A DNA stretch of 64,000 nucleotides. Origin: an uncultured Lactobacillus sp. (GTDB taxonomy: Bacteria > Bacillota > Bacilli > Lactobacillales > Lactobacillaceae). A model generated the notes under the pieces. That model was not told where the DNA came from and ran no database searches. It saw only the letters and a program-made list of their open reading frames with translations. Positions within the stretch are counted from its first letter, which is position 1, and every line of letters begins with the position of its first letter. Below, one piece after another: positions 1 through 64,000 of the stretch. The stretch covers positions 1 to 64,000 of the forward strand of contig NZ_CARBVX010000004.1 in the NCBI RefSeq assembly GCF_948948975.1. The letters are read 5' to 3'. The position numbers and the translations under genes were made by a program.

Positions 1-12
1 TTTAGACATAAT

Positions 13-50
13 AAAAACCTCGAAATTCTTGTCCGAATTTCGGGGTTCAT
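13..50 (-). terminator. Intrinsic terminator of the beta-lactamase-fold gene
   Basis: A 13-bp stem (positions 16-28 and 35-47, one mismatch) is followed on the minus strand by a T-run at 13-17. It lies just downstream of the stop codon at 69. Confidence 0.8.
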
Positions 51-68
51 ATCAAAACTCCTTTAAAT

Positions 69-1013
69 CTATTTTTGTTTAATCATCCAATTATTAATTG
101 AATCCCCAATTTTGGCTAGATCGACATCTTCTTCACTAACCATTGCCATAGTATAAGTCTTCCCATCTTCTTGAATTATAGCTGCTCCTTGTTTTTTATC
201 AGCTATTTTATAAACCACACCATTAATATTTTTCGCTAAGCCTTTTTCAGGAAAATTAGCTAATTGTCCTAAAATTTGATTATCCACATTAGTTCCTAAA
301 ATTTTCCCCTGATAAAGCTTTTGCATAGTATTAACTAAATCACTACTACTGGTTTTTCCAACAAAATCTTTACCAAAATTCTCAGTAATCTCTGTATGGG
401 TTGCACCAAATTCTTTTGCAGTTTGATTTACCTTTTCTTTTCCAATTTTATTTAAAATAATATTAGCCGCATTATTATTTTGCTGACGCATCATTAAATC
501 AAGTAAATAGGTGTAGGAATAAGCCATATCAGTCTTTAGTACCTTATCTCCACCACTTAAGTCACTTGATTTAACTTTATAAGGAGTTGCCGAGTTTAAG
601 CTTTTATCTTGAACTGCCTTGTAATAAGCCAGCAACACAAATAACTTTAAAACATTCCCAGCATTTAAATTATCTTGACTAGTATTTGTTAAATCAACAA
701 ATATTTTAGGATTATTCAAGTCTTTTACACTCACTTGATAACTTCCTTGAACATTTGAACTAGCTTTAACAATGGCTTTAGCCAAATTCTTATTACTATT
801 TTTTGAAATAGCGGCCTCTCCAATCTCGTTTTCTCCACTAGTAATACGAGTTTGTTTAGTGCCCTCTTTCATTTTACTTTTTTGAGCTACTTTGGCTGTT
901 GAGTTTCCATAAATTTCTAAAGTTTGTGTCTTCATACGATTAATACTAGTCATATAAAAAGCTAATGCACAAAAAGAGGATAAAATCGCCCCTAAAAATA
1001 TTTTATTTTTCAT
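69..1013 (-). CDS. Beta-lactamase-fold secreted protein, probably catalytically inactive
   Basis: The 314-aa protein has an N-terminal membrane anchor (residues 4-22), a polar spacer and a C-terminal class A beta-lactamase/transpeptidase-like domain from about residue 75. The helix that normally carries SxxK reads AGNVLKLFV, so Asn120 stands where the catalytic Ser is expected while Lys123 is kept. The SDN motif position reads NNN (179-181), and the KTG box near the C-terminus reads KIADKKQG, without KTG. Fold membership is judged from the spacing and the surrounding conserved hydrophobics. In active family members these three motifs form the acyl-enzyme, so this is probably a pseudoenzyme with a binding or cell-wall role; that role is inference. 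It is a single gene with its own terminator. Confidence 0.75.
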   Translation of the reverse strand: MKNKIFLGAILSSFCALAFYMTSINRMKTQTLEIYGNSTAKVAQKSKMKEGTKQTRITSGENEIGEAAISKNSNKNLAKAIVKASSNVQGSYQVSVKDLNNPKIFVDLTNTSQDNLNAGNVLKLFVLLAYYKAVQDKSLNSATPYKVKSSDLSGGDKVLKTDMAYSYTYLLDLMMRQQNNNAANIILNKIGKEKVNQTAKEFGATHTEITENFGKDFVGKTSSSDLVNTMQKLYQGKILGTNVDNQILGQLANFPEKGLAKNINGVVYKIADKKQGAAIIQEDGKTYTMAMVSEEDVDLAKIGDSINNWMIKQK

Positions 1014-1202
1014 TAAAAATCTCCTTAATCACATATTTTTATTTTATCATGCTAATACCTAAAAAAGTTTAAAGACTAAGGATTATTCTATTTTTTAAGA
1101 TTATCTTTTCTTTATATAGGATTTGCTGAATGCGTTCACAAATTGTTCTTTTTTTAGTACAATAATTCCAGTATTAATATTTACAGTGAGGGATTATTAT
1201 TT

Positions 1203-2126
1203 ATGTTGAAATATATGATCGGTATTGACGCAGGTGGTACACACTCTACGGCAATCGCTTATGACGAAAATGGTAAAGAATTAGGTCGTGCTGAATCTGG
1301 CCCAGGTCAAATCAACAATGACTACGAACTCGGTATCAAAAATATTGCTCAAGCAGTTAATGAATTGCGTGACAAGATTGATGGCGATTGTATTAAGGTT
1401 TTAGCCGGAATTGCTGGTTTATCTGTTGTTGGTAATGCACCAGAAGTCGCAGCAACTATTTCTTCAATGGTTGGTAACATTCCAACTCGTGCTATTACTG
1501 ACTCACTTCTTGCTCTTTACAATGGTCTTGAAGGAGCAGATGGTGCTTTAGTTATTGCAGGTACTGGATCCGTTGTTAACGGCCGTCAAAACGGTTCTTT
1601 AATCGCTGTTGGTGGTTACGGTTCTTTACTTGGAGACGAAGGTAGTGGTTATGCTATTACCAAGGCTGCTCTTCAATCCGCTCTTCTTAGCTGGGACAAG
1701 CGTGAAAAGAATTCTTTAATTGATTTATTCGTTAAAGAATTCAATGTTGATAACATGGGCGAAGTTCCTGCTAAATTCTACAACTTAACTAGTCCAGAAG
1801 TTGCTTCAAAGGCTGTTAAAGTTGCTAAGTTAGCAGATAACGGTGATGAAGATGCTCGTAAGATCATTGCAGATCAAGCACATCTTTTGGCTCGTGACAT
1901 TATCATGTGCTTAGACCGTTATGAAGATCCTAAGCCAATGCGCGTTGCTTTAACTGGTTCAGTTCTTTCAAACAACGCTATGATGCGTTCATACATGGAA
2001 GCAGAAGTTAAAGAAAAATACCCAGACGCAGTATTTAGCGTTTCAAACGGTGAAAACGCACGTGGTGTAATTTTTGATAAGAGCAAAGATTACCGCTACT
2101 TCACTAATCATAACGATGATGAATAA
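1203..2126 (+). CDS. N-acetylglucosamine kinase-like BadF/BadG/BcrA/BcrD ATPase family protein
   Basis: This 307-aa ASKHA-fold kinase opens with the phosphate-1 motif GIDAGGTHS (residues 7-15). A second nucleotide-binding stretch, VIAGTGSVVNG, lies near residue 116 and GGYGSLLGDEGSG near residue 137, which is typical of the N-acetylglucosamine kinase branch of the BadF family. Members phosphorylate amino sugars released from cell wall or glycans. The length is normal for the branch. The ATG at 1203 follows a modest GAGGG ribosome site. It is monocistronic and ends at a strong hairpin. The exact sugar cannot be read from the sequence. Confidence 0.85.
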   Translation: MLKYMIGIDAGGTHSTAIAYDENGKELGRAESGPGQINNDYELGIKNIAQAVNELRDKIDGDCIKVLAGIAGLSVVGNAPEVAATISSMVGNIPTRAITDSLLALYNGLEGADGALVIAGTGSVVNGRQNGSLIAVGGYGSLLGDEGSGYAITKAALQSALLSWDKREKNSLIDLFVKEFNVDNMGEVPAKFYNLTSPEVASKAVKVAKLADNGDEDARKIIADQAHLLARDIIMCLDRYEDPKPMRVALTGSVLSNNAMMRSYMEAEVKEKYPDAVFSVSNGENARGVIFDKSKDYRYFTNHNDDE

Positions 2127-2143
2127 TTAAATTAAACACTATA

Positions 2144-2174
2144 AAAGCACCTCGATCTCCGAGGTGCTTTTTTT
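2144..2174. terminator. Bidirectional intrinsic terminator between convergent genes
   Basis: A perfect 11-bp stem (2144-2154 with 2160-2170) has T-runs on both sides. It sits between the BadF kinase (+) and the GNAT gene (-). Confidence 0.9.
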
Positions 2175-2176
2175 AT

Positions 2177-2617
2177 CTATAGATCCTTATACATTAATAC
2201 GTGTTCTATACCACCCTCATCAAATGTCTCGCCTTTAACTTGATAACCAAGATGATCATAGAAAGGCTTGGCCGTCATTTGCGCATGGCAGTATAACCTA
2301 TTAATATCTTTTTCTTTTAGATACTCATGAACTTCTTTTATCATTTTACTTCCAAGATGCATTCCCCGTGCATCTTTTGAGACCACAACTCGACCTAAAT
2401 ACCAATCTCCATTTTCATCTTTAAAAATTCGACAAGTAGCTAAAGCATCATCTTTTCCGTCATTTAAACTAAAAACATGAATTGCATGAAAATCTTCATC
2501 ATCTATTTCAGGTAAGGTAATTTTTTGTTCACTAACAAAAACTTCATTTCTTAGCCTTTCGACGCAAAAAGCCTCATATCCAGTCATTTCATCAATTGTC
2601 TTAAAACAAAATTTCAT
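2177..2617 (-). CDS. GNAT family N-acetyltransferase (ElaA-like)
   Basis: This 146-aa single-domain GNAT protein carries the acetyl-CoA loop region VVVSKDARGMHLGSKMI around residues 76-92 and the C-terminal FYDHLGYQVKGE strand-helix segment. The N-terminal RNEVFVSEQ resembles the ElaA/YjcF branch. Its start codon overlaps the stop of the upstream GNAT gene (TAATG), so the two are translationally coupled in a marR-GNAT-GNAT operon. The substrate is unknown. Confidence 0.85.
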   Translation of the reverse strand: MKFCFKTIDEMTGYEAFCVERLRNEVFVSEQKITLPEIDDEDFHAIHVFSLNDGKDDALATCRIFKDENGDWYLGRVVVSKDARGMHLGSKMIKEVHEYLKEKDINRLYCHAQMTAKPFYDHLGYQVKGETFDEGGIEHVLMYKDL

Positions 2618-3165
2618 TACTTCAACCTCTTAACTAAAATCAAATCCGTCTGTGGATCTTCTCCAACTACAAAAGTGTGTTGACTAACTCTTTTAAAACT
2701 ATCTTTTTCATAGAAAGTCTGAGCCTGATAATTTTTCTCCCAAACTCCAAGCCACATATTGTCCTTATCTTTTTCTTTAGCTATTTTCTCAGCTAATTTG
2801 ATTAGCACTAATCCTAAACCTTGATGTTGAAAATCTTGCTTCAAGTATATTCTTTCGACTTCTAAAGCATTAGGAACCACCTGCTCTGTTTGCGCATCTC
2901 CCTCATTCACCTTTAAATAGCCAGCCACTTTATTATCTACAGTTAAAAAGTAAAAACTACTATTCGCATTTTCAACTTCATCTTTTAATTTTTCTTCTGC
3001 ATATGCTGTATCCAAAAATTTTCTCATATCTTCGGTACTATTTTGTGATCCAAACGTTTCTAAAAATGTTTGTCTTGAAATTTGTTGTAATTCTCTAATA
3101 TTATCTGCTAGTACTTCTTTAATCTCATATTTTACTGTTATATTAATACTTCCTCTTTCCACCAT
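2617..3165 (-). CDS. GNAT family N-acetyltransferase (PaiA-like)
   Basis: This is a 182-aa GNAT domain with the acetyl-CoA site FQHQGLGLVLIKLAEKIA and the terminal FYEKDSFKRVSQHTF segment. The sequence resembles PaiA/spermidine-type acetyltransferases, but the substrate is not certain. The start is ambiguous. The ATG at 3165 overlaps the end of marR by 23 bases and gives a short unconserved N-terminus, while an AGAGGAAG ribosome site a little downstream could serve a non-ATG start about 8-12 codons later. It is the middle gene of the marR operon. Confidence 0.8.
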   Translation of the reverse strand: MVERGSINITVKYEIKEVLADNIRELQQISRQTFLETFGSQNSTEDMRKFLDTAYAEEKLKDEVENANSSFYFLTVDNKVAGYLKVNEGDAQTEQVVPNALEVERIYLKQDFQHQGLGLVLIKLAEKIAKEKDKDNMWLGVWEKNYQAQTFYEKDSFKRVSQHTFVVGEDPQTDLILVKRLK

Positions 3166-3598
3166 TCTTTACAAAATTCCAATTTTCACGTGCATTTTTC
3201 TCGAGAACACTTAGATATTTTTGTAACCGAGCCTGTTCAACTTTAGTTAAGCCTTTTGTTACTAACGTATTTGAATAGACATTTTCTCTTTCTATTTCTT
3301 TAGCTAATTTTTTACCTGTGTCGGTTACAAATAAATGTTTGATTTTCTTATTAGTTTCATCATCTTCTTTAAAAATAAGTCCCGCTCGTTCAAGTTTTCT
3401 AATTCCACGAGCAGTCGTTGTACGATCAATATTTAATGATGTAGCTAAGTGATCAGAAATAATACCTGGGTGTTCAAAAATGCGAGTTAAATATAAGTAT
3501 TGACCACGATTTAATTCCAAATCTTTAAACTCAATATTAGCAATCGAATCCAAGGCTCGTGAAATTGAACCAATTTCTCTCAAAATATCTTCTGCCAT
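3143..3598 (-). CDS. MarR family transcriptional regulator
   Basis: This 151-aa protein has a MarR winged helix: the recognition region NIDRTTTARGIRKLERAGLI is followed by a wing rich in charged residues (KEDDETNKKIKHLFVTD). It heads an operon with two acetyltransferase genes and is divergent from the DUF1304 gene. A 20-bp inverted repeat at 3640-3659 in the divergent region is a good candidate operator, which implies autoregulation. The ligand is unknown. Confidence 0.88.
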   Translation of the reverse strand: MAEDILREIGSISRALDSIANIEFKDLELNRGQYLYLTRIFEHPGIISDHLATSLNIDRTTTARGIRKLERAGLIFKEDDETNKKIKHLFVTDTGKKLAKEIERENVYSNTLVTKGLTKVEQARLQKYLSVLEKNARENWNFVKNGGKRKY

Positions 3599-3639
3599 CT
3601 TTATGTCTATCCCTCCTATTTGTTCTAGTATATGTGACT

Positions 3640-3659
3640 ATTGTTGCAAATGCGACAAT
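3640..3659. promoter_or_regulatory. Candidate MarR operator in the divergent promoter region
   Basis: An inverted repeat ATTGTTGC-4-GCGACAAT has one mismatched pair. It lies between the marR start and the DUF1304 start, just upstream of a TATACT -10-like box for marR. Size and symmetry fit a MarR dimer site; binding is inference. Confidence 0.55.
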
Positions 3660-3744
3660 AATAAAAATGATTATTACTCTATTTGATTTCTATGTTAACA
3701 ATAAGTAAAATCTATCTGAATAGTTAAATAAAGGAGCTTATAAA

Positions 3745-4113
3745 ATGATTTTAAGAAATATTGGAATTCTTCTAACAATTATTGTTGGAATCGAGCATAT
3801 TGGAATTATGTGGTTAGAAATTTTTGGTAAGCCCGATTTACAAGCTAAGTCGTTTGACATGGATGTAGATTTTGTTAAACAGCCTGCCGCAAAAACAGCT
3901 TTAGCTAATCAAGGTATCTATAATGGAATGCTAGGCCTTTTAATCTTAATTGTATTTTTCTTTTTCAGAATGCCAACTTTAATTACTGTATGGCAACTGT
4001 TACTTGCCTTTGTTGTAGTTGTTGCTATTTTTGGTGGTTTTACAGCAAGTAAAAAGATTTTTATTGTTCAAATGCTACCTGCATTAATTGCCTTCATTCT
4101 ACTTTTCTTCTAA
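3745..4113 (+). CDS. DUF1304 family small membrane protein
   Basis: This 122-aa protein has four predicted membrane helices. The DUF1304 hallmark is an early membrane helix with an EHIGIMWLEIFG motif, where the His and Glu sit at the start of the loop. A strong AAAGGAG site precedes the ATG. No biochemical function is established for the family. It is divergent from marR and shares the putative operator, so it may be part of the same regulon. Confidence 0.85.
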   Translation: MILRNIGILLTIIVGIEHIGIMWLEIFGKPDLQAKSFDMDVDFVKQPAAKTALANQGIYNGMLGLLILIVFFFFRMPTLITVWQLLLAFVVVVAIFGGFTASKKIFIVQMLPALIAFILLFF

Positions 4114-4121
4114 AAAATCTA

Positions 4122-4162
4122 TAAAAAATGAGGATTGTCATAATGACAGTCCTCATTTTTTT
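4122..4162. terminator. Intrinsic terminator, usable from both sides
   Basis: A stem of about 13 bp with one mismatch (4128-4140 with 4144-4156) has A/T-runs on both flanks. It separates the convergent DUF1304 and ugpB genes. Confidence 0.85.
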
Positions 4163-4178
4163 ACTTAATATTCTGTTT

Positions 4179-5483
4179 TTATTGATTCCAAGCACTTTCG
4201 AACTTAGTCTTACCAGCATCAATTTGTGAATTCCAGTTTTGGCCCTTCTTTGCTTGTGCAAAGATGTTTTGCATAATTGAATTCAACTGAGTGTATGCGG
4301 CATTACTGTTCTTAACTACAGGAACACTGTATAAGTTCTTCATTGCCTTATCTAATTGAGCAGGAACCTTAGACTTAGTTGAGTCCTTGTAAGCACTAGA
4401 GTTAATTACATTGTTAGTTACAGGGATGTATCCAGTTTGATCAGCCCAAGTCAATTGTTGATTCTTACCTAACAAGTACTTAATGTACATGAAGGCAGCT
4501 GCCTTTTGCTCTGCAGTACCCTTGTTGAACATGTAGATATCAGTACCTTGTTGCATGTTGTACTTAGAAGGACGAGGGGCAACACCGTATTGGAACTTAT
4601 TACCAACACCCATCTTAACAAATCCTTCACCAGCACTAGTACCTACAAACATTGCAACCTTTTGGTTAGAGAAGTCACCAGAAAGGTAACCAGCTGAACC
4701 AGCAGTCTTGAAGTAACCAGCCTTAATACCATCAGCGTAGTAGTTGATTACTTTCTTAGATTTAGAACCAGTAAAGTTGATGTTCTTAGAGAAGTTTACG
4801 CCTTCATCCTTCATACCTAAAACGTAGTAGTTTGAAAGTGAGTCGAATCCAGCACCAACAACCTTGTGGTTACTTTTTTCGTAAATCTTCTTAGATGCTG
4901 CTTTTAATTCAGCCATTGTCTTTGGTACTTTAACACCATATTTATCTAATAAATCTTTGTTATAAGTTAACATTTCAACAGATTTATTAAATGGAATACC
5001 ATATTGAGTCCCCTTAATTTGTGCACCCTTTAATAATTCTTCACGGATGTCACTCTTTTTAGCTGAACCCCAACCAATCTTACTATTGTTAATGTAAGGC
5101 GTCATGTCAACTAAACGTTTGCTATTAGCGGCATTTAAAAGCCAGCCAGGATAAGCTTGAGTAATTGTAGGCAAGTTATTTGGTGATTGCAAAGTTGAGT
5201 TAATCTTTGCTTGTAAGTCATTATACTTACCTTGGTTTTCAAGTTTAACAGTAATGTTAGGATTCTTCTTTTCAAAATCCTTAGTCAAGCTTTGTAAAGT
5301 CTTTTCTTGAGTTCCAGTCATACCATGCCAGAAAACTACAGTAGTTTTCTTGGTAATCTTAGTTGGAATATCAGCTGACTTACTACTTGAGCTATCATTA
5401 CTCTTAGAATTTGAGCAAGCAGTAGTGCCTACAAGGGCTAAAGCAGCAACTGCAACTGCTGCAAATTTTTTAGTGAACTTCAT
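4179..5483 (-). CDS. ugpB: ABC transporter substrate-binding lipoprotein (UgpB-like)
   Basis: This 434-aa extracellular solute-binding protein of the family 1 (MalE/UgpB) type has an N-terminal lipoprotein signal with Cys23 in the lipobox TTAC, followed by a Ser/Asn-rich tether. The mature domain begins with VVFWHGMTG, a signature shared with glycerol-3-phosphate and oligosaccharide binders. It is the last gene of an operon encoding ATPase, two permeases and an MBL hydrolase, and it has a 44-base gap that probably holds its own ribosome site. The ligand may be glycerol-3-phosphate, a glycerophosphodiester or a sugar. The gene symbol is by family resemblance. Confidence 0.8.
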   Translation of the reverse strand: MKFTKKFAAVAVAALALVGTTACSNSKSNDSSSSKSADIPTKITKKTTVVFWHGMTGTQEKTLQSLTKDFEKKNPNITVKLENQGKYNDLQAKINSTLQSPNNLPTITQAYPGWLLNAANSKRLVDMTPYINNSKIGWGSAKKSDIREELLKGAQIKGTQYGIPFNKSVEMLTYNKDLLDKYGVKVPKTMAELKAASKKIYEKSNHKVVGAGFDSLSNYYVLGMKDEGVNFSKNINFTGSKSKKVINYYADGIKAGYFKTAGSAGYLSGDFSNQKVAMFVGTSAGEGFVKMGVGNKFQYGVAPRPSKYNMQQGTDIYMFNKGTAEQKAAAFMYIKYLLGKNQQLTWADQTGYIPVTNNVINSSAYKDSTKSKVPAQLDKAMKNLYSVPVVKNSNAAYTQLNSIMQNIFAQAKKGQNWNSQIDAGKTKFESAWNQ

Positions 5484-5527
5484 ATGTTCCTCCCAATAAA
5501 AACAAACAACAAAATAAAATTTTAATT

Positions 5528-6829
5528 TTAACTAAGCGTAAATACCTCTCCGCGCTTAGGTAAAATCCTTTCTCCAAATGGGTTTTCTTCTAATTCTGGA
5601 TGCAATGTGTGCACAGGAGCTAAAATTTTTGGCTCAAAACCCGCAATAATCTCTTTTAATTCAGCTACGTCCGCATGTCCTGAGCAACGTAGAGTTATCA
5701 ATTCAATTCCACGCTTTTCAATATTTTCAATAAACGGAGCATAAGCTGGATCAAAATCTCCAAGAGGCTCAGCATTACTATGAATGTATAAGCCACCTTT
5801 TTGTAGTTGATCATAATGACCCACTACTTGCCAGAAATATTGATGATCGTCTTTTAGAAGATCTTGATAACTGATTTCAAGATTTGGATCGAGCGCATCA
5901 ATCTTTTCATCTTCTGGCATGTAGTAGTAAGGAACATCCTGCTGTAATGCCAATTTTAATAATTCAGCACGTTTAGCATGAAGGACTACTTTTCGAGGAG
6001 AATCTGAAATAATTCTCAAAATTCGCTCTACATTTGTAGGATAAGTATTAAAAGTCAACTGACGCTTTGGATTATCTTTTTGGTATTTAACTACTCCTTC
6101 AGTAAGCTCAACCTCATTCTTAACGCCTTTGAACTCTTCACTATCCTCTTCACTACGTTCTGGCCATGAAACACCAGTACCTTCGATAATTAGCATATCA
6201 CATCCTTTACCCGTCGCCATAAATTGACGCACCCAATCGGGATGATAACCATGCAAACGAATATCTCCAGTATGAACGATTGTTTTATCAGGTGTTTCGA
6301 CGATTAACCCAGTTGCTCCGTAAGCATCATGGTCACTCGGAACAACTGTTAAAGTTATATCTCCAACTTTAATTGGTTGGTTTAATTTAGCTGCAATTAT
6401 AGGACGAGTATAATTCTTTGGTTTATCAGCTGCTGGTAATAAAAATTCTCCATCCCGATTCAACACTGGTAACAATACCGCAGTTAATGGACCAGCATAT
6501 AATGGAATCTCTGGCGCTAAAAGATTCATAGCTTTACTATGATCTAGATGAAGGTGAGAAATATAAGCTGCGCTGTGTTGCCAACGTTCATGATCTATTT
6601 CTTTTCCCGTAATCTTTGGATCATAGAAATTCGGTACATCACCAATCAATTGATATTTAAGAAGAGTTGAAAAATCTTCATCTTCCATTTTTAGTCCCAG
6701 TTCTGGACGGTACACTTCTCCTAAATCAAATAATACATGTGACTTATCATAAGCTACTTCAATCATTGGGCCGCCAATAGTCGTTAACCCATTATAAAAA
6801 GTAACTGTAGTTTTAGGCTTTGAGGTCAT
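5528..6829 (-). CDS. MBL-fold metallo-hydrolase within the ugp-like operon
   Basis: This 433-aa metallo-beta-lactamase-fold protein has the metal-binding motif HLHLDH (His92, His94, Asp96, His97), a further SDHDAYGATG segment and HTGDIRLHG, and a late APVHTLHPE histidine block. The overall arrangement resembles RNase J-like MBL proteins, but the length and genomic setting differ from the housekeeping RNases. It overlaps the 3' end of the permease gene by 17 bases, so it is translated with the importer. A phosphodiesterase acting on the imported ligand is a reasonable inference; RNA processing is the alternative. Confidence 0.78.
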   Translation of the reverse strand: MTSKPKTTVTFYNGLTTIGGPMIEVAYDKSHVLFDLGEVYRPELGLKMEDEDFSTLLKYQLIGDVPNFYDPKITGKEIDHERWQHSAAYISHLHLDHSKAMNLLAPEIPLYAGPLTAVLLPVLNRDGEFLLPAADKPKNYTRPIIAAKLNQPIKVGDITLTVVPSDHDAYGATGLIVETPDKTIVHTGDIRLHGYHPDWVRQFMATGKGCDMLIIEGTGVSWPERSEEDSEEFKGVKNEVELTEGVVKYQKDNPKRQLTFNTYPTNVERILRIISDSPRKVVLHAKRAELLKLALQQDVPYYYMPEDEKIDALDPNLEISYQDLLKDDHQYFWQVVGHYDQLQKGGLYIHSNAEPLGDFDPAYAPFIENIEKRGIELITLRCSGHADVAELKEIIAGFEPKILAPVHTLHPELEENPFGERILPKRGEVFTLS

Positions 6830-7643
6830 TACGTACTACTCCTCGAATAATTTGCTTTCTAAAAATGAAGTAAACAATTAAAACAGGTACTACTGTTAAA
6901 GTCGCTGCTGCTAGTTGAAGTTGCGTTTGAGCACCCGCATCAGAAGCAAAAGCAGCTAAACCATTATTCAATAAGCGCATCTTGTCTTCATTTGTTACCA
7001 ATAATGGCCATAAGAAGGAGTTCCATCCTGAAATAAAACTAAGCAACGCAACAGTAATTAATCCACCTTTAGACATTGGAACTAGAATTTTCCAAATATA
7101 TTCCCAGTCAGAAGCTCCATCAATCATGGCTGCTTTATAGATTGTTGGTGAAATTGCTGTGAAGTAGCTTTGTAAATAGTACATATAAAAGATAGATGTT
7201 AAGAACGGTAAAACCAATCCTAAATATGTATTCAATAAGCCTAAATGAGCAATTGTATTGTAGTTGGTAAAAATTATTGCTTCTCCCGGAACCATTAAGA
7301 GTGAAAGAAAAATTAACTGAATAAATCCTTTTCCCTTAAATTTTAAGTTGGTCATTGCAAATGCACCGAGAATTGAAGTAAACAATGTAACAATTGTTGT
7401 AGTTGCCGCTGTAATAAATGTGTTTAAGAAGTATCTTGCAAATGGTGCTTGCTCAAATACTTTTTGATAGTTACTCCACCGCAAAGTCTTTGGGATTAAA
7501 GTTGGTGGAATAGTAGTGGTTTCTTGATAGGACATCAATCCACCTAAGATCATATAAATAAATGGGAAAACAGTTATAATGCCAAAAATTCCAATGAATA
7601 GATAGACAAAAATCATTCCCCAACGTAGTTTTTTCTTCTTCAT
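6813..7643 (-). CDS. ugpE: ABC transporter permease (UgpE/MalG-like)
   Basis: This 276-aa inner-membrane permease has six predicted helices and the ATPase-docking EAA loop AAMIDGASDWEYIWKILVPMSK near residue 172. It belongs to the carbohydrate-uptake-1 family. It follows the UgpA-like permease with a one-base gap and overlaps the MBL gene. The order C-A-E-MBL-B is consistent with a single transcript. Confidence 0.88.
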   Translation of the reverse strand: MKKKKLRWGMIFVYLFIGIFGIITVFPFIYMILGGLMSYQETTTIPPTLIPKTLRWSNYQKVFEQAPFARYFLNTFITAATTTIVTLFTSILGAFAMTNLKFKGKGFIQLIFLSLLMVPGEAIIFTNYNTIAHLGLLNTYLGLVLPFLTSIFYMYYLQSYFTAISPTIYKAAMIDGASDWEYIWKILVPMSKGGLITVALLSFISGWNSFLWPLLVTNEDKMRLLNNGLAAFASDAGAQTQLQLAAATLTVVPVLIVYFIFRKQIIRGVVRNDLKA

Positions 7644-7644
7644 T

Positions 7645-8508
7645 CTAACTGTTCACCTTTTTCATTAATTTTCTTTGTAAGAAAGTTACGAACAATATAA
7701 ATAGGAACAAGACTACTGTTGCAGCCATTGCTACACCAGGCGTACCAACAATTTGGAATTTATTATAGATATAGTAAACTGCCGTCATTGCCGAATTACC
7801 TACACCAGCTTGTCCATTAAATAATGCATAAACTTGGGTATAGATCTTAAATGCCCCAATTAAGTTTACAGTTAAAAGAAATGCTAAAGTTGGAACTAAC
7901 TGTGGCACGGTTATGCGCCAGAACTTTTCCCTACTTGTTGCACCATACATATCAGCTAAAACATAGTAATTTGGTTCAATGTTTCTTAACGCACCCATCA
8001 AGATAACGATATTAAATGCCAAAGATGACCAAACACCAAAGATAATCAATGAAACAAGACTTAGACTCGGATTATCTAACCAATCAGGTTGTGGTAAATG
8101 AACAAGTTTTAATAAGAAGTTCAATAAACCGTATTCACCATTAAAGATATAGCGAAATACAATTCCAATTGCGATTGTACTGGTAACATATGGCATAAAA
8201 AACATAGTTTCAAAGAAGGCAGTATGTTTAATCTTTGAAAAGATAAACCATGCTAACGCAACAGAAATTATTAAGGCAATTGGCACGGCTAAAAATGCAT
8301 AAATAGCCGTATTCATAATTGCACGCCAGAATTCTGGATCGCTAAAAATATACTGATAGTTAGAGAGTCCATTAAATTGAAGATCAATTAATGGACCACC
8401 CTGAAAACTCATCGTAAAAGCACGTAGAATTGGCCAAATGCTAAATACAGTAACGCAAATAATGGCCGGTGCTAAAAATAACCAAGCTTTTTTCTGATTA
8501 TCTTTCAT
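7645..8508 (-). CDS. ugpA: ABC transporter permease (UgpA/MalF-like)
   Basis: This 287-aa permease has six predicted transmembrane helices and the EAA loop LADMYGATSREKFWRITVPQ near residue 184. It begins at the last base of the ATPase gene (ATGA-type overlap) and pairs with the UgpE-like permease to form the heterodimeric channel. Confidence 0.88.
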   Translation of the reverse strand: MKDNQKKAWLFLAPAIICVTVFSIWPILRAFTMSFQGGPLIDLQFNGLSNYQYIFSDPEFWRAIMNTAIYAFLAVPIALIISVALAWFIFSKIKHTAFFETMFFMPYVTSTIAIGIVFRYIFNGEYGLLNFLLKLVHLPQPDWLDNPSLSLVSLIIFGVWSSLAFNIVILMGALRNIEPNYYVLADMYGATSREKFWRITVPQLVPTLAFLLTVNLIGAFKIYTQVYALFNGQAGVGNSAMTAVYYIYNKFQIVGTPGVAMAATVVLFLFILFVTFLQRKLMKKVNS

Positions 8509-9593
8509 TAATAGATTCGCTCCCCATCTGGCTTAAATAAGTAAACACGGTCTAAGTTCATCTTGAATTTTACGCTATCTCCAGGTTTTATTTCTTGCTC
8601 TAAATTAATCAATGCACGCTGATTTGTTCCAGCATGAGTAAATTTCAATACTCGTTCGCGTCCAATCAATTCGACATCATCAATTACTTCGGAAAGTTCG
8701 CCTTCATCACTTAATTTTAAGTTTTCAGGACGAATACTCAATGTATAGTCTCCGGCTACTAAGTCGCCTCTAAATTTTGCACTATCTAATTTTTCAACTG
8801 GAATCTCAAAGTCTGTCCCAATAATCTTATTGTCTGCTACCTTTACATCAAAATTATCAATCACTGGATTACCAATAAAGTTAGCGACAAATTGGTTATT
8901 AGGCTCAAGATAAAGATCTTGACCCTTATCATCTTGTTGAATCACTCCATTATGGAAAAGAATAATCTTATCACCAATTGAGAGAGCTTCCTCTTGATCG
9001 TGCGTAACGAATAAAGTAGTAATTCCTACTTCTTTAACCAAATTACGAATCTCTTCACGAATCTTTAAACGTAAGCGGGCATCTAGGTTACTTAATGGTT
9101 CATCCATTAATAAAATTTGTGGCTCTTGCACTAATGCACGCGCAATCGAAACACGCTGTTGCTGTCCACCGGAAAGATTACCTGGTTTTTGATCAGCCAA
9201 TTCCTCAATATGAGTCAATTTCATAAATTTTTGAGCAATTTTTTCAGCTTCATCTTTTGGCTTCTTGTTCTTTCCTACTGTCATTGGAAACATTACATTC
9301 TGTAAAACAGTCATATGTGGGTACAAGGCATAATTCTGGAATACATAGCCAATATTACGATCTTTTGGCGCAACATTAAGAAGAGACTTACCATTTACAA
9401 TGATGTCTCCACCGGTCGGATTCAATAGTCCGGCAATCATATTTAAAGTTGTAGTTTTTCCACAACCACTAGGACCCAACAAGCACACTAAGTCGCCCTT
9501 TTTTACAGAAAAGCTAACAGACTTAATCGCTTGGTAACCATTCTCATAAGTTTTTTCTAGGTTATTTACCTGAATGAATTTATCTTCGTTCAT
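8508..9593 (-). CDS. ugpC: ABC transporter ATP-binding protein (UgpC/MsmK-like)
   Basis: This 361-aa ATPase has Walker A GPSGCGKTT (near 38), the signature LSGGQQQR (near 139), Walker B ILLMDEP and the H-loop VTHDQEEA. A C-terminal TOBE-like regulatory domain of about 110 residues is typical of sugar and glycerol-3-phosphate importers. It is the first gene of the operon. Its upstream region holds repeated TTTGTGA elements that look like regulator sites. Confidence 0.9.
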   Translation of the reverse strand: MNEDKFIQVNNLEKTYENGYQAIKSVSFSVKKGDLVCLLGPSGCGKTTTLNMIAGLLNPTGGDIIVNGKSLLNVAPKDRNIGYVFQNYALYPHMTVLQNVMFPMTVGKNKKPKDEAEKIAQKFMKLTHIEELADQKPGNLSGGQQQRVSIARALVQEPQILLMDEPLSNLDARLRLKIREEIRNLVKEVGITTLFVTHDQEEALSIGDKIILFHNGVIQQDDKGQDLYLEPNNQFVANFIGNPVIDNFDVKVADNKIIGTDFEIPVEKLDSAKFRGDLVAGDYTLSIRPENLKLSDEGELSEVIDDVELIGRERVLKFTHAGTNQRALINLEQEIKPGDSVKFKMNLDRVYLFKPDGERIY

Positions 9594-9630
9594 ATATCTC
9601 TCACTACTACATTTAGATTTAAATCATATT

Positions 9631-9720
9631 ACATCACAAATTTTATGATAAAAGCAACAAAATCACAAATATTTTTTCAATAAATAATTCGTACTTTGTG
9701 AATTTTTGTTGCTTTTTTGT
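9631..9720 (-). promoter_or_regulatory. ugp operon promoter with repeated TTTGTGA boxes and a long inverted repeat
   Basis: Upstream of ugpC there is a candidate promoter on the minus strand, TTGTGA-17-TAAAAT. Two direct copies of ATCACAAAT (from 9633 and 9662) and an inverted copy (TTTGTGAA at 9695-9702) surround it. Arms at 9651-9669 and 9695-9716 (AAAGCAACAAAA plus TCACAAA) form an interrupted palindrome. This looks like a multi-site operator. The rest of the 307-base intergenic region shows only AT-rich sequence and the pepD terminator. Confidence 0.45.
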
Positions 9721-9863
9721 GGATAAGATGTGGATAATAATATTATTCCAGGAACAATTTTTCTATAAAAGTAAAAATAAATCGTATTTTACATCTTGCA
9801 TTTTTTTAGATGTGCCCTTGGGATCTATTTTACCAACATACAAGATAGAGAAAGTCGAACAAT

Positions 9864-9895
9864 AAAAAAACACTACATCTTGTGCAGTGTTTTTC
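9864..9895 (-). terminator. Intrinsic terminator of pepD
   Basis: An AACACT stem with its complement, extended by a few bases around an imperfect pair, is followed by T-runs on the minus strand. It lies directly behind the pepD stop codon. Confidence 0.8.
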
Positions 9896-9900
9896 AAAAA

Positions 9901-11334
9901 TTACAAATTGTCGCCACGTTCAAATTGAAATTTAGAAGAATTTAATGCTTGTCTCGTCAAATCACTTATCAATTTCTTGGTTTCATTAGTAATATACGCA
10001 GCAGTTTCAGCATTAGCAGCAGTTAAATATTTAGTTTGTTCTTTTCCAGACAATTCGCCTGCTTTCTCATCGGTTGCTGAAATGCGGCTAACAGCGTAAC
10101 TTTGACATTCATCTCTAAAGTTCTCAACTTGGTAAATAAACTGATGATATCTTGGCTCCACCAAAACTTGCAAACTCTTATACAACCAATATGCACTAGA
10201 CTCTGGAGTAACCATATGACTAGCCGTTTGATAATTTAATGGTGTGTCATCAATATTTGTATAGAAAGGTACATAAGGACTATAGGCATAAAAACCAAAG
10301 TTAACCCATTGAATACCTGCTATTTTTTTAGGAACATCATTTCTAATTTGAAGAATACAACTAGATTGATTTCTGTCTAAAGCAATTGATCTAAACATCT
10401 TTTGCTTCTTATCATCCCCTGAAGCAAAAGATCCCATTGGGTCGTATTCAGTACCGTTATAGTGACTAGATAAGAAAAATTCTACATCTTCAACGCCAAT
10501 CTTCTTTTCTGGCTTTCTAATAAATGGCATTTCTTGACTTAACGGATCTTGCTCAATACTTGGATTAAAAAGCTTTTGCCCATACCAAGTTCTTGGAGTG
10601 TTATAGTAACTATCTGCTTCTGCTTTAGTACCAAAAATATCTCTAAAACTCCATTTACCATTAGTACTTGGATTTAAGTGATTCTTTTCTACAAAATCAC
10701 GAATAGTTGATGCATACATAAAATTATCATGATCATCAAAATCAATATCTTGAATCACCATGATATTAGGACAAATTGCATAGGAATCTTCGGGAATTCT
10801 TTGTGCTACCCATTGATGGCCAGCACCAGTTTCAAAATACCAAACTTCATCGTGGTCAGAAAAAGCGATACCGTTACTTTCACCAGTACCATATTTTTCA
10901 ATTAATTTACCTAAACGCTCTACTCCTTCACGTGCAGTTTTAACAAATGGTAAAACAAGGTAAACCATTGAATCTTCATCTATTCCATCCTCTACTAATG
11001 GATCATGACCTAAGCAGCGAGCATTTGTGGCCTCTGTTTCAGTAGCCGACATAGCAACGTTATATTCATTAATTCCTTGTTCATCCCAGCGACCTTCTGA
11101 TTCATCAGCCGTTGGAGTGGCAGTCCACTTACAACCATGTCCCTTTAAATAAAGCTTTAAACCATTATATTTTGAAACATATTCTTCATCATAATCTTTT
11201 GCTTCATGGACAACAAAAGTCTTTTCATTAATGCCGCCATAACCGTCCTCATCACGAGCAATAATAGTTGAACCATCAATTGTAGCCTTTTTTCCGACAA
11301 TCATTGCCGTACAGTTATCCTTGCTTTTGTTCAT
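9901..11334 (-). CDS. pepD: C69 family dipeptidase PepD
   Basis: This 477-aa protein of peptidase family C69 is an N-terminal nucleophile hydrolase. The short leader MNKSKDN precedes Cys8, the predicted nucleophile freed by autoprocessing, followed by DGSTIIARDEDGYGG. The GIAFSDHDEVWYFETGAGHQW segment is another family landmark. The length of about 470 residues is normal. It cleaves a broad range of dipeptides in the cytoplasm and feeds amino-acid scavenging. No good ribosome site is visible before the ATG. The adjacent tnpB element lies 195 bases upstream and may have changed its promoter. Confidence 0.9.
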   Translation of the reverse strand: MNKSKDNCTAMIVGKKATIDGSTIIARDEDGYGGINEKTFVVHEAKDYDEEYVSKYNGLKLYLKGHGCKWTATPTADESEGRWDEQGINEYNVAMSATETEATNARCLGHDPLVEDGIDEDSMVYLVLPFVKTAREGVERLGKLIEKYGTGESNGIAFSDHDEVWYFETGAGHQWVAQRIPEDSYAICPNIMVIQDIDFDDHDNFMYASTIRDFVEKNHLNPSTNGKWSFRDIFGTKAEADSYYNTPRTWYGQKLFNPSIEQDPLSQEMPFIRKPEKKIGVEDVEFFLSSHYNGTEYDPMGSFASGDDKKQKMFRSIALDRNQSSCILQIRNDVPKKIAGIQWVNFGFYAYSPYVPFYTNIDDTPLNYQTASHMVTPESSAYWLYKSLQVLVEPRYHQFIYQVENFRDECQSYAVSRISATDEKAGELSGKEQTKYLTAANAETAAYITNETKKLISDLTRQALNSSKFQFERGDNL

Positions 11335-11360
11335 TATTTTCTGCTATATAAAACATGGAA

Positions 11361-11391
11361 ATATGTAGAAGAATACGAATTTTCTACATAT
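11361..11391 (-). promoter_or_regulatory. Perfect inverted repeat in the pepD upstream region
   Basis: Ten-base arms (ATATGTAGAA and TTCTACATAT) are separated by 11 bases, 27 bases upstream of the pepD ATG. There is no T-run, so it is either an operator or a leader hairpin. No regulator can be named. Confidence 0.35.
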
Positions 11392-11399
11392 CAGAAAGA

Positions 11400-11529
11400 T
11401 ATATTTTTCCCTTCTTTGTTTCATTTACTGTCGTCTGCACTAGTATTCTGATATTCCAAATAGGAGTAATCACATTGACCAGCTCCTACAGTTTAAGGGC
11501 TTAGCCAGCCCCGTTATCATTTATCTTTT
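11400..11529 (-). ncRNA. Probable omega-RNA / right end of the tnpB element
   Basis: The region just 3' of tnpB, on the same strand, folds into two clear hairpins: GGGCT/AGCCC (11497-11501 with 11507-11511) and TAGGAG/CTCCTA (11461-11466 with 11483-11488). TnpB proteins use an RNA that overlaps the 3' end of their gene and the element right end, with the guide beyond the end. The position and folding fit, but the exact right end and guide cannot be placed without a second copy. Confidence 0.5.
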
Positions 11530-12687
11530 TTATTCTGCTAAAGCTAAAAGGTTTAAAACTGCATTTTCATCTCGATCATTACTATAGCCGCACTGATAAC
11601 AAATATACTCATTATGCTTTGTACCATGCTTTTGATTGCCTTGCAAAGTGATTTTTTCATCACCTTTTTTGACATAACCGCACTGAGCGCATCTTTGAGT
11701 TGATGGGTATGTTTTATTAGCTAAGATTAATTCTTTGCCATACCAATCACACTTATAAGTTAATATCAGCCTAAATTTGCTAAATAACGATCTCTGCATT
11801 CCTTTGGAGGCTACGTGCGTCATCATCATTTCTTTAACCGCTAAGTCTTCAATTACAATTTGGTCGTAATTATCTATAAGCTTAGTAGTGAACTTTTGTA
11901 AAAGATCATTTTGGATATTAGCCACTTTACGATAATCCCTTTGCAGTTTGGTTCTCACCGCAAAGTAATTATTTGATTTGGTAGCCAATTTACCGTTAAC
12001 TTCTCTTTTACGTGCCAACATTCTTTGATAATGCTTAATGCGCTTATACAGTTTTTGCAATTTAGCTGGCAAAACATTGATTTGCCCCTCGGTATAGTTA
12101 AAATGACCAACATTAATATCAACTGCTGTCTTTTGATGAGTTTTAGCTTTACTTGAAATCTCTTCTTCATAAGTCAAAGCCGCATAATAGCTCCCTTTTT
12201 CTTTGAAGATACTTACTACTTTGACTTCACTCATCTTTAAAGACTCATAACTTACTAGATCAAACCAAGACTCTTTTGAGATGCTTCTTGGTTTATCAAG
12301 GCAAAGGTTGCCATTAACAATCTTAGCTCTGTCAGTTTTAAAGCCTTGTCTAGGTGCTTTCTTAGATCTAAATTTAGGTTTACCCCAATCAGACTGAGCT
12401 TTATCAAAGAAATTTTTCCAAGCATTAGCTAAGTCTTTAACAGCTAGTTGTAAACATCTAGCAGACAAATCATATTGCCAGTCAGCTTTATTAGCAACTA
12501 GTTCATCACGGACTCTGCGTTCATTGGGACTTGGATTATCTTGCTTGTTCAAGCTATGGGCTTCATACATTAATTGCCAAGTTTCTAAGCCTTTATTCCA
12601 GCAGTATCGGCGATAGTCGCATAAAGCATCGAGATGCTTTTGCATGGTTTTATTAACTTTTAGCTTTACTACTTGTGTTTTAATCAT
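11530..12687 (-). CDS. tnpB: Orphan TnpB RNA-guided nuclease (IS200/IS605 family)
   Basis: This is a full-length 385-aa TnpB. The RuvC residues appear intact: Asp190 in AVDINVG, Glu280 in IVIEDL and the DRDENA block at 371-376. A four-cysteine zinc finger is formed by C333/C336 and C363/C366. A helical N-terminal domain and a basic KPKFRSKK segment precede the nuclease. The ATG follows a strong GGGAGGTG site. No tnpA transposase lies next to it, so this is a tnpB-only element that would need a TnpA in trans to move. It separates pepD from the endA-like nuclease gene. Confidence 0.92.
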   Translation of the reverse strand: MIKTQVVKLKVNKTMQKHLDALCDYRRYCWNKGLETWQLMYEAHSLNKQDNPSPNERRVRDELVANKADWQYDLSARCLQLAVKDLANAWKNFFDKAQSDWGKPKFRSKKAPRQGFKTDRAKIVNGNLCLDKPRSISKESWFDLVSYESLKMSEVKVVSIFKEKGSYYAALTYEEEISSKAKTHQKTAVDINVGHFNYTEGQINVLPAKLQKLYKRIKHYQRMLARKREVNGKLATKSNNYFAVRTKLQRDYRKVANIQNDLLQKFTTKLIDNYDQIVIEDLAVKEMMMTHVASKGMQRSLFSKFRLILTYKCDWYGKELILANKTYPSTQRCAQCGYVKKGDEKITLQGNQKHGTKHNEYICYQCGYSNDRDENAVLNLLALAE

Positions 12688-12871
12688 TGCTTCACCTCCC
12701 AGAATGCAAACATAAGTTTACCTAAAGGAGAAAAGCAAAACAAGTAAGTATTGAATTAAAGCTTATTTTCCATGTTTAACTTTCTAAATAAGCTAATTTT
12801 TCCATTTTCTTCTATAAGTTTCTATATTTTTGTTAACAGTTAATCAGCTCCCATATAAATATAAAAATTAA

Positions 12872-13711
12872 CTATTGATTAACTACCATATCACGATCTA
12901 TTTTAGCTCTACCATTATTATAATCAAATACATAATCAGGCTGCACATTATAAATATAGACGTTAAAATCTAAATTATTATTTAAACTTATAGCCTGCAA
13001 ATTAATACCGCGTGCCATTAATTCATTTCCCCTAAAAATTGGCGTTGCCTGAAAAATAACCTTATTTCCTTGTTTTAAGGCATTACGTACTTTTCCCTCA
13101 AACATAGTCTGAATTTTCTGGTTAGAAAAAGCTGTTTGCGTAAATAGGTTTTTGGGATTATTTTGATCGCCTGATTGATTATTAGGATTATAATTTCCAT
13201 CTTGATCAATTCCTGCGGAAACTGAATAAGCAATTAAGTGTCCACGATTATAAATTTGAGTCCCATTCTCATGATTAGAATGCCATGCAGTTGGATTAAT
13301 GAACTGTCTTACACGTAAAGAATCATTTGCCACATTTCTTGGCTCTAAGAAGGCAGTATTTGAATGGGAAGTTCTATTCAAATTATCTAAATTAGAATAG
13401 ATTACTTTATTGACCTTCCAGGCATTCTTTATCAAAGTTGACTTATTATTATTTACATAGACATATGCCTTGTCGCCACTCTTAAAGTTTAAATTAGCCA
13501 ATTTTTGATAGTCAGCACTAGACAATCCTCCATAATTAGTATCCGCTGTTGTAGCATTCTTTACTACTTGCTGGGAATTATCTTGGTTTTGATTTTGATT
13601 CGATACTTGGTTAGAAGAAAACCAACCACCCCAAATAATAATTACTAGCGCTATAATCCAGTTTGCTATTGTATTTGTCTGTTTTTTTCGATATCTTCTT
13701 CTCTTTGCCAT
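12872..13711 (-). CDS. Membrane-anchored DNA/RNA non-specific endonuclease (EndA-like)
   Basis: This 279-aa protein has a very basic N-terminus (KRRRYRKK), one membrane anchor (about residues 16-32), a Gln/Asn-rich spacer and a beta-beta-alpha metal nuclease domain. The catalytic motif reads NRGHLIAYS, with the general-base His in place, and the metal-ligand region is NPKNLFTQTAFSNQ. It resembles the DNA-entry nuclease of streptococcal competence. No competence genes are nearby. Roles in DNA uptake, nutrient scavenging or extracellular DNA turnover are all possible. Confidence 0.85.
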   Translation of the reverse strand: MAKRRRYRKKQTNTIANWIIALVIIIWGGWFSSNQVSNQNQNQDNSQQVVKNATTADTNYGGLSSADYQKLANLNFKSGDKAYVYVNNNKSTLIKNAWKVNKVIYSNLDNLNRTSHSNTAFLEPRNVANDSLRVRQFINPTAWHSNHENGTQIYNRGHLIAYSVSAGIDQDGNYNPNNQSGDQNNPKNLFTQTAFSNQKIQTMFEGKVRNALKQGNKVIFQATPIFRGNELMARGINLQAISLNNNLDFNVYIYNVQPDYVFDYNNGRAKIDRDMVVNQ

Positions 13712-13847
13712 TTATTTTTCCCCTAACATTATTTCTTTCAGTATAGATATTTGAACGTACGTTTGCAATGCAATTAATAAGTTTTTGTTTATTCAGACTG
13801 TTACAATAAACGTAATAAGTATATTGAAAACAGAAAGAAGAGTAAGA

Positions 13848-14672
13848 ATGGAATACTTTAATTTAAATGATGGAAATCGAATTCCTAAAATTGGTTTCGG
13901 AACCTATAAATTAAATGGTTCTCGGGGAGTTTTTGCTATTCAAGCCGCATTAAAGAATGGTTATTGTCTACTTGATTCTGCTGTTAATTATGAAAACGAA
14001 GGAGCAGTAGGTCGTGCTATTAAAAATAGCGGTATAAATCGTGATGATATTTTTATAACATCTAAATTACCAGGTCGTCATCACAAATACCAGGAGGCTA
14101 TAGAACAAATTCAAGAATCCCTTTATGCGGCTAACCTTGATTATTATGATCTCTATCTTATTCATTGGCCAAATCCAAAGGAGAATCATTATCTTGAAGC
14201 GTGGCAAGCCATGCTAGATGCCCAAAGATTTGGCTTAATTCGCTCAGTAGGCGTTTCTAACTTTGAACCAACACATATTGAACATTTATACCGTGAAACA
14301 GGCGTTATGCCCGCTATTAACCAAGTTGAGCTTCATCCTTACTGGTCCAGCAAGACAATTCGTGAGTATGATGATAAACATAATATCATTACCGAAGCAT
14401 GGAGTCCCCTGCAGCGTGCTGGTGAAGCCTTTCAAGAAAAAGAAATTATTGAGTTAGCTCAAAAATACCATAAGTCACCAGCTCAAATAATTTTACGATG
14501 GGAAACTCAACTTAATGTTATTCCTATTCCTAAAGCTAGTTCCTATGAACATCAAATTAGTAATTTAGATATTTTTGATTTCAAATTAACTCCTGAAGAA
14601 GTTCAAAAGCTTATCAATTTAGATAAAATTTCTGCAAGAAGATTTGATCCTAATGAACATGAGGAATTTTAG
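13848..14672 (+). CDS. Aldo/keto reductase
   Basis: This 274-aa AKR has a TIM-barrel fold. The catalytic tetrad is visible: Asp and Tyr in LLDSAVNYENEGAVG, Lys in TSKLPG and His in YLIHWPNP. The cofactor-binding stretch IPIPKASS is near the C-terminus. The ATG at 13848 is preferred because an AGAAAGAAG ribosome site precedes it and the family N-terminus (FNLNDGNRIPKIGFGTYKL) begins there. The reading frame is open 21 codons further upstream without conservation. It is followed after 16 bases by ltrA, so the two are probably one transcript. Confidence 0.9.
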   Translation: MEYFNLNDGNRIPKIGFGTYKLNGSRGVFAIQAALKNGYCLLDSAVNYENEGAVGRAIKNSGINRDDIFITSKLPGRHHKYQEAIEQIQESLYAANLDYYDLYLIHWPNPKENHYLEAWQAMLDAQRFGLIRSVGVSNFEPTHIEHLYRETGVMPAINQVELHPYWSSKTIREYDDKHNIITEAWSPLQRAGEAFQEKEIIELAQKYHKSPAQIILRWETQLNVIPIPKASSYEHQISNLDIFDFKLTPEEVQKLINLDKISARRFDPNEHEEF

Positions 14673-14688
14673 AAAGTAGGTAGGCTGG

Positions 14689-15813
14689 ATGCAAAATATA
14701 TTAAATAAGCGAGTCTCAAAAATTGCCTTGTTTTATGACCTTGTTTTTGTCTACATGATATCTAAAACAACCGAGATTCTTCATCATCTAGAGCATGGAT
14801 TAGTTTCACCTACCTCTTTTGCTCTTTTTGCATTGATTGTAATTATTTTTATTAATTCATGGATGATTCAGACTGTCTTTACTAATAGATATGGTATCGG
14901 TAGTTGGGCTGACATTGCTTTTTACTTTATTGATATGATGATCTTACTTTACATGTCTAATTCTTTTGATACTAATAATCTAACAGAGATGAAAGTTCTA
15001 TTTATTTCTGCTGGCTTACTATCTCTTACTCTAGCCAGCCACTATTTAATCAATTACTTTCAGGTTAAAAATCCCGTCGATCAAAATATTTCCCGGGCAT
15101 TTTTCATGATTTTGATTTTTAGAGCCCTTACCTTAATTATCGGGGGAATTTTAGACAATATTTTTGGCTTTATTTTAGCTGTTATTGGCATCATATTAAG
15201 CTGGTTAATGCCGCTTCTCACTACAAAATATACCCTTAGGCATCCAATTATTTTTCCTCATTTACTTGAGCGTTTAAATTTATTAGTAATTATCATCTTT
15301 GGTGAAACAATTATTGGTATTGCGGATTACTTTCGACCTAAAACTTTTTCCTTCTATTCTATCCTTATTTTTCTAACTGTTGCCTTGCTCTTTTTCACGT
15401 ATGCACTACAATTCGATAAATTAATTAATGAAGACCAAGAGGATGTAACGGGTAATATATTAATCTATCTTCACTATTTAATCATCTTTGGCATTAGTTT
15501 AATTACTGTAAGTATAAAATTCATTCATGAATCGGATGCTAACTCATGGTTTGCTGTTTTATGTTTATATTGTGGAATTGGGTTATTCTATTTAGGACTA
15601 TTATTTTCGACTTATTATAATAAACTGCAATTTAAGTTAAAAAAATCAACTATTTTTCTTTTTATTAGTACAACTTCAATTGGAACTATTTCTTGTCTCA
15701 TCTGGTCAAGCTTTGAAGTTATTACTATTCTCACTTTTATTATTGTTTCAATTAATATTAGCTGGCTCGTACATGTAAATCTTCCCCATATTAAAAAGGG
15801 AATCCTGCTCTAG
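14689..15813 (+). CDS. ltrA: Low temperature requirement protein A family membrane protein
   Basis: This 374-aa polytopic membrane protein has about ten helices. The family hallmarks are the N-terminal LFYDLVFVYMISK, a central FPHLLERLNLLVIIIFGETIIGI block and many aromatic membrane segments. In Listeria the ltrA gene is needed for growth in the cold; the molecular function is unknown. It lies 16 bases downstream of the aldo/keto reductase. Its stop codon is inside a terminator hairpin. Confidence 0.85.
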   Translation: MQNILNKRVSKIALFYDLVFVYMISKTTEILHHLEHGLVSPTSFALFALIVIIFINSWMIQTVFTNRYGIGSWADIAFYFIDMMILLYMSNSFDTNNLTEMKVLFISAGLLSLTLASHYLINYFQVKNPVDQNISRAFFMILIFRALTLIIGGILDNIFGFILAVIGIILSWLMPLLTTKYTLRHPIIFPHLLERLNLLVIIIFGETIIGIADYFRPKTFSFYSILIFLTVALLFFTYALQFDKLINEDQEDVTGNILIYLHYLIIFGISLITVSIKFIHESDANSWFAVLCLYCGIGLFYLGLLFSTYYNKLQFKLKKSTIFLFISTTSIGTISCLIWSSFEVITILTFIIVSINISWLVHVNLPHIKKGILL

Positions 15814-15826
15814 GATTCCTTTTTTA
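15793..15826. terminator. Bidirectional intrinsic terminator between ltrA and dnaQ-like gene
   Basis: The stem GGAATCCT/AGGATTCC, extended by A/T-runs on both sides, overlaps the ltrA stop codon and serves the two convergent operons. Confidence 0.9.
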
Positions 15827-15840
15827 ATATAAAAATTATT

Positions 15841-16803
15841 TTAACTACGTGCCCAATTATCAAGAACATTTAAGAAAAATTGTTCCGACCAAATTCTAAT
15901 ATTTTGTCCTTGCTTCTTTAATGCTCTCGCCTTATTTAATTCAACAATATCACTCCTAAAGAAATCATGGTCTCCAACTAAAATGTAGTCTGTATCTTGA
16001 CCAACTTCATCCCGAATAAAGCCACCTAAATTCTTTACAGCATTAGCTAGTTCATATTCATCTACATCTAAGTCACCAGCAATTACAACATTCTTATGAG
16101 CAAAAGGACTGCGAAAAGTTTGGCTTTGTTTAACAATTTCAGGCCATTCACTAGTTAGATCTAGTGTTTTAACCATTTCTTGTGCTCTAAGCATATGTTC
16201 TTGCTTAAACAACTTATGAAATTCGTCAAAAACCTTTTTTGTATCTAGGCAGTCATCTAAACCGCGATGCTCTTGCGTTTCTGCGATATCTAATCGGTGC
16301 ATGCAATCTAAAAGACGATTGTGTTGTTCTTGCGGATAAAAACTACGAGCTAAACGATAAACATCAACATAGTCATTATTTAAGACAGTTAAGTGATATT
16401 TTTCAGCTAGATCATAGACAAAATTCAAATCAAAATTAACATTATATCCAACAATTGGATCACTACCAATAAATTCACGATACTTCTTTATTGCCTCTTG
16501 AACAGGTAGGCCCTTTTCTTCAATCGTCGCTTCATCGATCCCATTTAATTTGGTAATAAAAGCAGGCACTTTATTGTTATCAGGAAACTTCACCAATTCT
16601 GAAAAAGTTGCAACTACTTCTCCATGGCGAACCTTTAAACCACCCATCTCTGTAATCCGATCACGATATGGACTAAGACCGGTAGTTTCCACATCAATTA
16701 AGGTATAGTTATCAGGAAAACCGGGCTTTTCAATGCCTTTTTGACGTATTTTTTCTTGAGCTGCTGGAATTCGTAAAACACCTTGAATAACTGAAATACT
16801 CAT
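15841..16803 (-). CDS. DnaQ-like DEDDh exonuclease with C-terminal BRCT domain
   Basis: In this 320-aa protein residues 30-200 form a DEDDh 3'-5' exonuclease: LIDVETTGL (motif I), VGYNVNFDLNFV (motif II) and HRGLDDCLDT (motif III with the catalytic His). Residues of about 232-318 form a BRCT domain (KNVVIAGDLDVDEYELANAVKNLGG split over strand and helix, ending in WSEQFFLNVL). The same layout occurs in Firmicute epsilon-like proteins that are not the main polymerase proofreader. It is the last gene of a tight five-gene operon with pepT. Confidence 0.88.
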   Translation of the reverse strand: MSISVIQGVLRIPAAQEKIRQKGIEKPGFPDNYTLIDVETTGLSPYRDRITEMGGLKVRHGEVVATFSELVKFPDNNKVPAFITKLNGIDEATIEEKGLPVQEAIKKYREFIGSDPIVGYNVNFDLNFVYDLAEKYHLTVLNNDYVDVYRLARSFYPQEQHNRLLDCMHRLDIAETQEHRGLDDCLDTKKVFDEFHKLFKQEHMLRAQEMVKTLDLTSEWPEIVKQSQTFRSPFAHKNVVIAGDLDVDEYELANAVKNLGGFIRDEVGQDTDYILVGDHDFFRSDIVELNKARALKKQGQNIRIWSEQFFLNVLDNWARS

Positions 16804-16816
16804 TTTTTACCTTTCA

Positions 16817-17623
16817 TTATTTTGAAATCTTTTCAATTGCTTCAGGAAGGGACATTTCTAGGGCGGCACTTCTTGTTTGGATATCGTCCGGCAATTCCTC
16901 TTGACTTAAGTCTGCTGCTACATAATGCCAATCTTTGAACTGTTCAATCAGTTTTATCATTGGATCAAGAAGCTGAGGACTAGTTGGATCAACTCCTAGT
17001 TCAAGCACTACGACCTTCTTAGTCTGATTTCTTGTTAAAAACCAACGAAATCTCGTATTTGCATCTTCATCTGGAAAGAAGTGAGCATTTAACGGCATAT
17101 GAGGTTCCATTGGCGAATTACAATCCTCACATCTTGGAACCTCACCTTGGCCATTAACGTATCTCTTCACTGTTGACAAATCAGAACGTGTACCGTGATT
17201 TAAACCACTAGAACACTGCATCATTGTCCAGTCACCAAAAATATTAAAGATTTTTTCTTGATCAAAACCAGTCTTTTCAAAGAAATGGCCAAAAGTACTA
17301 GTAGCAATAAAGTAATTCTTTCCATTTAAAAGTTCCTTTAATTGCTTCATTGCTTTACTTGGTTCGTATTCAACTGAATACTCATTAATTAGTTGACTCC
17401 AGAATTGCCACTTTTCATCCCAAGAATCAAAATCTTTATCTAGAGCATCCGCAATTGTTTTTACATGATATTTTTCACTTATATTTTTATATTCAATCGG
17501 AAAAGCCAAATTGTCAAACATATCAAGGCCTTCCATTTGTGCAAACCCATTACCTGCAGTCACAATAACCGCATCGGCATCCGCTAACCATTTTTTTATT
17601 TCTTTAAAATCTTTCATGATCAT
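16817..17623 (-). CDS. Divergent sirtuin, SirTM-like, with altered NAD-site residues
   Basis: This 268-aa Rossmann-type protein resembles macrodomain-linked (class M) sirtuins: FGDWTMMQCS (128-138) aligns with their GDYGxxQCS block, in which the usual catalytic His is Gln, and CEDC (165-168) supplies half of a zinc site. The GAGxS motif reads TAGNGFA (22-28), and the TQN(I/V)D motif reads TSTFGH (108-113), so the canonical Asn and Asp are gone. No macrodomain or lipoate-protein gene is adjacent, unlike known SirTM operons. The enzyme may be inactive or changed in substrate. It lies 13 bases upstream of the exonuclease gene. Confidence 0.7.
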   Translation of the reverse strand: MIMKDFKEIKKWLADADAVIVTAGNGFAQMEGLDMFDNLAFPIEYKNISEKYHVKTIADALDKDFDSWDEKWQFWSQLINEYSVEYEPSKAMKQLKELLNGKNYFIATSTFGHFFEKTGFDQEKIFNIFGDWTMMQCSSGLNHGTRSDLSTVKRYVNGQGEVPRCEDCNSPMEPHMPLNAHFFPDEDANTRFRWFLTRNQTKKVVVLELGVDPTSPQLLDPMIKLIEQFKDWHYVAADLSQEELPDDIQTRSAALEMSLPEAIEKISK

Positions 17624-17633
17624 TTCTTCCTTT

Positions 17634-18269
17634 TTATTTTTCAGAATATCCTATCAGACGTAACTGTCCATTAATATACTCTCCTAAAAAGACATCATCA
17701 GGACTATTATAACCAGCTTTAGTTACTTCCTGTTCAAGCCAAGCATTAGATTTATGAATTAAATCTAAAACGTCTTCATTTATTTGCCCATCACTAATAA
17801 TCGGAAAGCGAATATTATCTTCATCATTTTCAATTATCGTTAATTGGCCATTTTGTTCAAAAATACAATTTTTCACTTTTTCAACTGAATAAATTCCGCG
17901 ACTTCTAAGTCTAAACATTAATTCATTGGCAGAAATACCAGCTTTCATACAATTTCCGACCAACACATGACCATTTTTAATTACTTGAACCGGTTTTCCA
18001 TCAATCAAATTACGAATCCAATTACTGCGCTCGCGCCCAAATTTCAAAATAAAAACTACTAAAGTCCAAACAATTAACACCAATAAAAATTGAAGAACGG
18101 TAATACTTTGATTATATATTAAACCACCGATAATACCGCCCAGTACATAATTTTGCAGCTGATCCAAAGCTGTTGTTGGAGCTAAATTACTTTTTCCAAA
18201 AACATTAATTTGAATAATCAGGGTTAATATTCCTAAAGAAAACTTAATAAATAATTGTGTATAATCCAT
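17634..18269 (-). CDS. DUF421 (YetF-like) membrane protein
   Basis: This 211-aa protein has three N-terminal membrane helices and a cytosolic DUF421 domain. Family landmarks are the GRERSNWIRNLIDGKPVQVIKNG strand region in two parts and LMFRLRSRGIYSVEKVKNCIFEQNGQL split around a turn. It is translated directly after a DUF3290 gene (7-base gap); the two families are commonly paired in Lactobacillales. The function is unknown; a membrane complex is the usual guess. Confidence 0.85.
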   Translation of the reverse strand: MDYTQLFIKFSLGILTLIIQINVFGKSNLAPTTALDQLQNYVLGGIIGGLIYNQSITVLQFLLVLIVWTLVVFILKFGRERSNWIRNLIDGKPVQVIKNGHVLVGNCMKAGISANELMFRLRSRGIYSVEKVKNCIFEQNGQLTIIENDEDNIRFPIISDGQINEDVLDLIHKSNAWLEQEVTKAGYNSPDDVFLGEYINGQLRLIGYSEK

Positions 18270-18276
18270 CTCTTAC

Positions 18277-18726
18277 CTACTTTTGTACATATATATGATG
18301 ATCAATGACATGCGCCTGATTTAAGGTATAACTATTATTGTCTTCGTTTAAATTCAATTGATAGTCTTCATTCTTTGAATCAATTCGAACAATCATTCCA
18401 TCCTGTAGACTCATCGAACTGACCATTACATCGCTTTCTTTAACGTTTTCATCATCAGCAACTGATTTAATAAAGGGAACGATTTGAGCAGCTTTTGATT
18501 TCTGTTCATTATTTTGCACATACTTTTCATATTGTGTGCCAGCAAATAGTAATAAGAATAAAAGAGCAATTATTCCTAAATCTCTGTATCTTGTATTAAA
18601 ACGATCACGTAAATATAAAATTGTAAAAATAATCATCGCACTAGCAGCAACAATTATTAAAATATATAAAGCTGTTCGATCTGTATTTTGATGATTCTGA
18701 ATGTAATTTATCGTATAGAAATTCAT
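18277..18726 (-). CDS. DUF3290 membrane protein
   Basis: This 149-aa protein has two N-terminal helices (about 18-38 and 48-64) and a soluble C-terminal domain. It matches DUF3290, the usual partner of DUF421, and the two genes are 7 bases apart. It lies in the pepT operon. Function is unknown. Confidence 0.82.
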   Translation of the reverse strand: MNFYTINYIQNHQNTDRTALYILIIVAASAMIIFTILYLRDRFNTRYRDLGIIALLFLLLFAGTQYEKYVQNNEQKSKAAQIVPFIKSVADDENVKESDVMVSSMSLQDGMIVRIDSKNEDYQLNLNEDNNSYTLNQAHVIDHHIYVQK

Positions 18727-18732
18727 TTAAAT

Positions 18733-20007
18733 CTAGTACTTTCTCTTTAATGGACTTTCGTCACGTTTATCATTTAATAAAACATGCTGCTTCGTAATTT
18801 CAATTAATGTTTTAGCTAAAAGAGCCATACTTTCAGTTGTTACATATTCATATGGTCCATGGAAATTTGCCCCACCATTAAATAAGTTAGGTGTAGGTAT
18901 TCCCTTTTCCGAAATAAAATCACCATCTGTTCCTCCCCGAAACGGGATAATTTTTGGCTCCAGTCCAAGGGACTTATAAGCATGTAAAACTAAATTTACT
19001 ACATAGGGATGCTCCTTAATCAAATCTCCTGGACTGCGATATTGATCATGCATTTCAAAAGTTACTCGATTTGCTCCATATTTTTTATTCAACTTATCTA
19101 CTGTACTTGTGATTAACTTTTTCTTTTGTTCAAAACCATCAGTATCAAAATCTCGAATAATCAATTGAATTTTTGCATGATCCACATTGCCATTATTGGA
19201 TAAAATCATAAAATAGCCATCAAAATCTTTACTATTTTCAGGCACATCACTTGCTGGTAAGCTTTGGATAAATTCACTAGCCATCAACGCTGCATTAACC
19301 ATAAGCCCGTATGCCTCCCCAGGATGAACTACTGTCCCATGAAAATCAATCGTAGCAGCGGCAGCATTAAAAGTTTCAAAGGCAATATCTCCTGGATCGC
19401 CATTATCTAATGTATAAGCAAATTCAACAGGAAAACGTTCCACGTTAAAACGAGCAGCCCCCTTACCAATTTCTTCATCCGGACCAAAAGCAACCCAAAT
19501 ATCTCCATGTTCAAGATCAGGAGTTTCTTTTAAATATTTGAGCATTCCCAGTAATCCAGCAATTCCCGCCTTATCATCTGCACCAAGTAAAGTCGTTCCG
19601 TCAGCGGTAATCAATGTTTCACCTAAATGTTTTTTTAAGCTAGGAAATTCACTTGTGGATAAGACACGTCTCTCTTTTAAGAAAATATCCTTTCCATCAT
19701 AGTTCTGATGCACTAGCGGTTTTACATTTTCTGCATTAAAATCAGCCGTATCTACATGTGCTACAAAACCAATTGGAGTTACTTCTTTATTAGTTGTCTT
19801 TTTTAGTTTTCCTACTAAATATGAATCTTCTTCTGAAAAAGAGATATCTTCTAAGCCTAGTTTTTCTAATTCTTTCTCAATAATCTTCAACAAATCAACC
19901 TGACCGTTAGTTGTCGGCACAGCTGTACTTTGTTCATCTGAACGAGTATTTACTTTACAGTATTCTATAAATCTATCTTGAATATATTTTTGATCGATTT
20001 CAGGCAT
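18733..20007 (-). CDS. pepT: Tripeptide aminopeptidase PepT
   Basis: This M20 family zinc peptidase removes N-terminal residues from tripeptides. Zinc and catalytic residues are visible: His and Asp in AHVDTAD, Asp in LLGADDKAG, the Glu pair in PDEEIGKGA, Asp in YTLDNGDPG and the late His in GGANFHGPYE. The ATG at 20007 (protein start MPEIDQ) is chosen because GGGGATGG lies just upstream. A TTG five codons earlier also leaves the frame open. It leads an operon with DUF3290, DUF421, a sirtuin and an exonuclease, with gaps of 6-13 bases. Confidence 0.92.
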   Translation of the reverse strand: MPEIDQKYIQDRFIEYCKVNTRSDEQSTAVPTTNGQVDLLKIIEKELEKLGLEDISFSEEDSYLVGKLKKTTNKEVTPIGFVAHVDTADFNAENVKPLVHQNYDGKDIFLKERRVLSTSEFPSLKKHLGETLITADGTTLLGADDKAGIAGLLGMLKYLKETPDLEHGDIWVAFGPDEEIGKGAARFNVERFPVEFAYTLDNGDPGDIAFETFNAAAATIDFHGTVVHPGEAYGLMVNAALMASEFIQSLPASDVPENSKDFDGYFMILSNNGNVDHAKIQLIIRDFDTDGFEQKKKLITSTVDKLNKKYGANRVTFEMHDQYRSPGDLIKEHPYVVNLVLHAYKSLGLEPKIIPFRGGTDGDFISEKGIPTPNLFNGGANFHGPYEYVTTESMALLAKTLIEITKQHVLLNDKRDESPLKRKY

Positions 20008-20069
20008 TTTTACCATCCCCAAACTATTTTTAATTATATTTTAAGAAAAAATAGTTTTCTGTCAATTCA

Positions 20070-20606
20070 CTATAGTTCAGATGCACCACTTTCTGCATCA
20101 ATTTTCTGATTTTTACGATAAATATCTCCTTTAGGGTTATTGGAATCATCAACCAATTTTTGTCCAGTTTCTTTTAAGTAGTATTCCACAAGTGGATAAA
20201 TATCTTGAACAGTTTCATTAATTCCAGCAAAATGATGGTCTTTATCAAAAATAGCCCGATATGTGTCCACCATAAATCTTTTTTGAGTATTAGTTTGATC
20301 TGCAAAATGCAATTCTTTTGCTTCACCTGTGCTTAACTTGTGGAATACTTCTGTTAATTGCTTCTTTTCACTCTCTGTTTGGCCAAGAGACGTAATATTT
20401 TCTCCAAGTTCTGGTGGATTATAATTCATCTCTGGTAATTGTTTATAATATGTAAATTCTCCAGTCTTATTAAAACTGAGCAAACTGCTGGGAAACGAAG
20501 AAAGATAATTATCGAGGTCTTTTACTTTCATTAGTCCCGCATTTAACTTTACATAGTCATTACCTTGTGCAGCTTTTTTATAATTTTTAGTCCAATTTTC
20601 ATTCAT
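20070..20606 (-). CDS. PAS-domain protein (DUF438-type PAS), paralogue of the gene at 29721
   Basis: This 178-aa soluble protein has no effector domain. Residues 25-160 follow the pattern of the PAS domain found at the end of DUF438 proteins (LLSFNKTGEFTYYKQ, then GINETVQDIYPLVEYYL). The usual HP motif of that PAS type is absent here. The C-terminus ends KLVDD...DAESGASEL, closely matching the tail of the second PAS protein in this window. It may bind heme, flavin or another ligand. It is monocistronic, downstream of the pnuC terminator. The function is unknown. Confidence 0.7.
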   Translation of the reverse strand: MNENWTKNYKKAAQGNDYVKLNAGLMKVKDLDNYLSSFPSSLLSFNKTGEFTYYKQLPEMNYNPPELGENITSLGQTESEKKQLTEVFHKLSTGEAKELHFADQTNTQKRFMVDTYRAIFDKDHHFAGINETVQDIYPLVEYYLKETGQKLVDDSNNPKGDIYRKNQKIDAESGASEL

Positions 20607-20628
20607 TTTTGATACCTCACAAATAAAA

Positions 20629-20656
20629 AAAGCATGTCGAACTCGACATGCTAATT
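20629..20656 (-). terminator. Intrinsic terminator of pnuC
   Basis: A perfect 10-bp stem (20631-20640 with 20643-20652) with a 2-base gap lies at the pnuC 3' side, with A-runs on the plus strand that give T-runs on the minus transcript. Confidence 0.85.
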
Positions 20657-20675
20657 TTAACGTATTTAATTACAT

Positions 20676-21446
20676 TTAGTCTTTAATAGCTTTTAACCCT
20701 TCACGCTTTCTTCCCATGTTAAACCATGGTGAAACAGTAAAGGCTAAAACGTCATTAACAACGTAAATTAAGGAGTTAACAGCCATTGCTAAAGTTGCAT
20801 CTCCCTGTGCATAAGTCACACCCCAAAGAATTAATTGGAAAATTCCACTAGCAGTCCACCAGAAATATTGGTTATTGTAGCGTAAAAAACACATAATACC
20901 AGCAGTTAATGAAATTGCAAAGCTAATAGCATCGATCCAAGGACGTGGATCGTTAGTAAACTTACCAATTAAATAACCAGATACTGCATAAACAACTAAT
21001 GTACCAACAATAGCAACAATCCATTCTTTAGCACCAAACTTACGTAAGTGATTCTTAGTATCGTCATTCCAAGATCTAACTGAAATAATAACTGGTAAAT
21101 CTAAAGTTAAAATATAAGCAATTTGTTCAAAAATTGAAAGATAATTCTTAGCAGCTAGTCCTGCATAAATAAAACAAGCTGCAGAAATCAAGCCTAACCA
21201 TCCATTAATTGCTTTAGTTGCATTAATGGCTAAAACACATAAAGTTCCAAGCAATGTACCAATAAAAGTAATAACGGTTAAAGCAGTGATTTTATTTTGA
21301 ATCAAAATAGCTAATTGGAAACCGAAAGCAAAGAACCAAAGCATATAATTTTGAACTGGCCATCCGTGCAATTGCTTAAATAGCCAAACGAAATAGTTAT
21401 CCTTTCTTTCTTTATGATCTTCTTGTAATGATGTGGAATTGTCCAT
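20676..21446 (-). CDS. pnuC: Nicotinamide riboside transporter PnuC
   Basis: This 256-aa membrane protein has about seven helices and the PnuC features NYMLWFFAFGFQL at the start, WGVTYAQGD and the C-terminal YVVNDVLAFTVSPW. PnuC imports nicotinamide riboside by facilitated diffusion driven by phosphorylation, and lactobacilli need such NAD precursors. It has its own promoter at 21529-21557 and a palindrome in the untranslated leader, which suggests regulation. The gene ends at a strong terminator. Confidence 0.88.
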   Translation of the reverse strand: MDNSTSLQEDHKERKDNYFVWLFKQLHGWPVQNYMLWFFAFGFQLAILIQNKITALTVITFIGTLLGTLCVLAINATKAINGWLGLISAACFIYAGLAAKNYLSIFEQIAYILTLDLPVIISVRSWNDDTKNHLRKFGAKEWIVAIVGTLVVYAVSGYLIGKFTNDPRPWIDAISFAISLTAGIMCFLRYNNQYFWWTASGIFQLILWGVTYAQGDATLAMAVNSLIYVVNDVLAFTVSPWFNMGRKREGLKAIKD

Positions 21447-21477
21447 TTACTAACTCCTCTTTCTTTATATTAGGTCA

Positions 21478-21491
21478 CACAATATATTGTG
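21478..21491 (-). promoter_or_regulatory. Palindrome in the pnuC leader, candidate operator
   Basis: CACAATATATTGTG is a perfect 14-bp palindrome lying about 30-45 bases upstream of the pnuC ATG and downstream of the promoter. It could be a repressor site acting as a roadblock, or a hairpin in an NAD-responsive leader. No specific regulator can be named from sequence alone. Confidence 0.5.
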
Positions 21492-21528
21492 CCTTATCCG
21501 CATTTTTCTCAAAAAAGCATCTGTATCT

Positions 21529-21557
21529 AGTATAGTAGTTAATAAATTGAAAACAAG
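21529..21557 (-). promoter_or_regulatory. Promoter of pnuC
   Basis: TTGTTT-17-TATACT lies on the minus strand, giving a leader of about 75 bases. The remaining intergenic DNA to 21873 holds a TATAAT at 21803-21808 for the adhesin gene on the plus strand and otherwise only AT-rich sequence. Confidence 0.55.
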
Positions 21558-21802
21558 AGTTTACAATTTTCGTTAAATATGCGGGTAAGTGTTATTCAAA
21601 TTTTAGATAGCGCTTACTTTATTATCTTAACTGTTTTCATTTGCATTTATATATATTTTTTATTTTTATACTTGAATAAATCACGTATTTTTTTGTGTTT
21701 ATAGCTACTTTTTAAAGTCGTTTTTTTACTTTTAGCTAGATCTTTTCACTATTAGCAATAGACTACTTTCCCTATCTAATAATCTATTATTTAAATCTGG
21801 AG

Positions 21803-21808
21803 TATAAT
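21803..21808 (+). promoter_or_regulatory. Candidate -10 box for the MucBP adhesin gene
   Basis: TATAAT lies 65 bases upstream of the adhesin ATG. The -35 region is poor (TAATCT at 17 bases), so only the -10 is convincing. Confidence 0.4.
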
Positions 21809-21873
21809 ATTATTTTAGAAAGCTAAAATGTTATTTTATTAAAAAATCATTCATAATCGAGGAAAGAATTAAA

Positions 21874-24800
21874 ATGAAACATAAAAATGATTTATTTTTT
21901 ATTACTAAACTTAATGGGAAGGAAAAGTTTAGCTTTAGAAAAATTTCAGTTGGATTAGTTACTGTTGCTTTAGGTACCACCTTCTTTTTAGAAAGTGGAC
22001 AAACTGTACAAGCTGCGGATCAATCTAATAACGATTCTCAGCAAAATACAACTATTAATCAAAACTCTGCCAATCCTGATAATTCTCGAACATTAACTAT
22101 TCAAAAATCAGAAACAACAAATACGGCGAATAATACTACAGGCTCTTCAAACAATGAGACGAATTCTTCATACGAAAACAATTCTAAACAAAATACGACC
22201 AATAATTTAAAAAACGATAAACCAACATTACAGCAAGAAGCTACGGCTCCAGTACAAATTACAGGAAGCTCAACCAATACTTCTCTGATTGCTGACGTAA
22301 CTCAAGGCAGCTTTAGCGTTCATGTTGCTAACGATTCAAGTCATCCAATCATTATCAATCATAATCAGCAAGTCAACGTTTCAGTAGCAGATTCTGATAA
22401 CTTGCTAAAATTTGATGTTAATGCAACTAAAATTGGCAATTTTGATGTTGGCGTTAATAATAATTCTGGTACTAAAAACTTCACTTTTACCTATACGGGA
22501 AGTGATAACGGTGTTTTATCTGGTTTTGATGCAACTTTTCCATTTGTAGCCGTTAATTCAGCTGCCCAAGTATACCATGAACAAAATGGCGCATATCCGG
22601 ATTTCAATTTACCAATTACTGTAACCTTACCCAATGACCAATCCTATACTCAAACTCTTCCAATTAAAATTAATCCTTATGAAGATAAAGTTGTAAAGGA
22701 TGAAATTTTACATGGATTTATCATGGGACCTAAAGTTATTTGGACGCCAGGTCAAGATGGTAATCCTGGTACTGATGGTATATATACTGAAAATGGTGCA
22801 AATTATACGGGACCTGAACCTAGTGCAGCAGCCGACATTCCAGCTGATCAACAACAAGATGCTCGATTAATGCAATATGGAATTGACTGGAACTATGGCT
22901 CAGTTGCTAATGGAAATTCACCTTTAAATCCCTTATCCGATGTTTTAGCTCATATTAAATTTAGCGATCATCAAAAAATTCTTCCATCTACCATTAAAGT
23001 ATTTAAAATTCCTAATGATGTAAAAATAATCGATGCTGATGGTCACCGGACAAATATTAATAATTACTACAATAAAGTTGTTAATTATCAACCAAGCTTA
23101 GAAGATACTAATTTTGAAGACTTTTTAAGAAAATCAATTTCTGATAATAATCATCAAATTGTTATTGATCAAAAAGGACCTTTTACAGTTAATGGGCAAG
23201 ATTATTCTAAGGAAGGACCTTATTTTATTCAATTAGATACACAACTTGATACTAACTATATTCCAGACTGGATTAATAATCCTAATGAGGGTCCATCTAT
23301 TACTACACCAATAAAGAATGAATGGAATTTAGATGGCTCGGGAGTTACTAATTCTTTTGTTCAAACTTATACTAATTTCAAATTCGATCCTAAAGTAGAT
23401 TTAATGGTTAATATTTACTTTATTGACGAAAATACTGATCAAGAAATTGCTCATACAAGTCGTGATATTATTGCTTCTCCTAACAGTTCAATAACTAATC
23501 CAACTCCAAATATAATTAAGACTCTTGAAAGTCAGGGATATAAAGTGGATGAAGCTGCAACTAAGGGTCAAAATAGTATTAAACATTTAGTTAATTTTGA
23601 TCCTGCTAAGCAAAACTTTATTAACTATGATAGTAACAATATCGATGTTTCCACTAATTCACTAAAGTATTATGTTTATCTTTATCACAATACTAGTTCT
23701 CAATCTGAAACCCAGACAACTTCAGTAATCGAAAATATTAATTATATTTACGCTAATGGAACAAAAAAAGGTCAAATAGCAGCAACTCCATACACCCATA
23801 AAGTAACGTATATTCGACAAGGAACTAAAGATCTTGTAACTAATGAGATTAATTGGAGTGAATGGACACCAGATTCTGCTTTAGATGCTGTAGTTTCTCC
23901 AAAAGCTACTGATTCAACTTATAGCTTAGTTGCTCCCCAGCATATACCAGCAATTAAATTAAATATTAGTTCAAATGGAACGATTACTACTCAAAATGAT
24001 GTTCCTCTAAATTACACTGTAAAGTATTATGCTCCAGAAAAAGCTACTCTCCGTTTCTACGATGATACTGATCACGAGTATCTAGATAATTACCTAATTC
24101 AGTATAATCAAAATTCTTCATTAAGTGATATCTATGCTGATCCAAATGATCAATCTTCTGAACAAGCTATTTCATTTGCAGGTGCTGATAAAATTGTTAA
24201 CTTTTTAAACGATGAACACTATAAGTTTGCAGGCGTTAGTGGGCTTGGTTCAACCACTAACACTGATTATTCAAAGATTTCTTACGGGAATTTTGATGAT
24301 GATGAAACTAAGAATCAAGATTTTGTCCTTCATTTCACTCATGAACTTAACCAAGTTAGTGAAGACAAGACCATTTCTGAACAAGCTATTCTTTACGCAG
24401 AAAATGGTCCTAAACAAGGTCAAACTTTCAGCACTCTAAATCTAGGTAACATTAAATTTACTAGAACTGGACAAGAAGATTTAGTTACTAATCAAACTTC
24501 GTGGAATAAGTGGACTGTTGAAAATAATGGAAAGGTTCTTTCTCTTCCTCTTGTAGTTTCTAAGGTCTATAAGATTAATCCACAAAACATTACACAAGTA
24601 GCTCCTGCTTCTAAGGAATTCGAAATTAATAACAATCAAATCACTCCTTTGAACTTTGACGCACAGAATAACCAAAGTTTAATCAATAGTCTTGAAGATA
24701 ATAGTACTTACTTAGTTAAAGTTCCTTATGCACTTAGTGAAAACATTACGGTAACTTACATCGATGACACGACTGGTGCAATTTTAGAAACTAAGAAATT

Positions 24801-25713
24801 ATCTGGTGAACCAAATACTAGTGCTAACTATTCTACTAAAGAGACAATTGATAAATACATAGCTAAACATTACGTTCTAGTATCTGATCAAACTAACCAA
24901 CAAACACTGATATTTGATAATGATGAAGATCCTGATGATCAAAACTATGAAGTTCATTTCACTCATGAACTTAGAGCTTTAAGTAATTCTAAAACCATCC
25001 ATGAAACTATCATTTATGTTTATGAAAATGGTCAAGAAGCTGCTCCAAATTACACTGCTTCAACTAACTTTTCACAAGCTGGTAATCTTGATTTAGTTAC
25101 CAATGTTGAAAGTTGGGAAAAGTGGACACCTGATTATACTGTTTTCAAATTAGTGGAATCCCCGATTATTGCTGGTTATACCGCTGATCATAAACAAATT
25201 GACCAACAACTTGTTACTCATGGTAGTGCTGACTTATTATTTAAAGTAATTTACACTGCTAAGCCTGTTCAACCTACTAAACCGGTCGAGCCTACCAAGC
25301 CAGTTCAACCTACTAAACCGATCGAGCCTACCAAGCCGGTTCAACCTACCAAACCGGTTGAACCTACTAAGCCGGTTCAACCTACTAAACCGGTCGAGCC
25401 TACTAAGCCTGTTCAGCCTACCAAACCAGTTGAACCTACTAAGCCGGTTCAACCTACCAAGCTAGTTGAGCCTACTAAGCCAGTCGAACTTATTAAACCG
25501 GTTCAACCTACTAAGCCCATTCAATCTGCTTCAAAAGGTAAACTATCTCATCAGAATAATGTAGTTGTCTCAATAAAAGAAGATAAGCAAAATATCTTAC
25601 CTCAGACCGGAACTAAAAAGAATGGAGCTAGTCTCTTAGGATTGGCTTTCAGTGCCGCATCCCTATTGCTAGGCTTAATCGGTAATGATCTCAAACGGAA
25701 AAAGAAAAATTAA
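21874..25713 (+). CDS. LPxTG-anchored MucBP-domain adhesin with YSIRK-type signal
   Basis: This 1279-aa cell-wall adhesin has a YSIRK-type signal ([17 protein letters not shown], residues 17-33) ending near AADQ, followed by a Ser/Asn/Thr-rich stretch to about 120. Residues 120-530 form a novel-looking beta-rich head. Four or more MucBP/Mub-type modules then follow, marked by repeated ...YIDDTTGAI..., ...VHFTHEL... and LVTN..SW.KWTP segments. [13 protein letters not shown] rod (about 1130-1215) spans the wall before the sortase signal [10 protein letters not shown] and a basic tail. Such proteins bind mucin or host glycans. The strong GAGGAAAG site lies before the ATG. The gene has its own terminator. 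Confidence 0.9.
25258..25530 (+). repeat. Proline-rich wall-spanning repeat, 18-bp unit
   Basis: About fifteen copies of an 18-base unit encode KPVQPT or KPVEPT in near-alternating order. Third-position differences (CCG/CCA/CCT, GTC/GTT) show the copies have drifted under protein-level selection. Slippage at this array would change the stalk length. Confidence 0.9.
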
Positions 25714-25747
25714 GCTTTAAGAAACTGTTCTGAGAAAGTTCAGAAAC

Positions 25748-25803
25748 AAAATATCCTACTAAATCAAGATTTATCAATCCTAGAATTTAGTAGGATATTT
25801 TTT
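25748..25803 (+). terminator. Intrinsic terminator of the MucBP adhesin gene
   Basis: ATATCCTACTAAAT pairs with ATTTAGTAGGATAT over a loop of about 20 bases and is followed by a T-run. Confidence 0.88.
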
Positions 25804-25911
25804 ATCAGGTAAGCATGTTCATACATTACTCTTTGAAAGCATTTTACTAGCAAAAATTGGATTCCTTTCGATATACTTTTTAATTAATAGCTATTTTTGA
25901 AAGGATATCAT

Positions 25912-26289
25912 ATGGTTAAAGAATTCAAAGAATTTATTTCTCGCGGTAATATGATGGATTTAGCTGTTGGAGTTATTATAGGAGCAGCTTTTACAGCAAT
26001 TGTAAATTCCTTAGTTAAAGATTTGATTAATCCTCTAATCGGACTATTTATTGGAAAAATTGACCTTTCCAACTTAAAATTCACTGTTGGGGAAGCTACA
26101 TTTAAATACGGCAGTTTCTTAAATGCTGTGATCAACTTCCTAATTATTGCCCTAGTTGTATTTTTCTTAATTAAATTGGTTAATCGACTAACACCTAAAA
26201 AAGAAGTAGAAGAAGACGATCCAGCTCCGACGAACGAAGAAATATACCTTCGCCAAATTCGCGACTTATTGCAAGAAAAGAATAAGTAG
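25912..26289 (+). CDS. mscL: Large-conductance mechanosensitive channel MscL
   Basis: This 125-aa channel subunit has the N-terminal amphipathic helix ([21 protein letters not shown], overlapping into TM1), TM1 with the pore residues [14 protein letters not shown], a periplasmic loop and TM2 around residues 70-92, then a charged C-terminal helix. It opens under hypo-osmotic stress. The ATG at 25912 follows GAAAGGA at the right distance; an in-frame ATG five codons upstream overlaps that ribosome site and is unlikely. Confidence 0.95.
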
Positions 26290-26295
26290 ATATTG

Positions 26296-26330
26296 CACCC
26301 CCTTAATCTATAAGGGATGCTTTTATTTTT
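26296..26330 (+). terminator. Intrinsic terminator of mscL
   Basis: GCACCCCCTTA pairs with TAAGGGATGC (one mismatch) and is followed by TTTTATTTTT. Confidence 0.75.
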
Positions 26331-26375
26331 CAAAAATCATTCTATTTTCATGACATTGTCTTAATTTACTAATAA

Positions 26376-26420
26376 ACAAAAAATAGCTTATGTGTTCCTA
26401 TTTAACACATAAGCTATTTT
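26376..26420 (-). terminator. Intrinsic terminator of the first mannose-family PTS operon
   Basis: A perfect 17-bp inverted repeat (26380-26396 with 26404-26420) is followed by a T-run on the minus strand. It lies behind the IIA stop codon at 26479. Confidence 0.88.
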
Positions 26421-26478
26421 AAATGCATATAAACATATGCTTTTTGTCTTTCCTAAACACCTAAATTTAAGATGTTGC

Positions 26479-26907
26479 TTAAATACCATCAGATAATTTT
26501 TCAGTAGCCGTAGAATGATTAGCAACACCAAACTGCCGTATTCCTTGTTTAGTTGACTCAATCAAAGCTTGGGCTAACTCCGTAGAATCGCTAAATTTAT
26601 CCAATCCAGTCAAGCCATTCTCTAATAATGAACCAACATTGCAACCACAAATTACAGAAATATCTTTTTTAGATTTTGTAGATAAAATAGCTGCTTGTTT
26701 ATATGGAGTTCCTCCTAAAAGATCACAGAAGAAAACAATATGTTCATTTAATTTGATTGCTTCTTCAAATTTTTCCATTAAATTCTCTTCATCCATATCT
26801 TCTGTGAAATCGACATATTTAACATTTTTAATACTTCCAGCAAGTAGTTTTACAGTAGACTCAATGCCACTTGCGAAGTTTCCATGGCCGGTAACAATAA
26901 TTTGCAT
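26479..26907 (-). CDS. PTS mannose-family IIA component
   Basis: This 142-aa single-domain EIIA has the phosphorylated His8 in VTGHGNFASG and the family motif FCDLLGGTPYKQA around residue 60. It accepts phosphate from HPr and passes it to a IIB domain. It is the last gene of an operon with IIC and IID. The operon's IIB exists only as a fragment fused to the regulator remnant upstream, so the phosphate relay is probably broken unless another IIB substitutes. Confidence 0.88.
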   Translation of the reverse strand: MQIIVTGHGNFASGIESTVKLLAGSIKNVKYVDFTEDMDEENLMEKFEEAIKLNEHIVFFCDLLGGTPYKQAAILSTKSKKDISVICGCNVGSLLENGLTGLDKFSDSTELAQALIESTKQGIRQFGVANHSTATEKLSDGI

Positions 26908-26940
26908 TTTAAAGCACTCCTAACCATGATAGCAAAATTG

Positions 26941-27729
26941 CTAATACAAAAGTAATGACATCAGAATTACTGGATTAATATTCTTTTTCTTAACTAAATA
27001 ATATAGTAAAAATGTATATCCTAATGGAAGAATATTAGGGAAAATATTATCAAAGAAAGCCTTTTGAATAGAAATTGACTTTGTAGCTGTAACTGGAATT
27101 TTCCATTTTACAGTAATTTGGACATAAGTAGCAATTAAACCACCAATTACAGTACATCCCAATACACTAGCAGCATGAGAAACAATAGCCGAGTCTCTTC
27201 TAATTTTAGAAACTGCTTTTGTTCCTGCGGAGTAGCCTAATTGTGCAATAGGCATTCTTAGTAAAAACATACCAACATATACTAAGAAGAATAGTAGTGG
27301 GCCTAAAATACTTCCTTCTTTAGCAAATGATGCAGTAATACCAGCTACAATTGGTAAAATTGTAAACCAAGTAATCGCATCTCCAATACCAGCCAATGGA
27401 CCGAATAATGCGACTCTTAATCCATCAATAGTTGATCTACTTTCACCATTTTCTTCAAGAGACATTTCCAATCCCATTAACAATGGAGCTGCATAGTTAT
27501 TAGTATTCATAAACTCAAGGTTACCTTTCATAGCAGCACTTAAGCCCTTTTTATCTTTTCCATAAATTTTCTTTAAAGCTGGAAGAATAGCTAGTGTCCA
27601 GCCACCAGCCTGCATTAACTGATAATTCATCTGAGATTGGTTAAAAATTGACATTAAACCAATTTTTCTAACATCATGCTTCGTTAGCTTTCCTCTCTTA
27701 GATGGTTGCGAAACATTAGATTCCATCAT
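26941..27729 (-). CDS. PTS mannose-family IID component
   Basis: This membrane subunit of about 262 aa has the IID signature region LTKHDVRKIGLMSIFNQS near the N-terminus, a GPLAGIGDAITWFTILP motif near the middle and several C-terminal helices. The start is placed at the tandem ATG (27729 or 27726) because TGGAGGC precedes it; the frame is open ten codons further. It overlaps the IIC gene by 14 bases, which indicates coupling. With IIC it forms the sugar channel. Confidence 0.88.
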   Translation of the reverse strand: MMESNVSQPSKRGKLTKHDVRKIGLMSIFNQSQMNYQLMQAGGWTLAILPALKKIYGKDKKGLSAAMKGNLEFMNTNNYAAPLLMGLEMSLEENGESRSTIDGLRVALFGPLAGIGDAITWFTILPIVAGITASFAKEGSILGPLLFFLVYVGMFLLRMPIAQLGYSAGTKAVSKIRRDSAIVSHAASVLGCTVIGGLIATYVQITVKWKIPVTATKSISIQKAFFDNIFPNILPLGYTFLLYYLVKKKNINPVILMSLLLY

Positions 27730-28522
27730 TATCGCCTCCACTATTTGAATTTTGCTCAATTTCTCTTAATTTTTCATTAGTATCACGATCTTTTTTAGCT
27801 CTTGCAAATTCAATCATTGCTAATGCAACCCCGATTACAGCGACGGGCATTAAATTACCAAATTTAATGAAACAAGCTGCTGTAAATCCAAGTAACAAAT
27901 AAGGAACATATTTGTTCTTTAGCATATTCTTTAGAAGCATAGCAAAACCAACAGCTGGTAAAATACCACCAGCAATTTCAAAACCATGACTTAACCAACT
28001 AGGCATCGCATTTACTAAATTGCTCATTGGTGCTTGAGCTGCATATACACATAAGAACGTAAAAATACCATATGTAAGAGCAACAATAAATGTTGGAGCT
28101 AGTACAATCCAAGTAAATTTTTTAGTTTCTGCTTTTCCCGCGTATTCAATTGTTTTTCTAGTTAACAATGAAAATGCTGAGTAATAGAACAAAACAATAT
28201 ACTGCATCAAAATTGAAAATGGAAGTGATAATCCAATTGCAGTATCTGGATTATGTCCTGTAGTGTACGCTAAAACAACAGTCATAATTCCAGCCATAAT
28301 TGGGTTAGGTGGCTGCGTCCCACCAACAGGAGTTAGTCCTGCAAACGCTAATTCAGTCAATCCACCAGCAATAATTCCTAACTTTAAGTCTCCAAGTAAT
28401 AATCCAGTTATGGTACAAACAATCATTGGTCGGAAAATATAGAAACCTTCTAGCCAAAAATCCGCACCCGCGATAATTGCAAAGAGAGAAATAATTAAAC
28501 CTTGACCTAAACTAACAGTCAT
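27716..28522 (-). CDS. PTS mannose-family IIC component
   Basis: This 268-aa membrane transporter has about eight helices with the IIC hallmark GGLTELAFAGLTPVGGTQPPNP near residue 55. The GAGAGG site precedes the ATG. It is the first intact structural gene after the decayed regulator/IIB gene, 20 bases downstream. The sugar is unknown; members take mannose, N-acetyl hexosamines or host amino sugars. Confidence 0.88.
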   Translation of the reverse strand: MTVSLGQGLIISLFAIIAGADFWLEGFYIFRPMIVCTITGLLLGDLKLGIIAGGLTELAFAGLTPVGGTQPPNPIMAGIMTVVLAYTTGHNPDTAIGLSLPFSILMQYIVLFYYSAFSLLTRKTIEYAGKAETKKFTWIVLAPTFIVALTYGIFTFLCVYAAQAPMSNLVNAMPSWLSHGFEIAGGILPAVGFAMLLKNMLKNKYVPYLLLGFTAACFIKFGNLMPVAVIGVALAMIEFARAKKDRDTNEKLREIEQNSNSGGDNDGI

Positions 28523-28542
28523 AATGATTACCTCTCACCAAT

Positions 28543-29515
28543 TTAAAACTTACTCAAAACATCCCTTTTATCTTCTGGAACATCTTGAATATAGCATTCA
28601 ACACCTACATCAATTAACTCATTAAATGCATTTTTATCTTCTTCATTAACAAACACTTTCTTGGAAATTTGTTCTTTTCCCTCTGAAAAATGCATATTAC
28701 CTACATTTACTGACTTTATTGGTACTCCACCTTTAACTAGCTTTAATACATCTTCTGGGGTTTTAACAACTAGAAAAATATGTTGACGAGGACTAGCTTT
28801 AGAAATTGTAGAAATTGTTTTATCTAACGTCCAAAATCTAATACTTACTCCAGAAGTTTCAGCAGTCATTAATTCTTGTTGAAGTGGATCATTTGCAGCT
28901 GCATCATGAATTTCTGCATCAAGATATCTATGATCATTTTTATCAACTAAAGCTGCTCGAGCTTTTGACTTAAAAACTCCACCTACAAAATTATATTTTC
29001 CACTAAGTAAAGGAATGATCTCCTCATGCTCTAATTCATCAAGTTTTATTTCTGGAAAACGATCAAAGGCAATAAAGATATGCCTATACATTATCTTTTG
29101 ACCATCTCCGGAATAAATTTTTTTGATCTCATATAGATAATCAACAGGGACTAGACCTATTTTTTCTTTAATTTCTAGGTAGCGTTCATCAGCAATAATA
29201 TTGAATTCTAAAATTTGACTAGAAGGTTTTGCTTCCATTTCACGAATCTTATTTTTAATACGAAAAATATCTATAATATTTATTTCTTTTGCTACGTCCA
29301 AGGACAAATGAGCCCTGGCGTTGCTTTTTATAAATAAAGTTTCTATTTTGAAGTTCTTCTAAAGCTTTTCGGACAGTAATTCGACTAATATTAAATTGAT
29401 TTCTAAGCTCTTGCTCAGAAGATAACTTATCATTCTCCTTCAAAGCGCCTATTTCAATTTTATGGATTAAAACCTGCATCATTTTTTGATAAAGTGGTAC
29501 TGCATTTGTCTCCAT
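28543..29515 (-). pseudogene. Frameshifted GntR/UTRA regulator fused to the C-terminal part of a PTS IIB
   Basis: Three parts can be read in order. 29515-29255 encodes a GntR winged helix (LSSEQELRNQFNISRITVR) that ends early at RYFSY. From about 29300 the next frame continues with a UTRA effector domain (ILEFNIIADERYLEIK to LVDKNDHRYLD). Near 28910 the sequence switches, still in frame, to a mannose-family IIB: AANDPLQQELM, VKTPEDVLKLV, SVNVGNMHFSEGKEQIS, to the normal IIB end. The IIB N-terminus with its phosphorylated His (RLIHGQ) and the UTRA C-terminal third are missing. One indel (around 29285-29305) and one deletion explain this. The same-strand IIC, IID and IIA genes follow. Confidence 0.8.
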
Positions 29516-29544
29516 AAAGTTAATTCACGCCGTCCAACTTGTTA

Positions 29545-29600
29545 TGCTGTTATAATAGCAACACACGTATATACCCTAAAAGGTAATTTTGTAAACGATA
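29545..29600 (-). promoter_or_regulatory. Promoter and candidate GntR operator of the first mannose-family PTS operon
   Basis: On the minus strand TTTACA-16-TATATA forms a promoter (-10 at 29568-29573). The 16-bp imperfect palindrome TGCTGTTATAATAGCA (29545-29560) sits at the predicted transcription start, as expected for a GntR-type repressor site. Confidence 0.5.
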
Positions 29601-29650
29601 TCATAATGTAAAAATTATTATTTAAAAAACTAAAATGGACATTAAGTAAT

Positions 29651-29702
29651 AAAAAAGCCGTTAAATCGAGGTTTTCTACCAAGATTTAATGGCTTTTTTT
29701 AT
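29651..29702 (-). terminator. Intrinsic terminator of the second PAS gene
   Basis: AAAGCCATTAAATC pairs with GATTTAACGGCTTT with one wobble. T-runs follow on the minus strand, about 20 bases behind the stop codon. Confidence 0.85.
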
Positions 29703-29720
29703 TTTCAACTTTAATTTTAA

Positions 29721-30455
29721 TTAATACTCTGAAGCACCAGAACTTGTATCAGTTTCTTCTTGCTTCTTTTCCACATGCTCTTCATGCTTAGATGCACCAG
29801 TTCCCGTATCAACTTCATCTCTCTTATAAGTTGCACCAGTGGTAGCATCCGGATCATCTACTAGCTTTTGACCAGTAGTTTCACAGAAGTACTTCACAAA
29901 TGGATAAAGGTCTTGTACCCATTCATAAGTTCCCACGTAATTTCCTTCGTCATCTTCAATTCGCTTATAATCATGCAAAATTAATTTATGACGATTGCCA
30001 TTAGGAACTGGCATTTTTACCTCATCATGCCCATCTACCTTGTTTCTTAAAGCATAAATAACTTTCTTGGCTTCAGGAATAACATTACGAATATCTGGAT
30101 GCACAGCGCCCATTGTATCACCAACTTGATCTGGTGTACGTTTAGCTAACATTTTCTTATTTGGATCAGTCGGTCTGTTGTACCACAAAAATTGATTATT
30201 ATCGTCTACATAAGTTAATTCACCAAATGCACGACGAAGCATCCAATTAATTTGGTTAACAGTAAGAAGTCCTGCATCCAATTTTACATAATCGTCTCCT
30301 TCAGCTGCATTTACTTTTTTAGCAGCTTTATTTAACCAATCTGGATCATTTTTATCTACACCTTCGACCGTGTAGCGTGATTTACCAGTAGCATCAAAAT
30401 CCTCTTTAATATAATCTTCTTCTTTTAAGTCTTGTAACCATTTAGGTTCTGCCAT
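29721..30455 (-). CDS. PAS-domain protein (DUF438-type PAS) with repeated GAS tail motifs
   Basis: This 244-aa soluble protein is paralogous to the gene at 20070. Residues of about 50-200 resemble the PAS domain of DUF438 proteins, including ELTYVDDNNQFLWYN, the conserved VHP and GTYEWVQDLYPFVKYF. Both paralogues share YVKL(D/N)AGL before the PAS domain and TGQKLVDD after it. The C-terminus carries DTGTGASK and DTSSGASEY, two versions of a motif found once in the paralogue. There is no output domain, so it probably signals by protein contact or is a ligand carrier. It is single, with its own terminator. Confidence 0.72.
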   Translation of the reverse strand: MAEPKWLQDLKEEDYIKEDFDATGKSRYTVEGVDKNDPDWLNKAAKKVNAAEGDDYVKLDAGLLTVNQINWMLRRAFGELTYVDDNNQFLWYNRPTDPNKKMLAKRTPDQVGDTMGAVHPDIRNVIPEAKKVIYALRNKVDGHDEVKMPVPNGNRHKLILHDYKRIEDDEGNYVGTYEWVQDLYPFVKYFCETTGQKLVDDPDATTGATYKRDEVDTGTGASKHEEHVEKKQEETDTSSGASEY

Positions 30456-30599
30456 TTTACTTCACCTCATAAATCTACGTCTCTTCAACTTGATTATACC
30501 CACTAACGAAAGGGCTTGCAATGCTTATATGCAGTATTTTATATATAAAGTTGGCATAATATATATTTATGGAATATAATTTATTTTTAAAATTAGATG

Positions 30600-30628
30600 T
30601 TGACTAAAAGTAAGTTATACGATAATAT
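30600..30628 (+). promoter_or_regulatory. Promoter of the cysteine leader and cystine transporter
   Basis: TTGACT-17-TAATAT is a near-consensus promoter that places the transcript start about 20 bases before the leader ORF. Confidence 0.75.
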
Positions 30629-30652
30629 AACTTGTGAAAAGTAAGAAAGGAG

Positions 30653-30740
30653 CTAATGAGTATGTTTAATGTACGTCAAGCAAATTCTTGTTGTTGTAAT
30701 TGTCAAAAAATTTGGCAATTATTTGGCGTACAGTCATTAG
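30653..30740 (+). promoter_or_regulatory. Foldable leader element around the Cys codons
   Basis: Three nested complementary pairs close on each other: CTAATGA (30653-30659) with TCATTAG (30734-30740), GTACGTCAA (30671-30679) with TTGGCGTAC (30723-30731, one G-U pair), and AATTGTC (30698-30704) with GGCAATT (30714-30720, one G-U pair). The Cys codons at 30689-30703 lie inside. A ribosome paused there would disrupt the inner stem and free the 3' arms, so translation speed can alter the fold. Confidence 0.65.
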
Positions 30741-30772
30741 TTCATTCAAGAATTTCTCTAGTTAGAAACTAG
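30656..30772 (+). CDS. Cysteine-rich leader peptide upstream of the cystine transporter
   Basis: This 38-codon ORF has a strong AAAGGAG site ending four bases before its ATG. Residues 11-17 read SCCCNCQ, with Cys codons 12, 13, 14 and 16 all TGT. The ORF ends at TAG 30770-30772. About 30 bases later an intrinsic terminator (30803-30837) ends just before the start of the cystine symporter gene. A run of codons for the amino acid handled by the downstream gene is the hallmark of an attenuation leader. The peptide itself likely has no function after release; a second ATG two codons later is also possible. Confidence 0.8.
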   Translation: MSMFNVRQANSCCCNCQKIWQLFGVQSLVHSRISLVRN

Positions 30773-30802
30773 CTTTTCAAAGTTATAACTATGGTTTTTC
30801 TC

Positions 30803-30837
30803 AAGAGCTGTTGGCATTAGGCCAATGGCTCTTTTTT
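30803..30837 (+). terminator. Attenuator-type intrinsic terminator before the cystine transporter
   Basis: A 13-bp stem with two G-U pairs (30803-30815 with 30821-30833) and a five-base loop is followed by TTTTTT. It lies between the leader ORF and the transporter start at 30865, on the same transcript, so read-through must be conditional. Confidence 0.85.
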
Positions 30838-30864
30838 GTTTGCTTAGAATTGGAGTTGAATAAA

Positions 30865-32253
30865 GTGCAAACTACTCTCGTTGTTTTAGTAGCCATCGCG
30901 ATTCTCGCTGGTATGGCTTACTTACACAAAAAGAATTGGGGATTTACTAAATTAGTATTCCTCTCACTTATCATCGGAATTATTTTTGGTGTTTCTATTC
31001 AATTAATGTTCGGTGCTAATAGTAATATTGTAAAAAATAGTATCGACTGGATTTCCATTGTTGGAGATGGCTATGTTTCCTTACTACAAATGCTAGTAAT
31101 TCCTCTAATCTTTGTTTCTTTAGTGGGGGCCTTCACTCAACTAAAAATGACTACTAAGATTAGAAAAATTGCTACCAGTGTTTTAGCTATTTTATTAGGA
31201 ACTACAGCTGTTGCTTCCTTCTTAGGTTTCAGTAGTGTAGCTATTTTTAATTTAGGTGGGGCTGGCTTTGCTAAAGGAATGTCTGCATCCTCCACTGCTC
31301 TTACCTCTATTAAAGATCATCAAGCTCAATTAAAAGGCTTGACCCTTCCTCAACAAATAACATCCTTCTTCCCACAAAATATTTTTGCAGATTTTGCTGG
31401 AATGCGCTCAACTAGCACAATTGCAGTAGTAATTTTCTCTATTTTTGTCGGAATTGCCTTCTTACAAGTTAAGAAAGAAAAAGCAGATGTAGCTGCTACA
31501 TTTGCACGCGGTATTCAAGCCTTACGTGCAGTTATCATGCGCATAGTTAAGATTGTACTTGAACTCACTCCTTATGGAATTTTTGCTTTAATTGCTAGAA
31601 CTACTGCAACTAACAGTTTTGCAACAATGAGTAAACTACTAGTCTTTATCGTTGCTGCTTACCTTGCAATTGCTGTTATGTTCATTGTTCATGCAGTTCT
31701 ACTTTTAATTAACGGAATTAATCCAATCACCTACTTCAAGAAGGCATGGCCTGTCTTAGTCTTTGCTTTCACTTCTAGAACTAGTGGCGGTAGCTTGCCA
31801 CTTAATGTACGTACTCAACGTGAATCAATGGGAGTAAGTGATACGATTGCAGACTTTGCCGCTAGCTTTGGTTTAACTATTGGTCAAAATGGATGTGCAG
31901 GTCTTTATCCATCAATGGTAGCAGCAATCACTGCCCCACTTGTTGGAGTTAACATTTTCTCATGGCAATTTGTTTTAAGTTTAGTTGTAATTGACGTTAT
32001 TTCTAGTTTCGGCGTTGCCGGTGTTGGTGGCGGCGCTACATTTACCACGTTAATGGTCTTAGGTGCTCTTAACTTACCAGTAACAGTTTTAGGTGTTTTA
32101 ATTGCTATTGACCCAGTTGTTGATATGGCTAGAACTGCCCTTAATGTTAACGACTCAATGGTTGCTGGTGTTATTACTGCTAAGCGTACCGGAGAACTAA
32201 ACTGGGATACTTTTAATAATGAAAAATCTGATGTAGATGCTGAAGTTGAATAG
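30865..32253 (+). CDS. tcyP: L-cystine symporter (TcyP-like, cation:dicarboxylate symporter family)
   Basis: This protein of about 462 aa has eight transmembrane helices and the re-entrant loop motifs of the glutamate/DAACS fold, for example SRTSGGSLPLNVRTQ and FGLTIGQNGCAGLYPSM. The closest family is TcyP, which imports cystine. The GTG at 30865 is chosen because TTGGAG lies nine bases upstream; the frame is open back to 30811 but that part overlaps the terminator hairpin. The Cys-rich leader and terminator upstream suggest induction when cysteine is scarce, which agrees with the predicted substrate. Confidence 0.85.
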   Translation: MQTTLVVLVAIAILAGMAYLHKKNWGFTKLVFLSLIIGIIFGVSIQLMFGANSNIVKNSIDWISIVGDGYVSLLQMLVIPLIFVSLVGAFTQLKMTTKIRKIATSVLAILLGTTAVASFLGFSSVAIFNLGGAGFAKGMSASSTALTSIKDHQAQLKGLTLPQQITSFFPQNIFADFAGMRSTSTIAVVIFSIFVGIAFLQVKKEKADVAATFARGIQALRAVIMRIVKIVLELTPYGIFALIARTTATNSFATMSKLLVFIVAAYLAIAVMFIVHAVLLLINGINPITYFKKAWPVLVFAFTSRTSGGSLPLNVRTQRESMGVSDTIADFAASFGLTIGQNGCAGLYPSMVAAITAPLVGVNIFSWQFVLSLVVIDVISSFGVAGVGGGATFTTLMVLGALNLPVTVLGVLIAIDPVVDMARTALNVNDSMVAGVITAKRTGELNWDTFNNEKSDVDAEVE

Positions 32254-32270
32254 TTTACTAGAAATTTTTC

Positions 32271-32299
32271 TTGACATTATTTTTTAAGCGTTGTAGTAT
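32271..32299 (+). promoter_or_regulatory. Promoter of the T-box operon
   Basis: TTGACA-17-TAGTAT lies 18 bases behind the cystine transporter stop and just ahead of the T-box leader. Confidence 0.8.
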
Positions 32300-32304
32300 T
32301 ATGA

Positions 32305-32605
32305 CAACAAAATTAATTAAAGCTTAGAAAAGATGAGTAATTACTTAAGGCATCCCCAGAGAGTCGGATTAGGTGCAAGCCGATGTTGCTGATGTAATGA
32401 AGATGGTCTTGGAGCTAAATTAAAGTGCAAGCTAATTTAAGTAAGCAATTTACGATTGACGTTCGTTACCATGTCCGAGTCTTCCAAATGTTGGAGTACT
32501 TAGTGAGGAATTAATTGTAAGATTAATTCGAATGCAGGGTGGTAACACGCTATTAAGCGTCCCTAGTGTAGTGTAATAACTATACTTGGGGCGCTTTTTC
32601 TTTTG
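32305..32605 (+). ncRNA. T-box riboswitch leader, probably tRNA-Met specific
   Basis: The leader has the Stem I AG-bulge and distal loop (AGAGAGTCGG...GTGCAAGCCGAT near 32358-32385), the T-box core AGGGTGGTAACACGC (32536-32550) and a terminator whose stem starts at GCGTCCCT (32557) and ends in GGGGCGC plus a T-run. The specifier is read from the 3' side of Stem I, where GAAGATGGTC (ATG at 32403-32405) is the best candidate; ATG at 32397 is the alternative. Either gives Met, which agrees with the downstream MetE-like and LuxS genes. Uncharged tRNA would promote read-through. Confidence 0.88.
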
Positions 32606-32641
32606 CTTAATTAGTTTATTAAATTCAAAGGAGAGATTATT

Positions 32642-32743
32642 TTGAATATCAAAAAAGAATATTTTAGTGAACAGGTATTTAATCGAATGTGCAGCTTACA
32701 TTCTATGATCCCTCTTGTCAGCGGATATTCAGATAATATTTAA
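32642..32743 (+). CDS. Unrecognised 33-aa ORF between T-box and metE-like gene
   Basis: A TTG start at 32642 follows a strong AAAGGAGAG site at seven bases, giving the start NIKKEYFSEQVFNRM. It has no recognised domain. It lies after the T-box terminator, so it would be translated only when the operon is on. It ends 35 bases before the metE-like start. It could be a small protein, a translation-coupling ORF or a remnant. Confidence 0.45.
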   Translation: MNIKKEYFSEQVFNRMCSLHSMIPLVSGYSDNI

Positions 32744-32778
32744 AAGACATTTTTAGTTAGAATTAAGAGGTAGATTTG

Positions 32779-33888
32779 ATGACAAAATTAGCACATTACG
32801 ATATTGTTGGTAGTTTCTTAAGACCAGAAGAATTAAAAGAAGCAAGAAAGAATTTCAACCAGGAAAAGATCTCACAAGAAGAGTTAACTAAAATTGAAGA
32901 TCAAGAAATTAAAAGATTAATTCAAAAAGAAGAAGAATTAGGATTAACAGCAGTCACAGACGGTGAATTTCGCCGTAGTTGGTGGCATCTGGATTTCCTA
33001 TGGGGATTAAATGGCGTGGCCAAATATGATTACAAAGAAAGCTATAAGTTCCACGGAGCTAAAACTAGAACCGATAATGCAGAACTATCTGGAAAAGTTA
33101 CCTATAATCCTGACCATCCATTTTTTGATGCATTTAAGTTTGTTAACGCTAATGTAAAAAATGCAATTGCTAAGCAAACTATCCCTTCCCCAACTCTCTT
33201 ATTTAGGGACAATCGCTCTGATAATTGGCCTAATTTCTACGATAATAAAAAAGATTACTTAGACGACTTAGCTACAGCCTACAATAAAACAATCAAACAT
33301 TTTTACGATTTAGGTTGTCGCTATATTCAAATTGATGATACTACTTGGGCTTTTTTAATTAGCAAGTTAAATGAATCTCAAAATGATCCAAAAGAGCATG
33401 AAAAATACGTTCAATTGGCGCAAGATTCAGTTTATGTAATTAATAAATCACTAGAAAACCTCCCTAATGATCTAACAATTGCTACACATATTTGTCGTGG
33501 TAATTTCAAATCTACTTTTCTTTTTTCTGGTGGATATGAACCCATTGCCGAATACCTAGGTCAGTTAAACTATGATCGCTTTTTCTTAGAATATGACAGT
33601 GATCGTGCTGGTGATTTGAAACCAATTAAGCAAATTTGGAATAATCGTGATAATGTCACCATTGTTCTAGGCTTGATTACTTCAAAAAATGGCAAATTAG
33701 AGGATCCGGTTACAATCGCAAAACGCATCACGGAAGCTGGCCGATTAGTACCCTTGGATAATCTGGCTCTAAGTACCCAATGCGGCTTTGCTTCTACTGA
33801 AGAAGGAAACATTTTAAGTGAAGCTGATCAATGGAAAAAGATTAAATTTGTTGTTAAGATAGCAAATAATATTTGGAAAAGTTTTTAA
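32779..33888 (+). CDS. MetE C-terminal-like methyltransferase (YxjG/YxjH family)
   Basis: This protein of about 369 aa is equivalent to the catalytic C-terminal half of cobalamin-independent methionine synthase. Visible hallmarks are the N-terminal [38 protein letters not shown], the zinc-site ATHICRGN (His and Cys) and LSTQCGF (second Cys). It likely methylates homocysteine to methionine using a methyl donor other than full MetE folate use; the donor is not clear. The ATG at 32779 follows AAGAGGTAG. It is T-box controlled and co-transcribed with luxS (14-base gap). Confidence 0.85.
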
Positions 33889-33902
33889 CGGAGGGAAATA
33901 TT

Positions 33903-34379
33903 ATGGGTAAAGTTGAAAGTTTTGAATTAGATCATACTAAAGTTAAGGCACCTTATGTTCGTTTAATTACTGTTGAAGAAGGACAAAAAGGCGATAAAAT
34001 TAGTAATTTTGATCTTCGTTTGGTTCAGCCTAATGAAAATGCAATTCCTACTGGAGGCTTGCATACCATTGAACACTTATTAGCTGGATTATTACGTGAC
34101 CGCATTGATGGTTATATTGATTGTTCACCATTCGGTTGCCGTACCGGCTTCCACCTCTTAGTTTGGGGTACTCCATCAACTACCGATGTAGCTAAGGCAC
34201 TTAAAGAATCACTTGAGGAAATTCGCGATAATATTACCTGGGAAGATGTTCCAGGAACTACGATTGAATCCTGTGGTAATTACCGCGACCACTCTCTTTT
34301 CTCAGCTAAGCAATGGTCAAGAGATATTTTAGAAAAAGGTATTTCCGACGATCCATTTGAGAGACATGTTGTAGAATAA
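33903..34379 (+). CDS. luxS: S-ribosylhomocysteine lyase LuxS
   Basis: This 158-aa enzyme has the metal-binding HTIEH (His and His with Glu as base), the active-site CRTGFH region and the late Cys ligand in [10 protein letters not shown]. It splits S-ribosylhomocysteine into homocysteine and the AI-2 precursor DPD. Upstream, the MetE-like enzyme would use the homocysteine, so the pair forms a methyl-cycle unit under T-box control. The ATG at 33903 follows GGAGGG; the frame extends further upstream without conservation. Confidence 0.96.
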
Positions 34380-34397
34380 TTTTTCTGAATAAATATA

Positions 34398-34442
34398 AAA
34401 ATGCATTATTACTAATTTCAAACTAGTAATAATGCATTTTTT
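34398..34442. terminator. Bidirectional intrinsic terminator after luxS
   Basis: A stem of about 15 bp, AAATGCATTATTACTA with its complement, has A/T-runs on both sides and lies between luxS and a convergent membrane protein gene. Confidence 0.88.
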
Positions 34443-34836
34443 AATTATTTTTCTTATATCTATTCCACAAAACTATATTGCCAATCACTAGCATACATAC
34501 CCAGATTAATGATAGAACTATGTTGTTTTGATAATTTTGTTTATTTTGAATATTAACCCAAATCACACTAAAGTATATTCCACTCAGAATTGCACTTACG
34601 GTAACACTAGTTAAGATAACTATTAAATTTGGTATTTTTTTCTTATACTTTAGCAGCTGAAGCCAATTGTAGACCATCTCACAGATTACAATTAACACTA
34701 CCAGTAGGTCATACCACCAATCTTGCTGCTTAACAAACATATTTATCGTATCAATAAAATAATAGCCACAAATAATTGCAAATAAATCTAAAGTAAGCAA
34801 TTGTCCTACAATGGTGTTCTTTTCTTTTTCTTTCAT
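34441..34836 (-). CDS. Hypothetical four-helix membrane protein
   Basis: This 131-aa protein has four predicted membrane helices (about residues 9-30, 38-56, 67-90 and 100-122) and charged ends. No family is recognised. The start ATG is followed by KEKEKN, and AAAGGAAC lies upstream. It lies between luxS and the second mannose-family PTS operon and has its own orientation shared with the PTS, 86 bases downstream of the IID stop. It may be the operon's last gene. Confidence 0.65.
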   Translation of the reverse strand: MKEKEKNTIVGQLLTLDLFAIICGYYFIDTINMFVKQQDWWYDLLVVLIVICEMVYNWLQLLKYKKKIPNLIVILTSVTVSAILSGIYFSVIWVNIQNKQNYQNNIVLSLIWVCMLVIGNIVLWNRYKKNN

Positions 34837-34922
34837 AAAAGTTCCTTTATAAATCTTTATTGTTACTTTTAATTATAGAACAATAGCCTTCATTTCAGTA
34901 TTAAAAATACTAAGACGATTTT

Positions 34923-35726
34923 TTAGGCACTTAAGATATGGAAGTAACTTAAAACAATTCCTAAAATCAAAACAAACCAGATCATCTTAGTGGATGTCAC
35001 ATGTTTCTTTCCTAGCAACCAGTAAACTAAAGCTACAAGTAAGACAGGTACTAAAGATGGCATAATTTGATTTAAAATTGTTTGCATCTTTAATGTTACT
35101 TTACCTGCACGATATACAAATGGCACTTTAACATTCACTACTGTTGGTATCAAAGCCCCAACGACGGTAACCCCAAGTAAAATAGCAGAGTCGGTAATTG
35201 CATTTAACTTACCTGAAGCAGAATCAATTAATTTTGCTCCCTGTGAATAACCGAGGTTTAAAAAGCCAAATCTTGTGAATAAAACAATCAAATTAACGAT
35301 TATCCACAAAAAAGCTCCAAAAGGATTTCCTCGTAATCCCATATATGCACCAATTGATCCACAGATTGTAGGAATAATAGCTCCAAAAATTGTGTCTCCT
35401 ACCCCAGCTAATGGTCCCATTAAACCTGTCTTTAAGCCGGCAATTGTTTCTTTAGCTTTACTTCCCTGCTTTTCTTCAATTGCTAAATCCATTCCAATGA
35501 TAAAGTTTCCGTCAAATGCATTCACGTTGAAGAATTGTGACTGCATCTGCATCATTTCAACTAATTCTTCATCTTTATACCAGCGTCTTAAAAATGGCAA
35601 AACAGTATAAAAGTAACCCGGAGCCATCATTTTTTCATAGTTCCAAGATAACTGACTAGCCCAGAGCCAACGCCAATTTGCTCGGAAAAGGTCTTTTTTT
35701 GTTAATTTATTTGAATTAGTTTTCAT
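34923..35726 (-). CDS. PTS mannose-family IID component (second locus)
   Basis: This IID subunit of about 267 aa begins KTNSNKLTKKDLFRANWRWLW, and the central motif GPLAGVGDTIFGAIIPT is intact. The ATG at 35726 follows GAGGGAG and overlaps the IIC stop by 11 bases; the frame is open ten codons further upstream. It is part of a complete IIAB-IIC-IID set, unlike the first locus. Confidence 0.9.
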   Translation of the reverse strand: MKTNSNKLTKKDLFRANWRWLWASQLSWNYEKMMAPGYFYTVLPFLRRWYKDEELVEMMQMQSQFFNVNAFDGNFIIGMDLAIEEKQGSKAKETIAGLKTGLMGPLAGVGDTIFGAIIPTICGSIGAYMGLRGNPFGAFLWIIVNLIVLFTRFGFLNLGYSQGAKLIDSASGKLNAITDSAILLGVTVVGALIPTVVNVKVPFVYRAGKVTLKMQTILNQIMPSLVPVLLVALVYWLLGKKHVTSTKMIWFVLILGIVLSYFHILSA

Positions 35727-36525
35727 ATTCTCCCTCTTCATTTGTATATTCTTCACTCTCAGTTACTTTTTCTGAACCATTTTTCTTTGTATTTAATTTT
35801 TCTACTTCACGAGTGTAGTGGAGATAAGCCAGAGCTGCTCCTAATAAGGCTACCCCTAGCATCGGCATTTTTAAGTAAGCTGCTGCAATGAAGCCTATTG
35901 CTAAATAAGAAATAAATCTTTTAGTGGGTAAGTATCTAAGCAAAATTGCAATACCAACAATTGGCAAAATATGCCCCGATACTTTTAAACCATCAGTCAA
36001 CCAAGCTGGAATTATTCGTAGAATTGCTTTAACAACATCATTTCCTACTACAAGTAAGATAAAAACTGGGATTGCACGTGAAAAGCCCCAGGTAAAAGTT
36101 CCCCACAATGCATTTCTTGCTGCCGCATTCGGTTTATTTTCCTTAATAAAAGTATCAATTCGATGTTGAAAAATAGTATTAGCAAATCTAGCTAAAACAT
36201 CTAATTGCACCATTAAGAGTCCTACTGGAACTGCCAAACCAATTGCAAACTGCACACCTTTTCCTGAAATAACGGCGTAAACTGTACCAACAATTGCGCC
36301 AGTCATAAAGTCGGGCATTGAGGCTCCTCCGTATGTTGAGACTCCTAAGACCATTAATTGTAGCGTTGCTCCAACTGCTAGCCCAGTTGTAATATCACCC
36401 ATAATAATTCCTGAAATCATCCCAATTGCTAAAGGATTATTCACAATTGATACAGTCAATTGATCAATAATTGCCCAAAATGCTAGGCAAGTTAGTAATA
36501 AAATCTGCCACCATTGTATTGTCAT
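35716..36525 (-). CDS. PTS mannose-family IIC component (second locus)
   Basis: This 269-aa polytopic membrane protein has the IIC hallmark GATLQLMVLGVSTYGGASMPDF near residue 52. It is translated between IIAB (15-base gap) and IID (overlap). Together with IID it forms the sugar channel. Confidence 0.9.
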   Translation of the reverse strand: MTIQWWQILLLTCLAFWAIIDQLTVSIVNNPLAIGMISGIIMGDITTGLAVGATLQLMVLGVSTYGGASMPDFMTGAIVGTVYAVISGKGVQFAIGLAVPVGLLMVQLDVLARFANTIFQHRIDTFIKENKPNAAARNALWGTFTWGFSRAIPVFILLVVGNDVVKAILRIIPAWLTDGLKVSGHILPIVGIAILLRYLPTKRFISYLAIGFIAAAYLKMPMLGVALLGAALAYLHYTREVEKLNTKKNGSEKVTESEEYTNEEGEYEN

Positions 36526-36540
36526 TGTCTTATCTTCCCT

Positions 36541-37461
36541 TTACTTTTCTAATAACTCCATAAATTCTTCCTTGTCTTCCGCAGGCACCATTTGGTGATA
36601 AAGATGACAACCATGCTTATTTAAGTAGTTAAAATTATCCACATCTTCTGCCGTAACAGCCACACTCTTAGCAACTTGACGTGAATCAGCCTTAGTAGAC
36701 ATGTTTCCTACATTAATTTCAGGCAAGTTCACACCATTATCAACCATTTGACGTAAAACTCCAGGATTTTTAACTAACACTAAAACGGTTTGCCCCTTAT
36801 ATTTTCCTTCATTAATTCTTCTAGCTGCACCTTTAGCAGTCAAAATACTCAAGTGAATACCATGCGGACAGGCAGTTTTTAAGGCCGTTTTCTGAATATC
36901 GTTCTTTACAATATCATCCCCAACTACCATAATTCGCGTTAATCGCAATGCATTTGTCCACATCGTCGCAACTTGTCCGTGGATAAGTCTTTCATCAATT
37001 CGAACGTTATGCATAGTTTGTGGCTCTATTTCTGCATTTTCATTTGGTTCATTACTTTGATGAGACTCTTTCTCGGTTTGAGTGGAGCTATCTTTAGTTT
37101 GAGTTCCAACAGGAGCTATATTTTCTTTAGCCTGTTTAATCGCTTCCTCCATGGGCGTTCCCATTACCGCTGCTAATAAAAGCGGCAAGCACAATCCGCT
37201 GTATACTTTGACTTCAGGATGTTCTTGCTGATAGCGTAATGCAGCATTAGCAGGAGTTCCTCCGGCAATATCCACAATAATAGTTGGTACTTGTTCAAAA
37301 CTTTCGGCAGTTTGAGCAATCTCATCAAGTAAATCATCTTGATTCATTGTTTGTTTAAAAGCAATCGCTTTTACGTTTGATAATTTTCCTGCAATCATTT
37401 CACAGCTAGCTAGAGTTGCCTTAGCATATTCACCATGACTAACTATTAAAAAGTTATCCAC
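36541..37461 (-). CDS. PTS mannose-family IIAB fusion protein (second locus)
   Basis: In this 306-aa cytosolic protein residues 1-115 form IIA with phosphorylated His9 (IVSHGEYA) and the DIAGGTPANAA motif, 118-148 form a polar Glu/Asn/Thr linker, and 150-306 form IIB with RIDERLIHGQ (His161) and the INVGNMSTK motif. The start is GTG at 37461 behind GGAGG. This intact IIB is a contrast to the fragment in the first locus and might in principle serve it. Confidence 0.9.
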   Translation of the reverse strand: MDNFLIVSHGEYAKATLASCEMIAGKLSNVKAIAFKQTMNQDDLLDEIAQTAESFEQVPTIIVDIAGGTPANAALRYQQEHPEVKVYSGLCLPLLLAAVMGTPMEEAIKQAKENIAPVGTQTKDSSTQTEKESHQSNEPNENAEIEPQTMHNVRIDERLIHGQVATMWTNALRLTRIMVVGDDIVKNDIQKTALKTACPHGIHLSILTAKGAARRINEGKYKGQTVLVLVKNPGVLRQMVDNGVNLPEINVGNMSTKADSRQVAKSVAVTAEDVDNFNYLNKHGCHLYHQMVPAEDKEEFMELLEK

Positions 37462-37528
37462 ATTTAATTCCTCCAGAATTCACAATGTTTATATTTTATC
37501 CTAATTGGTATATAAATTAAAGCTAAAT

Positions 37529-37556
37529 ATAATAGCGCTTTGTAGTCTATTATCAA
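37529..37556 (-). promoter_or_regulatory. Promoter of the second mannose-family PTS operon
   Basis: TTGATA-16-TATTAT lies on the minus strand about 70 bases upstream of the GTG. No clear cre or -12/-24 element was seen. Confidence 0.5.
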
Positions 37557-37614
37557 GCATTGGTATAGTTCAATTTTATTTTTTTATACTTGTAATCGGT
37601 ATCATTATTGATAC

Positions 37615-37652
37615 AAAAAGAAGACCCTACTTGGCAAAAGTAGAGTCTTCTG
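37615..37652 (-). terminator. Intrinsic terminator of the oppA gene
   Basis: A 14-bp stem with one mismatch (37619-37632 with 37638-37651) is followed by TTTTT on the minus strand, about 95 bases behind the oppA stop. Confidence 0.8.
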
Positions 37653-37746
37653 AAGGAATATAACTATGAAAATTTAATTTAAAGAAATATTATTTAAGAA
37701 TTTAATTTGTGTTGATATATGAGGATTATAGGAAAATTTATTTTAA

Positions 37747-39501
37747 TTACTTAGTAAAGCCAACATCATACCATGAATTTGCTGATGGCTTAAGTGACCA
37801 GCCAGTTACCTTGTCGTTAACTGCAGTTACTGACCAACTGTTTGTGGTAGGTACAACATAGGCATTGTCATACATCCATTGTTGCCACTTATCAAATGCT
37901 TGTACACGGTACTTGTGGTTAAAGGCCTTAGTTGAATCAATGTTAGTAAGAAGTTTAGATTGAGTTGGAGAAACAAAACGAGCCATGTTGTATGGAGCAC
38001 CTTCACTGTAAAGGTCCATTGGTGATGGTTCAGATGATAAACTCCAACCACCTTCAAAGACATCAATCTTAGGACTATCCGCTTGAACGTCTTGTACCAA
38101 AGAGTTGAATTCCATTGGACGACCACCAACAAATCTAGCATCTAAGCCGATCTTTTGCCATTGTTGGAGGTAGTTAGTCCAGATCTTTTCAGCGTTTGGT
38201 TGTGTATTACGAACAGCAACGTTAATAGTTAACTTCTTACCATTTGGTTGACGACGGTATTTTTCACCCTTCTTCTTCTTGTATCCAGCCTTGTCTAACA
38301 ATTCATTAGCCTTCTTCAAGTTGTATGGGTATCCCTTGATACTCTTATCAGAAAAGTCGCCAAATTGTGCTGGAATTAATGTGTTAATTCTAAATGACAA
38401 ACCATTGCCGTAACGCTTGGCAACAGCGTCAATGTTCATTGCGTAAGCCATTGCCTTACGTAATGAGACATTGTTCATCTTAGCGTTCTTATCCTCAACG
38501 TTCTTGCCGGTCTTCTTGTCAAACTTACCTACCTTAAAGCCTAAGTAGTTGTAAGATAGAGGAATCTTACCAATGAAGTTAACGCCCTTAGTATCCTTAA
38601 CATTGTTCCATTGAGTGTTAAGCACACCAGTAACATCAAACTTATGACTCTTAATAGCTTGAGAAACAGAGTTAGTTCCGATTACTTCCATAGTAACCTT
38701 GTCTAAGTTTGGCTTACCACGCCAGTAATGTTCATTTGGTACATAAGTAACTGATTGACCACGAACAACTTTTTGAACCTTGTATGGACCAAAGAAAAGT
38801 GGTTGTTTACGAACCTTATCATCTGATAAAAGTTTATCAAATGGAACGTCTTTCAAGTAGTGGTATGGTTCTGCACTTTCAAGGAAGTAACCATTACCAG
38901 ATTGAAGCATACCTGGTTTCATTTCCTTAAAATGAAGTACAACTTTTCGACCATCTTCACCATTTGGCATTTCAATACCGGAAATCTTGTCGCTCTTTCC
39001 CTTGTGGTATTCTTCTAATCCAACAAGGTTAGCTAAAGAATCTGTATATCTTGAAGTCTTAGTCTTAGGATTACCAACAATTTCGTAAGCATATTCAAGG
39101 TCCTTAGCAGTTACTTGCTTACCGTCTGACCACTTAACGCCATCTTTAACTTCGATAGTAATTGTCTTAGCGTTCTTATCTAACTTAAAGGTAGCTGCGC
39201 CCTTGTTGTTGATCTTATAGCTGTCATCAGTTGCGAATAAACCTTCTAAACCTGGTGCTTGAATTTCACTATCAGTATCAGTATCAGATAACTCTGGCAA
39301 GAAAATACCTGTGAACGGTGAGTCACTTTCAATTGCGTACTTTAATGTTCCGCCTTTTTTAACTTGTTTCTTAGGAACCGCTTCCTTAAAGCTTACTTTC
39401 TTATCGCTAGCATTATTACTGTTGTTATTCCCACAAGCAGTTAAAGTTAATGCCGCACCGGACAATACTGTAATTGCTCCTAACCACTTAACTTTTTTCA
39501 A
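37747..39501 (-). CDS. oppA: Peptide ABC transporter substrate-binding lipoprotein (OppA-like)
   Basis: This 584-aa family 5 solute-binding protein has lipobox Cys23 in LTAC, followed by a Gly/Asn/Ser-rich tether. The body shows the family landmarks VKWSDGKQVTAKDLEYAYEIV and SLRKAMAYAMNIDAVAKRYG. It captures oligopeptides for the Opp permease. No permease or ATPase genes are next to it, so it is an orphan receptor working with a transporter encoded elsewhere. It has its own promoter and terminator. Confidence 0.9.
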   Translation of the reverse strand: MKKVKWLGAITVLSGAALTLTACGNNNSNNASDKKVSFKEAVPKKQVKKGGTLKYAIESDSPFTGIFLPELSDTDTDSEIQAPGLEGLFATDDSYKINNKGAATFKLDKNAKTITIEVKDGVKWSDGKQVTAKDLEYAYEIVGNPKTKTSRYTDSLANLVGLEEYHKGKSDKISGIEMPNGEDGRKVVLHFKEMKPGMLQSGNGYFLESAEPYHYLKDVPFDKLLSDDKVRKQPLFFGPYKVQKVVRGQSVTYVPNEHYWRGKPNLDKVTMEVIGTNSVSQAIKSHKFDVTGVLNTQWNNVKDTKGVNFIGKIPLSYNYLGFKVGKFDKKTGKNVEDKNAKMNNVSLRKAMAYAMNIDAVAKRYGNGLSFRINTLIPAQFGDFSDKSIKGYPYNLKKANELLDKAGYKKKKGEKYRRQPNGKKLTINVAVRNTQPNAEKIWTNYLQQWQKIGLDARFVGGRPMEFNSLVQDVQADSPKIDVFEGGWSLSSEPSPMDLYSEGAPYNMARFVSPTQSKLLTNIDSTKAFNHKYRVQAFDKWQQWMYDNAYVVPTTNSWSVTAVNDKVTGWSLKPSANSWYDVGFTK

Positions 39502-39545
39502 TTTGTTCTCCTCCTTTATGAGATGACTTAAATTTCTTGTTTTTG

Positions 39546-39574
39546 ATTATATGATATTAAAATGAAAAAAGCAA
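39546..39574 (-). promoter_or_regulatory. Promoter of oppA
   Basis: TTGCTT-17-TATAAT lies on the minus strand 45 bases upstream of the start codon. Confidence 0.6.
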
Positions 39575-39684
39575 TACAAAACTTAAATATTTTTTGATAA
39601 TTTTTGATTTAATTAAAATTACAATAAAATATATACTTTATGTAATCTATCAAGGCTCAGCACTATTAAAATAAAGTCGAACAA

Positions 39685-39738
39685 ATAAAAAAACTGCTAC
39701 ATTTTTCTTTTCAAAGCAGAAAGTATAGCAGTTTTTTC
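39685..39738 (-). terminator. Intrinsic terminator of the EamA transporter gene
   Basis: AAAAACTGCTA pairs with TAGCAGTTTTT across a loop of about 25 bases, followed by a T-run on the minus strand. It lies behind the stop at 39755. Confidence 0.8.
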
Positions 39739-39754
39739 ATATATTTTTTCTTAA

Positions 39755-40684
39755 TTAAGATTTCTTTTTAATATTTCTTTTGGGAGTAAAATTTAAAGCC
39801 AATACTGAACCAATTACTAATAAGGTTCCCAGCCAATCCATCCCAGACATCACTAAACCGAAAATCAAAACTGAACCAACTGTGGCTGACAATGGTTCAA
39901 AGGCATCTAATAAACTTACAGTCGATGGTTGTACATAGCGTAGAGCGTTAGCCATAATTTGAAATGGAATAATCGTTCCGATAATAATTATTGCACTTAC
40001 GTCCAGCCATACTCCAGGGGTATTTGGAATTGCTGGAAACTGCGGATATACAATCATCAAACCAACTCCCGCAAATAGCATTCCCCAGCCAGTTACAACC
40101 AAACTTGATACTCTTTTAACAAGTTTAACGGGAATTAGTGTATAGCTTGCCTCTCCGACGGCAGATAATAATCCAAAAACTAAGGCCAGCGGAGTAATTG
40201 CTAATTGATTAAAATTCCCATGAGTTGATAATAAAAATACGCCAATAAAAGCTAGGATAGCAGCTAATACATCCAATTTTCTTAATACTTGTTGATGAGT
40301 GACAGCCAAATATGTAAGGACGAAAAACGGCCCAATAAATTGTAAAATCGTTGCAATTGATGCATTTGCCATTTCAATTGCAATAAAGTAAAAGACTTGT
40401 ACTGGTAACAAGCCAAAAACCCCATAAGCAATAATGGGAAGAGTATTTTTCTTATCTTTTAAAACTGAAAATGGCTTTTGGTGTAAGACTGTCGCAATAA
40501 TTAATAAAACAATCCCAGAGATAATTAATCGGATTTGTGTTAACCAAATCGGTGTAATCTTACTACTCACTTTAAATAAAGATTCAGCAAACAATCCAGA
40601 GATTCCCCACATTACTGCTGCTAAAGCAGCTAAAATTGTCCATAGACTACTTTTTGACTGTTTATCCATCCAACTTTTCCTCAC
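39755..40684 (-). CDS. EamA/DMT family transporter
   Basis: This 309-aa protein has ten membrane helices arranged as two EamA repeats (about 15-150 and 160-300), for example WGISGLFAESL at the start of the first repeat and the PLSATVGSVLIFG block in the second. The family exports metabolites or takes up small organics; the substrate is unknown. It is monocistronic with its own terminator. Confidence 0.85.
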   Translation of the reverse strand: MRKSWMDKQSKSSLWTILAALAAVMWGISGLFAESLFKVSSKITPIWLTQIRLIISGIVLLIIATVLHQKPFSVLKDKKNTLPIIAYGVFGLLPVQVFYFIAIEMANASIATILQFIGPFFVLTYLAVTHQQVLRKLDVLAAILAFIGVFLLSTHGNFNQLAITPLALVFGLLSAVGEASYTLIPVKLVKRVSSLVVTGWGMLFAGVGLMIVYPQFPAIPNTPGVWLDVSAIIIIGTIIPFQIMANALRYVQPSTVSLLDAFEPLSATVGSVLIFGLVMSGMDWLGTLLVIGSVLALNFTPKRNIKKKS

Positions 40685-40787
40685 AAATTAAATTTGATCT
40701 AAACCATCATAACATACTTAATCTGTGAATTTACTTTTATCTAAAGTAATTACTTACACATATTTTTAGTGAAGAAAATTCTGCAAC

Positions 40788-40882
40788 AAAAAAGGTGGTT
40801 CTATGACCACCCACAAGACGTCTTTTGGCAAGTAATCAGCTTACCTTTGTTGCGCGCCTGCTCAACATACTTTAATTGCTAG
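40788..40882 (-). ncRNA. Probable small non-coding RNA with its own promoter and terminator
   Basis: On the minus strand a TATAAT (40887-40892) precedes a stretch of about 90 bases without a reading frame. It contains a GGTAAG/CTTGCC hairpin, the palindrome AAGACGTCTT, and ends in a GGTGG-8-CCACC hairpin followed by TTTTTT (to about 40793). Promoter, folding and terminator together suggest a discrete small RNA. No Rfam family is recognised. The remaining DNA to 41050 shows only a GC-rich patch (TAGCTATGCGCGCTAGC near 40916-40932) and AT-rich sequence. Confidence 0.55.
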
Positions 40883-41051
40883 TTATATTATAGCATCTTT
40901 TGAAAAATGATAAAATAGCTATGCGCGCTAGCAACGTAGCCTAGAGAACCCTAATCAAGTGCATTATAGATTTTATAATTATTAGTAATCGATGCTTATA
41001 TGCATCTTTTATCGCAAAAATATTTTCTTAATTTCAAAATTAGTTCCAAAT

Positions 41052-41089
41052 AAAAATGCTATGACAGTATTAAACGTCATAGCAAAATT
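41052..41089 (-). terminator. Intrinsic terminator of the beta-glucoside operon
   Basis: TGCTATGAC pairs with GTCATAGCA (41057-41065 with 41076-41084) and TTTTTATTT follows on the minus strand. It lies behind the 6-phospho-beta-glucosidase stop. Confidence 0.85.
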
Positions 41090-41105
41090 CTATTTTTTAA
41101 TTCAA

Positions 41106-42593
<1,488 letters not shown>

Positions 42594-42619
42594 TTAACAC
42601 TAATCATTTTTATTATATA

Positions 42620-42633
42620 TGAAATCGATTACA
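42620..42633. promoter_or_regulatory. cre-like CcpA site between bglP and bglA
   Basis: TGAAATCGATTACA fits the catabolite-responsive consensus with one deviation. It lies between the bglP stop and the bglA start. Confidence 0.5.
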
Positions 42634-42637
42634 TTAA

Positions 42638-44549
42638 CTAAGCCATTTGCGGATTTTCATTAGTTGAAGTTTCTTTTTCACGTGTTCCTTCTAAGTCTAA
42701 AATTTCTTGACCAACTTTAACTTCACTGTGACGAACTACTGAAACTCTTTTATAATCTTTAGAATTTGTAACAACAATAGGGGTAGTAACAACATAGCCA
42801 GCTGAATGAATTTCATCGATATCAAACTTAACTAGCTCATCGCCGGCCTTAACTTCGTCACCCTTAGCAACTAAAGTTTCGAAGCCTTTACCTTGTAAGT
42901 TAACTGTATCCATACCAATGTGCATTAGAATTTCTGCACCATCTTTTGTCTTCATACCAATTGCATGGCCTGTTGGGAAAGCTATCACAACTCTACCATC
43001 AGCTGGTGCATGTAAAACTCCTTGACTAGGTTCAATAGCTACACCTTCACCCATTGCACCACTTGAAAATACTTCATCTTTTACTTCAGATAATGATAAT
43101 AATTTACCATCTAGAGGACTAACCAATTCAGTCGATACATTCAAATCAGTATTACTTGCTAAACTTGGAGCAGCTTTAGCAATTGTATCAGCTTGATTTG
43201 CAACTTCTTGAACCGCCTTAGCTTGCTTTTCATCATAAGCAGCATCAACACTCTTCTTACCTAGTATTATTTGTAGGATGAAACCTAAAACAAATGATAC
43301 TGCCATTGCGATCATCAAGCCGTAGACACTCATGTCAACTCCACTCTTTGGACCGATAGTAGCTGGAATAGAGAAGATTCCCATACCACCCATCATATAC
43401 ATTCTTGTACCAAAGAAGCCGATTAAACCACCGGCAGCAATACAACTTAAAATAAAAGGCTTTTTACGTGGAAGAGTTACACCATAAATAGCTGGTTCAG
43501 TAACACCAAAGATTCCAGAGATAAATGCTGGTAAAGCAATTCCCTTTAATTTTTGGTCTTTTGTTTGTAATAAAATTGCTAAAACAACACCAATTTGTGC
43601 AAAAGAAGCACCTAAGGATAGACCAAGAATTTGATCATATCCCATTGCAGCTACGTTAGACATCATAACTGCGACAAATCCCCAGTGAACACCGAAAATA
43701 ACAAATACTTGCCAGAACCCACCAAGTAAAACTCCAGCCAAAACTGGACTAAAGCCGTAAATAGCTGAAGTCATAGCAGCTAATGCATTACCAATCCAGG
43801 TAGCAATTGGTCCAATGATCAAAAAAGTCAATGGAACAACAATTAACAAGGTAACAAATGGTACTAAGAAAGTTTTTACAACAGTTGGAATCCACTTTTT
43901 ACACCATTTTTCAATAATTGAAGCAAACCATACCGCTAAAATTATTGGAATAACAGTTGAGGTATAGTTCATAGAAATAATTGGAATACCTAAGAATGTT
44001 GCATGCACTTGTGAATGTAGAAAGGTACCATTAAATAAATCGAATAAAACTTTTTTACTGCTGTTCATAGCTACCATTGCTGGATAACACATAGCAGCTC
44101 CAATTGCATATAATACTTGATAAGTACGAGAACTTTGTGAAAGCCAGCCAAAGTATGCACACATCGCAGTTAAACCTTTAATCATACCGGCTGCAGCCAT
44201 TGGGCCTAAGATTGGTGTAAAAATGCCTGAAATTAAATCGATAGCTTTATCCATTACATTCATATTACTATCTTCAAGATCGTCATCGGCTACTTGGCCT
44301 CCGCCAGAAAAGCCACCTTCTTTTAAGATAGCGTCATAAACATCAGCTACTTCATTTCCAATAACAACTTGGTATTGGCCACCTGCTTTAACCACAGTTA
44401 CAACACCATCTGTGTCTTTTAAGGCATCATCGTTTGCCTTTTTCTCATCTACGCAAACGGGTTGTACAGTGAACTACACTAATCACGTTGTCTTTTCCGC
44501 CAACGTCTTTAATAATTGTTTTTGCTAGACCATCGTAATTCTTAGCCAT
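42638..44549 (-). pseudogene. bglP: Frameshifted beta-glucoside PTS EIIBCA transporter
   Basis: The gene starts at ATG 44549 behind GGGAGGG and encodes the IIB start with active Cys28 (SVVHCTTRLR), then stops after 34 codons. The next frame picks up the same protein at DEKKANDDALKDTDGV and runs to a normal end. The expected residues between LR and DEKK (about four) are missing, so a deletion of roughly 11 bases near 44450 caused the shift. Downstream, the IIC domain (NVMDKAIDLISGIFTPILGP) and a IIA domain with ILMHIGMDTV are intact. An internal GTG start (44395) would make a IIB-less protein unable to transfer phosphate on its own. Confidence 0.85.
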
Positions 44550-44585
44550 AGCTCTTCCCTCCCAATAATAAAATCCAAGCTACTC

Positions 44586-44659
44586 AAAAACTAAAGAACA
44601 TAACTGTTCAATGTCTTTCAGTAACTTGGGTTCTTGCCTAATCGAATTAGTAACATACC
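44586..44659 (-). promoter_or_regulatory. RAT element and terminator before bglP
   Basis: On the minus strand the sequence GGTATGTTACTAATTCGATT, continuing AGGCAAGAACC (44629-44659), matches the ribonucleic antiterminator bound by BglG/LicT proteins. It is followed by a small hairpin (44593-44601 with 44611-44618) and TTTTTG, a terminator. This intact RAT indicates the operon was controlled by a LicT-type protein. Confidence 0.75.
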
Positions 44660-44728
44660 TAAGTATGAAATATTTATTTTTCTTGACGACTTGTTACCCG
44701 CCAAATATGTAAAACCAGGTAGAACTTA

Positions 44729-45513
44729 TCATCTGATTTTAAAGTCCATCCTTTTTTTACTGTGTAAATAAGTTGCAATTCGTTCAGCTGTATCATAAGC
44801 ATGATTATACTTAATTTTCATAAACCCTAATAGAGAACCGTCAAGTTCTCCGCTCTTATGATGCTTATTTCTTAAAAGTCTTACTAATAATACTCTCAAG
44901 TGAGTAATAAACCGACTATAGTTAAATGACTCTGTATCTAAGGTCATTTGATATTGGTATTGAATAATATCAATAATCCCGCTTATTAACTCAGTTATTT
45001 CAACTGTCTCTTGCACTTGATCATTATCAGATGCTGCATTAACAAAGTGATAGGTCATAAAAATACTTTCACTTACTGGCAAGTCAACCTTCACTTCTTT
45101 ATTAATTAAAGCAATAACTTTTTCACTAATTTTATATTCCTTAGGAAAAAGATTCTTAACTTCCCAACGTGTATTGGCAGCACTAATATCAATATTATCT
45201 TCAATTCTTGAAAGGGCAAAATCAATGTGATCAGCTAAAGCCAAGTATTGAAAATCGTTAAACTTCACATTCAATAGCGGCTCCACCATCTCGATTACCT
45301 TATTAGTTAAATCGATAGTCGAAGCATTTATTTCTTTTACTTGGTTAACCTCATCTTGATGAGAGTTAGCAATGAAACGTCTTTCAATTTTGCTCTCATC
45401 AATCTTATCACCCTTTTTTAGACCAAAGCCTACGCCTTGGCCAGGACTACTTGTTCTTGACCTTGGTCGTCCTGAACCAAGGCTGCACTATTAAATGTTT
45501 TAAGAAATATCAT
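44729..45513 (-). pseudogene. licT: Frameshifted BglG/LicT-family transcription antiterminator
   Basis: The start ATG is at 45513 behind AAAGGTGA. The first frame reads the RNA-binding CAT domain (FLKTFNSAALVQDDQGQEQV) and stops after 27 codons. The next frame continues directly with GQGVGFGLKKGDKIDESKIERRF in the expected order, through two PRD domains to the normal end at 44729. The expected CTN-GGC reads CTGGC, so a single-base deletion near 45443 is the cause. A protein from an internal start (MVEPLL) would have PRDs but no RNA-binding domain. Confidence 0.85.
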
Positions 45514-45533
45514 CCGACGAATCACCTTTATAT

Positions 45534-45666
45534 AAAAAAAGCTACCACAAACTAGAATATACCTGTCTAAGTATATCATCTTTATTTGTAGTAGCTCAGA
45601 CCTGATCGCATCAGTAATCCGCTTATTTACAATAATTATAATTGCGCTTACATATAATTGTGTCAA
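45534..45666 (-). promoter_or_regulatory. licT leader: promoter, cre-like site, shortened RAT and terminator
   Basis: TTGACA (45661-45666) with an A/T-rich -10 about 18 bases on forms the promoter. TGTAAGCGCAATTA (45639-45652) resembles a cre site and overlaps it. GGATTACTGATGCGATCAGG (45601-45620) looks like a RAT that lacks the usual GTT and the CAAAACC tail. It leads into a strong terminator whose arms are 45541-45552 and 45585-45596 with a run of T. Autoregulation by LicT is implied. Confidence 0.65.
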
Positions 45667-45702
45667 TAAGTATTTAAATAAAAAATACTTATTTTTATGC
45701 AA

Positions 45703-45732
45703 CAAAAAAGAAGAGGCCTCTAGTCTCTTCTT
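45703..45732 (-). terminator. Intrinsic terminator of the giant adhesin gene
   Basis: AAGAAGAG pairs with CTCTTCTT around an eight-base loop, and TTTTTTG follows on the minus strand. Confidence 0.8.
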
Positions 45733-45770
45733 TCTTTGTCTCTATTTAGAAAATCAAACTTTTACAATAT

Positions 45771-48700
45771 TTACTTATCTCTACGCTTCTTACCAGCGCC
45801 TAAGCCGAACAAGCTACCTACTGCTGCAATAGCTAAACCTAAGATGCCAGCTGTATTTTCAGACTTAGCACCTGTTTGTGGCAAAGTAGCCTTTTCAGAA
45901 TGCTTAATTTGTTGTGCTGGAGTTGTAGTTGAAGCCACTTTGTTTTCAGTAGTTGTTGCTACATGCTTAGTAATAACTTGAGCAGTATTATTATTGTTAT
46001 TTTCCTTTGCGACAGCATCAACGTAAACCTTAACAGTCACATCTACACTTGTACCATCTGGGTAAGTTACAGTGATAACACCAGTATGTTCACCAACTGT
46101 AGCAACATCTGGTACTTCCTTCCAAGTGTACTTAGTGCCTTCTGGCATTTCATCCTTGTTCTTGATACCTTCTGCTGGATTTGGAAGAACGCCTGGAGTA
46201 GTGTGAATTGGTTGTGTTTCTGGTGTTACATTGTTTGCATTAACGATTACCTTCACAGTTACTTCGTCCTTTGAACCGTCTGGGTAAGTTACAACAATCA
46301 CACCAGTACTTTCACCTGGTTTAGTTACATCTGGCGTCTTTTCCCAAGTGTACTTAGTACCATCTGGTAAGTCACTCTTGTTCTTAATGCCTTCTGCTGG
46401 ATCTGGTACAACACCAGTCTTAGTGTTTACATCTTGACCTTCTGGGGTGTACTTATCGGCATCAGTTGTTGGGTTTGTTACGTGGATGGTTACTGGGACT
46501 TCGTCCTTTGAACCATCTGGGTAAGTTACAACAATCACACCAGTACTTTCACCTGGTTTAGTTACATCTGGCGTCTTTTCCCAAGTGTACTTAGTGCCAT
46601 CTGGTAAGTCGCTCTTGTTCTTGATGCCTTCTGCTGGATCTGGTACAACACCGGTCTTGGTGTTCACATCTTGACCTTCTGGGGTGTACTTATCTGCATC
46701 AGTTGCTGGATTTGTTACATGGATGGTTACTGGAACTTCGTCCTTTGAACCGTCTGGGTAACTTACTACAACTGTGGCTGGCTTGTCTCCTGCAGTAGTT
46801 ACATCTGGAGTGTCTTTCCATGTGTACTTAGTGCCATCTGGTAAGTCACCCTTGTTCTTGATGCCTTCTGCTGGATCTGGTACAACACCGGTCTTGGTGT
46901 TCACGTCTTGACTTTCTGGAGTGTACTTGTCTGCATCAGTTGCTGGATTTGTTACATGGATGGTTACTGGAACTTCATCCTTTGATCCATCTGGGTAAGT
47001 TACTACAACTGTGGCTGGCTTGTCTCCTGCAGTAGTTACATCTGGAGTGTCTTTCCATGTGTACTTAGTGCCATCTGGTAAGTCACCCTTGTTCTTGATA
47101 CCTTCTGCTGGATCTGGTACAACACCGGTCTTGGTGTTTACATCTTGACCTTCTGGAGTGTACTTGTCTGCATCTGTTGGGTTCTTAGTTACAGTTACGG
47201 TAACTGGAACTTCAACAGGTGAGCCATCTGGATAAGTTACGATAACTACAGCTGGTTTTTCACCTTCAGTACTTACATCTGGTGTTGTCTTCCATGAGTA
47301 CTTAGTACCATCTGGTAAATCACCCTTGTTGGCAATACCCTGGTCTGCATCTGGTACTTCACCGACCTTAGTAGTTACATTTTGACCAGTTGGAACTACT
47401 GGAGCATAGTTAATGTCAACAGTAACATTCTTAGTTTCAGCGGTAACTTCTTCAGCAGCTACTTTAGCATGACTTGGAGTATAGCCTTTAACAGTTGGTG
47501 CGTTAAATTCTGCCCAAGTACCATTTGCTTGGTTAAGTTCACCTGCCACATGCCATGCGTTCCAAGTAATCTCGCCAGTCACTGGATCAGTGTAACCGGC
47601 ATTACCTTGAGCATCTTCACGAGTAAAGTGAACAGTTTGGTCATGACTTACTGGATCTTGACCTGGTTCATGAACCACAATCGTACGAGTTACGTATTGG
47701 TTCATGTCATCGTTTACGCCTTCTTGACCTGGCTTGTATGGTACTGGAGTGTCAGCTTGCTTTTGGTAACTTACAGTAACGTTTACACCGTTTTGTGGCA
47801 CACCATCTTTTTCTGTTACTGCAGCAGCTGCTACTTCGGTTGACTTTGTACCATCTACGTATGAATCATAACCTTTAATTTGTTCTACACTAACTGAAGC
47901 AAATTCGGCTTTACCACTCTTAACGTGCCATGCGTTCCAAGTAAACTCGCCAGTCACCGGATCTTGGTAACCTGCGACGCCGTTAACATCACGAGTGTAT
48001 TCTACAGTTTGCGTTACTGGGGCAATTGCCTCATGTCCTGCTGGTACTTCGTAGTTAATGGTACGAGTTACTGACATGTCATCTCTAGTTGGATCGTATG
48101 GTACTGGAGTTGCATCTTGTTTTACATAAGTAATGGTGTCAGTAATATCGCTCGAATCTGGATTTACTGTCACTGCGGCTACTTCTGTTGCTTTAACATC
48201 ATTTACGTAACTGTCATAGCCTTTTTGTTCTTTAATATTGTAAACTGGGAAAGTTTCGCTGTTTGAGTTCCATGGGTTCCAAGTAGTTTCACCAGTTACT
48301 AAGTCCTTCACACCAGTACGTTCAAATTCAACTGAAGTAGTTCTTACAAGAGTCATGTCAGCATTAGTCTTGCCTGCTGGTACTTCTTGGATGGTTTGGG
48401 TAATCTTGCGGTAAGTATTCTTGTTGTTCTTGTCAACTGGAACAACTTCAGTACCGTGTTCAACCTTGTAAGTTATAGGTTGTGGATCATCTGAACCGAA
48501 CTTGTAAGATCTGATAACTTGTTGATTTGGAACTAGTTTCCAGTTAGTTGGGACATTTCCAGGTACATCAACATTAACAGTTTCATCAGTCTTACCAGGA
48601 ACGTTATAAGTACTTACCACATTACCATTGCCGTCAACATAGTTAATTACTAAAGTATGTTCGTTAGCAGCGTAAGTTACATTAACAACTTCATTTGCTG

Positions 48701-51700
48701 AATCTTCAGTAATTGTTCCTGAAGCTGGAACATATTGCTTACCATCAATAGTTTCAATAGTTGCACCAGTTGCAGTAGCTGTGTAGCCAGGTTTAGTTAC
48801 TTCATATTGTGGGAAGTTAGTTACTACTTGGCCTTCACTATTCTTAGCAGGTGCCCAAGCAGTATACGTTACTTGTTGATCTGCTGGTTTAGAAAGATCA
48901 GTTATCTTAGCACGACTGTAAATTACGTGTTGTACAACTGGAGCAGTTTCACCTTGAACAGTAATCGTACGAGTTATATCACGATAAAGGTCATGGTTAG
49001 TCTTGTCATCAACACCTTGATCAACCTTGATTACATTGACAGCTACTGGAACATCAAGGTAACTACCATCAGTAAAGTTGATCCGAACAGTTGCAGGCGC
49101 CTTAGCATCAGCTTTATCAAGACTTGGTAAAGTTTGCCAGTCAACTGAACTAATTTCAGCGTTATGAGCAACAGTTAAATCACTAGTATTTACAAGCTTT
49201 GAAGCATCCCCTAAAGCAGCCTTCAAATCAGTAACATCAGAGTTAACATTTGGAATAGTACCGTTAGCTTCTGCACCATAAATGTAAACTGATGGGAATG
49301 GGTAAGTTGACACAGGACCCTTACCATAAATTGGCCAAATTACACTTGAACTGTCAACAACAGCTGAATACTTAGGATAGCCAAATTGATTATTCTTCCA
49401 GTTAGTGTATTCAATAGTACCCGTACCGCCATTATTGGCTGCAGTATCCAAACTTGTTGGCTGACCATTACCCATGATGGCACCTAGGGCATTATTGAAT
49501 AGAACAGTGTTTGCTTCAGTCCAGCTAATCTTAATGTCACTAGCATTAATAGATTGTGGCGCGTTAACAGTTACACCAGCTGGATTATCACCAGTTTGGG
49601 TAAGAACATATGCAGTCTTATCGGCATTCAAAGTGTAAATGTATGGCTTACTGTAGCTTTGACCACCTTGGTAGTAGCTTAACTTGAAGCTTTCAATTAC
49701 TGGACCACCGATAATGTTCTTATCAGAAGTCTTGTGAGTTACGACATCATTAGCGTGAAGACTGAAAGTATGACCTTTATCGTCAATAATCGTAACATCG
49801 CCGTTGCCACTTACAGCAACCGGGATTGTAACTGTTTCAGTTGTACCATCTGGGTAAGTTACGACAGCAGTACCAGTAGTTGCGCCAGGCTTTGAAGTAT
49901 CTGGCTTAGTAGTCCAAGTTGCACTTGATGGGTAGCCGTCAACTGGGCTAGTTCCACCATTATTTAAGTTGGCAATACCTTCAGTAGCTGCTGGAGTACC
50001 GTCAACAGTAGTAGTAATCGGCTTAATTTCTGGCTTAGCGTTAACAATTACATTAGTTGGCACTTCATCCGTAGAGCCGTCTGGATAAGTTACGACAATT
50101 GTAGCTGGTTTCTTACCTGGAGTAGTAGTGTCTGGAGTATCCTTCCAAGTGTACTTAGTGTCGGTTGGTAAATCACTAGGGTTCTTAATACCTTTTTCAG
50201 CATCAGGAACTTCGCCCGCCTTAGTTGAAACGTCTTGACCTGCTGGTGTGTACTTATCTGCATCAGTAGTTACCTTGATTGAACTTTCTGGAATATTAAC
50301 ATTCAAGTAAGTTGGGTTACCATTAGCATCTTTATCAGTAAAAGTAATCTTGATTACTCCACCTTGACCATTTGCATCAGGCTTAGTTGCCCAAGTAGTA
50401 GAAGCAATTTCATCAGTTGGAATGTTGTTATCTACTAATTGACTGAATTGTTCACTAGTCAAGTCTGAACCAAGATCAACATTAACTGGAGTAGTTACAT
50501 TCTTAGCACCAGCACCCTTAGCATCAATGGTAAATGGATTAGTAGTTACAGTACCATTCTTTGAACCTAGAATATTCTTAGCAGCATCATTGTTAGTAAA
50601 GTCAACATTTACACTAGTAGTGATTTCCTTACCAGCTGCAGTTGCAGTATCAACATTAGTATCTGGAGTAGTAGTCCAGCTTACTGTTGATGGATCAATA
50701 GTAATTGGAGTTGTAGTAGTTGAAAGCTTACCATCTGTTAGTTCGTAACCTTCTGCAGTTACAACACTAGCAGCAGAAAGAACTTGTGAATTATCTGTAG
50801 TTTCGTGAGCGTTAAGCTTAGAAGTATCAACTGTAGTTACAACTGCACCGTTGTCACCCCAAATTACAGTTTGACCTGCCTTAGTAACAATTACTGGAAC
50901 AGTAATTTCATCAGTACTCTTATCTGGGTAAGTTACAGTTACTGGAACATTGTAAGCACCTGGAGTTACATCAGTACCCGGCTTAACAGTTACAGTACCA
51001 GTTGATGGATCAATTGTAGCCCAATCTGGTGTATCTGTACCTGTAGTAAATGTAGTTCCAGTTGGAGCAGTAGCATCTTTATCATCTTGAGTAGTAAATG
51101 ATGGGTCAACAGTCGCAGTTTGGCCTTGTTCAACATTTACTGGCTTGTATGATGGCGTGTAAGTTTCTGCATCAGTCTTATTGGTTACTACAAATGGAAT
51201 ATCAACGAAATCAATTGAACCATCAGCATAAACAACTGTAGCAGTTTGGTATGCTGGGGTAGTACCAGTTACTTCTAAATTACCATTGCTACTTGTTGGA
51301 ACAGATTTTGGTTGAACTAGTGGGTAATTCTTGTATTGATCGTTGAATTCTTTCCCATCGGTAGAAGCATCATACCAGTGAGTCTTAGTCCAATCTACAG
51401 TCTTATCATTATCCAAAGCACCGGCAATAATACCATCTGGTCCTTGAATATTTTCAATACCATCTTTAACTGTAAAGTCAGCTAACTTATGTTGAGTATT
51501 AGTATCAATTTCCTTTACAGTTGGTTGGTACTTGATATTATCCTTAATGTTTTGGTCTTGGTTTAACTTAGTACCCATTGCCAAACGTTGTGGTTGCCAC
51601 CAGCTAAAGTTGTTGAGCAATTGGTTCATGTAAAGCATTTGAACTGTCTTATCAGATAAGTTATTCAAATCAACACCGCTAGTAATACTTTGACCACCCT

Positions 51701-54002
51701 GATTCTTACCGAAGGTAACTGCGTTAGTATCAGAGTTAATTAGCTTATTAGTACCTTGACTAGCTGCTGGTTTAGAAGTACCAGGTGTAAAGGCATCTGC
51801 ATAGTTTCCCCAGTTGTTGGTTGTCATTAAGTTTTGCAAGTACCAAACATAGGATGGAGCGTCACTAGTATTAGCTTGGTCCCATTGAGCAATTGGCGTG
51901 TTGTATTCTCCTGATGCAGTACCTAAAATCTTATCCTTATTGCTGTTAATTTGAACACCATTGTAATTCAAGTAAGCGCCGTTAACTGTACCTTCAAGAC
52001 GAATGAAGTTACCAACGGAATCACTATTTAAGCGTTGGAAGTTTAAGTAGTATGGATTAATGATATCTAAAATTGCTTCATTACTGGTACCAAACATTGT
52101 AATTAGACCAGTTTGAGAAATCTTTGGATTATTCAAACCAACTGCATTCCAGCCTTTTGGAATAGCTGCATTATCTTGTAAGTCTAAAGTAGCACCATCG
52201 CCAACTTTTAGTGTATACGTATCGTTGTTAACACCACCTGAACCAAAGGAAATTAATGGTTGTACAGCTGGCAAAATAGTACCATTAGCATCTGTAGTAT
52301 CACGGATAATTGTTAAACTACCTTCGTTAATTAAGCTAGCGTCGTGACTGATAGTATTGCTTACATTACCAACGGCAATTGAAATTGGCGCATAGTGGTA
52401 ACCATTTAATGTTGCGTTACCGTTGCTTCCCATTGCAACCCCATTGTTATCTTGCTTAGTCTTGATATTAACTACACCGGTCTTACCAATATTTACGCTA
52501 CCTGTGGTCATTACAGCGGAGTGACCCGCACCCATATTTGCATTCAATGTACCATTAACAGTAATGTTCCCATCTCTACCGTATTTAAGATAGGCTGCAC
52601 CCGGATCATCATTAGTCCAAATTCCGCGTACATCTGTTGCAGTAGCTCCATCACGAGAAACTGCATTTAAGTTAAGGGTGGCACCTTCATTGATAATTAC
52701 TTTACCCATGTCGGCTTCGATCATATTACCACCGACATTGCTACCATTATTAGTCTTGTAGGTACCAACATTCATAGTGGTCGTACCAGATTCAACTGTT
52801 ACGGTACCAGCTTGAATAGTAGAAGCATAGTTATATTGGGCATCACTGTTAGCGTTAACCCCTGTATTATTAATAGTGTTATTGCCTTTTAAGACTACAT
52901 TGATAGCGGCATTATAACCAGTTACCCCATGCTGGTCTCCAGCAATAAGTGAACCTTGCTTAATGTTCGCAGTAACACCATCTAAAGTAATAGTATCTTT
53001 TTGACTATTAGTAGCATTTACATTACCGAAATAGAAGGTACCATATCCACCCTTATAAATAGTACGTTGGTAACCATCACCATTAACAGTAAGATCTTTT
53101 AAGGTTAAATCCCATGCAGAATTATTGTCACCTTGGTTAGCGTTAGTAAATGCTAAGAAATTAGTACCAAAATCAAGTGCATACTTGCCTTGACCATCAA
53201 TAGTTACCTTACGAGCAATATCCTTTGCTGTTACATCTAATTCACCATAATTATCCTTAATCGCATTGGCAACATCTCCGTTAGCGGTAATATCGTTTGT
53301 TAAGACAATATTACCAACGTTAGGATTAATTAAAGCCGCACCAAATGAGCTCCAGTCTGATGCTTCTTGAGTTTGACCTTGACTAGCATTTGCTGATGTT
53401 TGAACAAAGGAAGATCTCAATAATGAAGTCTTGTTCTGTTTGTTTGCATTATCCACATTAGCTTTAACGTTAAAGTTAGTTGTCTTCTGATCACTAACTG
53501 AATTTGATGAAGCAACAGAAGATGAAATATCGTTGTTCTTTACAGCTGCAGTTTTAGTTGTATCTTCTTTAGCAGCATCAGTTTTAACTTCAGTTGCTTC
53601 TTTTGAAGTGGTAGAAGATTCTGGTTGAGTTGCTTGCTTGTCTTGTTCAGCAGCAGTAGCTGATTGGACCTTTTGAGAAGCGGTGTCAACGTCAGCTTGA
53701 GCAGAATCAACGTTGCCCTGTGCGGTAGTTGGATTTACCTTCTCTGCATCAGTTGCTTTATTAGTTTCATCAATCTTTACATTTTGTTGAATATCATTTG
53801 ATTGATGCTCATTATTTTTAGTATTGTTTACTACAGGATTCTCTTCAGTAGCAGCTTGAACTTTTTGATTTCCAGCCATACTCATAAAGCTGAAACCAAT
53901 TAAAACAGAAGCGGCACCAATAGAAAACTTTCTAATTGAAAACCGTTCTTTTCTCGGTTCCATTTTACGGAGTTTTTCATGATAATTATTTTTTGATAGC
54001 AT
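45771..54002 (-). CDS. Giant LPxTG-anchored Rib-repeat adhesin (2743 aa)
   Basis: This 2743-aa surface protein starts with a YSIRK-type signal (RFSIRKFSIGAASVLIG) and an Ala/Thr/Gln-rich stretch to about 200. Residues of about 205-560 form a beta-helix-like head with repeated Asn/Gly and ITLDG, LKGNNTI, VNGTLN motifs, as in pectate-lyase-like adhesin folds. Many Rib-type domains follow (YPDGSxDEVPV units) and a central block of Mub-like segments (YTRDVNGVAGY, WNAWHV). Near the C-terminus four near-identical 79-residue Rib repeats precede LPQTGAKS and a basic tail. Likely roles are adhesion and a long stalk. It has a 270-base leader and its own terminator. Confidence 0.9.
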   Translation of the reverse strand: MLSKNNYHEKLRKMEPRKERFSIRKFSIGAASVLIGFSFMSMAGNQKVQAATEENPVVNNTKNNEHQSNDIQQNVKIDETNKATDAEKVNPTTAQGNVDSAQADVDTASQKVQSATAAEQDKQATQPESSTTSKEATEVKTDAAKEDTTKTAAVKNNDISSSVASSNSVSDQKTTNFNVKANVDNANKQNKTSLLRSSFVQTSANASQGQTQEASDWSSFGAALINPNVGNIVLTNDITANGDVANAIKDNYGELDVTAKDIARKVTIDGQGKYALDFGTNFLAFTNANQGDNNSAWDLTLKDLTVNGDGYQRTIYKGGYGTFYFGNVNATNSQKDTITLDGVTANIKQGSLIAGDQHGVTGYNAAINVVLKGNNTINNTGVNANSDAQYNYASTIQAGTVTVESGTTTMNVGTYKTNNGSNVGGNMIEADMGKVIINEGATLNLNAVSRDGATATDVRGIWTNDDPGAAYLKYGRDGNITVNGTLNANMGAGHSAVMTTGSVNIGKTGVVNIKTKQDNNGVAMGSNGNATLNGYHYAPISIAVGNVSNTISHDASLINEGSLTIIRDTTDANGTILPAVQPLISFGSGGVNNDTYTLKVGDGATLDLQDNAAIPKGWNAVGLNNPKISQTGLITMFGTSNEAILDIINPYYLNFQRLNSDSVGNFIRLEGTVNGAYLNYNGVQINSNKDKILGTASGEYNTPIAQWDQANTSDAPSYVWYLQNLMTTNNWGNYADAFTPGTSKPAASQGTNKLINSDTNAVTFGKNQGGQSITSGVDLNNLSDKTVQMLYMNQLLNNFSWWQPQRLAMGTKLNQDQNIKDNIKYQPTVKEIDTNTQHKLADFTVKDGIENIQGPDGIIAGALDNDKTVDWTKTHWYDASTDGKEFNDQYKNYPLVQPKSVPTSSNGNLEVTGTTPAYQTATVVYADGSIDFVDIPFVVTNKTDAETYTPSYKPVNVEQGQTATVDPSFTTQDDKDATAPTGTTFTTGTDTPDWATIDPSTGTVTVKPGTDVTPGAYNVPVTVTYPDKSTDEITVPVIVTKAGQTVIWGDNGAVVTTVDTSKLNAHETTDNSQVLSAASVVTAEGYELTDGKLSTTTTPITIDPSTVSWTTTPDTNVDTATAAGKEITTSVNVDFTNNDAAKNILGSKNGTVTTNPFTIDAKGAGAKNVTTPVNVDLGSDLTSEQFSQLVDNNIPTDEIASTTWATKPDANGQGGVIKITFTDKDANGNPTYLNVNIPESSIKVTTDADKYTPAGQDVSTKAGEVPDAEKGIKNPSDLPTDTKYTWKDTPDTTTPGKKPATIVVTYPDGSTDEVPTNVIVNAKPEIKPITTTVDGTPAATEGIANLNNGGTSPVDGYPSSATWTTKPDTSKPGATTGTAVVTYPDGTTETVTIPVAVSGNGDVTIIDDKGHTFSLHANDVVTHKTSDKNIIGGPVIESFKLSYYQGGQSYSKPYIYTLNADKTAYVLTQTGDNPAGVTVNAPQSINASDIKISWTEANTVLFNNALGAIMGNGQPTSLDTAANNGGTGTIEYTNWKNNQFGYPKYSAVVDSSSVIWPIYGKGPVSTYPFPSVYIYGAEANGTIPNVNSDVTDLKAALGDASKLVNTSDLTVAHNAEISSVDWQTLPSLDKADAKAPATVRINFTDGSYLDVPVAVNVIKVDQGVDDKTNHDLYRDITRTITVQGETAPVVQHVIYSRAKITDLSKPADQQVTYTAWAPAKNSEGQVVTNFPQYEVTKPGYTATATGATIETIDGKQYVPASGTITEDSANEVVNVTYAANEHTLVINYVDGNGNVVSTYNVPGKTDETVNVDVPGNVPTNWKLVPNQQVIRSYKFGSDDPQPITYKVEHGTEVVPVDKNNKNTYRKITQTIQEVPAGKTNADMTLVRTTSVEFERTGVKDLVTGETTWNPWNSNSETFPVYNIKEQKGYDSYVNDVKATEVAAVTVNPDSSDITDTITYVKQDATPVPYDPTRDDMSVTRTINYEVPAGHEAIAPVTQTVEYTRDVNGVAGYQDPVTGEFTWNAWHVKSGKAEFASVSVEQIKGYDSYVDGTKSTEVAAAAVTEKDGVPQNGVNVTVSYQKQADTPVPYKPGQEGVNDDMNQYVTRTIVVHEPGQDPVSHDQTVHFTREDAQGNAGYTDPVTGEITWNAWHVAGELNQANGTWAEFNAPTVKGYTPSHAKVAAEEVTAETKNVTVDINYAPVVPTGQNVTTKVGEVPDADQGIANKGDLPDGTKYSWKTTPDVSTEGEKPAVVIVTYPDGSPVEVPVTVTVTKNPTDADKYTPEGQDVNTKTGVVPDPAEGIKNKGDLPDGTKYTWKDTPDVTTAGDKPATVVVTYPDGSKDEVPVTIHVTNPATDADKYTPESQDVNTKTGVVPDPAEGIKNKGDLPDGTKYTWKDTPDVTTAGDKPATVVVSYPDGSKDEVPVTIHVTNPATDADKYTPEGQDVNTKTGVVPDPAEGIKNKSDLPDGTKYTWEKTPDVTKPGESTGVIVVTYPDGSKDEVPVTIHVTNPTTDADKYTPEGQDVNTKTGVVPDPAEGIKNKSDLPDGTKYTWEKTPDVTKPGESTGVIVVTYPDGSKDEVTVKVIVNANNVTPETQPIHTTPGVLPNPAEGIKNKDEMPEGTKYTWKEVPDVATVGEHTGVITVTYPDGTSVDVTVKVYVDAVAKENNNNNTAQVITKHVATTTENKVASTTTPAQQIKHSEKATLPQTGAKSENTAGILGLAIAAVGSLFGLGAGKKRRDK
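46210..47400 (-). repeat. Tandem 237-bp repeats encoding 79-aa Rib domains
   Basis: The marker GTGTAC recurs at 46447, 46684, 46921 and 47158, exactly 237 bases apart. Each unit encodes one Rib domain ending DEVPVTIHV. The inner copies are nearly identical at DNA level, and the flanking copies have diverged. This pattern is typical of recent unequal recombination. Confidence 0.9.
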
Positions 54003-54342
54003 TATCTGCTTCTCCTTTTTATAAATTGATAAATCATATTACAGGTCCAGTAGAGGTCTTTTTTAAATAAAAGATAAAATAACTATATCATATCTAAGTT
54101 TTTGTAATTAGTATAGTTTAATATTTCTTTTATTTTATACATCGCTCCAACAAATAGTTATGCGCTTGCACACGTTGGTAACTATAACATTTTTACTAAG
54201 CGAGACACTGAATCCAGTAAGAATATCTAACTGCCGTTTTTACAACTCATACTGTTGCTAAAATAACAGTTAATACACAGCTATTTTAACCTCCCCATTT
54301 ACTTTTTGTCAACATCTCTTTACCTATTTAAGTTATTTTTTC
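54003..54342 (-). promoter_or_regulatory. Promoter and long untranslated leader of the giant adhesin
   Basis: TTGACA-18-TAAAAT on the minus strand (54283-54312) is the best promoter, and it gives a leader of about 270 bases before the ATG at 54002 (AAAAAGGAGAAG site). The leader contains an inverted repeat ATAGTTA/TAACTAT around 54155-54186. There is no gene. Post-transcriptional control or mRNA stability are possible uses of such a leader. Confidence 0.55.
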
Positions 54343-54343
54343 C

Positions 54344-54373
54344 ACAAAAAAAGCTACCCAATTGGGTAGCTTA
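54344..54373 (-). terminator. Intrinsic terminator of the coaA-efp unit
   Basis: AAGCTACCCA and TGGGTAGCTT form a perfect 10-bp stem with a T-run on the minus strand, just behind the efp stop. Confidence 0.88.
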
Positions 54374-54379
54374 ATATAA

Positions 54380-54952
54380 CTATCTACTAATACTATCTGC
54401 ACGGCCTTTATAATCACCGGTTTCAGTTCCAATAATTAATTCTTCGCCTTCTTTAATAAAATCTGGTACAGTTACAACTAAACCTGTATCCATTGTTGCA
54501 GGTTTGCCACCACCAGCAGCAGTAGCACCTTTTATTTCTGGTTGAGTTTCCTTTACAGTCATTTTTACAGTAGATGGTAAGTTAATTCCAATTAGTTTAC
54601 CTTCATCAGTAAACTTAAGATCAACATTAATGTTAGGAATTAAAAATTTAGCTTCTGCCTCAAGATGTTCCTTAGGAATTAAATACTGCTCATAAGTATC
54701 TGTATCCATAAAAATAAAGTTAGTGTCATCGTCGTAAAGATATTGTGCTTTTTTCAAGGAAACATTAACTAACTCTACTTTTTCGCTAGGACGCATTGTT
54801 TTATGCACAACAGCTCCACTCATAACATCACGCAAATCCATTTGCATAACTGTATTACCCTTACCAGGTTTATGGTGATTACTCTTTAATACTTCAATTA
54901 ACTTACCGTCTTGATTAAAAATCATGCCCTTTTTTAATTCAATTGCTTGCAT
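54380..54952 (-). CDS. efp: Translation elongation factor P
   Basis: This 190-aa EF-P has three beta-barrel domains. The domain I loop reads HHKPGKGN, and the Lys in PGKG is the residue modified in many bacteria. The C-terminal TGDYKGRADS is conserved. It relieves ribosome stalling at polyproline, which matters here because the adjacent adhesins contain proline stretches. The ATG at 54952 is preferred over a TTG two codons earlier, based on the AGAGGT spacing. coaA lies 12 bases upstream, so both share a transcript. Confidence 0.95.
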   Translation of the reverse strand: MQAIELKKGMIFNQDGKLIEVLKSNHHKPGKGNTVMQMDLRDVMSGAVVHKTMRPSEKVELVNVSLKKAQYLYDDDTNFIFMDTDTYEQYLIPKEHLEAEAKFLIPNINVDLKFTDEGKLIGINLPSTVKMTVKETQPEIKGATAAGGGKPATMDTGLVVTVPDFIKEGEELIIGTETGDYKGRADSISR

Positions 54953-54964
54953 TAACAAATACCT

Positions 54965-55816
54965 CTAAAATTTCTTAATATACATATCACTAATTTCATG
55001 ATTACCGTACTTTTTAATAATCATGTCTGCTCTTTTTTTAGTTGGTTCAATATACTCGTGTAAGTTTTTCAAGTTCACATCTCGCCAAACTTTTTTGGCA
55101 AAAATATCGGCTTGCTCACGTGGTACATTAGCCCATTGATAAAAATAATTATCTGGATTATTGCGATTAATTTCTAGCATTAAATGATAGCGATCAAGAT
55201 ACCATCTTTCTAAATCTTCTTCAATAGCATCAAGATAAATCACATAATCTAAGAAATCACTTGGTGGCGCTTGCCCATTAGGTGGAACTTCAAGTAAATT
55301 TATTCCTTCTACGACTAAGATATCGGGTTGTTCAACTGACCCAACTTCATTAGGCACTAGATCAGAAATTTCCTGTGAGTATAATCGATATGGTACCCTT
55401 TCTTTACCAGCTTTAACACTTGATAAAAAAGTAGAAAAGGCATCCCAATTAAATGAGACTGGGAAGCCTTTTTGATCCATTAAGTTTTTAGCTTTAAGTT
55501 CTGCATTAGACATTAAAAAGCCGTCAGTAGAAACCTGAGCAATTTTTTTATCCGGTTCAAGGCGTTCAAATAACCGAGTTATTTTCTTGGCAAAAGTAGA
55601 CTTACCAACAGCAACAGATCCAGTTACTCCAATTATAAAAGGAATCTTTTGCCATTGGTCTTTATAAAATGTTTGTTGAGTATGATAAACAGCATTTTTT
55701 TGACTCATGATATATTGAAGATTCTTCATCATGAAAATTTCTGCACTAAATTCATCACTTGGAGGAATTAATGCCTGCCACTTATCAGGTGTCAAGTGTA
55801 AAAATTGCTCTTGCAT
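54965..55816 (-). CDS. coaA: Type I pantothenate kinase
   Basis: This 283-aa P-loop kinase has Walker A GVTGSVAVGKST and the CoaA landmarks TDGFLMSNAEL, VPYRLYSQEISDLV and VVEGINLLE. It phosphorylates pantothenate, the first step in coenzyme A synthesis. The protein is a little shorter than typical (about 310), mainly at the N-terminus. An AGGCGGC site precedes the ATG. It precedes efp by 12 bases. Confidence 0.93.
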   Translation of the reverse strand: MQEQFLHLTPDKWQALIPPSDEFSAEIFMMKNLQYIMSQKNAVYHTQQTFYKDQWQKIPFIIGVTGSVAVGKSTFAKKITRLFERLEPDKKIAQVSTDGFLMSNAELKAKNLMDQKGFPVSFNWDAFSTFLSSVKAGKERVPYRLYSQEISDLVPNEVGSVEQPDILVVEGINLLEVPPNGQAPPSDFLDYVIYLDAIEEDLERWYLDRYHLMLEINRNNPDNYFYQWANVPREQADIFAKKVWRDVNLKNLHEYIEPTKKRADMIIKKYGNHEISDMYIKKF

Positions 55817-55904
55817 AAAAAGCCGCCTTCCTTCTGCCTTGTTCCTAGTATTTTTACATTGTTCAGCCTATCATATATATTGAGAGAAAGAAAAGAAGAT
55901 ATCT

Positions 55905-56477
55905 ATGAAAAAATTAATTCTTTTTGGTGATTCCCTACTTGCAGGGTATATTGATGGACACGCAACTAATATTGTAACTCAAGGACTGCAAGAAAAATTA
56001 CCTAATTTTACAATTATTAATAATTCTGTACCTGGAAGTACAACTGAGGAAGCAATTGATTTTTATGAATTAAGAATTAAACCTTTCGATTACGACTTAG
56101 TTGTCCTTGCCTTAGGTACTAACGACGCAAACATGCAATTTGGTTTAAGTGCTGGCCGTTATGCACATAACTTGCAAGTTCTAGTAGATTTAATTGGTGC
56201 CGATAAAACAATTTTAATGGGACCTTCCTATACTAATTGGAAAATTGCCAAAGATCAGGGATGGCCAAAAACATTGCAATTTGAATTAGTAGCTAAGCAA
56301 TGTCATATTGATAATGACATTCTATTCTTAAATTTTGCAAAAGTAATGCGTGAGACAGGTCATCCTAATAAGCTGCTGCAAGAAGATGGTATTCACTTAA
56401 ATCAAGAAGGAAATAAATTATTAATTGAAGAGCTTGCTGAATTAGTCAAAGAGAAAGAAATAGCTGCTATACCATAA
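55905..56477 (+). CDS. SGNH/GDSL hydrolase family esterase
   Basis: This 190-aa protein has the four SGNH blocks: FGDSLLAGY (catalytic Ser), the Gly in VPGSTTE, ALGTNDAN (Asn) and DGIHLNQEG (Asp and His). No signal peptide is present, so it acts in the cytoplasm, probably as an esterase or lipase-type hydrolase of unknown substrate. Its stop codon lies inside the first copy of the 48-bp direct repeat. Confidence 0.9.
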   Translation: MKKLILFGDSLLAGYIDGHATNIVTQGLQEKLPNFTIINNSVPGSTTEEAIDFYELRIKPFDYDLVVLALGTNDANMQFGLSAGRYAHNLQVLVDLIGADKTILMGPSYTNWKIAKDQGWPKTLQFELVAKQCHIDNDILFLNFAKVMRETGHPNKLLQEDGIHLNQEGNKLLIEELAELVKEKEIAAIP

Positions 56478-56519
56478 AAAAGCATCCCAGTGTGGGATGC
56501 TTTTTTACTGCTCTATTCA
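56471..56519. repeat. Direct repeat, copy 1 (carries a terminator and two stop codons)
   Basis: It shares 48 of 49 bases with 59359-59406, differing by one A. It contains the hairpin AGCATCCCAGTGTGGGATGC with T-runs on both strands. The SGNH gene ends in its left part, and the PTS IIC gene ends in its right part. The two copies bracket the PTS IIC, RarA-C-like and RpiR genes. Confidence 0.92.
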
Positions 56520-57838
56520 GCTATACTTTCTTGCTTTCTTAATTCATTTTGTTCAGCTACCTTAAAGAAAGGTAAATAGATAAATATACCTATAATGATT
56601 AAAATAATTTCAAAAATAATATTTCTCCAGTCCATTGAACTCATATATGCTTGGAAGAAAAATGGAGTAAATGAGGGATCAACAATGTATCCCATTCCAA
56701 TCCAATGAAGACTTTCAGCTATATATGTCAAAATAATATTAACAATCGGAGCAATTAAAAATGGAATTCCTAAAATAGGATTAAAACAAATTGGCGTCCC
56801 AAATATGATTGGCTCATTAATACTACAAATTCCTGGAATAAGCGATAATTTACCTAAAGCTCGATATTTTTCTACCTTACTTCTCATCATCAAAATTACT
56901 AAAGCAAGTGAGTTTCCTGATCCACCTAAAACAGCAATTCTAAACATTTGTAAATTCATCAGATGAGTAGGTGCCAATCCTTTTGCCACTAATGCTGCAT
57001 TAGCACCAGTAGCCGCAATACCAGTTGCAAACACAATTGGGAAGATAACGTTACTACCATTGACTCCAATTAACCATAGTAGATTTCCTAAAGTGACTAT
57101 CAAAATATAGCCCCACAAACTATTAGCTAAAAAAGTTGCTGGAGTTAAACATTTCATAATAAAAGTTGTAAAATCGGCATGCGTTACACTAACTAAAATC
57201 AAATTAGCTCCATAAAAAATAAAGATGTTAGCTAACAAAGGAATCAGAGAATTAATAAAATTAGCAACCATCGGAGGAATTGAATCTGGTAATTTTATCT
57301 TTAATTTACTTTTTTCAATACCACGATTAATTTCAACAGCTAGGAGCCCAATAATAATTGCTACAAATAACCCGTTTGTTCCTAAATTATTGAGACTAAT
57401 TTTATTATTCTTATCAACAGTAGTTGCTACCATTAAAAAGGTAACTAATGAAATCATTCCATCTGTTGCAGGATGAAGACGCCGATATGCCTTGCTTAAT
57501 TCATAGGCAATACCAAAGGAACAAATCATCCCAAAGATGCCCATAGTCATATTATATGGAATAGTTATTTGTGCATAATGTGCCATTGCCCAATATTTCC
57601 AACCTGCAAGCCACTGCATAAAAATATTAGCGGTTCTTGGATTATACCGATCAAGTATAATTGGAGGATTAGCAACAATTAAGAAGAATGAACCAATTAC
57701 CAAAAATGGCAATCCGAAAAGCATCCCATTTGAAATAGCCTGTAGATGCTTTTCATTTCCAAGTTTTTGTCCAATAGGCGTTAAAACTTTATCCAATCTA
57801 GTAATCAGTGAATCTTTTTTAGCAGTAGTTTCAGCCAT
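56513..57838 (-). CDS. PTS lactose/cellobiose-family IIC component
   Basis: This 441-aa membrane protein has about ten helices and the CelB-type motif ICSINEPIIFGTPICFNPILGIPF near residue 345. It starts with a conserved cytosolic helix (LDKVLTPIGQKLGNEKHL). No IIA or IIB gene is nearby, so it relies on partners elsewhere. It is 38 bases downstream of an unusual RarA-C-like gene, with an RpiR regulator divergent to it. The stop codon lies in the 48-bp repeat. Confidence 0.88.
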   Translation of the reverse strand: MAETTAKKDSLITRLDKVLTPIGQKLGNEKHLQAISNGMLFGLPFLVIGSFFLIVANPPIILDRYNPRTANIFMQWLAGWKYWAMAHYAQITIPYNMTMGIFGMICSFGIAYELSKAYRRLHPATDGMISLVTFLMVATTVDKNNKISLNNLGTNGLFVAIIIGLLAVEINRGIEKSKLKIKLPDSIPPMVANFINSLIPLLANIFIFYGANLILVSVTHADFTTFIMKCLTPATFLANSLWGYILIVTLGNLLWLIGVNGSNVIFPIVFATGIAATGANAALVAKGLAPTHLMNLQMFRIAVLGGSGNSLALVILMMRSKVEKYRALGKLSLIPGICSINEPIIFGTPICFNPILGIPFLIAPIVNIILTYIAESLHWIGMGYIVDPSFTPFFFQAYMSSMDWRNIIFEIILIIIGIFIYLPFFKVAEQNELRKQESIAE

Positions 57839-57876
57839 GAGAGATCACCTATTTCCTTACTAAAGATAAATACAAC

Positions 57877-58533
57877 TTAAATTTGATATGGATTAAACTT
57901 GAAAGCATTGGGAATAACTTTACTATCATCCCAATTTTCACGAATTTTATGGTATTCGTCCCAATAATTATTATCAACTTTTAATTGAGGCGTAACTTTA
58001 GAATCAACTTCGAGAAAATGCATACTCCCTCTTCCCATTTTTTGACCACGAGTAGTATGTTTATCTAATGCATAATCCGGAATTTCAGGAACATAACCTA
58101 GAGCAAAATTCTTAATAATGATATTCTTAAGTAAATCAGACGAACGATCTTTAGTTGATTCACATAAGTAACGAATTGCATGTACAAACATCATTGCACG
58201 ATCTGGCTCATTGTAACTAAAGTTTTGTCTCATTTGATTCAGATTATTAATTAGAATTGGTGCTTGTGGATTTCCCATTCCAATATCTTCAACTGAAATA
58301 GCTTGAAGTCTACGCCATAATTTTTCTTCCATTTGAGGTGAGGAAATATACATCTCGTAAGCAAACTCACAAGCAGCCCGTTCTTTTCCTTTTCTGATTG
58401 ATTTTTGTAGTGCAGAGATAACTTCATCGGCTGCTAATCCATTTCTAGTTCTCGTTCTAGCCCATGGATCTGCTAAAAATTCTTTTTCTCTATTTTGTGG
58501 TACTTTATTTTTCTTAAGATCTTTTTCTGACAT
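57877..58533 (-). CDS. Stand-alone RarA/MgsA C-terminal-like domain protein next to a PTS gene
   Basis: This protein of about 218 aa has no P-loop. Residues 35-130 resemble the C-terminal tetramerisation region of RarA (MgsA) AAA+ proteins: ADEVISALQKSIRKG, then AISVEDIGMGNPQAP. The following part (from about 140) does not match it. The start is placed at 58533 because AGAAGGA precedes that ATG; the frame is open six codons upstream with TTG. It is transcribed with the PTS IIC and divergent from rpiR, so it probably belongs to sugar use rather than replication. The function is unknown. Confidence 0.65.
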   Translation of the reverse strand: MSEKDLKKNKVPQNREKEFLADPWARTRTRNGLAADEVISALQKSIRKGKERAACEFAYEMYISSPQMEEKLWRRLQAISVEDIGMGNPQAPILINNLNQMRQNFSYNEPDRAMMFVHAIRYLCESTKDRSSDLLKNIIIKNFALGYVPEIPDYALDKHTTRGQKMGRGSMHFLEVDSKVTPQLKVDNNYWDEYHKIRENWDDSKVIPNAFKFNPYQI

Positions 58534-58567
58534 CGTGAGTCCTTCTTTCAATTTATAGGAGAAAGCA

Positions 58568-59251
58568 ATGAATATTCAAACTATTAGTGAAAAGTTTCAA
58601 CTAAATACTGATGAACAAAAAATATTAATTTATATGGATCAACACCGTAACGAAATTAAAAACATCAATATACGTGAACTTGCTAAAAAAACTTTTACTT
58701 CTCCTAGCTTTATCATTAAGACCTGTAAAAAGATGAAGCTTTCAGGATATTCTGAATTGGTCTTTCTAATATCAGATGCGCCAAATTTCCCTAATAATAC
58801 TGAAAACGACTTAAAAGTAGAGTCATACGTAAAGCCTTTTTCCAACTTGATGGATAAGCATAAAGACTCAATGATCATGATATTGGGTAGTGGATACTCT
58901 CAAAATATTGCTAATTATATGAGTGAATATCTTAATTTGAATGGCTTTCGCTGTACATCAAATTCACATCTTGAAATGCTTAGAAAACACAAAAACACTC
59001 TGGTAATTATTATTAGCAATTCTGGAGAAACAAAGCGCCTTGCTGAACTTTGTACACAAGCTGAAAAAAATAATCGTGATATTTTATCTTTCACTGGAGA
59101 TAAAAATTCAACAATTGCGAAACACTCAACGCTTGCAATAAGTTCAGATACTTTTGGTCCTACATCTTTTGACAGCCATTACCCTCAGCTGTTTTTTGGT
59201 CTAACACTCATCTATTTTGAATTATTAATGAGTAACTTTTTGTCTAATTAG
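58568..59251 (+). CDS. RpiR/MurR-family regulator with SIS domain
   Basis: In this 227-aa protein residues 1-70 form an RpiR-type helix-turn-helix (NIRELAKKTFTSPSFIIKTCKKM), and 95-220 form a sugar-isomerase (SIS) fold with ILGSGYSQNIANYM and ISNSGETKRLAEL. Such proteins sense phosphosugars. It is divergent from the RarA-C-like/PTS IIC unit across 34 bases, so it likely controls that unit. The GGAGAAAG site precedes the ATG. It is within the repeat-bracketed cassette. Confidence 0.88.
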   Translation: MNIQTISEKFQLNTDEQKILIYMDQHRNEIKNINIRELAKKTFTSPSFIIKTCKKMKLSGYSELVFLISDAPNFPNNTENDLKVESYVKPFSNLMDKHKDSMIMILGSGYSQNIANYMSEYLNLNGFRCTSNSHLEMLRKHKNTLVIIISNSGETKRLAELCTQAEKNNRDILSFTGDKNSTIAKHSTLAISSDTFGPTSFDSHYPQLFFGLTLIYFELLMSNFLSN

Positions 59252-59358
59252 GTACCGCCTTAAGACAATTCTTATATTACCTGTGATTATTAATTATTTG
59301 AATACTTTGGTGAGTTTTGAAAACATGTTTTTATTTTAAAAAACATTTTTATGCAAGC

Positions 59359-59406
59359 ACCATAAAAAGCATCCCAGTGTGGGATGCTTTTTTACTGCTC
59401 TATTCA
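59359..59406. repeat. Direct repeat, copy 2 (terminator)
   Basis: This is the second copy of the 48-bp repeat, with the same hairpin and T-runs. The C39 peptidase gene ends in it with the same GAA-TAG as the PTS IIC gene in copy 1. The 150 bases between the rpiR stop and this copy contain no gene. Confidence 0.92.
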
Positions 59407-60122
59407 ATATACAGGGCTTGTTTGCCTTGCTGGTTATAACTTGCCTCTATCTTCTTTAAGCTTACCTTTTTATTTTTAACACCATAAGGATCATTTACAT
59501 ACACAATTCCCTTTTTCTTGTTATAACCAGTAATTACACAAGCATGAGATGATGGCGTTACATTAACCTTTCCTTGCTTGGTAGACCAGGTTTGCATATC
59601 ATTTACACGATCAAACTTCAAAGTTGTAATGATTACTACGGGATGTCCTTCAGAAACTAATTTCAATACTCGAACAAAGTTATTGCCTGTATAGTTGCGA
59701 ATTCTCTTAGTATATTTTCTTGCAACATTATATAAAGGTTCATTATAAACACACCAGCCTGCATTCTTGATACTCATATAGCCAACAAAGCCAACATGCG
59801 GATTCCCACGATAATCATTACCAATAAATGAGGAAACGTGCTTAATATTTGATGACAACTCTAATTTACTTACATTAATATCATAGTATTTCAACAACAT
59901 TGAAAGTGAGGTAACCTCACATCCATTCGGTAAGTCTGGTAACTGATTTTCTAAGGGAACATTTAACTTCTGTTCTGGTTTTAGAGTAAGCCAATCATAT
60001 TCATCTTGAATCTTGTCAAAATTGAGTACTAAAGCGACTACTCCTACAGTAATTAATAGTAAAAATGTATACAGAATTCTTCTTCTACGCCGATATTTTC
60101 TCACTCTATTTAATCTTTTCAT
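59400..60122 (-). CDS. Membrane-anchored C39-like cysteine peptidase family protein
   Basis: This 240-aa protein has a strongly basic N-terminus (RVRKYRRRRR), one membrane anchor (about 15-33) and an extracellular papain-like domain of the Peptidase_C39_2 type. The catalytic Cys is in PNGCEVTSLSMLL, the His in SSHACVITGY and the Asp/Asn in VNDPYG. It is likely a secreted hydrolase or processing protein; the substrate is unknown. The end lies in the second direct repeat. Confidence 0.85.
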   Translation of the reverse strand: MKRLNRVRKYRRRRRILYTFLLLITVGVVALVLNFDKIQDEYDWLTLKPEQKLNVPLENQLPDLPNGCEVTSLSMLLKYYDINVSKLELSSNIKHVSSFIGNDYRGNPHVGFVGYMSIKNAGWCVYNEPLYNVARKYTKRIRNYTGNNFVRVLKLVSEGHPVVIITTLKFDRVNDMQTWSTKQGKVNVTPSSHACVITGYNKKKGIVYVNDPYGVKNKKVSLKKIEASYNQQGKQALYIE

Positions 60123-60206
60123 GCTAAGTATTTTAACTATTATGTATTAAGTCTGTCAAAATGCATGAGAATTAACTTTAAATTCTTATCTGCTTACTTT
60201 AATAAT

Positions 60207-60262
60207 AAAAATCCCTCTAAATCAAGGTTCTAATGATACCGAGATCCAAGAGGGATTTTATT
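60207..60262 (-). terminator. Intrinsic terminator of helD
   Basis: AAAATCCCTCT pairs with AGAGGGATTTT over a loop of about 30 bases and lies just behind the helD stop at 60264. Confidence 0.85.
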
Positions 60263-60263
60263 T

Positions 60264-62582
60264 TTACTTATTTACGTAAGTTTTTTCATCTAAGTTATCA
60301 AACAAAGGGCTTTTCTCACCTGTATAAATTAGATCTAATTTATACATTGCCCGTGAGGCAATCGTGTAAAGCAATTGAGTTTCATCTAATTGATGATAGT
60401 TTTCTTTTGAAACACTCCAAGCAACCACTGCATCGAATTCTAGTCCTTTAGCAAGATAGGATGGCATTACTAAAGTACCAGGCACTAAACGCTGGTTCGC
60501 AGACCCAATCAAAGTTGCCTTAATATTTCTTTCTTTTAATACTTTAGCGACTTCTTGAGCTTCAGCTAATGTCTTAGTAATAATCGCTGTTGTTAGTTTT
60601 TGCTCATCGTTTTCTGCCAATATATCTTGCAAGGCATTGTATTCTTTCTCAATACTATCACGCTTGTAAAAGGCTGGCTTTGGACCACGTCTATCAAAAG
60701 CTTCAATCTTTTCACCTTGACGCAAGATTTGCTTAGTAAAGTTAGTTATTTCCTTCGTTGAACGGTACGACTTCGTTAATTGAACAACATCGGTCTTCTC
60801 GGGACCAAATAATTTAGAGATTTGACTCAAAAGTGTTTTACTTTCATCTTTAGTAAAAATAGCTTGATTCAAGTCACCTAACATCGTGAACTTAGCTCTA
60901 GGGAAATTGTACTTAAGGTACGCTAATTGGAATGGAGTGTAATCCTGAATTTCATCAATAAAGGCATAGCGCATTTCATAATCTGTTCTACGTCCGGTTA
61001 CTAGATCATATAGGTAAAGGTATGGAGAAATATCAGCCATCTTGATTCTTCCAGCCTTAAACCGCCCTTTAACATTTTCAATATGAGCATCCCACTCCTC
61101 TTGAGTAATGTCCCATTTACTTAAGTCAATTATCTTAGGAACGGCACGTAAAAAACGTAAGTATTGTGCACGAATATTTAAAAAGCGATTCTGACGAATC
61201 TTGCGACTAACTTGCTTTAATTGATTAATTACAATCTTACGAGCTAAAAAGTGTTCTTCTTTTGCACTAGATTCAAATTCTTGATCTGGGCGATCATACA
61301 ACTTATTTAATTGCTCTTGATCCAGAGATTCAATGGTCTTATCAACCCATACCTTCTTAGTTTCAGGTTCAATTCTCCGATTTAAGCTATTAATCAAAGC
61401 TTCTTTTGTCGCTTCAATTCTATTTCTCAGATGATAGTTTTCATTAAAGCCATAGTAGATTTCCTTGATCTTTTCTTTATCAAAAAATGGTTTTTTCTTA
61501 CTCTTAAAGTAAATATTCTTAAAAATCAAACCATTCTTTTCAAGATGCTTTGCATAGCGAGTTACTGCATTAAAGAATTGGAGTGAATTCTTCAAGTTAA
61601 CGATCTTGTCATTTTGCTCATTATCTTCGAATTGCTCAAATAAGTTTTCAACATTCATTCCTGGAACACGTCGAGAAACAAACTGCCAGTAAGTCATTTG
61701 AACCATATTCTGTTCTCCCATTTCAGGAAGAACGTTTTTAACATAATCATTAAATAATTGATTTGGGCTGAACATAATAACATCGCTAGAAGTCAGATTG
61801 CCACGGTAGCGATATAGTAAGTAAGCCACACGTTGCATAATCGCAGAAGTCTTACCCGAACCAGCAGCTCCTTGAACAAATAGAAGATCAGCACTAGTAT
61901 TTCTAATAATTTTATTTTGCTCGCGTTGAATGGTAGTCACAATTGACTTCATCTGTGTAGATGATTTTTCATTCAAGACATTTAAGAGCATTTGATCCCC
62001 AATGGATTCATTGGTATCAAACATATTAGTAATCTTGCCGTCTTTAATTAAAAATTGACGTTTCTTAGTCATATCAACAGTTTGCACACCATCTGGTGCA
62101 TTATATGATACTTTTCCTAATTTTCCATCATAGTAAATAGATGATATTGGGGCACGCCAATCATAGATTAAAAAATGATCTTCTTTATCTGCAAAAGAAC
62201 CTAATCCAATATAAATAGTTTCTGGTTCTTCATTCGGTTCTTGAAAATCAACTCTTGCAAAATATGGCTTCTTTTCTAAACGCTGCAAGGTCGATAATTG
62301 CTTAGCTGAATGCTGCCAGGCATTTTGTCTTTCAGCTAACATCTGTTGTTGCTGGTGAATCGACAAAGCAGTATCCATTGAAGTGGAGTAGCCATCATAA
62401 TCTAATTTCACATCATCAAAAAAGTGTGAATTGATATTTTGAGCTTCATTTTGTGCATGGTCGATTGAATGATCAAGCTCTTTTTCTTTCTTTTTAATTA
62501 AGCCAAGAACATCATCTAAATGCTTTTGTTCTTTTTGTTGTTCAGTTTCTTTTACCAAAATTACGTCACCTATTTCTAGCAT
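60264..62582 (-). CDS. helD: HelD-like helicase, RNA polymerase recycling factor
   Basis: This 772-aa superfamily 1 ATPase has Walker A GAAGSGKT (238-245), the Walker B region YAFIDEIQDYTPFQ, motif III LGDLNQAIF, and a late LEFDAVVAW. The N-terminal arm (coiled coil 15-100, Gln/Glu-rich) matches HelD, which inserts into RNA polymerase channels to free stalled complexes. It is divergent from the matrixin gene. Length is typical. Confidence 0.9.
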   Translation of the reverse strand: MLEIGDVILVKETEQQKEQKHLDDVLGLIKKKEKELDHSIDHAQNEAQNINSHFFDDVKLDYDGYSTSMDTALSIHQQQQMLAERQNAWQHSAKQLSTLQRLEKKPYFARVDFQEPNEEPETIYIGLGSFADKEDHFLIYDWRAPISSIYYDGKLGKVSYNAPDGVQTVDMTKKRQFLIKDGKITNMFDTNESIGDQMLLNVLNEKSSTQMKSIVTTIQREQNKIIRNTSADLLFVQGAAGSGKTSAIMQRVAYLLYRYRGNLTSSDVIMFSPNQLFNDYVKNVLPEMGEQNMVQMTYWQFVSRRVPGMNVENLFEQFEDNEQNDKIVNLKNSLQFFNAVTRYAKHLEKNGLIFKNIYFKSKKKPFFDKEKIKEIYYGFNENYHLRNRIEATKEALINSLNRRIEPETKKVWVDKTIESLDQEQLNKLYDRPDQEFESSAKEEHFLARKIVINQLKQVSRKIRQNRFLNIRAQYLRFLRAVPKIIDLSKWDITQEEWDAHIENVKGRFKAGRIKMADISPYLYLYDLVTGRRTDYEMRYAFIDEIQDYTPFQLAYLKYNFPRAKFTMLGDLNQAIFTKDESKTLLSQISKLFGPEKTDVVQLTKSYRSTKEITNFTKQILRQGEKIEAFDRRGPKPAFYKRDSIEKEYNALQDILAENDEQKLTTAIITKTLAEAQEVAKVLKERNIKATLIGSANQRLVPGTLVMPSYLAKGLEFDAVVAWSVSKENYHQLDETQLLYTIASRAMYKLDLIYTGEKSPLFDNLDEKTYVNK

Positions 62583-62726
62583 TAGTAAAAACGTTGCATA
62601 TTATTCTATCATATGTATACGCTTTCTAAAAGAATTTATAATTTTCAGAAAGTCTCAACTGTTATTTAGTCTTTTCTTAAATAATTAGTTTTATAATTAA
62701 ATAAAATTACATTGCGAGATGAGAAA

Positions 62727-63368
62727 GTGAAACGATTTTTTAAAACAATTCTAGTTCTAGCACTTTTATTTGTGGGACTTGATTTTGCCTATCAAAAAGC
62801 TGCTCCAGAAATTGAAAAAACATTTGGAACTAGAAATCCCCTTCCATATCTAACTGCAAAAGTACAACAATTTATTTCACCTGAAAAAATCCAAAATGAT
62901 GATAATAGTGCAGATAATTCTAAAGGACATACTTTTGAATCTAATACAGCCACGGTTTACATAGATCTTTCTGATCCAACTCTAAAACAAGCTGCAATTG
63001 ATGGAATTAATATTTGGAATAATACAGGTGCCTTTAATTTTAAAATCACAAACGATAGAAATAATGCCAAAATTATTATTAAGTCAATGAATGACGGTGA
63101 AACAAATGCGGCTGGATTAACTGATACTCAATATAACTCATTAACTGGGCATTTACTTAAAGCCACGGTTCGCCTAAATTCATATTATCTTTTAAACCCA
63201 AGCTATGGCTACAATAATGGCCGGATTGTGAATACCGTTGAACATGAATTAGGTCATGCAATAGGATTAGGTCATAAAGACGGAATTTCAGTTATGTATC
63301 CACAAGGATCTTTTTATACAATTCAACCAAGTGACGTCCAAGATGTTAAAAAATTATATAAAAAATAG
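62727..63368 (+). CDS. Secreted matrixin-type zinc metalloprotease
   Basis: This protein of about 213 aa has a signal or anchor (KRFFKTILVLALLFVGLDF) followed by a metzincin domain. The zinc site HELGHAIGLGH and the Met-turn region SVMYPQG identify the matrixin family. The GTG at 62727 is taken as the start; the frame is open to a TTG five codons upstream and no good ribosome site is seen for either. Targets are unknown; roles in cell-wall protein shedding or host proteolysis are inference. Confidence 0.85.
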   Translation: MKRFFKTILVLALLFVGLDFAYQKAAPEIEKTFGTRNPLPYLTAKVQQFISPEKIQNDDNSADNSKGHTFESNTATVYIDLSDPTLKQAAIDGINIWNNTGAFNFKITNDRNNAKIIIKSMNDGETNAAGLTDTQYNSLTGHLLKATVRLNSYYLLNPSYGYNNGRIVNTVEHELGHAIGLGHKDGISVMYPQGSFYTIQPSDVQDVKKLYKK

Positions 63369-63402
63369 TAAGAGCAACTCTCAGCATAGAGTCGCTCTTA
63401 TT
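63369..63402. terminator. Bidirectional intrinsic terminator
   Basis: AGAGCAACTCT pairs with AGAGTCGCTCT with one wobble, and A/T-runs are present on both flanks. It lies between convergent genes. Confidence 0.85.
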
Positions 63403-63580
63403 TTGTATTTTTCTTCTTCAATTGGCTTTGCTTTTTAAAATATGGAATCCAAAATGTTATCACATATCCCACTGCAATTCCAACAAAAGTCCAGACCATA
63501 ATATTTTTGACAAATAGGCCAATAAACAAACCAATTAAGCCAAAAATCCCAATAATAAATGATTGATCAAGTTGTTTCAT
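63398..63580 (-). CDS. Hypothetical two-helix membrane protein (60 aa)
   Basis: This 60-aa protein has two membrane helices (about 9-26 and 28-47) and a basic Lys-rich tail. No family is recognised. GAGGGAAGG precedes the ATG, and the terminator overlaps its end, so it is likely expressed. It lies convergent to the matrixin gene. Confidence 0.6.
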   Translation of the reverse strand: MKQLDQSFIIGIFGLIGLFIGLFVKNIMVWTFVGIAVGYVITFWIPYFKKQSQLKKKNTK

Positions 63581-63775
63581 GTTCCTTCCCTCATTTCTCT
63601 CTTAACTATAGCAAAGGTATATTATTATAAGCATATTTTTAGACTTAAATTGTCAGTTATTTTATACTATATTTCATAAATATAATTAGCTTTAAATATG
63701 TAAATAGCAATATTTATCAAAGCTATACAAATTAAAATTATTCATTTTTAATAAGAAAGGAATGGTATATCCTTT

Positions 63776-64000
63776 ATGGATAGTCAGAAACAACCTCCCG
63801 AGTATTCTCAAACAAAAGACGAGTTATTTTCAAATCTAGAAACAAGTTCAGTTGGTTTAAGCGAGGAAGAAGCTAATAGGCGCTTAAAAAAATATGGGCA
63901 TAATCTTCTAAAAGAAAAGCCTCCTAAGTCAATTTTAAACATGCTCAAAGAGCAAATCTTTGATCCAATGATTTTAATTTTATTAGGGGCAGCTAGTTTT
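63776..64000 (+). CDS. Cation-transporting P-type ATPase (5' end only)
   Basis: The 75 codons visible encode the cation ATPase N-terminal domain: GLSEEEANRRLKKYGHN followed by LLKEKPPKS and the start of the first membrane helix (FDPMILILLG). This arrangement is typical of P-type Ca2+-transporting ATPases. The gene runs beyond the window end. AGAAAGGA lies 14 bases upstream of the ATG, which is a long spacing. Confidence 0.85.
   Translation, partial: MDSQKQPPEYSQTKDELFSNLETSSVGLSEEEANRRLKKYGHNLLKEKPPKSILNMLKEQIFDPMILILLGAASF

Follow-up and report, generated by a model that had tools for sequence, protein, structure and literature searches.

Attenuators of the trp/his type combine tandem codons of the regulated amino acid with alternative hairpins and an intrinsic terminator, while T-box leaders (RF00230) achieve antitermination set by tRNA charging by binding the tRNA directly, with no need for translation. 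For cysteine, polycysteine attenuators of mycobacteria, with leaderless ORFs, were reportedly studied by experiment (Canestrari 2020, as its title indicates). The principle of ribosome-mediated attenuation has been outlined (PMC9413887), and Firmicutes are described as having histidine leader attenuators that exchange with T-boxes (PMC9413887, PMC2965389), with a leucine-rich attenuator peptide in S. aureus (PMC5794164); these histidine and leucine leaders are of the same kind as the one analysed here, but do not stand before cysteine genes. Leader peptides with Cys codons have been predicted for cys operons of Mycobacterium and Propionibacterium acnes and for cbs of Bifidobacterium longum (PMC1262725). 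Like our leader, these actinobacterial examples precede cysteine genes and are short ORFs in which Cys codons occur in runs, whereas for the mycobacterial ones that paper reports no conserved terminator hairpins (PMC1262725). The uORFC-8-2 motif before cysS of Rhodobacterales, a predicted Cys-codon leader with an intrinsic terminator (PMC8632094), is set apart by its description, namely an alphaproteobacterial host, two tandem Cys codons and a cysteinyl-tRNA synthetase gene.

Here we analysed a window, by which we mean the whole 64 kb stretch of Lactobacillus DNA, containing a leader that resembles trp/his attenuators in its tandem codons, alternative hairpins and terminator and differs from them in having cysteine codons, an importer gene and a host from the Lactobacillaceae. 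Based on its sequence and that of its relatives, we consider it highly probable that this leader, which stands before a TcyP-like gene, responds to cysteine supply as a ribosome-mediated transcription attenuator. Leader attenuators are classical and their Cys-codon versions are already in print; what appears to be new is such a leader in Lactobacillaceae, since none was found described among the top-listed papers of the open-licence PMC literature. T-box leaders were found before some orthologues of the transporter gene and are absent at the leader of the window.

The leader region (30600-30864) lies between a divergent PAS-domain gene (29721-30455, minus strand) and a symporter gene of the SDF family on the plus strand. 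Because the upstream gene is divergent, a plus-strand terminator in this region acts on a transcript started between the two genes. The features of the locus are as follows.

30600..30628, plus strand: likely promoter TTGACT-17-TAATAT of the leader transcript, 9/12 matches
30646..30652, plus strand: Shine-Dalgarno (SD) sequence AAAGGAG of the leader, invariant across 13 aligned leaders, its 3' part within region 1
30650..30743, plus strand: predicted hairpin 1:2, the default state; the outer stem covers the SD end and the start, with the Cys codons inside
30662..30772, plus strand: leader ORF MFNVRQANSCCCNCQKIWQLFGVQSLVHSRISLVRN, stop codon at 30770-30772, alternative start ATG at 30656
30689..30703, plus strand: putative sensor codons TGT TGT TGT AAT TGT (Cys Cys Cys Asn Cys), with only synonymous change in aligned relatives
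30733..30743, plus strand: region 2, with two possible pairing partners, the SD/start region and the 5' arm of the terminator
30749..30801, plus strand: middle hairpin lying inside the antiterminator and poorly conserved in L009 and L010
30803..30833, plus strand: intrinsic terminator 3:4, 13 pairs and then a U run, 31 nt 5' of the GTG start
30805..30815, plus strand: region 3, the 5' arm of the terminator, which can also pair with region 2
30852..30855, plus strand: SD sequence GGAG of the transporter gene, read from sequence
30865..32253, plus strand: TcyP-like L-cystine transporter gene of the SDF family with a GTG start (PF00375, E 1.4e-95)

By sequence, the symporter is an SDF-family protein and appears to be of the TcyP type, being a close homologue of proteins annotated as TcyP; several homologues carry the annotation L-cystine transporter/TcyP and others that of dicarboxylate symporter, these names being annotation. 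The NCBIfam cystine models gave no match to the symporter, and the importer presumably carries cystine at this locus. The divergent gene (29721-30455, minus strand) encodes a PAS domain (PF13596, E 6.8e-20), and a comparable neighbour was seen in L030.

The preliminary description of this DNA had proposed a well-started ORF of 38 codons. The ORF is indeed present (30656-30772), although its start is better placed at the ATG at 30662, giving MFNVRQANSCCCNCQ..., because the SD spacing is then 9 nt instead of 3 nt and because the first ATG is absent from L009 and L010, which begin MFVRQ. The start at 30662 is common to the leader type of the window, L009 and L010 included. Its Cys codons lie at 30689, 30692, 30695 and 30701. 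When both strands of the window are scanned under a tighter SD rule, no other short ORF behind an SD has 3 Cys in 6 codons, and a looser rule gives three further such places. At the locus, codons for the amino acid concerned are clustered in a short leader ORF preceded by an SD.

We aligned 13 leaders, of which 12 are distinct, and in all of them CCCNC is kept, with exchanges between TGT and TGC only. This leader type has named members in L. johnsonii, L. hominis and L. taiwanensis. Relative to the window, the codons 3' of the Cys cluster are out of frame in L004, owing to one inserted base, and in L005-L008, owing to another. As judged from the alignment, the Cys codons are conserved as codons, and the C-terminus of the leader peptide is free. 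The preliminary description had named loss of the Cys codons in relatives beside a retained stem as an outcome against its reading; the comparison gave the opposite.

The first half of the peptide, MF(N)VRQ..CCCNCQ, is kept in window-type leaders, as would be expected if the leader were a functional Cys-rich micropeptide that binds metals or thiols, or an arrest peptide sensing something other than Cys-tRNA, such as redox state or metal. We regard such a peptide function as very improbable, since the insertions in L004 and L005-L008 shift the frame behind the Cys cluster, and since leaders of other genera have no obvious similarity beyond their Cys clusters and yet are followed by the same gene and a terminator. 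Moreover, the VRQ codons form half of the inner RNA stem (GTACGTCAA), which can explain why VRQ is kept. Conservation of the Cys codons as codons is in line with the attenuator reading.

Codons for CCCNCQ were matched in 12 of 251 genomes of the family, 7 of them from the genus of the window and 5 from others. The five matches outside the genus were ruled out as leaders; they lie inside or against long unrelated ORFs. The pattern of the window's leader occurs in 33 stretches of genome contigs, six of them from Lactobacillus; the remaining 27, in scattered taxa, are presumed to be chance matches. Left out were L024-L029, L091-L097, L100, L101 and L121 as repeats of genomes already counted, L041, L045, L055, L060 and L067 because their contigs match aligned ones in length (for L041, exactly or nearly), and eleven distant paralogue loci (L012-L022, 24-29% identity).

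The leader RNA is predicted to be strongly folded (30635-30845: -63.8 kcal/mol, against -40.9 +/- 3.9 kcal/mol for shuffled sequences; z -5.85; reached by 0/200 shuffles). The nested stems that the preliminary description had drawn around the Cys codons at 30653-30740 were recovered as a hairpin at 30650-30743, and the 13-bp terminator that it had placed before the tcyP-like start was found again at 30803-30833, its 13 pairs followed by a U run. To mimic a ribosome on the Cys codons at a time when the 3' arm of the terminator is not yet made, the RNA was folded from 30701 or 30716 to the 5' arm of the terminator; 30733-30743 then paired with 30805-30815. Region 2 also lies in the 3' arm of the SD-covering hairpin, so 1:2 excludes 2:3. 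The pairings 1:2 and 2:3, and likewise 2:3 and 3:4, are mutually exclusive, giving the geometry of a classical attenuator. Ribosome-mediated attenuation by cysteine had been suggested from the layout before, and the comparison supports that reading, although the pairing on which it turns, 2:3, had gone unnamed.

The preliminary description had also asked for covarying stems. In the alignment, 2:3 is paired in 119/120 cells (12 distinct leaders of the 13). A G-C pair is replaced by A-U at 30740:30808, three further pairs are changed on one side, and the variation comes from two lineages. When the partner was shifted by 1 to 3 columns, 20-58% of cells remained paired, and 6/500 shuffles reached both the percentage paired and the covariation score. 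The number of 2:3 pairs changed on both sides was equalled by 150/500 shuffles and the number of pair types by 500/500. In the terminator 3:4, 98.7% of cells are paired and two pairs have changed on both sides, as reached by 14-16/500 shuffles, and the outer 1:2 stem loses its register in L009 and L010. Window-type leaders have an intrinsic terminator before the gene and a conserved antiterminator pairing that excludes it. In the window alone, the duplex energy of 2:3 is ordinary (p 0.13). In energy terms the terminator is a strong competitor of the antiterminator, so timing must matter.

We propose that transcription from the promoter at 30600 would yield the leader RNA. When Cys-tRNA is ample, the ribosome would pass CCCNC and region 2 quickly, 1:2 would re-form behind it, region 3 would pair with region 4, and transcription would stop before the transporter gene. 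When Cys-tRNA is scarce, the ribosome would stall at 30689-30703 and occupy the 5' strand of hairpin 1:2, leaving region 2 free to pair with region 3; no terminator would form, and the transporter would be made. Without translation, 1:2 and 3:4 are the default, so the switch would be off. The parts, the exclusive pairings 1:2, 2:3 and 3:4, the conserved Cys codons and 2:3 pairing and the recurrent leaders can be seen by comparison of predicted folds and aligned DNA; at this locus we infer stalling and read-through, the latter being presumably set by charged tRNA-Cys.

The promoter TTGACT-17-TAATAT had been part of the preliminary description. It has only 9/12 matches, and a competing promoter-like box, TTGGCA-18-TATAAT at 30551-30580, has 11/12. 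In a promoter scan of 3 kb, promoter-like sites were rarer than in shuffles (6 vs 10.3), so the scan by itself decides nothing. TTGAC(A/T) is kept at the 30600 position in L001-L010, not in L011, and also precedes those leaders of group g6, which we take to be Limosilactobacillus from the name borne by homologue P0020 (66% identity), whose upstream sequence was inspected; for these reasons the 30600 box is preferred. The sequence AAAAGTAAG occurs twice on the plus strand, at 30606-30614 between -35 and -10 and at 30637-30645 just 5' of the SD; its first copy is also found in several g6 leaders and may be an operator or a 5' UTR element.

Since TTGAC(A/T)AAAAGTAAG is common to the window's type and several of the inspected g6 leaders, the promoter, perhaps through this repeat, might itself respond to cysteine, with the terminator acting as a constant damper. 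This arrangement seems very unlikely to us, as it would account neither for the Cys codons and their recurrence nor for the conserved 2:3 pairing, and as the element is absent from L070, L081 and L084, which represent three other leader types with inspected upstream sequence. Attenuation through the Cys codons remains the preferred reading.

For a wider comparison we collected 62 upstream regions of transporter orthologues of up to 450 nt (L073 only 251 nt, at a contig end), 41 from Lactobacillaceae, the window included, and 21 from the same order but from four other families. Those 21 were drawn from 30 loci, 164/395 genomes matching, and 11/21 are of one genus. With a uniform rule (an SD, 5-70 codons and 3 Cys in 6 codons), 26/41 Lactobacillaceae regions were positive, 12 of the window's type and 14 with dissimilar ORFs, the latter being 14 of the 29 Lactobacillaceae regions not of that type; outside the family, an SD-led Cys-cluster ORF was found in 0/21 orthologue regions. 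As background, the rule found 7 such places in 486 kb taken from these loci, counting both strands and coding sequence, or 0.0065 expected per region. Many of the hits are close relatives, and by our reading they amount to about six to eight separate leader cases. MKMCCCIMSK (L011) and MKMCCCLISV represent one type; further leader peptides are MTNAIFTKSAACCACCANANM..., VNASQQFNPCCPCCAEMPTCYF... (TTG start), VFCLKAQQMMCCCQQ... (GTG start), MSAIQTNEMMCCCMMQATMC..., MNSKRMCCKPLTNDG...CFGCQC and MTKLNFKIQLACCCTCYML. Of 11 representatives, 10 have a terminator 105 to 168 nt 3' of the Cys codons, with energies between -14.5 and -33.7 kcal/mol.

By the rule, 15/41 Lactobacillaceae orthologues have no Cys leader. 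One of these, L127, does have a Cys leader by eye (MKSMMQAVECQCMCCEKSTHLF...), with a terminator, chosen later, of -9.4 kcal/mol; L088 has an ORF with CQCLFC without an SD and was left out of the count. Among the 14 others, T-box matches were found in L074 (57 bits), L077 (79.6) and L080 (103.5), the first two scoring below the Rfam cut-off, and L075 contains the T-box motif only. In L089 and L090, a Ref68/Lacto-3 RNA (RF02840, 78.1 bits) lies 5' of the transporter orthologue, at the site occupied by Cys leaders or T-boxes in other genera.

The T-boxes before some orthologues, together with the strong structure at the window (z -5.85), are what a metabolite riboswitch or a T-box-like RNA enclosing a chance ORF would predict. 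This is extremely improbable in our estimation. Rfam gave no family above cut-off at the leader, its two sub-threshold matches being at chance level, and the T-box model (RF00230) had no match at 30500-30900; in addition, folds differ among the leader types while SD-led Cys ORFs recur. The recurrence of these ORFs agrees with attenuation by a translating ribosome.

Antiterminator pairing in the other leader types was analysed in 11 representatives by comparing the duplex energy between the leader 3' of the Cys codons and the 5' arm of the terminator with dinucleotide shuffles. Values of p ranged from 0.003 to 0.92, with a combined p of 1.3e-4 over the 11 leaders, and own leader/arm pairs beat mismatched pairs (p 0.004). 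The strongest results were obtained for L070, L081 and L084; p was above 0.1 in 7/11 leaders, including L126 (p 0.77) and L127 (p 0.92), the last from a wrongly picked terminator and included as such in the combined p. In the MKMCCC type, the Cys-codon segment itself is predicted to pair with region 2. In L011 this segment reads GCUG, its second Cys codon being TGC; region 2 reads CAGC, and the terminator arm again GCUG. L082/L083 have GUUG, CAAC and GUUG at the corresponding places. This in-step change is one contrast among three sequences, found by eye; in L082 the predicted register is displaced by one codon, as is possible with repeated codons.

A stall-folding model predicted that sequestration of the terminator arm rises on stalling in 10/11 leaders, a rise not beyond a shuffled-arm null (combined p 0.16). 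The exception was L081, in which the predicted sequestration fell from 0.91 without a ribosome to 0.58 with a stalled one. With the ribosome at the stop codon, the arm was still sequestered in the model in several leaders (window 0.74, L082 0.77, L076 0.80, L084 0.87). Because shuffled arms do nearly as well and the arm stays sequestered at the stop codon, we do not count this model as support.

Cysteine-dependent expression has been reported for the plasmid operon cysK2-ctl1-cysE2 of L. paracasei FAM18149, which is up without cysteine (log2 2.9 to 3.2 in cysteine-deficient over methionine-deficient medium) (PMC6004538). Its 5' UTR has high read coverage; T-box leaders have similar coverage, for which RNase III fragmentation is named as a possible cause (PMC6004538). 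The operon is preceded by a Rho-independent terminator, AAGGGCGCGAAA-N16-TTTCGCGCCCTT, no T-box or S-box was found before it, and the consulted portion of that report leaves the 5' UTR mechanism unidentified (PMC6004538). A Cys leader before this operon was predicted in advance and then found in plasmid pBD-II of another L. paracasei strain, where an SD (GGAGG) and the leader MMSQSMFNAINCCCRTTRFWRCSAC lie 5' of the identical terminator motif; the leader was read in pBD-II, and the published expression is that of FAM18149.

The operon can sit on plasmids (PMC6200037), and our cysK set comprised 34 upstream regions, the best 30 of 65 places and 4 regions from plasmid records, with L130 and L133, of identical coordinates, apparently one record. 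Cys ORFs were found in 22/34 regions by the strict rule, and relaxing it to CC with three or more Cys gave 29/34; the chance expectations are 0.0044 and 0.0065. The stall model rose in only 7/29, so no antiterminator is claimed for this set. In an Enterococcus faecalis record the leader ORF is annotated as the hypothetical protein WP_002355203.1 (L132:1274-1411, NZ_CP143580.1), which probably serves as the Cys leader peptide of a cysteine synthase gene and has no separate function as a protein. In L134, L135, L137, L138 and L139, cysK-type genes of one genus (g21), the distance from leader terminator to gene is larger; L134, L135 and L139 have extra hairpin-like sequence, and some g21 leaders reach the limit of the 450 nt upstream region or fall outside it.

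Taken more broadly, we lean towards a cysteine attenuation regulon across the Lactobacillaceae, consisting of the TcyP-like importer and the mobile cysK-ctl-cysE operon. Its leaders would have arisen or been replaced several times on the same gene and swap with T-boxes, the terminator arm would imitate the leader SD or the Cys-codon segment, and the cysteine response of cysK-ctl-cysE would be explained. In L. paracasei, cysteine and methionine control has been assigned mainly to T-boxes, with one strongly cysteine-responsive operon left without a regulator in the available text (PMC6004538). Cys leaders before the importer and before this methionine-to-cysteine operon offer a concrete mechanism that is testable through codon changes, and they add cases of one gene carrying either a T-box or a leader peptide. 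The hosts are food and gut bacteria, and the operon bears on sulphur flavour in cheese (PMC6004538).

Two further RNA matches were seen in the window. A T-box leader at 32316-32567 (plus strand, 107.3 bits) lies 5' of a gene for B12-independent methionine synthase and luxS; the yxjH-luxS T-box of L. paracasei is described as methionine-specific (PMC6004538). A match to the Transposase-1 RNA (RF03014, 59 bits) is located at 11434-11491 on the minus strand.
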